Positions 1 to 64,000 of a stretch of 64,000 bases of DNA are shown here, piece after piece; positions within the stretch are counted from its first letter, which is position 1; every line of letters begins with the position of its first letter. The DNA is from Tomocerus qinae (Eukaryota > Arthropoda > Collembola > Entomobryomorpha > Tomoceridae). The notes below the pieces were generated by a model. It saw only the letters and a list, made by a program, of their open reading frames with translations, made no database searches and had not been told where the DNA came from. The stretch lies in the NCBI GenBank assembly GCA_020055645.1, contig CM034546.1, forward strand, positions 71,424,001-71,488,000, in the 5' to 3' direction. The position numbers were made by a program, and so were the translations under genes.

Positions 1-2
1 CC

Positions 3-1349
3 ATAAAGTTCGCCGATGAGACTGGCCAAGAAATAAAAAACTTTGACATGAGTGATCTAATTCCACTAAAACTTAAGAAGATGACATTGAGCAGTCGTTG
101 TCTCTTATCTTTGGAAAAATTGATCTCCGTTGATCATGTGGACATTTCAGAATGTTCAATCGTCTTGGATTCCGGATTCCAACTAACTCCTCAAGAATTG
201 AGATTCTTTTGGGTGTCATTTGTGCGGGATGGGCAGCAAATAAAGCAAGCCTCTGCTAATGAGTTCCTAAACTTCAGCCGAATTAGTCAATTGGAATTGA
301 CATGCTACACCAAAATGAATATTTCTATTGATCTAAGCAAGGAAGAAGTGAATATCGACACTCTTGAATTAAAACACGTAGAAGTATTAAACTGGAAAGA
401 AGCAAAATGGACTGTGGGCAAATTGTATTTGATGGAAGTTCCATTCTTGGAGAAAACTGATATGAAAGTTGCAGAAATGGAAGTGGTATGGGGTGGACTT
501 GATCTGTCCTGTCTTCCTGATTCAATCGAACGTCTTCCTTTGGCTTGGAATACAGAATTGAGTTGCAGTGGAGAAATAAATCTACCCAAACTTAAATATT
601 TGACTCTGGATAAAATGGATGGCTCTTGTTTATCCCATTTTGAAAATTGCAAAAATCTAACACATGTTGTATTGCGCCAGATGAAGCAGGTTAATTTATC
701 TTTGATGCCTGAAAGTATTAATTCCATCAGAATAACAAATCCTGAAAATATGATCATCACTGGAGTGAGATTCACAGATTCGGTAATAATGGAACATTGC
801 TCAGTCGATAATACTACTACAATAATGGATCATCTTCTCCCGACAATTCAGTTGGAATTGAATTACTGCAAAGTTGACTCAAGCATGCACTTGCCCTTAG
901 AGTTGAAAGAGCTGACGCTGCGCTCAGTCACATTCTGTGATGAAAAAGGACAAGATTTAAAGTTTTTTAATTTACATCCGTGGATTCCTTTTGAAGTAAC
1001 TAGGTTGACAGTTGATTCCTTCATTTCTACTAGATGTGTTTTGTCTTTGAAAAAGCTCTGTTCAATGGAGGTACAGATAGATAATCTCAGTTTAACAAGA
1101 TGTTCCTTACATTTAGATGGAAACTGTAGATTGACTACCAAGGAGTTACAGTTAAACAGCATTGCATTTGTCAAGAATCATAAAAATTTAGATATGGTGA
1201 GCGCCAACGAAATAATAGACTTGAAGGCTGTCAAAAAGTTGAAATTGAGTTGCATGGAGAACAGAAAGGATATTTGCATTGATTTGAGTGATAACTCTCT
1301 TTCTACCGAGGATTTCCACTTTTCCAATGTTATTGTTAAGCAAAAATAG
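3..1349 (+). CDS. Partial LRR-like protein with ~300-residue internal repeats (C-terminal part)
   Basis: The frame is open from the left edge (base 3) to a TAG at 1347-1349, so the ATG at 48 is probably internal and the gene starts outside the window. The protein is rich in leucine, with regularly spaced L-x-L-x-x motifs reminiscent of leucine-rich repeats, and has no obvious TM segment. It carries a long-range duplication. The block starting FADETGQEIKNFD (from base 9) followed by LSLEKL recurs about 309 residues later as FCDEKGQDLKFFN followed by LSLKKL (from about base 936). The shared tail includes SANE and IDLS motifs. The full protein therefore probably contains several tandem ~300-residue units. 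I do not recognise the family; an F-box/LRR type is possible. A candidate AATAAA poly(A) signal lies near 1429. Confidence is high that it codes and low on function. Confidence 0.75.
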   Translation: MKFADETGQEIKNFDMSDLIPLKLKKMTLSSRCLLSLEKLISVDHVDISECSIVLDSGFQLTPQELRFFWVSFVRDGQQIKQASANEFLNFSRISQLELTCYTKMNISIDLSKEEVNIDTLELKHVEVLNWKEAKWTVGKLYLMEVPFLEKTDMKVAEMEVVWGGLDLSCLPDSIERLPLAWNTELSCSGEINLPKLKYLTLDKMDGSCLSHFENCKNLTHVVLRQMKQVNLSLMPESINSIRITNPENMIITGVRFTDSVIMEHCSVDNTTTIMDHLLPTIQLELNYCKVDSSMHLPLELKELTLRSVTFCDEKGQDLKFFNLHPWIPFEVTRLTVDSFISTRCVLSLKKLCSMEVQIDNLSLTRCSLHLDGNCRLTTKELQLNSIAFVKNHKNLDMVSANEIIDLKAVKKLKLSCMENRKDICIDLSDNSLSTEDFHFSNVIVKQK

Positions 1350-2200
1350 AAAAGTCACAAAATGAACTACCAATATAAGCAATTGACGTACCCCCATGCT
1401 AGATGGCATGAAGTAAAGTTGTTTTATTAATAAATAATTAATTGTCGTCAGTCGTCAGTGATAGTAATTGAATACTTTATTTGCATTAAAATCATCATAA
1501 AAGAACAACTTGGAACTACCTATTTACTTGTTTTACTACCTTGTACCTTGATCCTTTTAATTTCCCATATTGGAATTATCCCATCAGCTTAGATTTAGGC
1601 TTTCAGACCATTCGGAGTTGGTGTCTTCATTCCAGTTCGAATACTATCCCCTATAATAACAAGGTAATTATCTTGGAACGTTGGAACCATACCATAATTG
1701 GGTAACTAGCATCAAAAAAGTTTTGCATATTGCATACCTTTCCGATAAAATCTTCTAAATTCGAATTTGTTATAACTTATCCACAAAAACGAGTAGTCAT
1801 ATTAAACATAATTATTCTTGCTTTTAAATATATTAACTTAATGTCAACCTGTGAAAAGTCACATATTTATTAAAGAACGAAGCTCCCCCACCCCAGAGGA
1901 TAAAATATTTTTTTCAAAAATCCACAATGTTTGCGATATTTTTATGGCAATAATATTACTACCTGTGTGCCTTTCCTTAAACTTTCTGGATACCTTACCT
2001 GCCAGTCACGTAACACGTATTTACAAACGAGAAAGGGGTGCAACTTCATCGCCCCTAAATAGGAAAAAAGGGTAAAAATTTCAATTGTTTTGACATTAAT
2101 GTGTGATAAATAAACATTCGAACAGCATTTTGCTAAAATACTACTTAAGTAGATAAATAAGTGGAGGCTGTCTTCCAGACTTCCGTTTCAGGTTTTTTCG
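1350..2200. other. Intergenic, no gene seen
   Basis: AT-rich sequence with no convincing coding potential. It includes the 3' UTR of the upstream gene. A 74-codon open frame at 1851-2075 has no recognisable features and was not accepted. Confidence 0.5.
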
Positions 2201-2224
2201 AGCGCTAAAAATAATTTATCTATT

Positions 2225-2756
2225 ATACTATTTGAAAGTCGCATGTCCACGTATGTGTAGCCCGATGACTCATCGTATCGCTTGCTTTGCTTTCCTTCCG
2301 CTCCGCTCACTCAGCCGAAGCCAAAAGTTCGGCGGAGCCTAAGCTGAAACTATAAAAACGAATTAGCAGGTGCCAAACGTTCGGCTCGGCGGAGCCTAGA
2401 GTGCTATGAGACCTCAATGCTGTAGTGCTAGACCATTGTCGGAGCACCATTCGAATTCCTACGAATAATTTCGAGCACCTCAAAATAAATTATACTATTT
2501 GAAAGTCGCATGTCCACGTATGTGTAGCCCGATGACTCATCGTATCGCTTGCTTGCTTTCCTTCCACTCCGCTCACTCAGCCGAAGCCAAAAGTTCGGCG
2601 GAGCCTAAGCTGAAACTATAAAAACGAATTAGCAGGTGCCAAACGTTCGGCGGAGCCTAGAGTGCTATGAGACCTCAATGCTGTAGTGCTAGACCATTGT
2701 CGGAGCACCATTCGAATTCCTACGAATAATTTCGAGCACCTCAAAATAAATTCGAG
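2225..2756. repeat. Two tandem ~266-bp direct repeats
   Basis: The block starting TATACTATTTGAAAGTCGCA at 2225 recurs almost unchanged at 2491. Copy 1 has a few extra bases (for example GCTTTGCTTT versus GCTTGCTTT, and an added GGCTC). Each unit contains AAAAGTTCGGCGGAGCCTA motifs and ends with TTCGAGCACCTCAAAATAAA. That end is one unit of the 20-bp satellite that follows. Confidence 0.9.
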
Positions 2757-3835
2757 CACCTCTTAATAAATTCGATCACCTTCGAAAAAATTCGAGCACC
2801 TTCGAAAAAATTCGAGCACCTTCGAAAAAATTCGAGCACCTTCGAAAAAATTCGAGCACCTTCGAAAAAATTCGAGCACCTTCGAAAAAATTCGAGCACC
2901 TTCGAAATAATTCGAGCACCTTCGAAAAAATTCGAGCACCTTCGAAATAATTCGAGCACCTTCGAAAAAATTCGAGCACCTTCGAAAAAATTCGAGCACC
3001 TTCGAAACAATTCGAGCACCTTCGAAACAATTCGAGCACCTTCGAAACAATTCGAGCACCTTCGAATAAATTCGAGCACCTTCGAATAAATTCGAGCACC
3101 TTCGAATAAATTCGAGCACCTTCGAATAAATTCGAGCACCTTCGAATAAATTCGAGCACCTTCGAATAAATTCGAGCACCTTCGAATAAATTCGAGCACC
3201 TTCGAATAAATTCGAGCACCTTCGAATAAATTCGAGCACCTTCGAATAAATTCGAGCACCTTCGAATAAATTCGAGCACCTTCGAATAAATTCGAGCACC
3301 TTCGAATAAATTCGAGCACCTTCGAATAAATTCGAGCACCTCCGAATAAAATTCGAGCACCTCCGAATAAAATTCGAGCACCTCCGAATAAAATTTGAGT
3401 ACCTCCGAATAAATTCGAGTACCTCCGAATAAATTCGAGTACCTCCGAATAAAATTCGAGCACCTCCGAATAAAATTCGAGCACCTCCGAATAAAATTTG
3501 AGTACCTCCGAATAAAATTTGAGTACCTCCGAATAAATTTGAGTACCTCCGAATAAAATTTGAGTACCTCCGAATAAATTTGAGTACCTCCGAATATAAT
3601 TCGAGCACCTCCAAATAAAATCCGAGCACCTCCGAATATATTCGATTTCCTCCGAATAAACCCGAGTTCCTCCGAATAAATCCGAGTTCCTCCAAATAAA
3701 ATCCGAGCACCTCCAAATAAATTCGATTTCCTCCGAATAAACTAGAGTTCCTCCGAATAAATCCAAGTTCCTCCTAATAAATTCGAGTACCTCCGAATAA
3801 ATTTGAGGTTCTCCGAATGAATTCCAGTTCTGTAA
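2741..3835. repeat. 20-bp satellite array (TTCGAGCACCTTCGAAWAAA)
   Basis: About 54 head-to-tail copies of a 20-bp unit. The period is exactly 20 bp from about 2760 to 3340. After that the unit changes to TCCGAATAAA and spacing alternates between 20 and 21 bp. Variants are locally homogenised: AAA-ending units first, then ATA/ACA, then a long run of TAA, then the TCCGAATAAA class. The open frames across it exist only because the unit lacks stops. Confidence 0.95.
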
Positions 3836-3864
3836 TTTAAAAAATATATATCAGTGTTTTTTTA

Positions 3865-4730
3865 GTCTTCCTGTCCGTAGTCTGTCCGTAACCACGATAA
3901 TTTACAAATGGAATGGCGGATATTGACCAAATTTGGCAAAAACAATGGCTATGGTTAGTTCTATTGATTATTATTTCACAATTATTTCTATTGATTTTAG
4001 AATACATCCGTCCATTCCATTGCTTTTGTGATACAGCTCCCTCACTTTGACTTGATTTTGATAGTCCAATTAGAAAATAGGCATTAAAAATTTAAATTGT
4101 TGCCCGATAGTATTAAATATGTCACATTGGTCCTAACAAACTTAATATTTTATAATAAACCATTGAAAAACGGAAATATAACTTACTTCCGAAATTTATC
4201 ATACACAGATATTTACGGACGGACAGACAGAAATAGTATTAGTATACTAAGCATATATATTAATTTGAATAAAGCAAATAAACCTAGGAAGTGGCGGGAT
4301 AGGAACGAAATTTATCTATATCGGATTTCAAATTCAATTTTACAGTCAAATGTTATTAATCGAATTCCTATTCATTTTAATAGACACCCTACTTTGATTT
4401 CATTAAGATTTTTATAGTGAAGAATAATCTACTTTGCCTTTATTTAGAATTTGATGGTCAATGTGAATCTATTTTAATTAACTATGATTTTCGTAGTTAA
4501 CAATAATAGTTTTCTGTTAATTTTATTAACTAATGTACTTTTACTTTCAATTTCTATTCATTTTGATATTTAATATCAATCTATTTACAATTTCTTAGCA
4601 CTATTCGACTTTCTCTTAATAATATTGATGTACTTTTGCTTTGTATCCATATTGATAGTCAGTATTAATCTATTTTCAATTTATTAGCACTTTTCGACTT
4701 CCTTAATTCTGCTACCTTATACGTACACTT
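3865..4730 (+). repeat. Degraded copy of the (CCGT)n interspersed element
   Basis: The copy begins with CTGTCCGTAGTCTGTCCGTA and then CCACGATAA, GGATATTGACCAAA and TTGGCAAAAACAATG. These are the same ordered blocks as in the better copies at 5218-6192 and 27776-29515. Its 3' part holds ATTGATAGTCA-type repeats. Boundaries are uncertain. Confidence 0.6.
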
Positions 4731-5217
4731 TTCACTGCTTTTTCAGCAAAATATTCGAAGTGAAATAGGTACAAATATTGAATTTGGAGAACGTGAAATT
4801 GCCCTGTCAATCTGTAGACACGAAAGAGGTGTGCGATCTTGCGTTGTTTAGCTATAGAAAAGGAGATTTAAACAAAGTCTGTGTCCCATAATTTTAAACC
4901 GGCCATTTATTTTTACTTTGCTTTCGGATATATCACATTGTAAGTCAAAACTAAAGGCTTTTCCCAAGGACGGGAGTAAATATATAGTTAAACGTATAGA
5001 AACATTGCAAAATGACTAATGCACGTTGTGCAGCAGTTATTGAAGCCTAGATCTAAAACTTGATGGTCAAAATAGAAATGAGGCTGGTATTATTTTTTTT
5101 AAATTTATTTTTCAATTTTCTAATTATCATCTAACCGCCATTAGAAATAAGCTAGATTCCTTTGTGTGAATTTATTCACATTGTTGTTACCGCCAGGGTT
5201 TAATGACGGGCTCGTTT

Positions 5218-6192
5218 ATAAAACCTACAGCAAGCCGTAACAGAAGCTCGCCTGATTAAAGGTTAACGTGTACACATTTTGGTTACAAGCACTCGCACGT
5301 AGCACAAAACCGAGCGTACGGATTTTCTTCAAACTTTCAGAATTGGGTCTCTATATATGTAGCTATGACGTATTAAAAATTCAGACATTGATATTATATG
5401 GAAACGAAGCTATAATATTTGAAAAATCAGTAAAAAATCTAAATTGATTAATGTTGACTATGAAAATCAACAGAAAATCAAAATTGATTAATGCTGACTA
5501 TGAAAATCAACAGAAAATCAAAATTGATTAATGTTGACTATAAAAAGTAACAGAAATAAAAATTGATTAATGTTGACTATGAAAATCAACAGAAAATCAA
5601 AACTGATTAATGTCGACAATGAAAATCAGTAGAAAATCAAAATTTATCAATATTGACTATCAAAATCTATACAAAATCAAAATATATTAATATTGACTAT
5701 CAAAATCTATACAAAATCAAAATATATTAATATTGATTATCAAAGTCAATACATAATGAAAATATATTAATATTGACTGTTAAAATCAAGACAAACTTGA
5801 AACAGATTTATTTTATTTTTGATGGTAATTTTCCGTTTCGTTATTTTACTATATAATTTCAGTTTTAGTAGAAGCGGTATGATATAGTTTATACTATCCC
5901 GCTAACAATCTATAGGAAACGGTATCACAATTTTCAATGTCCATTTTTCTACTTTGATTATCAAAATGAAGACAAAGTGAGCGCGCGGTATCTCAGCAAC
6001 CAATGGACCGATTAACCCCAAAATCAATAGGGATCGTCAGTCGTGCATAGGCATTGTATTTGCCAAGTTTGGTCAATATCCGTCTTTGTGTTCGAAAGTT
6101 ATCGTGGGTACGGACGGACGGACGGACGGACGGACGTACGGACGGACAGACTGTGCGATTCTATAAGCTGCCTTATTCAGGCGAGCTAAAAC
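5218..6192 (-). mobile_element. Interspersed element with (GGAC)n tract, reverse orientation
   Basis: The left end reads AAACCTACAGCAAGCCGTAA followed by CAGAAGCTCGCCTGA. The right end reads GCCTTATTCAGGCGAGCT. Both ends match, in reverse complement, the tail and head of the copy at 27776-29515. A GGAC/CCGT microsatellite lies near 6115-6145, next to the CGATAACTTTCGAA block. No transposase is encoded, so the element looks non-autonomous; its class is unknown. Confidence 0.7.
5425..5800. repeat. 40-bp tandem repeat inside the interspersed element
   Basis: About nine diverging copies of a 40-bp unit built from AAATTGATTAATGTTGACTA and TGAAAATCAACAGAAAATCA. Copies become more degenerate toward the right. 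The same unit in reverse complement appears in the other copy at 28200-29380. Confidence 0.85.
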
Positions 6193-6660
6193 CCAAAATG
6201 GTAACTTACTGACGATTGCATGCTTCTACCAAATTTAATTGTCTATAGGTTTGGTCAAAATTTAGTGTTCTGTTGTAGTTCGGCTTTAAAAATGGTGAAA
6301 TACTTTACCTATATTGATTGTATATGGTTTACAGTTTTGATTATTGGGTGTATCAATTTTATTTTATTAAAACTTTGGGTTTATCATAATTATTATTATC
6401 ATTGACGTATTTCCCAATACTCGTTTGATGCACATTGAATATCGATTAAATGTTAAATTAGAAGCTGTAATTAAAAGCAATAAAATTAATTATTTATTCA
6501 AAATGAGAAGTACACAAATGAAAACTAAGATGTCAGATGCATATAATGACTATGACAAAAAAGATTTATAAATGAAATGTACACATAATATGGTTTACTC
6601 AGGTACATGCATATGCACATGAAAACTATAGAAGGACAATTAAATATTTGGAATAATACC
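6193..6660. other. AT-rich intergenic, nothing identified
   Basis: No coding signal or repeat structure was seen beyond low-complexity AT stretches. Confidence 0.4.
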
Positions 6661-6661
6661 A

Positions 6662-7054
6662 TTATACGTAACTACCCGTCTGTATTACTTCTTTTATCAA
6701 ATTCTTCTTTATGGTGATTTCAGTACTAGTTATTGTTTCCTTCACATTCCAACTGTTACGATCTTCCGATTTCGTATATATATATAATACGGTCACCATT
6801 ATATAATCTAATCCGCGACAATGTTGATTAATACTTCTATAACATCGCACAAAAATACTTTTTACGTTGCAGGGGAAGGAGGTTATTGTATTTTCTAAAT
6901 TTACCTTGTTCCATGGACCAATTATAAAAACGGTATCTACTCTACGAAGCAACAATTTTAATTCCTTTGACTCAAAATCTTTCCCCGTATAGCCCTCTAA
7001 TATTAAGTTTGTTTGAAAAGAATGGATTGTGCGGAGATATTTTTCCTGTCAAAT
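6662..7054 (-). CDS. Possible orphan exon or gene fragment
   Basis: On the minus strand a frame runs from a possible acceptor TTTGACAG (exon start near 7054) to a stop at 6662. It gives about 130 residues, including LRTIHSF, LILEGYTGKDF, LKLLLRRVDTVFIIGP and VKSIFVRCYRSI. A stop lies immediately upstream in frame, which fits either an exon boundary or a relic. The composition looks protein-like, but I recognise no family and saw no partner exon nearby. It could be chance or a decayed fragment. Confidence 0.3.
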
Positions 7055-8470
7055 ATTTTATAGCATTACAATTATGTTCATTTCGAATAGTGCAAATACC
7101 ATTCTGAAACAATCGATTAAATACATATTGAAACTGTTATTTATATTGAATCTGTCATCGTTTCAGTTAGAGGAACAAAATTTCTATAACGCAAACAATT
7201 TGTTCAAAGTCATTAACCTGTTGGGGCGTAACTGATTTATTTTATTTGCTATACAATGTTTTAGGTATGATTAATTCAGTAATTCCCTCTAAAACGGCTG
7301 ATAGTGTGATATAATACTGATTATATTTGTGTTGTTAAGGCTGTCTCGGCTGCCATTCTTTGGACATGAAGTGATTCACGTGTATAAACAAACCTGCTAA
7401 AATTAACAAAAAATAGAGTCTATGAATACTAAGTGATTATGATTATACTATGGCATTTAACTTTTGAAGAGTGTCGATGGATTTACATCATAAATCATAA
7501 CAACATACATCATAACGTAAATTCTTATTGAGCATGTTTTTTATTAACAGATAAATAATTTGATATCCAAATACTGTCAACCAAGACAGTTTAACTTTAA
7601 AAGTATTAGTATTATCACTGTCTGTCATTTTAAAAGGGAATGAGTGGGGTGGTCGAACTTCCATCGATCCTCGTGGTGCTTCTTTTGGCTCCTCTTTGAT
7701 GTAAATTTTTATTGTTATACTCTTTTTTATTTATGTATTATTTTATTTTTCAAACAATATGGTTTTTTACTATTTTTGTTTGCCTATTTTTAATTTATAA
7801 ATTATTGTATTTATTTTTATTATTTTTGTTCTCTTGTTTATAAATATTAATTATTTTTATTTACTTATTATTAGAGATAAAATTTTTATATTTGGGTATT
7901 ATTTTTTATTATTTTTACATAATTTTTTGACGTTGCAGCTTTTATCACGGTTCACAGAATTTCCTTTATTAAATTTATATTTCATTACATGTACATTAAA
8001 CCAATTAAGAAACTTCCAATGCTTAGGAAATACACGTCCATTTTTGTTTATAGTTAATGAGATCAAAACCTTTTGTATGACTCTTGTAAATTGCAGGCCA
8101 GATAACAGACAAACCCTCAACTTGGACAAATTTCAGTTTATGACAAACAAAAGTTAAAAACTACAAATAAATTAGTTATCTACACCAAAATGCTACATAT
8201 TTTCATTTTCTACCCGAGACAACCTTCATGGTAAACCAGAGATAAAAGTTCATACTACACCACACCATAAGCATTATATCACAAAACCTTATCTTGCATT
8301 TGGCAAACCTGGCTTACTTACCTTTGTTTATATATCATATATATATACACAATATAATTTAGCATTTCACTTGTTTGAAAGTTGCAAAGTATCTTTGTGG
8401 TATGGTTCGTCTGGTTCGATATTGACATATGGGCAATAAAATGAAAAAAGTTAGTAGATACTTTATATTC
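7055..8470. other. AT-rich intergenic, nothing identified
   Basis: Very AT-rich, with long T/A runs near 7700-7920. Open frames here have biased, low-complexity composition and were not accepted. Confidence 0.4.
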
Positions 8471-8606
8471 TATATATTATACTAACTGCAGCCCTAGCAC
8501 AAAGTGCTAGGAACGTGCTAGAAAAGTGCAAGTGATATGTGCTAGAAACGAAACGGACGGACATCGTACATACATTTGCACCAGAATACCGACAAATTCC
8601 ATGCAC

Positions 8607-8846
8607 CAGTACCGTATTTAGAAGTGGATTTCGGAAGGGGCAATGACTTCATACACCTATATACATTAGGCATATTCGCACGAATCGCCTTAAAATTTTG
8701 GCTTATTTTGTCTAAAATGAGTGAAAATAGGCTAAAAATCACATAAAATCTTTGGGGATTTTGAGAAAAAAATTTTCCTTTTCTTGGATTTCGGGGGATG
8801 GGGGGCATTTGACCCCAATATGCCCCTACCCCTCAATACAGCCTTG
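8607..8846. mobile_element. hAT-type MITE, 8-bp TSD CCATGCAC
   Basis: The element runs from CAGTACCGTATTTAG to CTCAATACAGCCTTG and is flanked on both sides by the identical 8-mer CCATGCAC (8599-8606 and 8847-8854). Imperfect terminal inverted repeats and the 8-bp duplication fit the hAT superfamily. It shares end sequence with the elements at 8888 and 43394. Confidence 0.75.
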
Positions 8847-8887
8847 CCATGCACATGTCCCACTTTACGTTTATTTAATATAGTAAA

Positions 8888-9052
8888 CAAGGACGTATTT
8901 AGGGGGGGTGCTAGGGTGCTTAAGCACCCCCTAAATTTCCCAAAAACACACTATATAATTCTCAAAAATTGGTAAAAAGTAGTTTTATTGATAAGAAAGA
9001 TATGCTCGTATGTTTAAGCACCCCCTTAATTTGATTTCTGGATACGCCCTTG
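8888..9052. mobile_element. hAT-type MITE, 8-bp TSD ATAGTAAA
   Basis: The ends are CAAGGACGTATTTAG and CTGGATACGCCCTTG, an imperfect terminal inverted repeat. Identical 8-mers ATAGTAAA flank it at 8880-8887 and 9053-9060. Internal GTGCTTAAGCACCCCC and its partner near 9015 make a further inverted repeat. Confidence 0.8.
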
Positions 9053-9060
9053 ATAGTAAA

Positions 9061-10660
9061 GATAGGTATCTTAAAAGTTTGCAGATATTCCAATCCAACC
9101 CCACAGTATGTGGTACACTCACTGATGGATCCAGCCAAATGACAAACCTGTGATCTATAATTACTACATCATTAAAAAACTACTAATTTGGGTTAGAATT
9201 TTTCAACGATATCAATACAGTAAATTAAAAGGTGAATATGCTAAATTTAGAAAAGAAACAAGAAAATCAATAAATTTAATTCCATTAATAAAAATGGGCA
9301 TAATTAATCTAGATTTAAAATATTTTAAGGATCCGGTATTCCATCCATATTAAGTTATTGCATAAAAACCAAAACTTGCATGTATATTTTATGGGCTTTT
9401 ATGGCATGTCTTTTTAATGAAATTTTAGATTCTTCTAAAATTAAAACTTAGGTAAACTTATTATACGTAATTTCATAAAATGCATTAAAATCATTAATAA
9501 ACTATTTCCTATTTAGTAATTAGTACAACAATTAGTCGAATGGATTACTCAGTAAGCCTATAGTCTAAAGAACCGACCTAACCGATTTAATATATCTGCC
9601 AGTGAGGCGGCTCCATTCGTTGGCCTACCACATAATGATTTATGCATATCTATCCTAGTCATTGAAATATCCATATCGACCCTTGTAGGACGTTGCCAAA
9701 AAAAGTGTAATATTAATAATCAAACTCGGCAGATAATCAATGGCAGTATGTTTCTCTGGGGATTAATACTCAAAGATAACAAGAATTTTATTCTCATATG
9801 TTCCGAATTGTGAATGGAGTTTCTTGGCCGTTTAGTCTTGGTCTCCCAGGTATATTGAATGCACTGAGGGTTAAGGCTTTATTTAACCTACTATAGCTGT
9901 AATATGACTATTATTATGACACCGAAAATATCATATACACGTTTACATAGAAGACCTAGATGCACTACACAATCATACTATATATATTATACGCCTATTA
10001 ACTAGAGGTAGGGAAAAATTAAATTATTTGATTTTGATAAATTATAAATAAAAAATATTTGTAAAAATATTATAAATAGTTTGTTTATAGGTGTTCATAA
10101 AATTTTTCATATATTCAACCTCACTTTCCTACGTTGACAATGCTTACATGTGTAATGTGTGTGTAATACCGTTATTTTTCAGTAATTTTCAATATTACAT
10201 TTCTACTCTAGTTATAATACAATACCTATATATACTCAAAGATCAAAGTTCAGAGAAGCTTCACCATATATCGCTAATTATATAACTATTTGCTTATCAC
10301 ATCACCTCATGAAAATACTCCAAATAATGTGAGGTCTGAGGATGAGGGTCCGAACCTGAGGTAAATATAGTGAGGGGTTCCAACACTTCCAACTGTGCTA
10401 AAATATACCTGTAATATACCATGTAATACAATTATTTAATACATAGAGCAGATAGTGTATAGTAAGTACTCATACGCGAAAGGCGTTATGCGTATAAATT
10501 TGCTTTCTATGGTACAATACAATACAACTCATTGGAAATAATATTAATGTACTAAAGTAAATTTACACAGTATTATATTATAATAATCAAGGACTGTCTA
10601 CCTATTGTGTAAAAGCAAGTACAAATAATACTTTTGCTGACTAATGCTTATATTATTATA
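9061..10660. other. AT-rich intergenic, nothing firm
   Basis: A 67-codon frame at 9150-9353 (ending FKDPVFHPY) has slightly protein-like composition but no splice partner or family. A GATAC pentamer run occurs at 10665-10682. Otherwise nothing was seen. Confidence 0.4.
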
Positions 10661-10707
10661 GTTAAGATACGATACGATACGATCAGTATGAATAAGATCT
10701 TTGTAAA

Positions 10708-10948
10708 GTGTGTGTTTTAGTGTGTGTGTGTTTCCGTTATCATTTGAGAGCCTGAATTTGGCTCAGTGGCGTTGGAATGTTACAAATAAATCCAGACTCT
10801 CAACACACACAAGTCACACAATTCTTATAAATATTCTTATTGCATAGTGTGTGTGTTAGTGTGTGTGTGTTTCCGTTATCATTTGAGAGCCTGAATATGG
10901 CTCAGTGGCGTTGGAATGTTACAAACAAATCCAGGCTCTCAACACACT
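10708..10948. repeat. Two tandem ~139-bp units with internal snap-back
   Basis: The block TTTCCGTTATCATTTGAGAG (10731) is repeated at 10870. Each unit starts with a GT-rich run, contains GAGAGCCTGAA and CAGGCTCTC (or CAGACTCTC) as an inverted pair, and ends with ACACAC. Each unit could therefore fold back on itself. Confidence 0.85.
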
Positions 10949-10995
10949 AACGAAAATAAATAATATTATATTCTCGGCTTGACTCTTGACCAACT

Positions 10996-11140
10996 TAGGC
11001 CCATATTTTTAATAAACACTCCCACTCTAATCTCCACTCTTTGAGAGTGTAAGGTATGTATCGAGGTACCTTTCACTCTCGAAAAAGTGCGTAAAAAGTG
11101 CGTGAGAGTGAGAGTCGAGTCATTAAAAATATGGGCCTTA
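10996..11140. repeat. Short inverted-repeat element
   Basis: The left arm AGGCCCATATTTTTAAT and the right arm ATTAAAAATATGGGCCT are perfect reverse complements, with CACTCTC/GAGAGTG pairs further inside. This is a small foldback element immediately preceding the 42-bp minisatellite. Confidence 0.75.
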
Positions 11141-11147
11141 TTCCTAA

Positions 11148-11690
11148 AAGGTGTAGCATGAGTGGGAGACTTCCAAATTATATTCTTAAAAGGTGTAGCA
11201 TAAGTGGGAGACTTCCAACTCATATTCCTAAATTGTGTAGCATGGGTGGGAGACTTCCAACTCATATTCCTAAATTGTGTAGCATGGGTGGGAGACTTCC
11301 AACTCATATTCCTAAATTGTGTAGCATGGGTGGGAGATTTCCAACTCATATTCCTAAATTGTGTAGCATGGATGGGAGACTTCCAACTCATATTCCTAAA
11401 TTGTGTAGCATGGGTGGGAGACTTCCAACTCATATTCCTAAATTGCGTGTAGCATGGGTGGGAGATTTCCAACTCATATTCCTAAATTGTGTAGCATGGG
11501 TGGGAGACTTCCAAATCACATTCCTAAAAGGTGTAGCATAAGTGGGAGATTTCCAACTCATATTCCTAAAAGGTGTAGCATAAGTGGGAGATTTCCAACT
11601 CATATTCCTAAAAGGTGTAGCATAATTGGGAGATTTCCTACTCATATTCTTAAATTGTGTAGCATGGGTGGGGGATTTCAATCCAAATTT
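11148..11690. repeat. 42-bp minisatellite, ~13 copies
   Basis: The unit comprises GTGTAGCATGGGTGGGAGAC, TTCCAACTCATATTCCTAAA and TT. The 42-bp period is divisible by three and the unit has no stops in several frames, so it gives long open frames on both strands with a 14-residue periodicity. No start context, splice site or unique flanking coding sequence supports a gene. Confidence 0.95.
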
Positions 11691-12247
11691 CTAAACTTAG
11701 TAAACGCACGGGTATGGAGTTAAATTCCTAATTTTAAGGGTTTGTTATTTAAAAACTAAAGGAAAAATTTAAAACATTTTTGTAAATAATAAATTTTTGA
11801 AGTTTGTTTTAAATTAAGTTTCAAATTAAAAAAATTTTTTTTTTCATTTTTTTGAAATTTAAAGCACCCTGTTATTAACCCCGTCCGTAGGACGGGTAAC
11901 CTTACTCGTACGATACAAGTAGGGATAATAATATAGTTAGGGAGTAATAGATCTGCTATGGTATGGTTAGTGTATGAGTGTAAGTGTATGTATTGTAATA
12001 TTATGTATGTCCAGCAACGTAAACGTACAACGCAACGGTACAATACTGAATCATAGTCATATGATATCGTGATTTTGTGGCTGCTCTTCTGCTCTTGATG
12101 ACATTCAACACATTAAGTGCATCACTGCCACTGCCTGATATCGAATTTAACCTCTAATAAAATAAAATAATAGTACTTGACAAGTTCATAATAGGTTCGT
12201 AATTAGTAACAACAGAAATCCTTCCATAGTAGAAGATCACATTTGAG

Positions 12248-13846
12248 ATGGCTCAGCCAGGACCACCGCCTCCACCCTACTCAGCCCCCGGCCCGTACGA
12301 CAAGCCTCCTCCATATGTTCCAGGGGCCAATCCAGGCTATCCAGGTATTTTTAGTTTAAATTAGACATTTGAGTCTTTTTGCATGGGGTTAAAAATGAAT
12401 GTGGGGAAGAAGGTAAAGGAGTAAATTATTTGCAGGAGGAGTTCCTAATGCGTACCCCCAACAACCGAGTCAACCCGGATGGAATCACACGACGACCACA
12501 GTCATTATGCCCAACACCAACCCGGGATATGGCTCCACTGTCCTTGTCGAACCCATGACTGTTCCTGCCACACAAGTCATCATCGTCGGTGGCTGTCCTT
12601 CCTGTCGGGTTCGTCCGCTACTAAACAATATAATATAATTATATAACTCAGATTTACATTCTCCTTTAATAGTCATTATATAGCACGAACACAGAAAATT
12701 CTGACATGCCCACGAATTATTCCTCTTCTAAATACTTACATCAACAATAGTATTGTAATAATTTTATACTATTCTGGATTATAGTGGGTCGGATGATTAA
12801 ATAATTAATTATTAATTCATAATTAATGGAGTAATTATTAATTAGTAATCTACAGTTGAGTTAAAGCAAATATAGTTGTATGATTGTATGGTGAATATTT
12901 AAAATTTCTATATTTCTACGGGTTGGCCCGTCAAATGTTGAATTGTGTGTGTATGTTGTGTGCAACAGGTGGGAGTTCTCCAGGATAGTTTCAGCTGTCT
13001 CGGCATCTTCTGTGCCATCTTCTTCTTCCCATTAGGAAGTAAGTACACTTACTAATCGTCATTCTCCACTTTGTTTTAATTTAAAGCTATTAAAACTACA
13101 TAAGTAATATAAGTAATCATTATTCATTAAAATGGATAAATTTTTTATGTGTTTGACACACCCCTTAAATCCTACGGGGAAGGTTTTTGTCAGATGCTTG
13201 GTAAATTGCTAAATATTGCAATTTTTGACAGCTTTACATACATGTGCACTCGGCAAAACTAAAAAGGCCCCACAATAGTGTGTTACACCCCCCTTAGCTT
13301 AGGTTAGATAATGTTATATACTGATTATCAACCCTAATTGTCAACACTTATTGGTACTTGTTTTAGGAAATTCTTTAAGGAACTGAGACCATTGGTCCTA
13401 CACCCATACATCAAATTTTAAAAAGATTCATCAAACCCTAATCTATGGAAGTCATTTTGGAATTTCCCATTTTTGTCTTTGATTTCGAAATGTCATCGTT
13501 TGAAAAATATTTTGAAGGCAAAGATAAAAATGTTAAATTCCAAAATAACTGCCATAGAATAAGATTTGATGAATCTTTTTTTAAATGTATGTAGGAGGTC
13601 GGACCAATGGTCTCAGATCCTTTGAGAATTTTCTAAAAAAAAGTAATGTGAAATATGAAGATGTGTGCCAAACACAAAAGTTGTATCTCTACAAAATGTA
13701 CAGTATTGAGTCTCTAAAATGCAATATGTATCAAAACGCATATTAAATCATTTAAACAATATCGATAATTTTTTCTAATTTTTTCAGTGCTATGTTGTCT
13801 CCTAATGAGAGACAAACGATGCAGCAACTGTGGGGCTTCCTTCTAA
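12248..13846 (+). CDS. BRI3: BRI3 (brain protein I3) homologue
   Basis: Four exons: 12248-12344, 12436-12608, 12969-13038 and 13788-13846. All splice sites are GT-AG and the phases agree, giving 132 residues. The N-terminus is Pro/Tyr-rich (PPPPPYSAPGPY), as in BRI3. The C-terminal half holds the family signature: VGGCPSCRVGVLQDSF, a hydrophobic FCAIFFFPLG stretch, CCLLM, and the closing CSNCGASF, which parallels the CPNCGATF end of vertebrate BRI3. BRI3 proteins are small membrane-associated proteins linked to lysosomes and endomembranes; the molecular role is poorly defined. The last intron carries a foldback element (13361-13639). Upstream exons are short and Pro-rich, so the ATG choice rests on the downstream frame and family length. 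Identification is firm. Confidence 0.92.
13361..13639. mobile_element. Foldback MITE in the last intron of BRI3
   Basis: Arms of about 110 bp are inverted relative to each other. The left begins GGAAATTCTTTAAGGAACTG with GAGACCATTGGTCC, and the right arm carries the complement with CCAATGGTCTCAGATCC. AAGATTCATCAAA also occurs in both arms. A related half-copy lies at about 58950-59110. No clear target-site duplication was seen. Confidence 0.75.
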
Positions 13847-16800
13847 CTTGCCCGTAGTTCATCCGGATACCAAATAATCAGATTTTGACTTCCTATTATT
13901 GCTACGTTAATGTTAATAGCTATATGTATGTATACATTACATAATATTTAAATAATTTTGACTTTTGGCTTTCCCATTGTCGCTACCCGGTTCGATTTCA
14001 GAGAGTCTTACACTTCCATACATTAACCCTATTTGAGACAGCGGCACACGTCAAGTGCATGGTCGAATGGTCAACTAAGCAGTTAAGAATTTATTGCCAA
14101 AGGTCAGTGTTGGAGAGTTTAAATATCCGGTTTTTCATTGATGACTCTGATTTAGACAACCCTTACTTTAAAATAGTTTATGACTCGTTTGGTTAACTAA
14201 TATTCTAATCGTCTTGGCATTATTTTGTCCTATCCATACATTTGGCTAGTTTTTTATGCCTTGTCTTGTTTATATCTAAAAATATGTGAAAGAGAAATTA
14301 TATGAAAGAGTTTTTATTCGTAAGTAATTCAAAGTATCAAATAAATGACCGCCATTCTTTTCAATGCAGTGGACGCGGACGTAAACCAACCTTGACTTTT
14401 GGATAACAAAAGTATTTCTCTTAATCTAAAAGCATTTACTATAAATAAAATGTGCTTTTGACACGTGTGATTTTTCTATGAGACCAGACGAGTCATTTTT
14501 GTCAGTTTACATAGAAGTGTGGACAAGAAATGTGTGATATTCTGGTATTATAAGTAATTACCAATTGAAAGAGTAAATTAGATGATTAGAGTTTAGAGAC
14601 GCAGACTTCCATATTATCTTTCCGTGTCTTGTGGTATTTGAGCTATATATTATATACCCTATTTTATTGTTAACGAGAATTTTAATTCACCACAAGTTTT
14701 CCTAGTTCCACACAATATCTAAATAATATTAATGATGTGTAATGATATCGCAAGTATCATTGAATATTTACTACCAATATTAGATTGTAATATTGATTCA
14801 CTACTATATTTACATTGATGAGCTATTAAAGTTAAATAATTTCGTTCTGCAGTTTTATGTTATGTTACTATAAATTAAATATATAGTAATAAGTACCCAG
14901 ATGTATTTCACAATTAAGTATTAAATAAATATTTGTTAAAGTCATGTTCAGCAAAGTTTTATTCCGAACATAGAGAATCATGACTAAGTGAAGGACATCA
15001 ACAGGATTCCCGAAGTTCGACTAAGTAGCGTATTCATGTCCGATGTCCATATGTCCCTTATGTTTGTGAAAGCAGCAGTGGCAAATCCGGAATTGGAGCA
15101 GTGGCAAGCAACAATTGTGTAGCGCAAAGTAATTTGATCCCTTTTGGTTACTTCCCATACAATTGCAGTATAATAATAATCAAGGTATGCAAAATTTTAG
15201 ATTGAAGGGGACACGGAATAAGGTAATTTCACTCTCTCGCTCCTTGAAACCAGGAAACTGTAGAGGACAAAGGGGAGTGTCCCCTCAATCGTTTAAAGGT
15301 AATAAAATAGATGATTCGTGACATGACTTCATTGTAATAATTTAATTCCAAAATTTGCTAAAATTAGCCCATTTGGGTAATATATAGAATTTTCGTCATA
15401 GAGATAACCAAAGAAGGCTGAATTTCAAAAAATATCAACCAATAAAAATGTGTAATGGGCAAGGGGAGGTCAGAGGTTTCATGGCAGTAGCGCAGTATAT
15501 TCTATTTTCCTTGCAAAGTTATGCCATACCCAAAATGACAAACATTTTGCACCCAAGTTTCAAGTTGTATATAGACAGTTCATGGAATTGGCAATTTGAG
15601 TACAGATTCGGCAAATGGCAATTGCCCCTGGCTCCCTGTGTTGAAAAGTCACCCAAGATCCCAGTATCCCAGTGATTATGTGACGATAGATCAAATTCTA
15701 ACTCTCCTCCCTGGAATCCATAGTCCATATAGTGACGCAAAACGAGTCTGCAGTTAACTTAGGCTCATAATCTGCTAAAAACATATTATACTACTCTTAG
15801 AATAATGGATGCCTCATTTCGGAATATTTATTAGGAAATCGCACATATATCATGACAAGTGCAGAAACAGGAACAACTTACTAATAATTTATAGTATATT
15901 GCTATATGCAATTTGTCATCACCATCAGAAGTATAAGTATGGACATTAATTATATGGCTGTAGCCACAAGAGTTATTCCTAACCCGGAGTCAAAAAATAT
16001 TCTAAAATTTCGCTTTAACACGACGTAGGGTCATCCTTTTTGTACTGAAATAGCATTGTGATTGTGGCTATTGGCAGCTTACTCTGGGTACCCACTATGG
16101 TGTAATATTTTCGACTCGTGAGTTTGGACACTTAAATATTACGTTACGGAATGGAAAGATATATGAGGTTACATATTACATATTATATTACACTAGTGAA
16201 CCCAGCAAAGAAATGAATCTAGCACAACTATTAAATTCAAAATCCTACATGTAACCGTAATCACAAATTATTGGTGTATCTCTATATATCATAATATATT
16301 TATGTGTATAAGATCTTCGCTTACTCGGTAATCAGTAATATTGTGACTTTTCCTTTTGCTATTACCCAATGTTTTACAATAATATGGTAACATTATTTAT
16401 TGTCCAACCATGTTGGAGTTGGACAATATATATAAAATTATAATATTATTATATGTAATTATTATATATTATTTATAATTATTGGACCATTTGTTGGAAA
16501 GTCATTAGCCAATGGTAAACACATTGAATCTTCTTGATTGAACAGAAAATACACTTTGACTTTTAAATGCAGAAAATATTATTCAAATACAAAGGAGATT
16601 ATTATAACCTAAAATTAACAATTGGTTTCAAATAAGCAACATGAAACCTCATTTTCCAAATCTTATTAAAAGTGTATTAAATTAAAATTTTACCATAATA
16701 CGTTTAATCACACAGTTACAATGAATGAGCCTTATATTCATTTAAATCAGCAGCAGTTTCAGTTTTGAGGACAGTGTGTAGGTATAGATTCACAGTTGCT

Positions 16801-17000
16801 AATTTTCAGAGCAGAAAGATGAATATTTCTTTTGATAGCAGACAGAAGAGAATTTGGTAACTCGTGTTTTCGTCAAAAATCAGCAAAAAATAAATTGAAA
16901 GTGCAAAATGTAAATAGTACAGTAAAAAACACTTTTCACGCAGTTGACACTTCTTACAGTTGCATTGTACAAATGTACATATTATGAAACAATTCTATTT
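13847..17000. other. Intergenic, mostly featureless
   Basis: Contains the probable 3' UTR of BRI3. AGTAATTTGATCCCTTTTGG near 15128 resembles the end of the foldback element at 46329. A 75-codon frame at 15448-15675 is not supported as a gene. AT-rich inverted stretches lie near 16400-16480. Confidence 0.4.
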
Positions 17001-17024
17001 GAATTTTGGTATGCTGCTAGGGCA

Positions 17025-17175
17025 GCAGCTTATTCCACTTTCAACACTCGTTTCCAAATTTCATGACATTTTGCTTTTACGATCACCCTACCAGACATAC
17101 ATACAAACATACATACATAGATATATAGATAGGTAAATTTATTGCTTTATCAAGTCTACGATTATAATATAGAGA
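17025..17175. repeat. Possible non-LTR (RTE-like) 3' end with CATA microsatellite
   Basis: CCAAATTTCATGACATTTTG followed by a CATACATACA run and then TCTACGATTATAATATAGAG resembles the 3' tails typical of RTE-type LINEs or their SINEs. A similar tail (CCTACCACACGTACAGACAT, then a GATTATATTATAGAT end) occurs at 20905-21000. This is similarity by eye only. Confidence 0.4.
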
Positions 17176-17987
17176 TTGACATACAAACAGACAGACGTAG
17201 GGCAAACGCAAAGGCATGTGGTGACTCGTCACAATGATTCTGAGTAGTGGTTAATCATTAATAGCTTATCTAAATCGTTATTGACGTATGATCTCATAAA
17301 AATTGCAGACATCGCTGTTACAATACAATTCATTTATTTAGTGGTTGGCTCCAAAAAAATGGCCCGGTACAGTTTATCCTTCACACATAACATATAGTAA
17401 AATGAAATAATTTCATAATAGATAAACAAAGGACATTTTTCAAAAATTAAAAGCTAAAACGATGTATGGTGGTGTATGTTTTTCCACTTCTCCCCTTTTG
17501 GCCTTGGTTCACTATAGTATTGAGTAATTTACAGTTTGACAGCTAAAAGAAAGCTTCACTCACTCAGGACAAGAAGGGATTGACGAAGTCAGTACCGCGC
17601 ACCTACAAATTCTCGTTATTAAATCTCTCATTTCAGCAGACGCTTCACCATAGTGAATCAAGGAAGAGAAAGGAGGAGGGATTTTCAACATTTCGGCCGA
17701 TGAAATCATTTCTAGGTTTGTGCATTGGGCATTATTGAAAAGTTAAGTTGTCAGTTGTCCAAGGCTGACGGCAACAAATAATTATGTTCCTGATTAGAAT
17801 CGAATAGTCTGAATTCATTATTTGAAAACCAAGGCTGTGACCTAAAGGACTGACGAATATCTAAATTTTCACCGAAATAAATCTCAACTCTTGATTGTTT
17901 TCAAAAGCTGACCTGAACGCCAGCACCACCCCCAAACCTCATTCATTCAACAACAGGACCCAGGACAAAAGATTTCTCAGCATTAAG

Positions 17988-20337
17988 ATGAACAACGAAG
18001 AATTTTCCGATAATTCTGACTCTGATGATGTTGATTTTAATCCCGACATTGGGAATGGTAAATTATTTATAAGATACGTTATAATATTATTTATTTAGTA
18101 AATGAAAGTGAAAATAAAGAATGGTGTAGAGCAATAGCAGATTAATGTACTACATAAAGCGGGTTACATTTTTTGTTGACTGACTTCCGCTAGAAAAATA
18201 CAGATTTCCAATATATTTACTACGTGACAATTTTGTCTAACAAATAATAATTGCCAGGAAGGGAAGTCTAATTTTCTGACTCGAAAACAGTAAATCATTC
18301 AGAACGAAACAAATTGGGAATCAGACTTTGATTAATTATTACCCTAAATACAACGAAATCACATCGGGTTTAGTGGGGTTAGGTTAATATATGTGCCATG
18401 ATTATGATAGGCCAGCAATGTGATTAATAATATACTAAAATGTAAACAGTAATCATTGAAAATGTATGTTTAGAATCAGTTAGGATTTTGGATATTATTA
18501 AATAACTATAATATATTTTCTATAGCCGAAACAGAGTCAGATGACAGTGTAGATGGGGAGAACAGTCAAGAAAAGGGCAGCGGATCTACGGGCAAAGTCA
18601 GAAAGAAGAAATCAAAGGGACGGAGAAAGCGTAAAGCTGGGTTTAACAACTCTAGTGAAGCACTCGAGGATTCCGAAGTAGCAGATGACAAGGCAAATCA
18701 AGCTGATCCGAAAACGGAACAAGATAAACTATTAGAGGCAGAAGCTGCAGAAAAGGCTAGAACAGATCGTCTCTGGGCTGGTAATTTTCTTTCCACTTTT
18801 AATTCACTAATTATTCAACTAAAATTAAAAAGCTAAAAATTAACTAGACGTACTGCATTTTTTTGTGTTAAATGTTAATTAGGAGCTAATGTATTTGCTT
18901 ATTAGTTATTCTTAAATGGGATTTTAAAGTTTAAAAATGTAGCTAATAGAATAAATATTTGTTGGTTTGTTAATGAATGAATAATTTGGTTTTTCCTAAC
19001 AAGCTCGTCAGTATATCGAAATCACAGAAAATGTTCATTTGATTGCATATTATTATTATTAGTGTGGGTTACTTAAATGATAATTATATACAAAAATGTT
19101 AAAGTTGTGCGTGTTTTTCACTCAACGGAAAGAAATTGGTAATCGATAAAACTTTAGTCATAAAAATGACATGAGTTTCTAAATCGATTTATTATGATAA
19201 GTTAGTTTTGAACTGGTTAATAAGTCTTAAAAATGGTGGCTGTTTATTTCAGATTTTTTAGGCAGTGTGGAGTCAGATAAAAAACGCAAGTCTAGTTCCT
19301 TTGTGGAAGAAACGAAAAAGGTCACAAAAGTGTATAATTTTGCGGGTCAACGTTTGGAAGTGGAGGAAGAAGTAAAAGTTCCTGGTTCAAGCAAAATTGA
19401 CTCTTCTAAATCTGTAGACAAATCTGAAAATGCTGATTTACAGTCTGCAGATGGAGAATTAAAGAATTCGGATGGTCATTCTGATGCTCGGGATCGGTCT
19501 CATATTCCCAAACGTAGAAAAATCTGTTTTCTCAGTGGTAATCCAGATGAAATTGGCTTGGGAGCAGATTCAAAGGGATTAAAAAGTGTTGTCAATGCAT
19601 TATTTGCGAAAAACAAGAAAGTTAATACTCTATATAAAACCAAAATTGATTGGAACAAATACAAACAAGAAAATAATATCGACGAAGAAATGAAGTTGCA
19701 CAGAAACAGCAAAGATGGGTATGATGTTTTTATTATTGAGTTTGCATTATTAGTTAATTACCTTGTGACAACATTTCAATCTCATAATCAGAAAACATTT
19801 TTTTATTCTGAGGGAGAATTAAGCAGTAATATTTTTAAAATAATGCTTTTATAATTATTAAACTAACTAATTCAAATTCGTCAATTGGATTACGCTACAT
19901 AAACTATGTAACATATATATAAAAATATTTTTATATTAAAATCATGGCTAAACAAGCAACCAATTTTCCAAATAGAATTTTTCCTTTGTGGCACCATTTG
20001 GAAAACTTTTGAATGAGACAAATTATAAGGCTAATGTGGCGATTGAAAATTTTTTTTTTGTGTACGACCCAAAATTTAAAATAAAGTTCTTTGTTTTAAT
20101 TCTTATTGTGAGCTATACTCCATTTTCTAGTATATGTACTATATGGTACATGTACTACTAAGACATTTTCGTTTTACAAATAAAATATAAAATGTAGCAT
20201 TTAAAACTGAATTTATATTTTCCTTTTCTAGGTATGTGGACAAACAGGAATTTTTACAGCGAACGGACATTCGGGAATTCGAAAGAGAAAGAGATTTGAG
20301 AGCAACTGCCCGTCGTAAAAATCAAAATCAACGTTAA
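17988..20337 (+). CDS. CFDP1: Craniofacial development protein 1 / BCNT (Swc5-Yeti family)
   Basis: Four exons: 17988-18057, 18526-18780, 19253-19718 and 20232-20337. All junctions are GT-AG and in phase, giving 298 residues; human CFDP1 is 299. The N-terminus is acidic (DNSDSDDVDFNPD), followed by a basic patch (GKVRKKKSKGRRKRK). The diagnostic BCNT domain spans exons 3 and 4: KIDWNKYKQ, then GYVDKQEFLQRTD, then REFERERDLR. The Swc5/CFDP1/Yeti family belongs to the SWR1/SRCAP-type remodeller, which deposits H2A.Z, so a nuclear chromatin role is expected. The ATG was chosen because the frame upstream uses only TTG and the acidic start matches the family. The 3' UTR follows immediately. Confidence 0.93.
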
Positions 20338-21815
20338 TCATGTAATATTATTACTTTAAAATCAAATTATGATAATGTGTTCTGTTCGATAGAAGAACTT
20401 TATTTCTTTGTTAGCGTTAACGAATTTAACAGTATGATTTGCTAAGACTCACCTTTGTTGCTTGGTATATCTGTTTCATTGTTTTGTATCTAAAAAACTA
20501 AGAATTAAGTGTCAGGTCAGAAGCCTCGACTACATTTTGTATTGTATTCTTGTAATAATTAAAATTATCTCAGTCTGAAGAAATCATATTAATAGGTATT
20601 TATAGAAAATTACCAGGACGTTATTTTAACTATATAATTAAAAATGTCTAGAAATCTTAGTATATTACTTGTCAATTCGTCGAATCGCAAACTATCGTCT
20701 TGGTAGGTTAATTGGCTCACCAGTGTTCGAATCATAGAATATCAAACAAATAGGCTTCAAATAATATTTAAGTGTGTACATTATTACTATTGTAATTTTT
20801 TCCTGGTAATGCAATAATTTTGTCGGCTATCTACTAAAATAATCTAAAATAGATAATCCCCATCCCCACATATATCTGTCGATTGAATTCTGCGAAACCA
20901 TTATAAAGTTAATATGCAGGCTCCCTAGGCTCTCCCTACCACACGTACAGACATATATAGACAGGTAATTTTTTCCAAGTCTGAGATTATATTATAGATA
21001 ATTCAAGTACATACAGGTAGTATTTTTGAGTTATGTTTTGTTATAAAAGTCATATGTTTACCTACCTCTAAATGTTGTAAAAGTATTGGCTCATTGGCTG
21101 AGAGTAATGAAACGGTCTTTTATTCTAAATGAGTGCAAGATGATTGTATGATTATGAGAAGTAAAATAATATTACGTTGTCTTGTCAATGAAAGTATTTA
21201 AAAATGCATTATATCTTGGCATAAAATTAAGCAGTTTTACTTTACATACATAACTATTTACAAATATTATGACGTAACTATGTATCCCTTCATCCTTTTT
21301 AATCCATAGGAATTAATATTAATATATTATTATCATTGATGTTATTCAGGTCTTCGTTGTAAAAGTATTTACAGTCGAATTAGTAGCATTTGTTATTACA
21401 TGTACCCATGGCCATCTTATCGATTAAATAATTGTCATATTAACGTAAATATCATTGAGATATATAAACCAACATACTAACCTGTTCCATTAACTTCTAA
21501 CTTAAATTAACTTCCGACCATAATTTTTGACTAGTCTTCTATCATAGTTACTCTGTCATTTGAACGTATTTCTTGTAAAAATCATATTGAGTACAATTTT
21601 ATGAAATCATAGCATAAGGGGCAATTAATTGCTATATATAGCTATGTTAAGGCTATATATAATTATATGTAGCTGCGAAATTGTCATTTGAGGCAGATAC
21701 CTCCCTTAATTGTTAATTATTGACAGGGCAGCAGCCAGAAAAGAATTTCGGAAAGGGGACCGGGGAAAAATATCATGAAATCCATTAATAATCATAATTC
21801 GTAATCATATAAATT
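20338..21815. other. Intergenic between convergent CFDP1 and the receptor gene
   Basis: Contains both 3' UTRs. An RTE-like tail fragment lies at 20905-21000. Nothing else was identified. Confidence 0.4.
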
Positions 21816-23747
21816 TTATCTATTTTTAAATACATTTACTTTGGTTTTCCTGCAGTGCCAAACCGTATCACTGCAACATATTATTCTGAAACTAAATACC
21901 CAACATCCTTTACATCCTAATGGTGTTATCAATTTTTCAAAGACGAAGAAGAAAAGAGCTTTTAAGAAAGAAATGATATTGTTCCAAAATAATTCAATGC
22001 AAAACGAGAGAAAACAACTGAGAAATAAATATGCACAGAGAATAAAAATCGTATGGACTTTCATTTGCAAGTTGATTCCTACGGCTTCATTTTTGTCATA
22101 CTCCATTTCTGAATATGACTGACGATATTTAAAATAATACTTATATTCAGTTTGTTCTTTGAAAATAGTTAAAAATCCTTTCTCCAGCATCCGTTGGAAG
22201 AAGGAAACAAAATTGTGACGGTAAAATAAAATAAATGTATAATAGAAAGGGATAATGTATGCCGCCTCTTTGGTGGTCGTGCAATGTCCACAAGTTGACA
22301 TTTCTTTAGGTATTAATGGGACTACGTATTGCCCATATTTTTTATTGTCAAAGCTGAATAACTTTTTGGAAAAATTAGTCAACAATGACATTGTACACTT
22401 ACTAATTACGGATTCATTTTGTTTTTCAATTTCCCAATCATAAATGTAAACACTCGAGTTCATTGTTTCCAACATTTTAAATTTTTCAAAAAGGTCAGTT
22501 CTATTGTCATTAATATTGTCTCGCTTGATAATGTGCCACAAAAGTTTGTAATCATGTTCAATAAGTTCTTCAAAGTCAGAAAATATTCGTTTGTCCAGAG
22601 GGACAACTATTTCGCTCGCTATCCACGTTCCATAGAGAATGGTAATAAAAAATCCCATCGTTATGATTATCAAGTAGAGAAGTTTTTTACGATTAACGAT
22701 GATTTCTTGCTCTAAAAGAACTGCGACTAAGGACATAAAAACCCATTGCAGTTTTCCCCCAAAAGTGGAATTTTTCGATGCTAACAACAAAAGTGAAATT
22801 GGAAACAGTGACAAGATGAGGAGCCAGCAATGATTATCAAATGTATTCTGGATTAAAACAGACACCTCGACGTTGTGGAAATTGGTTGATGCCTCACAGT
22901 AGTAAGGGATCATCTCCTCGAAATATTCAATAAATACAGTTTCATACCATCCGGGAGAATGAAGGCTTTTGTAGCTTGCCAACATATTAATTATTCCAAA
23001 AATTGGTATATTTTGTAAAAGTCTTACATCCTTTGCATAAACTGTTGTAAAATTTAATCTATCAGCCATTAATTCAACAGCTCTGAATGGATGGTAGCAG
23101 GGAATTAAATAGCCGCTTTTTATTGCATAATAGACATTCTGTTTGAATCTTGACCATGTTTCAGGGTAGTTGAGATGGAAATATGAAGCTCTCCCTCTGA
23201 TTCGGATACCATGTAGATTTGAATTTATATTGTACCAAACTTCCTCCCATTCGTCTCCCGAAACTTTTGTATTCGCAACGAATCCTGTTTGTCTCCAGAG
23301 AGCTCCTGTAAACACTGAGTGATGTGTGGAATTATCGATGACCATTTCAAAAAGTGGACTTGATAATTCCTCCAAGACATACGTTTCCCAAACTTGATAC
23401 CCGGTCATGAATCTCCTTCTGTCGTAAACTACTATGAACAAAGAAGACAGACGATTTATTTCTTTTCCGAAAAATTTACGCAATGAATAAAACGAAAAAT
23501 CAGGCTCCATCAATATATTCACACTGCATAAATTCTTTGACAAGTCCCGTGCACTCTTTTCATCTCGACCAAACTGAAGTTTGTTGTAATTGGACGGAGC
23601 TACAGTCCAGGGTTGATCATTTTGATTGGAGAACAAAAATTCTGTCGTCCAGATTGAATTAGGAAAAGTTATGATGCTGAAGTCACAATTTCTGTAAACC
23701 GACGGAACACTTTTGCTATCGCAAATCGTAGCAACAATAGCCAGCAT
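21816..23747 (-). CDS. Divergent ionotropic receptor (chemosensory IR)
   Basis: A single open frame of 643 residues from the ATG at 23747. The frame stays open upstream to a possible acceptor (TTTTAG) near 23830 and adds KKFSQLL before MLAIVATIC, so a short 5' exon may complete the signal peptide. The layout is that of insect-type IRs: a long extracellular N-terminal region; a membrane segment near residues 305-325 (LLILSLFPISLLLLA); a pore-side stretch WVFMSLVAVLLEQ; a second membrane helix LYLIIITMGFFITILYG; the S2 ligand-binding lobe; and a last helix FILCAYLFLSCFLSF before a cytoplasmic tail. IRs are ligand-gated cation channels related to glutamate receptors and act in dendrites of sensory neurons. 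The ligand is unknown. Its relative is at 56218 on the other strand. The C-terminal tail of about 50 residues is long for the family. Confidence 0.82.
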   Translation of the reverse strand: MLAIVATICDSKSVPSVYRNCDFSIITFPNSIWTTEFLFSNQNDQPWTVAPSNYNKLQFGRDEKSARDLSKNLCSVNILMEPDFSFYSLRKFFGKEINRLSSLFIVVYDRRRFMTGYQVWETYVLEELSSPLFEMVIDNSTHHSVFTGALWRQTGFVANTKVSGDEWEEVWYNINSNLHGIRIRGRASYFHLNYPETWSRFKQNVYYAIKSGYLIPCYHPFRAVELMADRLNFTTVYAKDVRLLQNIPIFGIINMLASYKSLHSPGWYETVFIEYFEEMIPYYCEASTNFHNVEVSVLIQNTFDNHCWLLILSLFPISLLLLASKNSTFGGKLQWVFMSLVAVLLEQEIIVNRKKLLYLIIITMGFFITILYGTWIASEIVVPLDKRIFSDFEELIEHDYKLLWHIIKRDNINDNRTDLFEKFKMLETMNSSVYIYDWEIEKQNESVISKCTMSLLTNFSKKLFSFDNKKYGQYVVPLIPKEMSTCGHCTTTKEAAYIIPFYYTFILFYRHNFVSFFQRMLEKGFLTIFKEQTEYKYYFKYRQSYSEMEYDKNEAVGINLQMKVHTIFILCAYLFLSCFLSFCIELFWNNIISFLKALFFFVFEKLITPLGCKGCWVFSFRIICCSDTVWHCRKTKVNVFKNR

Positions 23748-23839
23748 CAAAAGCTGGGAAAACTTTTTCAGATCTATGGTGCTTAGGTTTTCTGCAATTG
23801 TAATGAGCCTGTTTCCAGAGTCATGTAGTATCTAAAATT

Positions 23840-24610
23840 TAAGGTAAGGTATAAAATATGTTTTATGCACAGTCGAGAAATCTAAGTTAGCCGAAGTGTT
23901 TATAAAGTTGTAAACAACAGGGATAAAATCAAAACATATATAGCATGCCCTATAGTCATACCGAAAAGCTCCAAATGTGTCCTCATATATATCTTCATTT
24001 TTGTAGTGGTTATTAAATTAATGATCAAAGCTACACATTATCATTTTAATCTAAAAAAACAATTTTTTTAAAACTGTTATCTGATAAACTCGGCCGGATT
24101 AAAAAAACTCTCTGAAATTCATGAATTTATAATATAAGATTACCATTAAAATTATTCATGGTTTTATTAAAACAATAATTGATTTGTTTGGCGCGTAAGG
24201 GACGCTAACACCTTTTTTGGTAGACCATTATAATCAAGAATCTTCGGAATAATGGTATTATAATTATTAGTAGCAATCCGAAACCACAATATAGACCCCT
24301 CAGCAGTTCAACTATTTGTTATTTTCACAATCTCAACAAGGAATATCAACAGTGGATAGCAACGCAAACACACAATAACAACAACAAATGTCTTTGTCTT
24401 GATATTAGTGTTATAGTTTATAGTATATACTATTAGCCCAAAAAATTAAAATAGAATTAAACCTATTAAAAATTAATGCTTCAGGTTTATACGTTTTCCA
24501 CGGCGAATAAGTTGACACCAGAAAACAGAAAGTACTACTAATCAACAAACACTTGTAGAAAGCCGATATTATTAGCAACGCGAATACATTTCACAATAAA
24601 TAACAACCTA
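23840..24610. other. Intergenic with one arm of a diverged direct repeat
   Basis: The segment around 24460-24560 (TATTAAAAATTAATGCTTCA, then AAGTTGACACCAGAAA) recurs diverged at 25003-25100 (AAGTTGACACCAGAAAG). The two copies flank the MITE at 24613. No gene was seen. Confidence 0.5.
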
Positions 24611-24612
24611 TG

Positions 24613-24944
24613 ATCTAGGGGACTTTCTAGCATCCTTTTTTATGTTTCCAAAAAGTTCCCAAATGATTATTATCATTAAAATTAATTCTAAATCATCATC
24701 ATCATAAAATAACAATCAGTACCTTGTTGCCGGTCACTATTATTCGGTCTTTTTTGACCTAACCTAATTAAAAATAGTTTATCTTTTATTAGGTTAGGTC
24801 AGAAAAGAGGCGAAAATAGTGACCGCTGCTTAAATTCAACAATTATTTAGTCTGCCTTCGGGAGCATTTTGAAAATGGAAAAAGGGTGCTAGAAAGTCCC
24901 TGGGGACTTTCTAGCACCTGCAGATGCTAGAAAGTCCCCTAGAT
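24613..24944. mobile_element. Foldback MITE with 9-bp TSD CAACCTATG
   Basis: Terminal inverted repeats begin ATCTAGGGGACTTTCTAGCA and are perfect for at least 22 bp. An inner pair (CGGTCACTATT with GACCTAACCTAAT against ATTAGGTTAGGTC with AATAGTGACCG) continues the fold. The identical 9-mer CAACCTATG flanks both ends (24604-24612, 24945-24953). A 9-bp duplication suggests Mutator-like mobilisation. There is no coding capacity. Confidence 0.88.
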
Positions 24945-24953
24945 CAACCTATG

Positions 24954-26212
24954 CCATGATATAAGTATGTGTAAGGCGCCCATAATACTATGTAGACTAG
25001 TAAACATATTAAAAATTGATGATTCAGGTTTCTATATTTATTACGGCTAAGTTGACACCAGAAAGTGATGCTAAATCAACACACATTCGTTTGCAGAGAA
25101 TTCTTTCCATTTTTAGATCTTTCTGGTATAAACATGCTGGAAGGAGAAATCTTCCTTCAAAGATATTCGGAGGTGCCACAATCAAGGGTATAAGCATCAT
25201 ACCAAATATTCAAATTAAAAAACTTTGAAATGAACTAAAAATGTACTACGTGATTATATCTGCCTAATTTAAGACCAACTAAATTTTCAGGACAATTACA
25301 ATTACACATTAAATCCCTGGAAAAGTTAGAACAAACTTTTTAAATGTCAAGAAATATTTTGCTTTATTTTGCCGTAACAAATGTATGTAATAACAGGAGA
25401 AATAGCTAAAGAATAGATGTAAGTGAACACATAAAAGCTGCTGTCTCCATTTGACATTAAATTAACACAATTCTAAGGTAAAATATTTAAATTAACACGT
25501 GCATATGAATATCTAAATAATTTGTTCTTTCCATATATCATGAAATGTAAAGCTATGTCATCGAGGAAGAGATTCTCCTTTACTGCCTTTTACGCTTACT
25601 CTGTATAAATAGTTAAATAATTTAAAAGGTAACTACCTAAACAGATCATAGGCTTTGTGGTATTAAAATCTTTCCCGAAGCTGGGAAAATTGGGCAAGTG
25701 ACAATGAGCAAAATAATAAAAACTATAACAATTTTATCTTAAATATTTCCTGATGGTAGAGTATTTCAACATGAAAGTATTTTTTACAAAAAAATGGTGA
25801 CAGTAGTGCAAAGAATGTTCTTGTGACCCATTAATGTAAAGTAAAATGGTAGTAAAACCTGAGGTAAAAAAACATTTATAACTTGTTTGGCAAAATGTAA
25901 AAATGGTGATATAAATTACAACTTGTGAATTATTATTACTTACAACCCCTTATCACTTAATGTCGTGCATGGTCATTTCTTAAAACCATGTTGACCATAA
26001 TGTTGCTGCCTAACTACTAAATGTCACCGTTACCGTTGAACATTGAAAATGTCATAAGATCATTAGATATGTTATAGTTATAATATATTATATAACTATG
26101 CCCCCAAATCCACGGGTATTGTTACAATTAAAAAATGTGTAGCGTTTTGGAATGGACGGAATGAGTTCATAAGTTTCTCAATTATGTAATTTCATTAAAG
26201 GTACACGATAAG
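24954..26212. other. Intergenic, nothing firm
   Basis: A 70-codon frame at 25016-25228 follows the diverged direct repeat and contains a possible acceptor TTTGCAG. It has no recognisable family and was not accepted as a gene. Confidence 0.4.
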
Positions 26213-26695
26213 TCAGGCCAGTTGATAAGAAGCAAGTAAAATTACGGCCAAAGCTGTGAGCCAGGACCAACTTATTTTGGAGCTGTGATTACAAAAATGG
26301 TCAAACTCACAGAAGCACCAAGTGACTTCGTCGTAGTAATTTCTTTTGATGTCCAATTCCTTAATGCTGTTGTTGACATAGTGGGCCAATCTCACATCCT
26401 TAGAAGCTGGACGACATCCTTCATATTTATCAGATGGAATGTCATGCCGGGAATACTCCACTTGGCTCAAGCAGTTTCTGGTGATCACTTCGTCGGCTCC
26501 TTTCTTCTCTATAATTTTTACGCACTTGTCAGTGGACAGAGGACATGTCACAGATGTGTACCACCTCCAATCAAATGGGGTTCCACAACCAGGCTGCGTG
26601 CTCACACATTGATAACACCACAAACAATCCCCGGGCTGAAGAAATGATGCCAACGCAAACAGCGTCAAAAATTTGTCAATACTTCTCCAACTCAT
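26213..26695 (-). CDS. UPAR/Ly6-domain GPI-anchored protein, quiver/sleepless-like
   Basis: A single exon of 160 residues. The true ATG is taken at 26695 (MSWRSIDKF); the frame continues upstream without another ATG. A signal peptide ends near GDC, and the mature start LWCYQC is the classic Ly6 opening. Ten cysteines follow in Ly6 order, ending with the diagnostic C-N pair (FCNHSS). A hydrophobic C-terminus (WLTALAVILLASYQLA) with no charged tail fits a GPI attachment signal. Insect relatives such as quiver/sleepless, boudin and crooked neck-type Ly6 proteins modulate channels or build septate junctions. Which of these it corresponds to cannot be settled here. Confidence 0.85.
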   Translation of the reverse strand: MSWRSIDKFLTLFALASFLQPGDCLWCYQCVSTQPGCGTPFDWRWYTSVTCPLSTDKCVKIIEKKGADEVITRNCLSQVEYSRHDIPSDKYEGCRPASKDVRLAHYVNNSIKELDIKRNYYDEVTWCFCEFDHFCNHSSKISWSWLTALAVILLASYQLA

Positions 26696-27288
26696 TGTTG
26701 TCTTCAACACAAAATTAGTAATTCTTTCTACCTATTAAACACAAAATATCACTACAATTTAATTTCAAGTTTTTTAGCTGCATTTTTAAGGAAAATTTCC
26801 TATTTTTATTTATGGCAGTTTGATGTCAACTGTGGGAGCAGGTCAGGTCAGGATCAAACTGTCAAAGTATTTTTGTAAGATCAAAGATATCAATATTAAA
26901 ATTTTATTATTTACGATATTTATGTCCAACCTTCGATGTTCGAGTTTGGCCCCGCCACTAACGCAAGAAGTGTTATTTTCTATCTGGAAATCAATTAGTT
27001 GTTAATTTGTTAATGGGTAACGTGTCTGGCATTTGTCTAAATACTTTTCGAAATAATATCATGTAAAAAATGTGAATGTGACCAAATAAAAACGAAATCC
27101 AGAACAAGTCATCACAACAGTCTTATATTTTGATTTGAGTTATCAACAAAATAATATAAACCGTAAAGGTTGCCGCAAATATTTTTAAGTATTCGTCTCC
27201 TATCGATGACACGTGAATAATATAGCGGCAAATATTCCATGTTGATTAAACAGCAGCGGTTGTCTGTCTGTCATTCAACTTTTCCTTC

Positions 27289-27579
27289 GGCTCATCCTAT
27301 ATACCCGACACCCGACAGTCAAATACCGGACAACCGACACCCTCCCACCCGACGCCCGACAACGACCAAATACTATCTACCCGACACCCGACGGCGAACT
27401 ACCAGACACCCGATGACTTCCCACCCGATGCCCGACAGCCCCCAAATCCTTCCCACCCAACGCCCGACAACTAACTACCGGACAACCGATGCCTAACCAA
27501 CCGACACCCGCCGCCTTCCCACCCGACAACTGACGCCTTTCTACCCGACATTTAGATTTTTGGAAATATAAAATTTTTA
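27289..27579 (+). repeat. CCCGAC-rich 290-bp block, copy 1
   Basis: An irregular array of CCCGACACCCGAC / CACCCGACGCCCGAC words ending in CATTTAGATTTTTGGAAAT. It is nearly identical, in inverted orientation, to 32223-32514. Its 85-codon open frame (PDTRRRTTRHP-like) reflects repeat composition, not a gene. Confidence 0.9.
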
Positions 27580-27775
27580 TAATGTAAATTATTTTGTTTA
27601 TGACTGCAGTGTAAATTATCTTGTTTATGAGAGTAATTATGTAACAATGTGCATGCCTTTGTGTTTATCTATCAATTTTGCCTAGAATTTACAGATATCG
27701 CTTCTTTCGAAGGTAATAAACTTTTAAAATCTGTTTAATAGATATGCAAATATACTCAATAAAAATGAATTTTTA

Positions 27776-29515
27776 GCTCGCCTGAATAAGGCAGCTTATA
27801 GAACCACACAGTCTGTCCGTACGTCCGTCCGTATGTCCGTACGTCCGTCCGTCCCCACGATAACTTTCGAAAGCAATGTCGGATATTGACCAAACTTGGC
27901 AAAAACAATGCCTATGGACCACTGACGATCCCTATTGATTTTGGGGCTAATCGGTCCATTGGTTGCTGAGATACCGCGCGCTCACTTTGTCTTCATTTTG
28001 ATAGTCAAAGTGAAAAATGGGCATTAAAAAGTTCAATTGCGTTTCCTATAAATTGTTAGCGAGATAGTATAAAATATTTCACTCCGCTTCTACCGAATTT
28101 AAAATTTTATAGTAAAAGCAAATAAAACCAGAAAGTAACTATAAGAGGACGGAAATAAATCTATTTCGCATTTATATTCAATACTATAGTCAAACTTGCA
28201 TTATTCCAATTTCTATTGATTTTCATTATTAATATTGACCGATTTTGATTCTCTTTAGATTTTCATAGTCAACATTATTCAATTTTAATTTAATGTTGAT
28301 TTTCATAGTCAAAATTATTCAATTTTGAATTTGTGTTTATTTTCATAGTCAACATTAATCAATATTAGCTCGCCTCTGAATAAGGCAGCTTATAGAATCG
28401 CACAGTCTGTCCGTCCGTCTGTCCCCGTACCCACGATAACTTTCGAATGCAATGACGGATATTAATTAAACTTGGTAAAAACCATACCTATGGACTGGTG
28501 ACGATCTCTATTGATTTTCGGGCAAATCGCTCCATTGGTTGCTAAGATGCCGTGCGCTCACATTGTTTTCATTTTGATAGTCAAAGTGAAAAATGGGCAT
28601 TAAAAAGTTAAATTGCGTTTCCTATAAATTGTTAGAATGATAGTATAAAATATTTCAATCCGTTTCTACCAAATTTATTTTGAATTTATGTTTCATCGAT
28701 TTTGATTTTGTATTGATTTTGATAGTAAAGATTAATCAAATTTTTAGCTCGCCTGATAAGGCAGCATATAGAATCGCACAGTCCGTCCGTCCGTCCGTCC
28801 GTCCGTTCGTCTGTTACCACGATAACTTTCGAACGCATTGACCGATTTTGATCAAACTTGCCAAAAACATTGTCTATGCCCATAGGACAAAGCCTATTGA
28901 AAATGGACCACATTGGTCCATAGGTTGCTGAGATGACGCGCGCTCACTTTGTCTTCATTTTGATAGTCAAAATGAAAATGTGGCATTAAATGGACATTAA
29001 AAGTTCAATTGTGCTTCCTATGGATTGTTAGCGGGATAGTACAAAATATTAAATGCCGCTTCGACCTAATTTAAGATTTTATAATAAAGTAAATAAATCC
29101 GGTAAATACCTATTAAAGAAAAGAAATAAATCTATTTTGCATTTATATGCAAACTGATAGTCAAATTTACATTTTTAGAATTGGTTTTCATGGTCAAAAT
29201 AGTTTTCATAGAATAGTCAATAACAATCTATTTTGATTTCCTGTTGATTTTCATAGTAAAAAATAATTTATTTTGATTTTCTGTTGATTTTAATAGTCAT
29301 TAATAATCTATTTTGATTTTCTGTTGATTTTAATAGTCAATATTAATCTATTTTGAATTTCTGTTAATGTTGAAGATTTTTCCAATAATTATAAATATTG
29401 ATCTAGTTTGAATTACATTGTACTAATCAAAATAAATTTATTATTCCTCCAAAAATGTGTACATGGTCCCCTTCACTCAGGCGAGCTTCTGTTACGGCTT
29501 GCCGTAGGTTTTTAA
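27776..29515 (+). mobile_element. Composite (CCGT)n interspersed element with three heads and one tail
   Basis: The head motif AGCTCGCCTGAATAAGGCAG followed by a CCGT microsatellite and CACGATAACTTTCGAA occurs at about 27776, 28365 and 28745. A single tail, CAGGCGAGCTTCTGTTACGG with CTTGCCGTAGG, closes it near 29478-29515. Between them lie 40-bp-type units (TTTTCATAGTCAACATTAAT). The layout suggests nested or tandem insertion with loss of two tails. No protein is encoded. Confidence 0.75.
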
Positions 29516-29787
29516 TTAGTATTTGCCTTCTGGCAAATAAGAATAAAGGATTTGACACATTTAATACGGAGTATGGATTTAAATACATAAACAACAACTA
29601 TATAATTTGGTACACAGCATAATTGTAATGCAAACATATTAAAGATAAAATCATAATTTATGTACATCGTCTAGCAATCAATTTTAAATCTATTTCAGTA
29701 AAATTGAGGAACTTTATTAAATCTAACTACTATTTTATCTATTTAGAACCTTGTTTTTTTAACATATTAAGCTGACGTGACAGAAAG

Positions 29788-30231
29788 CTAAACTCTGTCG
29801 GGTTCTTTGGGACATACAGATTGTTGGTGAGACGTTTGGCAAATGTTGTTTGCATAAAAAACAACTGCATTATTCGGTGTTTTTTTAATCACCATTATGA
29901 TTGTCAAAATGGCCAATACTACTAGCAAAATTACTAAAACAGCAACAAAGTTGTAATCAAAATCTTTTGGTTTTATGTTGCCGATGTCTTTGACAATTTC
30001 GGGTTTCACAAAAGGGACCAAATGCTTCATGGTTTTTTTAATTATTGCTGAGTCATTACTTATATAGGCAGCCTCGGTTGCAAATAAAATATTTGTAACA
30101 GCAATGGTTGATGTTGATATGGTTGTGGTAGCACTAGTAGGCCTCCTGAATTTTAGCGGATACCGTGTTGGAGGTCCAAAAATCTGGGAAAAAGTAGTGG
30201 ATATTATTAGAAATAAAACGGCCGCCCTCAT
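29788..30231 (-). CDS. Small single-pass membrane protein, unrecognised
   Basis: About 147 residues from the ATG at 30231 (MRAAVLFLIISTTFSQ), preferred because it opens with a clean signal peptide. An upstream ATG-like start at 30258 adds nine residues. The ectodomain is Thr/Ser-rich (SATTTISTSTIAVT), which fits O-glycosylation. It is followed by one TM helix near residues 97-116 (VAVLVILLVVLAILTIIMVI), a KK stop-transfer and a short tail ending PKEPDRV. TTTTTCCCAG inside the signal region could instead be an acceptor, so the start is not certain. No family was recognised. Confidence 0.5.
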   Translation of the reverse strand: MRAAVLFLIISTTFSQIFGPPTRYPLKFRRPTSATTTISTSTIAVTNILFATEAAYISNDSAIIKKTMKHLVPFVKPEIVKDIGNIKPKDFDYNFVAVLVILLVVLAILTIIMVIKKTPNNAVVFYANNICQTSHQQSVCPKEPDRV

Positions 30232-30258
30232 AACCCTCCTCGCGAAGATAATAATCAT

Positions 30259-30840
30259 CAGAAATGCTAATTGATGTCGTTAAACCAGAAAAAGCGTTAA
30301 AAATTGCAAAATATAAGACATTATTGAGATGATTTAATTTGGTAAACAAATATGGATGATTAAAAATAAAATTACAAATGAATGTGGAGTAACACTTGGA
30401 TTTATGTTAAAACTTCTTGAAAGAGAATGAAGACAATGTAGACAGTTACAAAGATCTTGAAATATCCGAGCCCATATATAATATAAAATTGAAACAAGCA
30501 GAAGAAGAGTAAAAGTATTATTTCTTTCATGATGTCCTGGGAACGGGAACAAACGCTGACTATGTTGTTTCTGTAAGTTTTGTCTTCAAAAATGATTAAA
30601 GTATAACAATTTCTGGTTCTGCGTATTAAAGATCACGTAAATAGCTTGCTCAGCGCAACTCATCATATATATTCGCAAAACTAATATAATTCTGCCATGT
30701 GAAAGGTCTCAATTTAAACATCAATTACATTTCAAAATACCTTTGCAGCGCACTTCATGCATTTGTTATAGAGATTTGTCATTTGCCCGTAGTAAATAAG
30801 CATATGATCGCACGCAACCGCTCGAGAACATTCTGATTTG
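30259..30840. other. Intergenic, nothing identified
   Basis: Open frames on the minus strand here (30134-30349, 30334-30552) look like noise. No repeat structure was seen. Confidence 0.35.
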
Positions 30841-30848
30841 CCCTTGCC

Positions 30849-30957
30849 TGCCCGTGAGCATCTTTATTTGGCCCGTGCCCGTGAGCATCTTTGTTTGGCC
30901 CGTGCCCGTGAGCATCTTTGTTTGGCCCGTGCCCGTGAGCATCTTTGTTTGGTTCGT
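30849..30957. repeat. 27-bp minisatellite, four copies
   Basis: The unit GCCCGTGAGCATCTTTGTTT plus GGCCCGT is repeated four times with a few changes. The period is nine codons, so the + strand reads LARAREHLC repeatedly in a short open frame. Confidence 0.85.
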
Positions 30958-30959
30958 GA

Positions 30960-32222
30960 AAATTATGAGATGTGGGCTCTTGAAAATTATGATATGCGGG
31001 CCCGTAAAAAATTTTTAATATGAGCCTGTGGCGTGCTCTTTAAACTATACATACTTACAAGCAGTTACGGGCGCCGGTGGGCAGCTGGAATTTTCATGCC
31101 CATCACCGTGGCAAAGTTATCCAAAGGTTGCCCGTACCCGCCCTAGTATCCTTGCTCTGCCGGTTCCTGTACCCTCCCTAGTATTCTTAATCTGCCTGTG
31201 CCCCCTCGTGGCCGTGAAAAATCTGGTTCCTGTGCCCGCACCATACAAGCACCCAAAACACAGGTACGTTTCCCTAGGAACTAAGGACACAAGCCCTTTA
31301 GTATGCCTACTGTCTATTTTGTGTGTCAACATAATAGTAGTGTTATCAACAGTTGCTCCCTTACAGCAAATAATTAAAATGATCTATTCTAAATTCTGTT
31401 GTTTTCATAGTTTGAAAGTTAATCCAATAACATGATTATAACTTGTATTATTCACAGAGTGGAATAGTATGATATGATAAATGTAGCTTAGGATGATGGT
31501 AGTAATATGATATGCTAAAAGGTATGTAATATATACTGATATCAAACTACTGTAATGCAGAAGTCACATGTTGCAATAAATATTCCCCCTGAGAATGTTT
31601 ATGAAAATCATAAAATTTTTAAATGAAATAATCTGTTGTGATTTATTATTTATTATAATATCCATGGTTATTCTGGCCGCCTCCCCTCATTTCCGCATCG
31701 GGCATCAACTAATTTGCTACTATATTAGGAGCAAAACGGATCCATATTTTAAAGCTAAACTGTCTAGACCTATTTGCAAGGCAAATTCTGGTAGGTATTC
31801 AAAGTAGGTCTAGTACTAGACAATTAATATGCATGGAACCACCTACAAAATTAATTTTTGAATTATTTCTCTGTATTTCTAAAGTGCAAATACAAATGAC
31901 GTGAATTATTTTTATGCCCCTATCGTAATGCAAGAACCGTAAAATCAGTGGCTGCATTTATGACCTAAGGTATTTTCCAAGCGAGTTAATTGAATGCACC
32001 TAGACTTCAATTTGGTCGCAGAAAGAGGTTGGATTGGTCATTTACTTCACCTTACGAAAGACTCCTTGCTGCGGCTGTCACATATACTTTTTTATTTCCA
32101 AAATTGACCACACCAGTGTTGGTATTGGCAAACAGGAAGCTCAAATCTCTAGCTTATGACATTCCATCCTTTCCCATCCTTTCAAACTTTTGGATATGCT
32201 ATGACTTGCACATGCATCGTGT
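30960..32222. other. Intergenic, nothing identified
   Basis: Slightly more GC-rich near 31050-31280, then AT-rich. No supported gene. Confidence 0.4.
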
Positions 32223-32514
32223 AAAAAAATTTAAATTTCCAAAAAATCTAAATGTCGGGTAGAAGGGCGTCAGTTGTCGGGTGGGAAGGCGGCGGGTGTC
32301 GGTTGGTTAGGCATCGGGTGTCCGGTAGTTAGTTGTCGGGCGTTGGGTGGGAAGGATTTGGGGGCTGTCGGGCATCGGGTGGGAAGGCATCGGGTGTCTG
32401 GTAGTTCGCCGTCGGGTGTCGGGTAGATAGTATTTGGTCGTTGTCGGGCGTCGGGTGGGAGGGTGTCGGTTGTCCGGTATTTGACTGTCGGGTGTCGGGT
32501 ATATAGGATGAGCC
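32223..32514 (-). repeat. CCCGAC-rich 290-bp block, copy 2 (inverted)
   Basis: The reverse complement of this block matches 27289-27579 over its full length with few differences, including the flanking GGAAAT...AATCTAAATG and GGATGAGCC ends. Beyond those ends the sequences diverge. Confidence 0.9.
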
Positions 32515-32871
32515 TTTTCCTTCTCTTCTCGCCTTGGCCTTGCCGCCTGTCTTGCTGGAAAATCGGATTTGGTGCAGTCAGAGTCAGTGGAGCCAGAGCA
32601 GTTTACCGTTAGCCGTTTACTTTGTATCTGTCGGCCGTTAACTTGCTCTCTTGTTGTCTTGACCAACAACCAACTGTTTGTTTTTGCTACTCCACGACAC
32701 GGGCACGATCGATTTGTTTCGACTTTCGAGTAGAAGTAAAACTGCTGAATATTGAATATTATCGTCACTCTCACCGGTAATCAGTTTGACATCAGTGCCC
32801 AAAATCGGAACTTAATCTCACTTTCACTCACTGTATGAAAAGGCATATATTTTGTAATCATTCGATTTCAT

Positions 32872-33266
32872 GGTTGGGTTGGTGCAATGTGTCCCTCTAA
32901 GTTAAAGTACCACGTACTCACGGACCCTCTATCATCTATATCTCAGAATATTAATTTAGACATGACCCCCCAAAGTTTCATCGGATCTTCATCGAACATG
33001 GCCTAGAGGTTACGTTTCCACCCTCCCCACCCCGCACCCCTAACCTAACCTAAATGAAATAAACATAATAAACGATTTTAGGTCCAAAACCGGTGGAATG
33101 TCATTTTTTCCCATACCCCCGTCGGGGGTGGGGAGGGTGTAAACGTGACCTTCAGGTCATGTCCGATAAACATCCGACGAAAATTGGGGGGTCATGTCTA
33201 AATATTCTGAGATATAGAGGGTCCGTGGTACTTTAACTTAGAGGGACACATTGCACCAACCCAACC
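32872..33266. mobile_element. Foldback element with 9-bp TSD CGATTTCAT
   Basis: Long inverted arms of roughly 150 bp start GGTTGGGTTGGTGCAATGTG and end in the complement. Both arms carry TCCCTCTAAGTTAAAGTACC and GACATGACCCCCCAA. The 9-mer CGATTTCAT flanks both ends (32863-32871, 33267-33275). A leading G and a 9-bp duplication fit Mutator-like elements. It sits about 250 bp upstream of the importin alpha ATG. Confidence 0.9.
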
Positions 33267-33513
33267 CGATTTCATCTATGTTAGTAGTTATTGCAAAACT
33301 TTGTTGTTCGCTTAGTTTTTTCTAATTGAATATCATTTAATCATAAATAATAGTCAATAGTGTCAGCTTGTCATAGCCTTCTGTCATATATGTAAATGTT
33401 AGTAGGATTGCATTTGGGTAATGTTGTATATTGTATATAATTGAATCTATTGTTTCTAGGTTGACTTTCAGTTCTTTTTGCTAACAATCACGTAATCTCC
33501 CGCAGCCTTCAAA

Positions 33514-35907
33514 ATGGCTGAAGACCGTATGCGAAATTTCAAAAATTTCGGAAAGGATAAAGATGTAAGTAAAATTATTAATTTAAAATCCGTTTAAGGT
33601 ATTACCCTTTTAATGACACAAATTTAATTGTCTCTAGGAATTACGTAGACGCCGTAACGACGAATCAGTAGCTCTAAGAAAGAGCCGTAAAGATGAACAA
33701 CTGGCCAAGAGGCGAAATATTGACGTAGCGGAACTTGAAGTGAACCAACCAATAAGTCCACTTGGCCCATCTGGTCAAATCAATTCCAGTCCAGAGCCAA
33801 CGACTGTTACAGATGCTGTAATTAGACAAATAGTTGCCGACATGTTTAGGTAAGTTCCCGTATAATATGTTTTGTTAATGGTTAAGATTGTTGCCTATAC
33901 ATTTGAAAGCCACTACCAGTACCAGCGGTGGAATATTTTTAATGATGATTCTATTATTTGTTTCTTTTAGCCAAGACAGTTCTGTTCAGTTGCGAGGAGT
34001 TCAATTAGCTCGTAAAGTGCTTAGTCGTGAACGTCATCCTCCTATCGACATCGTTATCTCAGCTGGTCTTGTGTCTAAATGCGTTGAATTTCTTAAGATG
34101 CAGAATAAACCTGATCTCCAATTCGAAGCTGCGTGGGTGTTGACCAATGTTGCATCCGGAACGTCTGCTCAGACTGAAGTAGTTGTCAAGTCAGGAGCTA
34201 TGGAACCTTTTATTGAAATGTTACGCTCGCCTTATACTCACATTATTGAGCAGAGTTGTTGGGCTATTGGAAATTGCATTGTATGTATATTTTTTGATAT
34301 TTTGATACTTAAATATAACTCTTTGTGTAAAATGTTTGTTCTATTTTCTCTCAGGGTGATGGACCACTGATGCGTGATGCCATAATCGGTATGGGGGTAA
34401 TTCCTCCTCTAGTGGCTTTAGTGAAAACTCAATCGGATGTAAATATATAAATAATATATAGAATATACAAATATAAAAAATTATTAAATATGTACAAATG
34501 TAAATAGATAGACTAAAATATTTTATTATTTTTAATGAACAGCCGACTGTTTTACGCAACTTGGCCTGGACTTTGTCAAATATCTGCAGGGGAAAGGCTC
34601 CACCACCACCCTCTGAAGCAACTCGTCAATGTCTTCCAGCTCTTGCTCATCTTTTAGCGATGAAAGATTTAGAAATTGTTTGTAAGTATTCGACATTTAT
34701 ATTCTGTTTTTATAGCCAATAAATACTACCATATAGAGTATTATTTCTTAAATAATGTTTATACAGGTTTACTTAATGCTTGGATTAATTAATTTTAACT
34801 TTTGTTGTGTAGCGGACACCTGTTGGGCATTGTCTTATCTAAGTGACGGAAGCAATGACAAAATCCAAGAAGTGATTGACTCTGGAGTTGTTCCAAGACT
34901 CGCAGAATTACTGACGTACACGAATGCTAGTGTTGTTACCCCAAGTCTTCGCACTCTTGGAAACCTTGTAACGGGAACAGATACTCAAGTAATAATAATA
35001 TAATATAGATTTTCTACTATAATAAACTGAAATATGTATGAATATTATAAATTACATGATATTATGCTACAAACTATATACAAAATATATTACAAGTATA
35101 TTAAATAAATTTTTAATTTTATAGACCCAGGTCGTTGTTAAGAGCGGCGTTATTCAAACTTTGAAAGCTCTTCTGCAAAGCCCTAAAGCTGCACTCGTTA
35201 AAGAAGCTGCTTGGGCTCTCTCTAACATTACCGCCGGCACTGTGGATCAGATTTCTGCAGTTATAGACTCCGGTGCTATTCCGTTTATATTTCACGTTAT
35301 TGAAAATGTAAGTAATTTTCATGGCTTCTAATTTGTTAATACTTATTTATATTGGTATTTACCAAACACATTATTATTTATTATAAATTGACTTAATTTA
35401 ATTCTGTAGGGAGAGTTCCGAGCTCAAAAGGAGGCCTTGTGGATCGTAACTAATATTACTACGGGTGGAACTGTGCAGCACATGATTACTCTATGTCAGA
35501 ATGGAGTTGTTCCTATTCTATGCGATTGCCTCAGTATTAAGGACTGGCGCACAGTGATTATTGTGATGGATGCGCTTGCCAACCTTTTGAAAGCTGCTGA
35601 TAGCGCCAATCAAGTAGAACGTGTTTCTTACATTGTGGAAGAATGCGGAGGCCTTGACAAAATTGAACATTTGCAATCCCACGAAAATCATGATGTGTAC
35701 ACCAAGGCATACGGCATCATAGAGACCTACTTCAATGATGAGGTTATTGATCATTCTGTCCGTAGATAATACTCGTAATAATCTTAACAAGCATTTTTAA
35801 TGCATTAAATAATCTCTTAGAATGCTGATGATCAAAATCTTCTTCCTGAACGAGACGGAGAATTCGAAATCAATATGCAAGCACCGGATGGTGGATTCGA
35901 ATTGTAA
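33514..35907 (+). CDS. Kap-alpha1: Importin subunit alpha (karyopherin alpha, KPNA1/5/6-like)
   Basis: Nine exons: 33514-33564, 33638-33849, 33971-34280, 34355-34438, 34543-34681, 34813-34988, 35125-35307, 35410-35757 and 35821-35907. All phases agree, giving 529 residues, the family length. The N-terminal IBB domain has the basic cluster ELRRRRNDE...[14 protein letters not shown]. It is followed by about ten ARM repeats with the NLS-binding W-x-x-x-N pattern ([55 protein letters not shown]). The C-terminus ends APDGGFEL, like the APMEGFQL end of KPNA1/5/6. It ferries NLS cargo to importin beta. The final intron is 63 nt with a weak GTCCGT donor. Retaining it would end the protein after VRR and remove the acidic tail. 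A possible 5' UTR acceptor (CCCGCAG) precedes the ATG. The gene symbol follows the fly orthologue class. Confidence 0.95.
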
Positions 35908-36267
35908 ATTTCACGGATCTTGCTCAAGTACAAACATACATCCTGAGATCCGTAAGCTAATAATTAATCTAATATTAATTCCATATGAATTGTTCTTCTT
36001 ATATATTTGCTGCTTCCTTCTTCAAACGATCAAACATAATGAATTGTAATTTTCTACTGCTATATTCTAATTATTGTATTACTGTTGACAATGTTAACAG
36101 CAATGTACAAATTATTTGGCATTTATAAATGAAATACAACAATAATATAAAGATATATCGTCATTTTGATTTTTTAAGAGGGCTAACGACCGGGGTCACT
36201 TTTAACCAGCATAAACTCAGGAAATAACTGCTTGTAGTTAAATTAAATTAAAGTATTGTGTTAAGTG

Positions 36268-38039
36268 TTAAGGTGCCTGAGGAACCACATCCTCATAATT
36301 TGGTGGTGGCATTGATTCTGGGGCACGAACTGGTATCCCTGTTCTTGTGTTGACAGAATGCTGATAAGAAAAAAATTAGTACATCAATTACTGGTTTACT
36401 ACATGCATTTTAAATTGATAGTATATTAGCGATAAAATATGGCTCTGATTTTGTAATGCCACTATGCGGAAAGTCATTATACCATCAGCATTCCTTTGCA
36501 TTATAGTAAATAGTAAATGACATATATTAGTATTGTAGACATATATTACCTACTATTGCGTATTAAAAAACTGAAAAACGCTGTATAATTTATACTAGCT
36601 GAATTTATATAAAATATAGGCTTTCAACACTTGTAATGTTAAGTAAGATATTTGGCTTTTAGAAATTTTTAGGTACAAATACGGATCTTAATTATACAGA
36701 TGCTGTGATGCTGCTCTAAATAGGTTTAAATGTATAATCAAGGCTCATGTAATGATGTTGGTTCATTAAGGGCTTTTAAAGCAAAAAAATGGTACATAAT
36801 ATAAGCTTACCACAGTTGCAACTTGAACAGTATGGGCGACGACAAAAGTGGTACCCTCCAATCTATTCTGCAACATTCTCCGTCTTCTGTATCTCACTAC
36901 GATAATAACCAAAAAGCACACGGCTGCAGCTATAACTGGGCCCACAATATACCAAATGTAGGAACCTAAAGATAACAATTGACAATAATTTCACTGTAGT
37001 TATTCAATATGGGTTTTAATTACTACGGTAAACTAGAAGAGATGTGTTTAAGGTTATTTTTAAATTCGTTTATATATCCGAAATTCCTGTAATTCATTTG
37101 CTGATAAAACATCAAGCAATAGGTGACAGGTATGTCATATCAAAATATATAGTAACACAATATAGTAAATATAATCTTACTGGAGCCGTAGTCGTAGTCG
37201 TAATCAGATTTGCAATACAACGCATCACAATAGGCTTTATCTTCATCATTATAAGTGTCTGGACAATTTCGACGGTTGTTACATATAAGGAATAAAGAAT
37301 CGTATATGCATTGGCGCTGCCTTATTTCGCTATCAGGATCTTTACAATGATCAGGCACCGACAAGCAATCGAAAGAAAACTCTTTTGGGCATTTCTCATT
37401 TGTTTCTGCAAATTGTATTTTTAAAATCCACAAATTGATTATTTGGGTGCATATATTTGAAATATTTATCCAAAAATGTCAGAATCTATTTATAAAAATT
37501 ACCGAGGAAAGAAGTAACTGTAATAAATAATCGCGTATTTACACCCCAGTCTCCAGTATCATTTACTACCACAAAAAATGCATCCGCATCTTTTAAGGAA
37601 GCGGTACTCAGTGTTTGATTACAAGTCCATTTTGTTGTATAATTAACGGAACCAGAAGTCTTAATAATTTTCGCTGTTGGTGCGGGTCCTGCATCTCTGC
37701 ATCGAAATTCGTCCAATGCCAAATATAACTTCAAATCGTATTTTAATCCCGTTTTCAATTTGTAACTGTACTTAGTCCATCTTTTTGCAGGGTAAAGTTC
37801 AGCGTTACTATAAGACGAATAACCTTCTCCCATTTCTTCGGGGTACCAAGACTCAATTTGTCTGGCGTCATTCTGAAAATCTTTAAAGCAATAAATTATT
37901 TTTCACTTTTCAATATAATTAAAAATAAAAGTTGTATAATATATTCACCTAAATTTTTAGGAGCGTTTTGTGAATCACTGAATGAAATACTAAACAAGGA
38001 GAATAAGAAAAATAATTCGTAAATATAGTATAACTTCAT
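36268..38039 (-). CDS. Tandem membrane protein A: ectodomain-LDLa-TM with PPNYEDVV tail
   Basis: Five exons on the minus strand: 37949-38039, 37503-37880, 37181-37405, 36811-36965 and 36268-36360. All phases agree, giving 313 residues. Exon 1 is a signal peptide. Exon 2 holds a beta-rich ectodomain of about 110 residues (WTKYSYKLKTGLKYDLKLYL, then DEFRCRD) that I cannot name; CUB-like is possible. Exon 3 is an LDLa-like module with eight cysteines (CPKEFSFDC to NDEDKAYC). Exon 4 is the TM helix (WYIVGPVIAAAVCFLVIIVV) with an RYRRRRM stop-transfer. Exon 5 is a cytoplasmic tail with PPNYEDVV, a PPxY/NPxY-type signal for WW-domain or endocytic partners. Two paralogues follow at higher coordinates in the same orientation. 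Of the three copies, only this one keeps the full tail. Confidence 0.8.
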
Positions 38040-38525
38040 TTTGAATTTGTTGCGACAAATATGGAAATGACAAATGCATTTATCGTACCAAAATTATTTC
38101 ATCACTGCTGCAACATTTTAAGTAAGTGTATGAGTGTATGAGTCGTTCCCTGACCACTTGTGTAATCAGTTCTTGTCCAATTATGTTAAACATTTGAGAA
38201 CAATGATTATTTTATCAATATATTTTGTAATAGCTTTCAGAAGAAAAATCGGCATTTTTTTCTTCTTTTATCATTGTGTTAAATCATTCTTTTTAAATGA
38301 GTGTTATATTTCATTCTATTTGTCGTCGAACGATGACGTTGCCATTTGCAATCGGAAAGATAACGTACCGTATGAAAGATTCAGAAATTGTGTGCATCAA
38401 AGTTGTTAGATGTACAGATATAATTATCCCGTCGCAGCGCAATCACCTTAGATAAAAATTGACAGTTAAGCATAAATTAATGCAAAGTTATACATATGCG
38501 GTGAGCCGTAGATAGGAATTGGTAT

Positions 38526-38763
38526 GAGGGAACAAAAAAGGACCTTTTTTAAATATTTTTGCCTTTTTTATTAAAAAGGTGGAAGTTAGTTTTTTTAAAG
38601 CAGTCCGTTTTTGCCTTTTTATCTTTTTTGATGTATCAGCGTGCCCCATTTACTTCTATTGTACATGTAAATAAGGTAAATGGGTATAAAGGAATGCATT
38701 TTTTTTAAAAATTCGTAGTACTTTTTTTACTTTTTTGTAAAAAAAAGTGCCTTTTGTTCCCTG
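38526..38763. mobile_element. hAT-type MITE upstream of paralogue A, TSD ATTGGTAT
   Basis: The ends are GAGGGAACAAAAAAGGAC and GTGCCTTTTGTTCCCTG, flanked by ATTGGTAT at 38518-38525 and 38764-38771. The 8-bp duplication and CAGGG-type end (first base changed to G here) indicate hAT. The same insertion is present at the matching position upstream of paralogue B (42411), so it predates that duplication. Confidence 0.85.
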
Positions 38764-39043
38764 ATTGGTATTTGACGATCGATAGAGATAACAATGTTAA
38801 TAGTGAATTAATCAAATTCATATCTATTTATTTATTACAGTAGTTGTAGATACGACAATAGTAGAAAGGTGGCAAGATTAAGACAAGCATCATCAATCTG
38901 AGCCTGAGCTGCACGGTATTCAACTACGTAAAAATTGATTTATTTGCATGGAAAGTCAATTACTTCGATCTTCATACTTTCATATATATGGGGCCTATAC
39001 AGCATAATATAAACTCATGAAATAACTGCTTGTACTAGTTCAT

Positions 39044-40242
39044 AAGATATATTTAAATGCCCTTGTCGAGGATTAGCCCATAGGACATATGTCAATTTTC
39101 ATTACATATATTAACATTACAAGTAATGGGTAATATTCATCCACAAGCCGAATAACTGACAACGTCAGAAGAAATATTATATGCTTACACTATATAACCA
39201 TACATAAAACTTTTTACTAAACGAGTGAACGAAGGCTACAGCCCTCTCCCTATGCCACACACACGACTCTCCAGGACATTCGCACAACTGGAATTGAAAT
39301 AACATTCCGCACTTACAGATTGTGACTGTGACAATTACCCAAACACCGTAGATGTTGACAACATTTAGATTAGTCCAAGTTAATTTTAACAACTCCATGA
39401 TCTTAGCCACTGACCAAATTTCAACTCAATGATAATGCCCCCCGCCACGGTATAGGTACATAAAACATATTTAGTATTATTTACTATTTTTCATGCAACA
39501 GCACGACTAAAATGTTAGATTATACCATTAATTTTTTACTATAACATACACCATACCCGTGTTAGACCATTACAGTATAGACAGTGGAATCTAAAATATA
39601 TTCACAGACGTTACCCAAAGTATTCTTATACTTGGGAGTTTTGCAGCCGGCAAATCATATACTTGCTTAAAAGTGAGCCAAAACTCGTTGCGTGTGAGTG
39701 TGTCTTCTCTTTTCCGTGTGCCCCTGTACCTTTTCACTCATCAACTGACCGGACGTGTGTTTGTAGAAGAGAAAGGTAAGATACGACGCTGTGTTGTGAG
39801 ATAGGTCAGACAAGTTGCTAGTAAGAAAAGTCTTCCACCGTCCATTCGTTCGTCTCCAGGTATTTTACCTCACTGCAATCATACTATTTCCGTAATTAGT
39901 TAGCCCATTGAGAACAGAATGTAGCCAGCCGCTGCAACTTATCTCCCCTCTGCATTCCAGAATCGCCGACACAACCCCCTACGTAAATCCACGGCCATAA
40001 TTTCCAGAACCTATCTTCTTGTCATGCGGTTTTCCAGAAAAATACACATTTCACAAAATTCGCCATCATTACACACTCCTCACTAATATGTTCGAAAAGT
40101 TCGAAGCACAAGGGACACAGATCTAAAAAGTTTCTCTCTATTACCACTTTTCTTACAAAAATCTCCACCGATACACGGACACCGCCACACATACAACCTC
40201 ACACTTCAAGTACCAACTGCCAACCTGCTTGTACTAGTTAAA
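39044..40242. mobile_element. ~1.2-kb insertion flanked by 15-bp direct repeats
   Basis: CTGCTTGTACTAGTT occurs at 39029-39043 and again at 40228-40242. The corresponding interval between paralogues B and C has it once (near 42908-42930), directly joined to the same downstream sequence, so it is an empty site. The insert has no obvious poly(A). It carries a 77-codon minus-strand frame (39177-39410; IVTVTICKCGMLFQFQLCEC) of doubtful status. Splice-like sequences occur near 39770-39860. A duplication of this length suggests target-primed insertion. Confidence 0.7.
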
Positions 40243-40287
40243 TTGAATAAAAATGTTGTGTCAAGGGTCATGAAAAACCACAACGTC

Positions 40288-42097
40288 TTAAGTTGGTGGT
40301 GCCATTGACACTGGTTCACGAACTGGTATCCCTGTTCTTGTGTTGACAGGATTCTGATCGGAAATAATTAGTACATCAATTACTGGTTTACGACATGCAT
40401 TTTAAATTGATAGTATATTAGCGATAAAATATTGCTTTGATTTCTGGTTTCATAAAGGCACTATGCGGAAAGTTATTACCATCATCATTCATTTGCATTA
40501 TGGTAAATGACATATTAGTATTGTAGACATATATTACCTACTATTGGGTATTAAAACTTACAGAAACTGAAACTTAACGCAACTTAAACTGAAAAATAAC
40601 TGAAACTGAAAATAACGGAAAAACGCTGAATACTTTATACTAGCTACTAGCTGAATTGTTAGGCTTTCAAGACTTGCAATTTTTAATGTTAATTAAGATA
40701 TTTGGTTCTTAGAAATTTTTAGGTACAAATACGTATCTTAATTATAATACAGTTGCAGCTCTAAATATTATGCTTAATAAATGTATAATCAATTAAGACT
40801 CATATTGATGTTGGTTCATTAAGGGCTTTTAAAGCAAAAAAATGGTACATACCACAGTTGCAACTTGAACGGTACGGGCGACGACAAAAGTAGTACCCTC
40901 CAACTTATTCTGCAACATTCTTCGTCTTCTGTATCTCACAGCGATAATAACCAAAAAGCACACGGCTCCAGCTATAGCTGGTCCCACAATATACCAAATG
41001 TATGAACCTAAAGATAACGATTGACAATTATTTCACTATAGTTATTCTTATTCAATGTGGGTTTTAATTACTACGGTAAACTAGAAGAGATGTGTTTAAG
41101 GTTATTTTTAAATTCGTTTATATATCCGAAATTCCTGTAATTCATTTGCTGATAAAACATCAAGCAATAGGTGACAGGTATGTCATATCAAAATATATAG
41201 TAACACAATATAGTAAATATAATCTTACTGGAGCCGTAGTCGTAGTCGTAATCAGATTTGCAATACAACGCATCACAATAGGCTTTATCTTCATCATTAT
41301 AAGTGTCTGGACAATTTCGACGGTTGTTACATATAAGGAATAAAGAATCGTATATACATTGGCGTTGCCTTATTTCGCTATCAGGATCTTTACAATGATC
41401 AGGCACCGTCGAGCAATCGAAAGAAAAATCGTCTGGACATTTCTTATTTGTTTCTACAAATGGAATTTTTTAAATTCAAAATTTAAATTCTTTGAATATA
41501 TATTTTGAAATATTTATTAAAAAATGTCAGAATCTATTTATAAAAATTACCATAGTAAGAAGTAACTGTAATAAATAATCGTGTATTTACAGTCCAGTCT
41601 CCAGTTTCATTTATTAACACAAAAAATGCATCCGCGTCTTTTAAGAAAGCGGTACTCAGTGTCTCATTGCATATCCATGTATGTGAATTGTTACGGGAAT
41701 CAGAAGTGGATATAATATTCACAGTTGGTGGAATTCCAACATCTCTGCATCGAAATTCGTCCAATGCCAAATATAACTTCAAATCGTATTTTAATCCCGT
41801 TTTCAATTTGTAACTGTACTTCGTCCATCCTATTTCAGGGTAAAGTTCAGCCACATTGTTAGAAGACGAATACCGCCCTTCTCCCATAAATTCGTTTAGC
41901 CATAAGTTCCTTTGTCTGATACCGTTCTGCAAATGCAAATCTTTAAAGCAACAAATTATTTTTGCACTTTACAATATAATTAAAAATAAAAGTTGTAAAA
42001 TATATTTACCTAAATTTTTAGGAGCGCTTTGTGAATAACTGAATGAAATACTAAACAAGGAGAATAGGAAAAATACGTAAATATAGTTTAACTTCAT
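40288..42097 (-). CDS. Tandem membrane protein B: ectodomain-LDLa-TM, shortened tail
   Basis: Five minus-strand exons: 42010-42097, 41551-41940, 41229-41453, 40853-41007 and 40288-40353. Phases agree, giving 307 residues. Domain order is as in copy A: signal peptide, beta-rich ectodomain, eight-cysteine LDLa-like exon, TM exon. The last exon ends SMAPPT-stop, because the codons encoding Asn-Tyr in copy A read Thr-stop here with no indel. The PPNYEDVV tail motif is therefore lost, although the DNA beyond still resembles it. The LDLa exon and the following intron are almost identical to copy A, while exon 2 is closer to copy C. The ectodomain is N-glycosylated by prediction (NNS, NET sequons). 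Function unknown. Confidence 0.78.
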
Positions 42098-42410
42098 TTT
42101 GAATTTGTTGCGACAAATATGGAAATTATAAATGCATTTACCAAACCAAAATTATTTCATCACTGCTGATTTTAAGTAAGTGTATGAGTATATGAGTCAT
42201 TCCCTGTCCACTCGTGTAATTAGTTCTTGTCGGAAAGATAACGTAACGTATGAAAGATTCAGAAATTGTGTGGATCAAAGTTGCTGATGTACAGATATTA
42301 GATACAATTATCCCGTCGCAATCCCCTTAGATAAAAATTGACAGAGAGAAGCATAAATCAATGCAAAGTAATACATATGCGGTGAGCCGTGCGTACGTAA
42401 AAATTGGTAT

Positions 42411-42650
42411 CAGGGAACAAAAAAGGACCTTTTTAAAATCTTTTTTGCCTTTTTTATAAAAAAGGTAGGAGTAAGTTTTTTAAAAAACAGTCCGTTTTTT
42501 CCTTTTTTACCTTTTTTGATGTATCAGCCTGCCCCATTTACTTCTTTTTTACGTTTAAATAAGGTAAAAAAGGTATAAAGGAATGCTTTTTTTAAATGGT
42601 AGTACTTTTTTACTTTTTTTGTAAAAAAGGAATGCCTTTTTTGTTCCCTG
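42411..42650. mobile_element. hAT-type MITE upstream of paralogue B
   Basis: Starts CAGGGAACAAAAAAGGAC and ends TTTTTTGTTCCCTG. It is flanked by ATTGGTAT on the left (42403-42410) and ATTGTAT on the right, the same target as upstream of paralogue A with one base lost. The arms are poly-T/poly-A rich and could fold back. Confidence 0.82.
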
Positions 42651-42979
42651 ATTGTATTTGACGATCGGTAGAGATAACAATGTAATAAAATAGTGAATTA
42701 ATCAAATTCATATCTATTTATTTATTACAGTTGTAGATACGACAATAGTAGAAAGGTGACAAGATTAAGCAAAGCATCATTATTAACAATCTCAGCCTGA
42801 GCTGCACGGTTTTCAATTGTGTAAAAATTGATTTATTTGCGTGGAAAGTTAATTACATCGATCTTCATATTTTCATATAAAGGGCCTATGCAGCATAATA
42901 TCGACTCATGAAATAACTGCTTGTACTAGTTATATTGAATAAAAATGTTGTCTCAAGGTTCATGAAAAACCACATCGTC

Positions 42980-45336
42980 TTAAGTTGGTGGTGCCATTGA
43001 CACTGGGTCACGAACTGGTATCCCTGTTCTTGTGTTGACAGGATTCTGAATATTCGGATCAGAAAAATTAGTACATCAATTACTTGTTTACTACATGCAT
43101 TTTAATTTAATAGTATATTATCGATATAATATACTGTTCTGATTTTATAATGCCACCATGCGGAAAGTCATTAGCACCAACTACCAACATTCGTTTGTAT
43201 TACAGTAAAATATGACATAGTAGTCTTGTAGAACTATTATTGGGTAAAATTGAAAAACGCTGTACTATAGCTGAATTGAGGCTTTCAAGTCTTGTCATTA
43301 TTTGTAGTTTTAAGATACTTTGTTTTTAGACGTTTTCATGTACAAATACGGATCTTAATTATGCAGATGTTGTTTTAAATATATCCTTAGATACAAGTAC
43401 GTATACAGAACTGAGTTTCAGAGGGGGCTAATATTTCAAATACATATTTTAAATAGTTATATTGGCCCGCAGTGCGAAAATTTTTGGCATTTTTTGACGA
43501 AAATGAGTCAAAAATGGCAAATAATTGCGGAGCACAAAGTGTTTTGCTATTTTGAGAAATTATATTTCGGGGAGTAGGGGCTTCAGCCCGTAAAGCGCCA
43601 CCTCAATACGTCCTTGCTTAAATATATAATCAAGGCACATGTAATGATTCTATTTTATTAAGGGCTTTTAAAGCAAAAAATGGTACATACTATTATGAGG
43701 TTACCACAGGCACAGATGCCACTGGAACCGTATGGGCGACGACAAAAGTAGTACCCTCCAACCTATTCTGCAACATTCTCCGTCTTCTGTATCTCAGTAC
43801 GACAATAGCCAAAAAGGCCCCGGCTATAGCTATTATAGCTGGTCCCACAATATACCAAATGTAAGAACCTGTAGATAGCATTATAATAATGTTAACACCG
43901 TAGTAATTCAATATAAATATTAATTGTCACTGTAAACAAGAAGAGTTGTACATTTAATCTTATTTTTGAATTCATTTATATATTCGAAATTCCAATACTA
44001 ATTAATTTGCACATAAAACATCAAGCGTTGCGTGATAGGTATGTCCTATCAAAGATATAGTAACACAATATAATAATTATAATCTTACTGGGACCGTAGT
44101 CGAATTTGTAGTGATGATCAGATTTGCAATACCTAGCATCACAGTAGGCTTTATCTTCATCATTATAACTGTCTGGGCAATTTCGATGTTTGTCACATAT
44201 AAGTCTTAAAGAATCGGGTTGAAGTAAGGCAGTGGTTGCACATTTTAAAAATCACCCCATGAAAAACAGGGCATTCCAACGGCCTAATACACTGTCGCTT
44301 TGTAATTTGCACGCGCATTTTTACACACTTTGCAATTTCTATAGCTCAACTGCAAAACCTCTGGAGGTTAAACCTAAAAGGTTTGCAAACCGATGCAAAG
44401 TGCAAATTAGTATTCAAATTGAATTGCGACTGAAAATTTATCCCATTGTGCCCAGTTCCTGGACAAAAATATTGCTGAACGCATTGTGCAAAATAATGGT
44501 GTAGTAGGCCCCAGGACCCGCTTTCGAGGGCCTAACCTAATTAAAAAAACTATTGATAGGTAATTATGCAACCACTGCCTTACTCCGAAAATGAATTGTA
44601 TATGCATTGACGTGGCCTTAATTCGCTATCAGGGTCTTTACAATGATCAGGCACTGACAAGCAATCGAAAGAAAACTCTTCTGGGCATTTCTCATTTGTT
44701 TCTGCAAATTGAATTTTTTTAAATTCAAAATTTAAATTCTTTGAGTATATGTTTTGAAATATTTATCGAAAAGTGTCAGAATCTATTTATAAAAATTACC
44801 ATAGTAAGAAGTAACTGTAATAAATAATCGCGTATCTACAGTCCAGTCTCCAGTTTCATTTATTAACACAAAAAATGCGTCCGCATCTTTTAAGGAAGCG
44901 ATACTCTGCGTCTCATTGCATATCCATGTATGTGTATAGTTACGGGAATTAGAAGTCGATGTAATATTCACAGTTGGTGGAGTTCCGGCATCTCTGCATC
45001 GAAATTCGTCCAATGCCAAATATAATTTCAATTTGTATTTTAATCCCATTTTCAATTTGTAACTGTACTTCGTCCATCCTCTTTCAGGATAAAGCTCGAC
45101 ATTGTAATAAGACAAAGGCCCTTCTCCTAAATCTTCGTTTCGCCAGAAGGAACTTCTGATTTTATTCTGCAAATCTTTGGAGTAACGAATTATTTTCGTA
45201 CTTGTCAATATCTTTTGGAATAAATGTTGTGTAAATTATTATATCAACCTGCATTTCCAAGAACGTATGAAGAACGTAGAAAGAATGAAATCCTAATCAG
45301 GGAGAAGAGGAAAGCCAATCCATATTTTAACTTCAT
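42980..45336 (-). CDS. Tandem membrane protein C: LDLa exon split by a MITE-derived intron
   Basis: Minus-strand exons as modelled: 45249-45336, 44800-45174, 44584-44701, 44089-44204, 43705-43868 and 42980-43045. This gives 308 residues with all phases agreeing. Copies A and B have a single LDLa exon. Here a 362-bp transposon-like block interrupts it. Reading straight through gives GAG-TAA at the element edge. If it is spliced from GTAAGG (44583-44578) to the AG at 44206-44205, the frame is restored, one residue is gained and all eight cysteines remain (QCIYNSFSELIC). The TM exon (IIAIAGAFLAIVVLRYRRRR) and a short SMAPPT-stop tail stay open, which suggests the gene is still maintained. It could instead be a recent pseudogene; RNA would decide. 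Confidence 0.68.
43394..43616. mobile_element. hAT-type MITE in the last intron of paralogue C
   Basis: Left end CAAGTACGTATACAG and right end CAATACGTCCTTG, with near-identical 8-bp flanks CTTAGATA (43386-43393) and CTTAAATA (43617-43624). Internal AAAATGAGTCAAAAATGGC matches the style of the element at 8607. Same family as the 8607 and 8888 elements. Confidence 0.72.
44223..44584. mobile_element. MITE inserted in the LDLa exon of paralogue C; supplies a splice donor
   Basis: Perfect 18-bp terminal inverted repeats AGTAAGGCAGTGGTTGCA at 44223-44240 and, complemented, at 44567-44584. The end can also be read as a TA-flanked AGGCAGTGG element (Tc1/mariner-like). No longer target duplication is clear. 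Because both ends read A-GTAAGG inward, the element offers a good 5' splice donor in either orientation. It contains CCTAACCTAATTAAAAA, also seen in the 24613 element. No coding capacity. Confidence 0.85.
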
Positions 45337-45740
45337 TTTGAATTTATTTGGACAAATGTATAGAAAGTGGCAACAACGTTTAGCATACCGCACTAATTAA
45401 TTTACAACTAACGCAACTTCCAAAGTGAGAGTCGTCTGACGTGAAAATCTGTTTTTTGTTATTGTTATCATATATGGCAGTTGAGAATTTGAGAATGGTC
45501 ATGACTTAGTATAGCACCACAACAGTAACACTATAAACTATACAATTAAATTGTATACAGTGGAGTTGTATACTACAAATGGATATTTTGTATTCTACTC
45601 TTAGGATGGATGATTAACACGAAGTAAAATATATTTTAGTAATACAAATGCGAACCAATAATAGTGGGACAAAAGACAAAGCCATTAGCAATCGTACTTG
45701 GAGAATTATACTAGTAGATCTATATTCACTATCAATATAC
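45337..45740. other. Intergenic upstream of paralogue C
   Basis: Presumed promoter region of paralogue C. It lacks the hAT MITE found upstream of paralogues A and B. Nothing else was seen. Confidence 0.4.
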
Positions 45741-46051
45741 AGGATATACCCAAGATAATTACCATAGTGATTATTATTGGGACTGGCGTCAGGCAGCCTG
45801 ATAGTCAAAGCAAAACAATTAAAACTCAATTATTTTCTTACTTCATTTCCATGGACATCAGTAGGGGCTATCCCTATCTCTGTCCTATCAGTCCCTATCT
45901 CACCCTTGGTTTACTTGTATTCATTTTGGTACAAAATTGTCGAATTTTGTAATAAAATGAAAAAAAATGGATTTCAATTGTTTTGCTTTGACTATCAGGC
46001 TACCTGACGCCAGTCCCAATAATAATCACTAAGGTCTTGGGATATACCCAT
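45741..46051. mobile_element. Foldback MITE with ~75-bp arms
   Basis: The left arm GGATATACCCAAGA leads to GTGATTATTATTGGGACTGG and GATAGTCAAAGCAAAACAAT. The right arm is its reverse complement, with a single mismatch in the CAGGCAGCCTGA / CAGGTAGCCTGA part. No matching target duplication was identified. Confidence 0.82.
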
Positions 46052-46328
46052 TTGCATATTCAAGTTGCAACTACTCATCTACGGGATATCCGTTTCCACA
46101 TACATATCGTCATAATACTCACATACTAAATATTTTATATAAGTTATCCGTGATCCAATTATAATAACATGTGTAGATCTGGCTGAATAAATTTCTCAGT
46201 TTATTTATATATTGAACATAGGAACCCAAACGATGGTTCCATGTTGTAAGTATGATTGTGTGTGATGAAAGGAGAATGTATATTGTATATATTTACATTG
46301 GCAATATGATAACTTGATGTGGCATCAC

Positions 46329-46536
46329 TCACAGTAATTTGATCCCCTTGGTTACTCCCCACATACAGTAATGCAATACCCAAAATAGCAAAAATTTTGC
46401 TGTTGCTATTGACTGTTTTGAATGCTGTATTTAACAGCCACCCAAATTCCCATACAAAATAGGAACTTATGGTTGCAAATTTTTTGTTACTTTGGGTATT
46501 GCATTACTGTATGTGAAGGGGATCAAATTACTGTGA
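46329..46536. mobile_element. Foldback MITE (TCACAGTAATTTGATCCCC ends)
   Basis: TCACAGTAATTTGATCCCC at the left and its complement at the right, continued by CAGTAATGCAATACCCAAA against TTTGGGTATTGCATTACTG. Flanks CATCAC and CATCGC are similar but not identical. A diverged relative of the left end is at about 15128. Confidence 0.82.
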
Positions 46537-47451
46537 CATCGCCGATATTATTAACTAAAAAATGATGATGATTATAATACTAACCCTGTAGAATGACAAA
46601 TAAGAGGAGTGAGATACAATGAAAAGCTGTTCTTTAATAGAGGTAAGACCTATGAATTTTAGCTTTAAACTTCATTCAGTTATCAGGTCGGTAAGCAGTT
46701 GAGATAAAGACAATTTGCATAATATGTATGTATTCTGTACTCTGGTTTGTACTACATTTGCGTAATACTAAATAATAGATTCCCTCTAGTTTACCGTTAA
46801 CCACATCTATTCACTTCCCATATTTTGCTGTCATACTAACTTAGTAGTAGTAGTAGTAGTAGAGTCTCACAAAGAAGAGTTCGGTTTTGCATAAACTCAA
46901 TAATATTGCGTATTTCCGGTACTAGCCTGATGATGTATATTGCCTCTATTCGGTTGCAGCTTGAATGAAAATGCATATTGCGTATTTTAAGTACCAATAC
47001 CAACTGAAATTGAATATTGCGTATTTGATACCTTAAGGAACGATATATTATACAATGTGTAAAAGTTTAAATAAGTAGGACACGAAGGCTAAAACAATCG
47101 CGTCTTAAATAGCTGAAGCTCAGCAGTAATAACAAACCATAATGAGTTAGAAGGCAATTAATTTAGATTTAGTTAGAAGATAATAAATGTAAAATGTACA
47201 TTTAAAAAACTCATATGGTGTTAATATGCATTGTGCTGCGTTTTGAAAGGCCTTTAGATTATCAATTTAATTTTTGAGAGCAACATAGTTATTTTATTTT
47301 TAGTTAGTGTCATGATTGATTTAAAAATTTAGTATGAAGTGTTAAATAGCAATTAAAATTGTAAGTATAAAGTACATTAAAAAGATATAAACACTAATTT
47401 GGTAAACATATAGTTGGTATATAGTGTTAATGATTTTCAAAGTGGTTCCAA
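46537..47451. other. Intergenic with short TAG microsatellite
   Basis: A TAG trinucleotide run lies at about 46843-46863. TATTGCGTATTT words recur near 46905-47015. No gene was seen; the right end is the 3' UTR of the EB-module gene. Confidence 0.4.
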
Positions 47452-49437
47452 TTATATGACGGCTGGTTTCTGATCAGGAATGCACTTTTTCCTATCCGGT
47501 GACGCTTTAAATCCATTTGGGCAAAGACACTGATTCCAGCAGATGTCTTCATTGAAATGATAATAATTAGTCAGATTAAAATTCTTTTCGTCAATATTGT
47601 CACACAAAAATTGACATTCGGCCTTTTCAACACAGAGGTTGTTAATGCAGTTTTTATCAACAAGTCCAACGCATTGGTTTTTGATAGGGTCGAAAACTGA
47701 GGAAGATTCGTCACACTTTGATTGACATTTCCCTTCAATACAACCAAATCCTGAGACACAGTAGTCACTAACGGTACAATTTTTTCCAGGGGGTGCTAGA
47801 CATAATCCTTTCGAGGTGACGTATCCCGCTTCCTTAGGGCACATGCACTGCAGCCAGCATTTGTCTTCAGACATTGTGCATAGTTTACTACATTCAGCAT
47901 TTTCAACGCAGTTTTCTAAAATGCACGGTTTATCAACCAATCCTTCACAGTATTGTTTTCCCGGGTTGTCTCTAGCCACAGAGGGGTCGCAGTCGCATTT
48001 CAATATTTCCATTCCAAGTGGATCATTACACTTGAGTCCGAATTCTCCGTCGCAATCTCCTCCAGGAATTGTTTCATTGCTACATGGTTCTCCGTATTTT
48101 TTCTTTGAGTGGCATGTCCTGTCTTTTAGCAATATAGCATCGCTATTGCAGTCACAAAATCCCCTACGATTCCCACCTCCCCGATTTTCGGGAACGGCAT
48201 CTGTATTACAAAACCCACTCGACACACAAGGCAACGTTTCTTCTGAAGAACACCAAGATCCAAAAAGTCCGAGACATTTTCCGAAATCCTCGTCGTAAAT
48301 ATGGAGTTTGTCTTTACATCCGCATTTCCCATTGCTACAAACTAATCTCGCATTTTCATCACACAAGTGACCATCCTTTGGACAAGCTTCACCATACTTC
48401 AAATTTAAACTGCAATTTCCGGTACTGGTTGATACGTACGGATCATCGCACATGCAATGGAAAATCTCAGTATTGATCACGACCTGCTCATAAGGAAAAC
48501 CGGAAACATTTTAGATTTTTATAAATAAAATAAATTATTTGGTAAATGTATGCGACGAAATCAACATTTAAAAACTTAGAAAATAATATAAAAGAAAATT
48601 GAACTACAGGTCGAACTTGATTGATTTCCACTGTACTTATTTACACTTTTTTCAGTTGTATAGAATTAAAACTTTTTTGAATATTTTGTTAGATTTATTT
48701 TTCTATTGTTTAGTAGTATTATTTGTTTATTGCTAAAGTGTTGTAAGTATTTAAGGATGATACACATTTAACCTATTTTAAGTCATTTCATAAATAAATT
48801 TTATTACTAAATGCTATTAACGGCATATCAAAGAGTAAAATGATGTTACCGGGACGCAAGATGCATGTTGGACACAGTTGGGTGTTTTAGGATCACAAGG
48901 TCCATCAGCAAGAGTAATACATTTCTTTAAAGTTTGATCATAATGCTGGTGATCTCCAAATGGGCAATTGCATACTTCATTTTGACAGGTGAGACCTGGA
49001 ATGCAATTTTGATTACTGTTTCCACAGGGACCTTTATGTTTGGCCTGACAATATCCAGCAGGGTCTGATAATTCAAATCCGAATCCTATAGAACACTCGC
49101 ACTGCTCCCAGCAAATCTCTTCGGTAGTCGTCTTGTTGGTTTTGTAGTCGAAATTATCACAAAGTTGGGTACATTGGGCATTTTTCACGCAATTATTACG
49201 AATACAAGGTTTGGAAACTAATCCATCACAGCGACGTTTACTAGGATTATCGCTTGAAATTTGGGGGTTGCAGGCACAGATCGGCTTTCCAAGAATTTGA
49301 GAGCATTTTAAACCGAGGTCAACGTCGCAATCTGAAGTTCCGTCTTTATTGCTTACACAAGTCTCTCCATAATTCAGTTTGCAGCTTGCAAGAGAAAATA
49401 ATGTTATAAAACAAACTATTTTTACAGAAGATGTCAT
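47452..49437 (-). CDS. Secreted cysteine-rich EB-module protein
   Basis: Two minus-strand exons, 48850-49437 and 47452-48483, joined in phase 0 (GT-AG), giving 539 residues. The ATG at 49437 opens a clear signal peptide (VKIVCFITLFSLASC). The rest is a chain of cysteine modules of the EB type. The repeated cassette GLVSKPCIRNNCVKNAQC...LCD, then ICWEQCEC, recurs as GLVDKPCILENCVENAEC...CWLQCMC and GLVDKNCINNLCVEKAEC...CWNQCLC. Between them sit C-x-x-GLKC and C-x-CDP units. There is no TM or GPI signal, so it is probably secreted or part of the extracellular matrix. EB modules are common in arthropod and nematode secreted proteins of unknown role. The spacer at 48484-48849 is an ordinary intron. 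Confidence 0.85.
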
Positions 49438-52400
49438 TATCTAGAGCAGAGGATTACTGTCTTGGCTGTGGGTCGATGAAACTGTTTATGTTGAAGATAG
49501 TTGAAAGTGTCAGAGACTGTATGACTTCTTTATATGCTTAATAGTGTACCTATTTAGTATAAAATATAAATGTCAGTGTTAAGCTATAGAAAGAGATTTC
49601 TTATCTATTATACATGACTATACAAGAAATGAATGGAAGATGAAATTGGACTTGTTTTCTAATCTGAAGTCTCATGGATTGCACAACTCTGTTCATGCAA
49701 GAATGATTCTGCCAGGAACAAAGATCAATCACTGCGAAGATTTTGCACAGCATCAAAGCTTTTTATAGCATTTTCGCTTTTTACTTATGTAGGCCAAGAA
49801 TTGTGGGGCTTCGACCTGTGGGAACTTTCTCACAGTATTTATACCGGTTTTAATACGAAAGTTTGTGAGTAGACTCTAAAATTATATCTTTTGTTAAATT
49901 CTTCTGAGTCACAATCTTCCAACTTTTGAGACAGCCGGAAACTTAAATCAACTGCATGGACTACTTTGTTATATTGATACTTTAATATTTTATACTACAA
50001 CAAGCCTAAAAGATAATTATAAATATGGACCAATGTTATTAACTCGTTCGGAACATCTGTAATTGCCACTTCACTTATAGTTACACTTACATAGTACCTA
50101 CGTAAAGAATCGGAGATAAATTCTACGTGATATGTACAAGATATAAATTGGCAAATGACAAACCTTAATAAGTATAGTAGATGCCCTTTTATTATTTATA
50201 TCTATGAGCAAAAGATAGATTGTGTATATTAACTTGGCAAAAATAAAGTTCTTAAAAACCCTTTCTGATCCAATATTATTAACTCAACTGCTATCTAATG
50301 AAATGAACTGTGTCTCTGCTTGGATAACTTTTAAGCGGCTCATCATGCATATTTAGTTAATTATGTAATACTTAATATTACATTTAAACGAATTACTTAA
50401 TACTTAATGGATGTTGACTTGAACTACTGAACTCTTTTCATTTAACTTTGGTGAGCGTTTATCTGATTGCATTAATTACTTAATATTTGCATACTTTCGA
50501 TAGAAACTTTATTATCGAAGCTGTCTGAAACTCTGTTTGGTTTTAGGTAGCGGTCGGTTGGTTGATTATACTAACGAAGTGCCTAATGGGCACTGCCTAT
50601 TACTAATATGATCAGGAATTGTATATCTCTATATAATAAACACAGAAGGAAAAAAACTTACCAATCTATCTATATATGTATGTGTGGTAGGACATCCTAG
50701 GGAACCTGCATATATTGCGTAACTCAAAACCCACTCTCCCATGTGCAACGCAAGTGCTGACTGCAACACTTTTGAGTACCTCCTCCTCTCATCAACTGCA
50801 CACGTAATATATGACTATTCCCTAGAAACAAAAATGCGCATGTTCACTTCCTCTAAACTGTCGAAATAAGTGCGAGTGGTTTCATACTAATCCACCCTAA
50901 TTTTCAGCAATTTCGAATGCGTGTAAAGTGCTCTGCTCTGTTGTGAGGGGTGAAATTGTAATTTTCCTTTTTGACCGCTACGATTTACATTCACCACCAT
51001 TTTAGTTCATTCTGGTATTTGATTTAAGAAATAAAGACACAAGCTAAGTGCATCTGCTGTTTCTTCATTAAAAGGAAAAATTCTCAGCTTCTTATTGATA
51101 TTTAGATCTGAGTGAAATTGACAATGGAACTGATACGCGTTGTCATTTTTTTTGATTTGAACACTGGTGACTGGAACTGTCGGTGACTGAATTTGGTCAT
51201 ATATAGCGTTCTGAATACTGCCGCTGATTGGTACCTATTTAACCTATTATCTATTTCAAGCTTATCTGTTGTAGCTGTTAGAAATTATTCATTTGGTTAG
51301 TTATTACTGTGACACTTTTGGGTAACTTTTCCTCCCATCAACTGCACACGTAATATATGCACGTTCCTTAAAAGCAAGATGCGTATGAATGCCACTTCCT
51401 CTTAATCACTGAAATGAGTCGTTTCAAAATATTATTACATCAAAACATAATAGAAATTTACATAAGGTGATTATTGGTGATTGAATGGAGATGATTAGCG
51501 AAACGGGACATTTCAAAATATTAGGCGTATTAATTAGCATATTTCAAAACCACTAATCGAAATTGGTTCTGCTGTATATATCGACAAATTTATGTCCCAT
51601 TTTTTAATAGAGCTGATATTACTTTTTACTGCCCCCTTTATTTCTTCGTGCCAGTTTGTACACCTTTTTGCAGAATTAAATAACTGAGGACCACTATTTA
51701 TTCGTATAGTGTACGCATTGGATTTGTACATTTTTCTAAAATCTAGGGAATCTTATTTTTCTGATTTTAGATGTGAACTTTTTGGAGTCTATTAAAAATG
51801 GAGTCTTTTATTATTGCCTGTATTTGGTGCTACGATTACGATCTACCTACAGTTATTATTTTTGGTTTAGGAACTTCCTTTTGAACAGAAAGTTGGCATT
51901 TTTCCAACCGCTGTAGAAAATTAAAGTATATTTAAAATATTGTATTTACAAAGTTAACATAATAACTTAAGGGAAATACCGATGATATTTTCGGAATTGT
52001 TTTTATTACTGTGATTGGTGGCCTGCTGAATTTCTCTTGAGTGCTAGGTTCACTCCTTTTAGCTGGGTTCACTAGTAATATATAACTATCCATTTAAATA
52101 GAAATTGGAAGACAAATCTAAATAAACATTTTCTATAATACTGGATTAGGATTTGCTATAATTTAGGTTTCTGAGTACCAGGAAAGAAAATGACGAATAT
52201 TGTCAAAATTTGAGATTGTATTTTGGAAGAATTCTGAAACAATAATAATTGGAACCTTGGCCAGTATTGAATTTAATTCACTTTGATATTTGAGAATAAA
52301 CACGTACAAGGTGCAAATCTCAACACCTTGATGAATGTCTTGAGAAGGTCAGAAAAACAGCAATTATTTAGTTCCGAAGGCCGGAACATTACTAAGAATT

Positions 52401-53807
52401 CTTACAAGTCATTTAATTATATTATTATATTATACATGATTTTTACATTTTTATTTTGCTTAAATTACACTTGTTAATCCATACAAAGATAACATCACAA
52501 ATTACCTGGAAGAATTAATTTGCTTTTGTGTCCCGAATAAAAACCGGATTTTGTGTTTTAATAGTTAATGCGTCAATACAAAACAAGTTTTGTAGGGAAT
52601 TTCCATAGAATATTTCACATAAAATATTGTTTTCGTCTCTGCAATCATAAATTTTAAAGATGACTTAATTGATTACATAGTTAATCTACACATCGCACAT
52701 TTCAGTCATCATTAATTTTTGCAAACACTTGGCATAGCTTATAATACAATCTCTACTGTACTGACTAATAACAAGAATATTAGATGGTATAATTATTGTA
52801 CTGCTTGTGTTGTATTTATAGTTGTGTGATGCGAAACAATCTCGGTAAGAATAAGAATATTCATTATCAAACTTTGTTCCAAAGTCATTCCAACTGCTAG
52901 GGATTCTTCGATAAAACATTTTGGGGTAATCAGCATCATTTGTTTCAACCTCGGCAATGGTCATAATAAAAATATTACTAATAGTATTTTACTATGTATT
53001 AATTTTGGCGTTTCCCTCTGAAAATTGTTCTGTTAATCTGGTTTCAAGTATTATCAAAGCAGTTAATTAAATATTTACATTGAGCTACATTTGATGAAAC
53101 GGATGAGGCTTAGCAACAGATGTGGTCCTTAGACCCTCTAGCAGCTTCACTGGTCGTTCTAATGCTCTTGTGTTTGTGTTCGTATAGCGTACTTATAAAA
53201 ACAATAGGATATTAATTCATTTTACTACAAAACATTCATTTTGGATAAAGTGTATCAATACTGGAAATAATGTGACTCGCTACGTAAATGAAAAATTATA
53301 TCATATTTATGATTATTTATTCTCTTGGCCATTATACTTTTATTACTAACCATGAACAGATAATTAGACAATGTAAATTCATTTATAACCAATGATTCAC
53401 ACCTTTTGTATATTTACAATCATAGTCAACCGTTTATAATATGTGGTGCTGTGATCTGTGATGTAATGATGTATAATACATATACGCAAAAACGTAACAG
53501 CTCCCGTTTACATGGGGTTTTATTTTTAAGCATCTGTTCGTACATGAGAAAGTGATTAGTAGATACTACGTAGGTATATGGCAATAAATCAGGAAATAAC
53601 AATTGCTTATCTTATCGCCCAAAACCAAACAATTGATATTGAAGCATTGAATAGTGTTTAAGCGTCAGAGAAAACCTCGACTGAAATCCCTTGTATCCTA
53701 CTTCCCGGCTTTAAAGTTAGTATTTAAAGGTTAGCTGATAATTTCTACCTGACCATTAAATATTTTGCAGCACCTGTTAAGCTTACCTTTTTGCAAGGGA
53801 ATAAAAC
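49438..53807. other. Long intergenic region
   Basis: Mostly featureless AT-rich DNA. A segment with CATCAACTGCACACGTAATATATG is present at 50798 and again at 51338, with related flanks (CACTTTTGAGTACC, CACTTCCTCT), indicating a diverged direct duplication of roughly 110 bp. See also the doubtful exon at 52686-52964. The 5' UTR of the arrestin gene probably includes an exon starting after TATTTTGCAG at 53770. Confidence 0.45.
52686..52964 (-). CDS. Doubtful exon or small ORF
   Basis: A 92-codon minus-strand frame starting MTIAEVETNDADYPKMFYRR and ending KLMMTEMCDV. Composition is balanced and more protein-like than neighbouring frames, but there is no recognised family, signal peptide or partner exon. 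It may be an orphan gene or chance. Confidence 0.28.
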   Translation of the reverse strand: MTIAEVETNDADYPKMFYRRIPSSWNDFGTKFDNEYSYSYRDCFASHNYKYNTSSTIIIPSNILVISQYSRDCIISYAKCLQKLMMTEMCDV

Positions 53808-54884
53808 ATGGGTTCCTTAAAATTATCTGTATTGTTGGACTCTTCAAAGACATTTCGGGCCGGAGATTGCATATCGGGCCGAATAATTGTAACTTGTTTG
53901 AAAGAAAAAGTGGTTGAAAATATTTACGTGATGTGTGTAGGACAGACGGTCTTAAGACCCCATTCCAACCACGGGTTAAATGTTAAGGACCGTTTAGCTC
54001 CAGAAACACTATTCAGCAAGTCGACCATACTACTGGCAGGGAATAGCGGACAGCCTATCGTTTTGTTGGGTCGTAAAGAATTTAATTTTTCATTTATTTT
54101 ACCCGAAAACTTGCCATCATCTTTCACTGCCCCCTATGGTGACATAAACTACTACATTACTGCCGGGGTAGAAGAACGTGGCCTATTTCCGAATATCATA
54201 AAATGTCGTGAATCCTTCCACGTCCAGTCCATTGTAGACTTGGACGATTATCCCACGGCGAAATTACCAGTGGAAACTAAACTAACTAGAGAAATAAGTG
54301 GGTTTTTAGGCTCCAAAGGAAATGTGATGACATCAATTAAATTACCGAAATCTGGATACCTTCTTGGAGAAAATATTCCAGTGGCCATTGAAATTGACAA
54401 TCAGAGTAAGAAGAAAGTAAAACTTGCGGTGATTGTTAAAAGAAAATTTTTATTTTCACCCCGGCCTGTCTTGCCCTTGTTAAAGGAATACGCTTTTGTC
54501 CAAAGCAAGAAATGGGTCAGACACGTGTCGTTTGCTGAAGGTCCCCAGGTTGGGAGTGGACAGAAAATCCATTGGAACGTTCCAGATTTAATGGTTGAAA
54601 CTTTGCCGACGTCTTCAGTGGACCTTCACAATGGTTCCGTAGTGATGAGATATGAATTAAAGGTCAAAATTTATCCTGGGGGTATCACACCATTGAAACA
54701 CAAGATCCCTCTTACAATTGGCACGAAATCTAGCAAATTTTCAGGTAATCCAGAAGGTAAACCACAGAAGGAGGTCAAAGTCAATACTAATGCCAGTTAT
54801 CAACCGAGTGCACCATTTACATTTCATGAGCTGCCCCTGCCAAGTTATGATCAAGCAGTTAGTGACGGGAAATCGTTCAGTTGA
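53808..54884 (+). CDS. Arrestin domain-containing protein (alpha-arrestin)
   Basis: A single coding exon of 358 residues; the ATG follows a probable 5' UTR acceptor (TATTTTGCAG). The N-terminal arrestin domain covers residues ~1-155: LSVLLDSSKTFRAGDCISGR, then FNFSFILPENLPSSF and YGDINYYI, the conserved strand pattern of alpha-arrestins. The C-terminal arrestin domain covers ~165-325 (SGYLLGENIPVAIEIDNQS, then YELKVKIYPGG and KIPLTIG). The tail holds LPSYDQA, a weak form of the PPxY motif that ARRDC proteins use to recruit NEDD4-type ubiquitin ligases, so ligase binding may be reduced. The family acts as endocytic adaptors for membrane receptors and transporters. Its place among the many arthropod ARRDC paralogues is unresolved. 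Confidence 0.9.
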   Translation: MGSLKLSVLLDSSKTFRAGDCISGRIIVTCLKEKVVENIYVMCVGQTVLRPHSNHGLNVKDRLAPETLFSKSTILLAGNSGQPIVLLGRKEFNFSFILPENLPSSFTAPYGDINYYITAGVEERGLFPNIIKCRESFHVQSIVDLDDYPTAKLPVETKLTREISGFLGSKGNVMTSIKLPKSGYLLGENIPVAIEIDNQSKKKVKLAVIVKRKFLFSPRPVLPLLKEYAFVQSKKWVRHVSFAEGPQVGSGQKIHWNVPDLMVETLPTSSVDLHNGSVVMRYELKVKIYPGGITPLKHKIPLTIGTKSSKFSGNPEGKPQKEVKVNTNASYQPSAPFTFHELPLPSYDQAVSDGKSFS

Positions 54885-56217
54885 AAAAAAAATGATAATT
54901 TCCCAATTGTTTAAAATATAAAATCATTTTTTATTTTTAAGCACAGAAATAAAGCATTCCTGAATTGTTCTGTAACTAAAGATTTAAACTAATTGTTATA
55001 GTTTGTAAAAAATGTACAATCTAATGTATTTCAATATGTATAGCTAAATTCCAAAAATATCTAAAACACATATTTTGTCAACAGATTGTGTCTGGAGTCA
55101 ATAAATCGTTTATAACTACGAATATATAAATTCATGAGAAAACCAGTAAGTAGCCATTTCTTATTAACTGTCCTACTGACTACTAAAATTGTTATTTTTA
55201 GAAGGACTTGGTATATAGAAAGGGCATATTGTTTTTAATAGGACAATCATTCTAGACATTGACACTTAAAGATGATGAATTAAAATTTATTTATGTAACG
55301 AAAAGGAATGAGGGCCGTGAACAGTGTAAAGCTTAACAGAGTTGGAGTTGGATTGACACATTTACATTTCTATAGTGTAATTCCAGGTATTTCTACACTA
55401 ACCTTTCCTTTTTCAACAAATTATACTGTGCTGTGATATTACAGTGGCATGATAATGATTGTCACTTAATAAAATTGCAAACATAGCAATGTGCACTTAA
55501 AACTTTAATTAGGTCTATGGCGTGTCTACTATTTGCACCTTTTCCGAATGTTGCATGGAAAATCCCGGCTCTGCATTGCAAACTAATAAATAATTGTTTT
55601 AGCAATCAGTTTCCTCCTTTCATTCTAACTGCTTTCAAGGAACAAAGCACAACTCCCTTTAAACATATTTACTCATACTGACATTCAATCAACCTTTTCT
55701 GCATTTTTTTAAACTCTTTTCATGGAACGCTGGAACGGAAAGACTCTAAATAAATTCGACAATCCAGCAGTTGATAGTTGTCCATTTATTTATGTGGACA
55801 TCTTTTCTATCACACCCAAACTGCAATTAGGTATTATAGGTATACACGGCACGTGCAATTAGTAATTCATAAAGGGTGAAGTCAAAGAATTTTGGGTTAA
55901 GGTGGTTTAATAGCAGTCTTATTAGCATATAAATTTGAAATAATTCTCGAGAAACAATTTCAAACTTCGAGACGCAAAAGTAGTCAACTAATGGATGATC
56001 GGTTGGTCATCTAATACTTTATTAATTTTTGATTTGGTAATCTATTCTATCGCTGTTTAGAAAGGTGTAGTAATTGAGAATTCACAGACGACGAAATTGT
56101 ACCAACAACCACCAAGTCGTCATTCTTGTTTTTTAGACATTTTATACACCGAATAACTGCAAACTTTCAGTAACGTACAGTGATCCCAATGATTTACGAA
56201 AACAATTCGTTTTTGAA
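54885..56217. other. Intergenic, nothing identified
   Basis: Contains the arrestin 3' UTR (AATAAA-type signal near 54946) and the presumed promoter of the receptor gene. No repeat or gene was recognised. Confidence 0.4.
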
Positions 56218-58146
56218 ATGATGTCCGTGATCTTACCCGGAATTTTTATAATTTCTCAATTTCTCAGCGGGGAAAGTCTTTCAACCTCAGAATTATTGGT
56301 TAAACTTGTTCATAATACTTTTCCAAAGTGTGATCGGTTCTACGTACGAGACGACAAAAGCCGTTCCACAGAGGAGTTTGAATCTGTGATAACGCAGTTA
56401 CATATTCAAGAGAGCAGGGATTTTTATATTACTCAATTAAGTAGTAGTAATAACAAGTCGGATAAATACAACTTATTTGAATCAGCTAAAAGTAGAGGAG
56501 GACGGAGTCATTGTGCTTTAATTATAGTATTTGCTTTCAGCATGACTTCGCAATTCAAACTTAAATTTTCGTCGGTTTTTAACGAACATTTAAATTCTCC
56601 AGTCAAAATGGACGAAGATCATTTTGTTTTTGTAACAAGCGAGAAGAAAGTCAAAAATTTTCTCTTTTCACCCTTTGCAATGGAAATTAAATACAAACTT
56701 GTTCTCCATGAAAAACTTTTTCAAGTTCAAGCTAGCAGTCTTTGTTTTTACTGTTCCGAAGGAGGATTTCCTAAAATTGTAAACATTAGTTCCATCGATT
56801 TTGATATACTCGATAATCTTTTTCCTGATTTCACATTAGACGGCAACAGTCATTTGATTACCATTTCCAGCACTACTACATTAAAATTTCTGATCGAGTT
56901 GGAGAAAGTTGATGCGGTTAATTGGATTATAAAACGTGGAAGAACCAAATTTGTCATTGAAGAAATAATTTCCAAATACAATTATACTTACAAAGTCATT
57001 CCATCTAACGGATTTGGAACCGGAGTAATTAAAAATGGATCCTGGATTGGGTCAGTCGGAGATGTTTTGGATGGTCGGGCAGATATCGGAGCGGCAACAA
57101 GTATGAATTTACCGCGTTTTTTAGCAGTCAGAATGACGGCGTCGTTTACAGACATTGGTGTCCGATTTGTCAGTGGGAGACCGCGAATCAGTTATTCTTG
57201 GAGATCAGTCTACCGCCCATTTTCAAATAGTCTGTGGCAAGGAATAGCTTTTGTGTTGGCAGTGGTCCTTTTATTATTCCGAGTCATGTCCTATTTTCAG
57301 AAGGATGAAATATCTCGAGAATTTAATCAACAGCTATTGTTTTTTGTGTTTAGTTGTTTATTAGAGCAGAGAGTTGTATTTCCTGTGAGTATTCCCGGGA
57401 GATTACTTTGGTGGAATTGGATGTTTCTTTGTCTCATTGCTACGAGTTTGTACAGATCTAAATTAGTGGGCCAAATGACTTTTCCAACTTACGAGCAAGT
57501 GCCTGATACATTTGAAGCCTTGTCCATGGACAAAGAGTTAGAGTATGGCATGGAGGCGGGATTGGAAGGAGGATCTGCAACTCCTTATTTCAAAAATGGG
57601 GTCCACGCTTTAAAAACCATTTATTCGAGACTTTCTCCAGGAAACGGAAAAGACTGCTTTATGTTGGCCATCCGGTCTAAATATTCGTGTATTTCATGGG
57701 CGGAAGAAGCTGAATATTTTCTCAAGACAAACTTTAGCTACAGTGACAAACCACCACTCATCTTCTCAAAGGACTCAACGGCACCAGGTCAACCGGCTTT
57801 TTGCATGAAGTCCAGAAGGATTTTCAGAACTAACTTTGACAGAGTTATAAATTCACTCAGAGTTTCGGGAATAGTTTTCAAATGGACTTCAATTGACTTG
57901 GGCGAAAAGAGAAAAAACCATTTGATCTGGGAAAAAGAAAATAATGTTACTAGTCTTAGTAAAAATCAAGAAGGTCCTTCTAAATTAACGTTACAAAATT
58001 TCAAGGGCCCTGTTTCCATATTTTGCTTTGGAGTCATCCTCTCCGTCTTCGTTTTTGCATTCGAGGGAATTTCGTTATTGTTGCGCTTAAAATTACAAAC
58101 CACATTTATGAGTGTATCTTCATATTTTAAAGATCGTCCTCCTTAA
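56218..58146 (+). CDS. Divergent ionotropic receptor (chemosensory IR)
   Basis: An intronless 642-codon frame with a signal peptide (MMSVILPGIFIISQFLSG). The ligand-binding S1 lobe near residues 235-310 includes YTYKVIPSNGFG, NGSWIGSVGDVLDGRADIGA and the following T-SF-T segment. TM1 is SLWQGIAFVLAVVLLLF, the pore side FFVFSCLLEQ, and TM2 WWNWMFLCLIATSLYRSKLVG. The S2 lobe then leads to the last helix FKGPVSIFCFGVILSVFVFA and a short tail. The layout and the FKG...FGVILS element match insect divergent IRs. IRs are ligand-gated cation channels used for taste, smell, temperature or humidity; the ligand is unknown. The lack of introns is typical of expanded divergent IR families and of retrocopies. 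Confidence 0.9.
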   Translation: MMSVILPGIFIISQFLSGESLSTSELLVKLVHNTFPKCDRFYVRDDKSRSTEEFESVITQLHIQESRDFYITQLSSSNNKSDKYNLFESAKSRGGRSHCALIIVFAFSMTSQFKLKFSSVFNEHLNSPVKMDEDHFVFVTSEKKVKNFLFSPFAMEIKYKLVLHEKLFQVQASSLCFYCSEGGFPKIVNISSIDFDILDNLFPDFTLDGNSHLITISSTTTLKFLIELEKVDAVNWIIKRGRTKFVIEEIISKYNYTYKVIPSNGFGTGVIKNGSWIGSVGDVLDGRADIGAATSMNLPRFLAVRMTASFTDIGVRFVSGRPRISYSWRSVYRPFSNSLWQGIAFVLAVVLLLFRVMSYFQKDEISREFNQQLLFFVFSCLLEQRVVFPVSIPGRLLWWNWMFLCLIATSLYRSKLVGQMTFPTYEQVPDTFEALSMDKELEYGMEAGLEGGSATPYFKNGVHALKTIYSRLSPGNGKDCFMLAIRSKYSCISWAEEAEYFLKTNFSYSDKPPLIFSKDSTAPGQPAFCMKSRRIFRTNFDRVINSLRVSGIVFKWTSIDLGEKRKNHLIWEKENNVTSLSKNQEGPSKLTLQNFKGPVSIFCFGVILSVFVFAFEGISLLLRLKLQTTFMSVSSYFKDRPP

Positions 58147-59860
58147 AGTAAATTAAATGCAGGACCAAGACTACGAGACGAGACTAATCAACGATGAGCC
58201 AAAAATGCATGTTGCTGGCTACCACTTAGATGGTAGAAATGTTATTCGCAAAACATTTTTTCTTTCTACTAGTGCTAGCTTGAACCATAAATTTCATAGC
58301 TTGGTATTTATGCCCAATTATAAATTAATCTATTAATCTTAATTGTTAATTAATATTAATTTGTATTGGTATGGACACATTAATAAATCAGAATTTGAAT
58401 TTGAGCATATACTAGATTAAGCCTGAAACTTAGTCTATTATAAGCTGAAATCATCAAAAGAGGAATTAAACAATTAAATAAATAGGATTATATTTTGCCT
58501 TGCTAATAGTACAAATAATACTTATTGGTATAACTGAAATGTTATCATAAAGTATCAATCAACACGGTGAGCCTACATTGAAAGGCTGTTGCTTGAACTG
58601 AAGAGTTCAAAGAAGATAAATGTGGAGTAATTATTAATAATTAATCATTTCATTAGTTATAGAGTGTGTGTGTACCACACTGTGTAGATACTTTTATCCG
58701 TGAAGTAGACATGAGACATGAAAGGGTCATCGGAGATTATCAATCTTGTTGCCATGTAATTATATTCATGCATCACACATTGCAGTGGCCTTCAGATTAG
58801 ACTACTTATCTGTATGGAGGATATTATGTAGATATTATACTCTACTCAATCGAAAGGTGAAGGAGATGATACGAAAATAAACAAAGTGTAGTATTAGGAT
58901 AGTAGTACATGACATAACATATTATAGGGATTAGTGATGGGCAATAAGACTCAATTTCAAGTTTCAAACGATGATATCTTCAAGCCAGAGACAAAAATGT
59001 GAAGTTTTCAAAGTATAACCTCTAGAATAAGTTTTGAAGAATCTTTTTTACACTTACTACATGGGTGTAGGACCACAGGACCAGTAATCTCAGATCCTTT
59101 AGGACTTTCCCAAAAAAGTACGAATTTTCGCCATTCCCATCCACCTTCTATGATAATTTTTGCTTGTTACCTAGCAGCGTCCCCATTTGTGGCAAAAACA
59201 GTTTTTTAAAATCTGCACCACTGCCTTAAATGGTGCAAAATTTGCTTTACAGAATCGAAAACTGACTCACTTTTTTGGGAATCTTTTATTAAACCAATTC
59301 AAAATTCAAAACATCAATGTAAATGGCCGAATTGAATTTTCCCGCACATGAAGTAATAGAAACCTTGAGCGCACTGAAACCTGGAAAAATTTTCATACAA
59401 AATGCATGCATTGTTCCTGTTATGAAATGTTTTGTGCCTTGTAAGTCTTAGGAGACTATAGACCGCGCAGTGCATAATTGCGTACTGCCACCAATTGTTC
59501 TGCTTTGGACGTGTTGGAATTTGCCTCATTAAGTGCGTTATTATGTGCTTGGCTGCGTTTTAGAATTACGGCAAATCAACACACGGGAGTACAAACAAAC
59601 CTACGGAATTAGACTTTAGCCGTTTATTTATAAGGATGAAGATTGGGATGACTTTATAAATGTCGCCTTACTGGGATGGCTTTTATCGGAGTAGATTTTT
59701 AAGATGACTATGAATTAAAGTGACGTAGTTTGAATGACTTGAGTTAAATAATATATAAAAATATGAGATGGTATATTTTCTTCGTTGATTTTTGCGGCCA
59801 TTTGATTGGCGTATATAGCTATCGTAATTATCAGTTAAGATGACTTTAATAGAATCAAAA
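58147..59860. other. Intergenic with a half-copy of the BRI3-intron foldback family
   Basis: The stretch at about 58950-59110 (AAGAATCTTTTTTACACTTA, then TGTAGGACCACAGGACC and CTCAGATCCTTTAGGA) matches the right arm of the element at 13361-13639. The rest is featureless. Confidence 0.55.
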
Positions 59861-59864
59861 AAGA

Positions 59865-60027
59865 ATTAATGTTTTCGATAATGTACCCCAAAGCAGTATA
59901 CCCGAAGTCCAAAACACGTAATGTGCCAATGTCGGGTTCCTTCCTTCCGAAGTTACCCGACATAGGCACATTACGTGTGTTGGACTTCGGGTAAACTGCT
60001 TTGGGGTACATTATCGAAAACATTAAT
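59865..60027. repeat. Near-perfect 163-bp palindrome
   Basis: ATTAATGTTTTCGATAATGT begins the left arm and its exact complement closes the right. Both arms contain TACCCCAAAGCAGT, CGAAGTCCAAAAC or close variants, and ACGTAATGTGCC. The loop is short. Probably a recent foldback MITE. No target duplication was recognised apart from the terminal ATTAAT. Confidence 0.9.
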
Positions 60028-60169
60028 TACCAGGACTACTAACGATAATCTCAGATGACTACGGAAGAGTATTTGTCCATCACTTCAATGTATGTGTAAG
60101 ATGTATAATAGTCTATAATGTCTCATAATTTATTGTTGCATGTGTTTTCATGTAGGTATTCATTATATT

Positions 60170-60552
60170 CAGAGTTCAACTAGCCGGTGGGTAGTGGCTA
60201 GGTGGCTAGGGGGTAAAAGTGGCTAGTGGGCGGGCAAAATGTCAGGTGGCTAGTGGGCAAAAGGGGCAAAAGGGGCAAAAGTAAAATTAAGGTTTTAAAA
60301 ATAGCACAAAAAAATTGCAAACATAACTCACGCAAGTAAACTAACTGTTTGTCATTGAAAATCGGAGTTAATAATATTCTAGTAAGCCTGTTTTTAGGTA
60401 CGTATAAACGAAGAGACATCGATGCGACATCTATTTTGGTAGATGAACTACGATTTAGACCTTTTGCCCCTTTTACCCCTTTTGCCCCCTTTGCCCCTTT
60501 TGCCCGGGTGGGTGGGCAAAATGTAAAAAAGCCGGCTAAAATTGAACTCTGA
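60170..60552. mobile_element. Foldback element with AAAAGGGGC tracts
   Basis: Left end TTCAGAGTTCAACTAGCCGG and right end CCGGCTAAAATTGAACTCTGA are near-perfect inverted repeats. Inside lie GGCAAAAGGGGCAAAAGGGG tracts (left) and the complementary CCCCTTTTGCCCC tracts (right). No coding content; the short frames here are artefacts. Confidence 0.8.
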
Positions 60553-62270
60553 TTATATTATGTCTCAACCTCAAGTCCATCTCAAACAAGATAGTTTATT
60601 CCTTTAATAGGCTAAATGTAAAAGATAGGAGACAAGACTCTATAAATACATTATAAGAGTTAGACCCGATATGTCTACTTTCTATGATCATCATGGTTTT
60701 TAATTTTACGGGTTTTTTCGAAAATTATAGGATTGATAAGCTAAACTTTAGCTCTAACTGTGCGACCTACCATGCATACCAATAATTGGAACATTGTAAT
60801 TGTAGGTATCTCATCGTGTAACACATTATTGCATAATACTGCAAGTGCAAGGCTGTTTATTGTGGTAAACACTGATTGCTTTCACAGAATATTGATAGAT
60901 ATAAACATTGTTATCGTGCGGATTAAAAGGACGACGTAGCTCGGTCGCATATAAGATTTCTGGGTTAGAATATGTTCAAGGCAGATGTATATAAATTCAC
61001 TACCAATGCAATTAGACCCAACTGTACTATGTATACGTCAGCCAGTATGCAAATGATACTAGTAACTAAGATTTTAAAAATTTAATTCTGCCGGCTGCTG
61101 CTGCTAGTTGAGTAGTAACAAGGTATTTTACTACATAAATTATCAAAACTCACGATGCATGAAATAACCAATGCTTATTAGGTATGTATAAATAAAAATA
61201 AACATGTAACCGTATTTTTGTAGATGTACACTGCATGGGCATGGACACAAGTTCTTTCAGCTCAAGGTCATGCAGGGATGTGCTTAGGTACTTGAATTAG
61301 AGTCGAAGCTAGTCAAGTAACCCATAGAGATTAAAAGTCATGAGATAAAATCTTATACCAATATTATTTGTATAAATGTATTAAACAACTTCAATTTCTT
61401 GGCCGCACTTGTCTCTTGCATGGAGAACAGCAAATGGAAAAGTTTTGAGATTACAAAAATAATGTCAACCTCTTTGTCTGTTTATCTAAGCGCATAAGCT
61501 GTGCCATCACCATTATATTTTATAATATTAGTGCTACCTATCCGCTGCAGATTTTGATACGAAGTTGTAAAGTATTCCAGGTGCTATCTTAGTGTATATT
61601 ATACTATAAATAGTCAGTAGGAGGCTATTTCTTCGAAACTAGTAAATTTCGGTGATAGTTGTGTTACTAGCAGAAAAATGTTTTACGGACAACTCATGCA
61701 CGAAGTTTTCGTTTCTGCATATGGAGATATCGTATATATGCAAAAGGAGTTATTCAAATTCAAAAATTATTGAAAACACTGCTATTATTATTATATTATG
61801 TGATCGGATTGATTAATAAAAATCTACTTATAATTAGTAGTGTGGTTGGGCAGTGTGGTAGAATACAGTTTGGGCATGATTATGTAAGACTAGTAATACA
61901 AGTATATTTTTGTTTGTATGCGGAGAGATTTATGGCGACGGTGGAGTGGTGTTGGTAGGGACATACTCTAATGTTCAAGTTGACCATGAAATCCCAAATG
62001 GCGTATTAAGAATAAGAACTAGTTATATATAGTTTGTATATTATGTTAGGTAAGGAGTACTAATTAAGATAGGACGGATATCTCGGCTGAATAAAGATAA
62101 CAACAAGAGACAAAATGCGTGGTCCACAAAAGCAATCTTTTAGTTCGTCTTCAGTATCCATCCAGAGTGGAATCCTCAGAAGTTAAAGTTCCAGTGCATT
62201 TATCTCAAATCGTGAGGAAACTTTGGATGTGAAAGGACTGCATTGTTTCATCTCTTCTATCTATATCTAA
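60553..62270. other. Intergenic, nothing identified
   Basis: AT-rich DNA with no recognised repeats or genes. The last 150 bases probably hold the 5' UTR of the cytochrome b5-related gene. Confidence 0.4.
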
Positions 62271-63549
62271 ATGGCACCAAAAGGTTCGGAATCTGGTGGG
62301 GTGGAGGAGCTAAAACCGCCATCCACATTCCCGGGTATATGGAAATACCCTACAAACAGAGAAAAACCTCATCGCAATGTTGACGACTGGCTAGTATGTA
62401 AGAATCAATTATTTATTTTATATCAAAAAATTGTGTCTTAGTCAAAATAATTGTATATGATTTATCATCACAGATAGTTACATGTTCAGTACTGACATTT
62501 AAAGGATTCTTACAACATCTTTCAAATCTCATTCAAACCAAATTCTGATTTGAACGATTTCCACTTAACAGAAGTGTGACCAACTTTGACGGTTTTATTT
62601 TTTATCGTAAATAAAATCGTGTTTAAAAACTAAATTATTAATAACATTTATCAAATAACGAGGTTCGAATTGTCTTTTTATGTATAAATCCGATAGGATT
62701 CAACTTTTGACAACTTTTAACAGTATTCTTTGATTAGAGGAATACCTCGTTGCTTTAAAATAATGCAAAAAATTATTTAATATTTATCTCGGTGGTTGAT
62801 GAGAATATCTTGAAATGCGACTTTTATATATTTCATGATTATGTTCAATAATCCATAGCTTAACAGAATCTAATATTATTTTTGTTACTACCTATATAAT
62901 TAATATAAATAATATAATGGTCGTTACAATTATTATTTACGAAGATGCATTACACAATATTACATTTATATCTATAGATAAACATCTCGTTTATGTGACA
63001 TCATTACGGATCATTAACTAGGTTTAAACTTAATCTTAAACTGCATGCTATATCATAGATTTTAAGCTGTACGTACGTACTACAAGTGTATGTGCATGCC
63101 TGTATGTTGTATCATAATATTTCACAATTTCAGTCATTTTTATTTAAATCTCGTATGTATGGTTTCTCATTTGAATCCATCTTATCTTAATTCCCTTACT
63201 TATCAAATGTTATTAAATGCATAACTGATTATTTATTATCTTAGGCAAAAGAAAAGATGATGACATTGGAGATCATTTGTGGAGAGTTCATGACAAGTTG
63301 TATAATTTTGAAAACTTCATGAAGAATCACCCAGGAGGTCCCCTATGGATTCAGATGACTCGTGGGACAGATATCACTGAAGCATTTGAAACTTCTCATG
63401 TAGTCAATGTCGCTCTTGTTGAACAGACTTTGAGCAAATACTATGTCGGTGAAGCCAAACACCCCAGAAATTCTCCCTACACATTCAAAGATAATGGATT
63501 CTTTAAAACACTCAAAAGAAGAATCGAACCCAAACTGAAGGTCACTTAA
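62271..63549 (+). CDS. Cytochrome b5-related protein, N-terminal part
   Basis: Exon 1 is 62271-62397 (donor GTAAGA) and exon 2 begins at 63245; the phases agree. The protein opens with MAPKGSESGG and an arthropod Cyt-b5-r-type stretch (FPGIWKYPTNREKP, then DDWLVCKRKDDD). A cytochrome b5 heme-binding domain follows: LWRVHDKLYNFENF, the HPGG motif that holds the first heme histidine, GTDITEAFETSHV with the second, and KYYVGEA. Full-length relatives continue into a membrane fatty-acid-desaturase-like domain. Here the frame stops at 63549 (KLKVT-stop). Either a poor donor (AAG-GTCACT) leads to exons beyond the window or this is a short form. The first reading is preferred. Intron 1 is about 850 bp. 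Confidence 0.82.
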
Positions 63550-64000
63550 TTATTAATTAAAGTTATAATTTATTTTTGCATCATTTGTTTGTATTTGAAT
63601 TATGCACTTTTAAAGACATTTGTAAAAGGCAGTCAATACCAATAATTTTTGCTTGTCTCAGAAAAAATGCTTTTGTATTTAGTATCTGAAGCGCACAATT
63701 GTTATGTACACATGAAAGCCCATATATAACTGGTAAAATATTTAGCAAGAACATGACATATTAGTACAAGAATAAGAATGGATTGATATTTCTTATAAAC
63801 AATGGATAGCAAAAGTCTATTACTTATAAAGAAGTTTATGATTTCTGGCGACGATTTTTATAATTTTTCAACTCTGTACCACGAAAGAAGTCAAAAACAC
63901 GAAAGAAGGGTTCTAAATTATTTTACTACCAATTACCAACAGAATCGGTAATGTATGGCGAATTTGGTTGATGGTTGCAGGAAGTTGGAACGAATTCTAC
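63550..64000. other. Intron or downstream sequence, no exon seen
   Basis: AT-rich, without a recognisable further exon of the desaturase-like domain. Confidence 0.4.

Follow-up and report, generated by a model that had tools for sequence, protein, structure and literature searches.

A 1994 paper by Giroux on the maize Ds element reportedly concerns a transposon-derived intron. Insertion of a transposon is one of seven routes of intron gain set out in a review (PMC3443670), whose Table 1 gives 35 events in Oryza, Drosophila, Oikopleura and Zea, none of them entered there as demonstrated in vivo. Introners were found in 175 of 3,325 genomes by Gozashti et al. (2022, PMC9860276); as described there, introner families comprise 5 to over 2,000 similar introns per genome, spread over many genes, and some families supply the 5′ splice site themselves and use a 3′ site that lies at the place of insertion (Fig. 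2C of that paper). Neointrons of Daphnia, as presented in another paper (PMC4202315), are ascribed to double-strand-break repair.

Here we analyse a 64,000-nucleotide stretch of the genome of Tomocerus qinae (the window), in which a MITE interrupts an exon of one member, C, of a small gene family. We consider it probable that C underwent a single transposon-derived intron gain and that the insert is spliced out, which would make C a neat candidate for the birth of an intron from a jumping element that carries its own splice signal.

Gene copies and the nested insert

Copies A, B and C stand in tandem on the minus strand of the window, and each is modelled with four exons from an A/B/C alignment (290 aa for C, 293 for A and 297 for B; Table 1). 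In paralogues A and B exon 3 runs through without a break; in C it is interrupted. In a further relative, D (contig C1, C1:72687124-72687381), the site is uninterrupted at the DNA level; the region (C1:72686900-72687600) is a decayed pseudogene with in-frame stops and retained intron-like sequence. Similarity between copies A, B and C is patchy (window 36956-42097 and 43869-44799). The original prediction called the interrupted exon an LDLa exon. Its LDLa-like cysteine pattern is an assignment made by eye, and profile support for it is absent, with no Pfam family matching the exon, from C or from A, up to E=10; none matched spliced C up to E=0.1, and protein A gave DUF6546 alone, under its cut-off. 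A search for relatives of protein A in a 5.8-billion set left 0 of 575 candidates at E<=0.001, and Rfam gave nothing at gathering score. The window also gives arrestin-like, ligand-gated-channel, quiver-like and armadillo matches, as would be expected of an animal genome.

A block does interrupt exon 3 of C, as had been claimed, and its extent is 374 bp instead of the 362 bp first given, because other copies of the element end in GGTTGA followed by AGTAAGGCAGTGGTTGCA. The perfect 18-bp inverted ends are present, at 44567-44584 and 44223-44240; they stand as an inverted repeat and not as full termini, being the inner part of a longer end that reads GGTTGAAGTAAGGCAGTGGTTGCA in the consensus from fetched copies. 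A 9-bp target copy was considered and replaced by one of 8 bp on the evidence of the flanks of other MITE copies. Taking the block as one MITE was likewise ruled out by an insert search and copy alignments, which resolve two nested elements: a MITE is there, with a second element of 230 bp inside it.

The family was characterized in a genome of 334 Mb in 115 contigs. With up to 3 mismatches, the 24-mer end occurs at 636+639 sites (1,275), against 2+0 for a reversed control, and the 18-mer AGTAAGGCAGTGGTTGCA, with up to 2 mismatches, at 532+524 sites, against 6+4 for the reversed control. At least 42 other rows match the right arm of the C element (40 of 372 candidates scored), mostly over query bases 23-95, and these matches therefore reach the MITE end. 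The 15 copies aligned are 142-155 bp long; three of them (L050_1882, L054_997 and L065_1500) are misoriented in the alignment, with 64-71 differences, and were retained in the majority consensus. Among the 17 complete copies from 19 loci (L050-L068), the 8-bp flanks are identical in 4 and differ at no more than 2 positions in 12, a closeness that random 8-mer pairs reach with a probability of 0.004. Inverted ends common to many short copies and a target duplication of fixed length (8 bp) are thus both found, and on these features the insert can be assigned to a MITE family that numbers several hundred copies. In the 200 kb around the window, BLAST of the arms and a search for the 18-mer with up to 3 mismatches gave no other MITE copy. 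The 18-mer has 0 matches in viral contigs, a set that may omit records near the genome of the window. The stretch C1:122.9-135.9 Mb holds 59 among the 100 exact end sites listed, in a list that begins at C1, and judging from these sites the MITE appears to be strongly concentrated locally in this 13-Mb stretch. At one locus (L062, near C1:123630002) the right MITE end recurs several times in steps of 47 or 94 bp, which by its sequence is a small tandem array of MITE ends.

The inner element belongs to another family. A search with the whole insert returned at least 41 rows beyond C (40 of 584 candidates scored), all inside query bases 69-304. This inner unit has inverted ends of its own, of the GGCCTATTACAC type, and a CCWGG target copy; by eye, its left and right versions are the same in 6 of the 27 copies fetched. 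Copies of this nested-element family (L002-L028), with ends of the type GGCCTATTACACC, are 68-78% identical to each other. Since the MITE consensus holds the empty site GTCCTGGTATGCCC, and CCTGG and GTTGG flank the inner unit in C, the proposed intron is a transposon within a transposon. More inverted-repeat blocks with long, well-matched arms lie at window positions 24611-24946, 32872-33266, 45761-46035 and 46329-46536, and these are probably further MITEs.

Table 1. Features of the insert and of gene copies A, B and C (positions in the window)
Feature	Position	Strand	Basis
Gene C exon 1, with start codon and, by eye, a signal-peptide-like N-terminus	45249..45336	-	A/B/C alignment model
Gene C exon 2	44800..45174	-	A/B/C alignment model
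Gene C exon 3, left part; final 15 nt are left target copy (8) and MITE (7 nt)	44584..44701	-	gene model and MITE alignment
Left target-site copy CAATTCAT, exonic; 2/8 differ from right copy	44591..44598	-	sequence
Whole insert, MITE and nested element, 374 bp	44217..44590	-	ends of other copies
Outer hexamer of left MITE end, TTTCGG vs consensus GGTTGA, 4/6 changed; remains exonic	44585..44590	-	MITE alignment
Left inner inverted repeat AGTAAGGCAGTGGTTGCA; donor GTAAGG at 44583-44578	44567..44584	-	sequence
Proposed new intron, 379 nt, GTAAGG...TTCTTTAAG	44205..44583	-	predicted from sequence
CCTGG, left target copy of nested element	44511..44515	-	sequence
Nested 230-bp inverted-repeat element, another family	44281..44510	-	genome copies
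GTTGG, diverged right target copy of nested element	44276..44280	-	sequence
CTTAC, possible branch site; A (44225) 20 nt before last intron base	44224..44228	-	inferred from sequence; motif common
Right MITE end, 0 mismatches to 24-mer consensus (C1:71468217-71468240)	44217..44240	+	genome end search
Right target-site copy CGATTCTT, intronic; same as A and B	44209..44216	-	sequence
Gene C exon 3, right part	44089..44204	-	gene model
Gene C exon 4, with stop codon and, by eye, a transmembrane-like segment	43693..43868	-	gene model
Gene A exon 3, uninterrupted	41229..41453	-	paralogue comparison
Gene B exon 3, uninterrupted	37181..37405	-	paralogue comparison

Predicted splicing and reading frame

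In the explanation that we prefer, ordinary cut-and-paste transposition would have placed the MITE in exon 3 of C, with 8 bp (CGATTCTT) duplicated. The C transcript would then most likely be spliced from GTAAGG, 7 nt inside the left MITE end, to the first AG beyond the right end, which lies 12 nt into host sequence and takes in the second target copy and a further 4 nt. On the left, 15 nt would be gained (8 from the target and 7 from the MITE), roughly offsetting the 12 nt lost on the right and adding one residue in frame, and the nested second element would extend the intron to 379 nt.

The splice sites themselves are where they had been predicted. The donor at the end of the element, A/GTAAGG (here and below, the slash marks the exon boundary), is confirmed as GGA/GTAAGG at 44584/44583, and the acceptor in host sequence, TTCTTTAAG, ends at 44205; the first AG past the right MITE end is the one that restores the frame. 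Splicing between them yields an intact frame, a conceptual product of 290 aa that bears out the claim of one added residue (YNSFSELIC where A and B read YDSLFLIC) and of retained exon-3 cysteines, and that also continues intact through the transmembrane-like exon 4, which had been said to stay open. Unspliced, the frame meets the immediate stop that was foreseen, reading ...NSFSE and then TAA, a codon that overlaps the donor GTAA. The consensus for donors is MAG/GTRAGT, and the description of the C donor as consensus-like holds for GTAAG only, the exon-side GGA and the G at +6 being misfits.

To judge from the sequence, the element would give the donor and possibly a branch site, with the acceptor AG coming from the host; the right MITE end probably provides this branch site (CTTAC). 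The occurrence and efficiency of splicing are predictions, as is the branch site. The 18-bp inverted repeat would, by prediction, fold the donor onto the branch-site region (z -7.0), and this hairpin could conceal the donor. A processed copy of spliced C had 0 matches in the genome.

Insertion was modelled by placing the family consensus in turn at the coding positions tested in A and in B, with the first AG as acceptor. In this model, which covers position and frame and not splice-site strength, an in-frame, stop-free product arises at 133 of 789 positions in A and 130 of 801 in B; its length departs from the original by no more than 9 nt at 72/789 and 76/801 positions (about 9% of exon positions) and by no more than 3 nt at 25/789 and 26/801. 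The counts are equal in both orientations. Read-through of the consensus element is open at 0/789 and 0/801 positions, and therefore splicing is needed. GTAAG falls within the first 18 nt in 108 of 5000 random elements. An earlier model, which used provisional ends and a 9-bp copy and in which a filter of '>=4 Y in 8' was not applied, gave 19 to 97 of 20,000 random elements and, for the real ends, 17, 31 and 43 of 185 positions at an absolute length change of <=3, 9 and 30 nt.

Origin of the proposed intron and state of gene C

Target copies that have diverged from each other, CAATTCAT and CGATTCTT, flank the insert in C, and the target is single in A and B; because of this, and because D is uninterrupted, we conclude that C gained the element. 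The acceptor region reads TTTAAGAC in C, TTTATTCC in A and B, and TCTAAACC in D; given the D sequence, the acceptor AG may have needed little change, and the proposal that it required three new changes was rejected. Intron 3 differs at 0.019 between A and B and at 0.20-0.21 between either of them and C, and intron 2 of A is nearer to that of C (0.082) than to that of B (0.156), a pattern that suggests gene conversion among the three copies. Since their third introns are nearly alike, A and B are not independent witnesses, which lends something to the reverse history, in which the interrupted state is ancestral and the intron was lost from A, B and D. We nevertheless hold this history to be extremely improbable. 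Beyond the target being duplicated in C and single in A and B, exact loss from C would leave CAATTCATTTTCGGA+ACTTATATG, which is missing in A and B, and D, by eye, is uninterrupted at the insertion site yet keeps the adjoining intron sequence.

A graver objection to a new working intron is that the insertion may have disabled C. Its fit to splicing would then be fortuitous, and C would be either a recently formed pseudogene or the source of a protein cut short at the donor-overlapping stop. By the NG86 method, dN/dS is 0.157/0.262 for C-A and 0.193/0.305 for C-B; downstream of the insertion it is 0.164/0.245 for C-A, 0.153/0.248 for C-B and 0.063/0.193 for A-B, and about 0.13/0.15 on the C side after the insertion, with A-B subtracted. 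Constraint on C thus appears modest, and its weakness downstream of the insertion would fit a disabled gene, as would the predicted hairpin over the donor, the decay of the sister copy D and the roughly 9% of exon positions at which an in-frame product within 9 nt arises by chance. Against this, the 290 codons of C contain no frameshift or stop and its other inferred splice sites are intact. In simulated neutral decay with an assumed indel ratio of 0.15, a lesion-free frame remains in 10% of runs at 2% divergence and in 1.25% at 3.7%; when substitutions are the only changes, 43% and 22% of runs, respectively, have no stop. Moreover, the MITE outside its outer left hexamer is off the consensus at 9 of 133 positions, which points to some time having elapsed, although part of this change may predate the insertion, and AATAAA follows the stop codon of C where A and B have AATGAA. 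We therefore regard a disabled C as unlikely, with an appreciable chance of being correct all the same; a functional C is favoured, not proved. There is a slim chance that the intron is partly retained or alternatively spliced, the element acting as a switch between a full-length, membrane-bound form and a short one. The imperfect donor and the stable predicted hairpin would suit such a switch, and the truncated form would stop before the transmembrane-like exon 4, but nothing in the sequence calls for regulation.

A single intron gain in C by insertion is thus the reading that we carry forward, with the imperfect fit of the left outer hexamer (4/6 off) and of the left target copy (2/8 off) counting against it. 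For the original claim that a MITE became an intron, what stands is the anatomy of two nested insertions and, as marks of transposon-derived introns, the entry into an exon, the target duplication, the relatives that are free of the insert and the frame that a GT-AG pair leaves intact if the insert is spliced out; the splicing itself is predicted.

The bases that would have become exonic show a further peculiarity. MITE bases kept in the message are changed at 4/7 positions, against 9/132 for intronic ones (P=0.0014), and with the target copies included the figures are 6/15 and 9/140 (P=0.0009); set against the rate in the exons of C (80 C-private differences in 728 positions), 6/15 is less striking (P=0.0036). 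Selection on the new peptide would give this result, as would a left end already altered at insertion. Should rapid change at the exonised bases be confirmed, it would illustrate how a protein adapts to a new intron.

The element family and known systems

The original prediction held that this element family can create introns in either orientation. Mechanically, this is plausible, with GTAAGG at both ends and equal model counts both ways; as a property of the family it is a conjecture, the intron-like copies established being one, that in C. The genome search that had been proposed for the 18-bp end did return its many sites, and among the 17 other complete copies none was flagged as an exonic insertion, in a test that would also miss C. 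In none of these copies does the frame stay open over the empty site for longer than background (longest 116 aa; background median 67, 95% point 289); C itself scores 119, which leaves the test little power, and 13 of the 19 sampled loci lie at C1:123-136 Mb. In one additional copy (L070, C1:5809401; C1:5809260-5809700), the MITE starts 22 nt after a coding-like exon end, AAG/GTAAGG, and ends 6 nt before an AG. The frame can run on to a stop before the MITE, the downstream exon is hypothetical and the flanking 8-mers mismatch; this MITE may fill an intron or sit in a 3′ untranslated region, an ambiguous case that serves as a lead only. The adjacent gene gave Pfam matches below the cut-off only (DUF6387 E=0.01, THR4_C E=0.18), one PDB match at E=0.53 and no second copy in the genome, and so offers no comparison.

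A bolder proposal is that the MITE ends are pre-adapted to splicing in both orientations, that the family is a standing source of introns and that exonised bases evolve fast while the coding sequence heals, as the contrast of 6/15 with 9/140 might indicate. Because each end holds a GTAAGG donor, and its reverse complement, CCTTACTTCAACC, a branch-site motif and a partial pyrimidine tract, the host would need to offer only an AG. We nonetheless find this proposal quite doubtful.

A single case of intron birth makes a useful test object when the element, the target copies, insert-free relatives and the two splice sites are all legible in the sequence. C predicts an exact junction, 44584/44204, and with several hundred copies that have the same donor at their ends, the MITE family makes the rate of intron creation per exonic insertion measurable.

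Most likely, C represents intron gain of a kind already known. Like the transposon-derived introns covered by the review (PMC3443670), it involves a DNA transposon in an exon that signals near its ends allow to be spliced out almost exactly; in that comparison, C alone has a donor inside the TIR, a host acceptor and a nested element, and its splicing is predicted. With introners as described by Gozashti et al. (PMC9860276), it shares a non-autonomous TIR element, a target duplication, one splice site carried and the other co-opted, and added codons, which are described there too (Fig. 2F); a family there means many similar introns, whereas one such intron is established here. The Daphnia neointrons (PMC4202315) resemble C as recent intron gains in an arthropod with short direct repeats at their ends, but are ascribed there to break repair, whereas the C insert belongs to a repeat family. 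As far as these accounts describe their mechanisms, C works like transposon intron gain (PMC3443670) and introners (PMC9860276).
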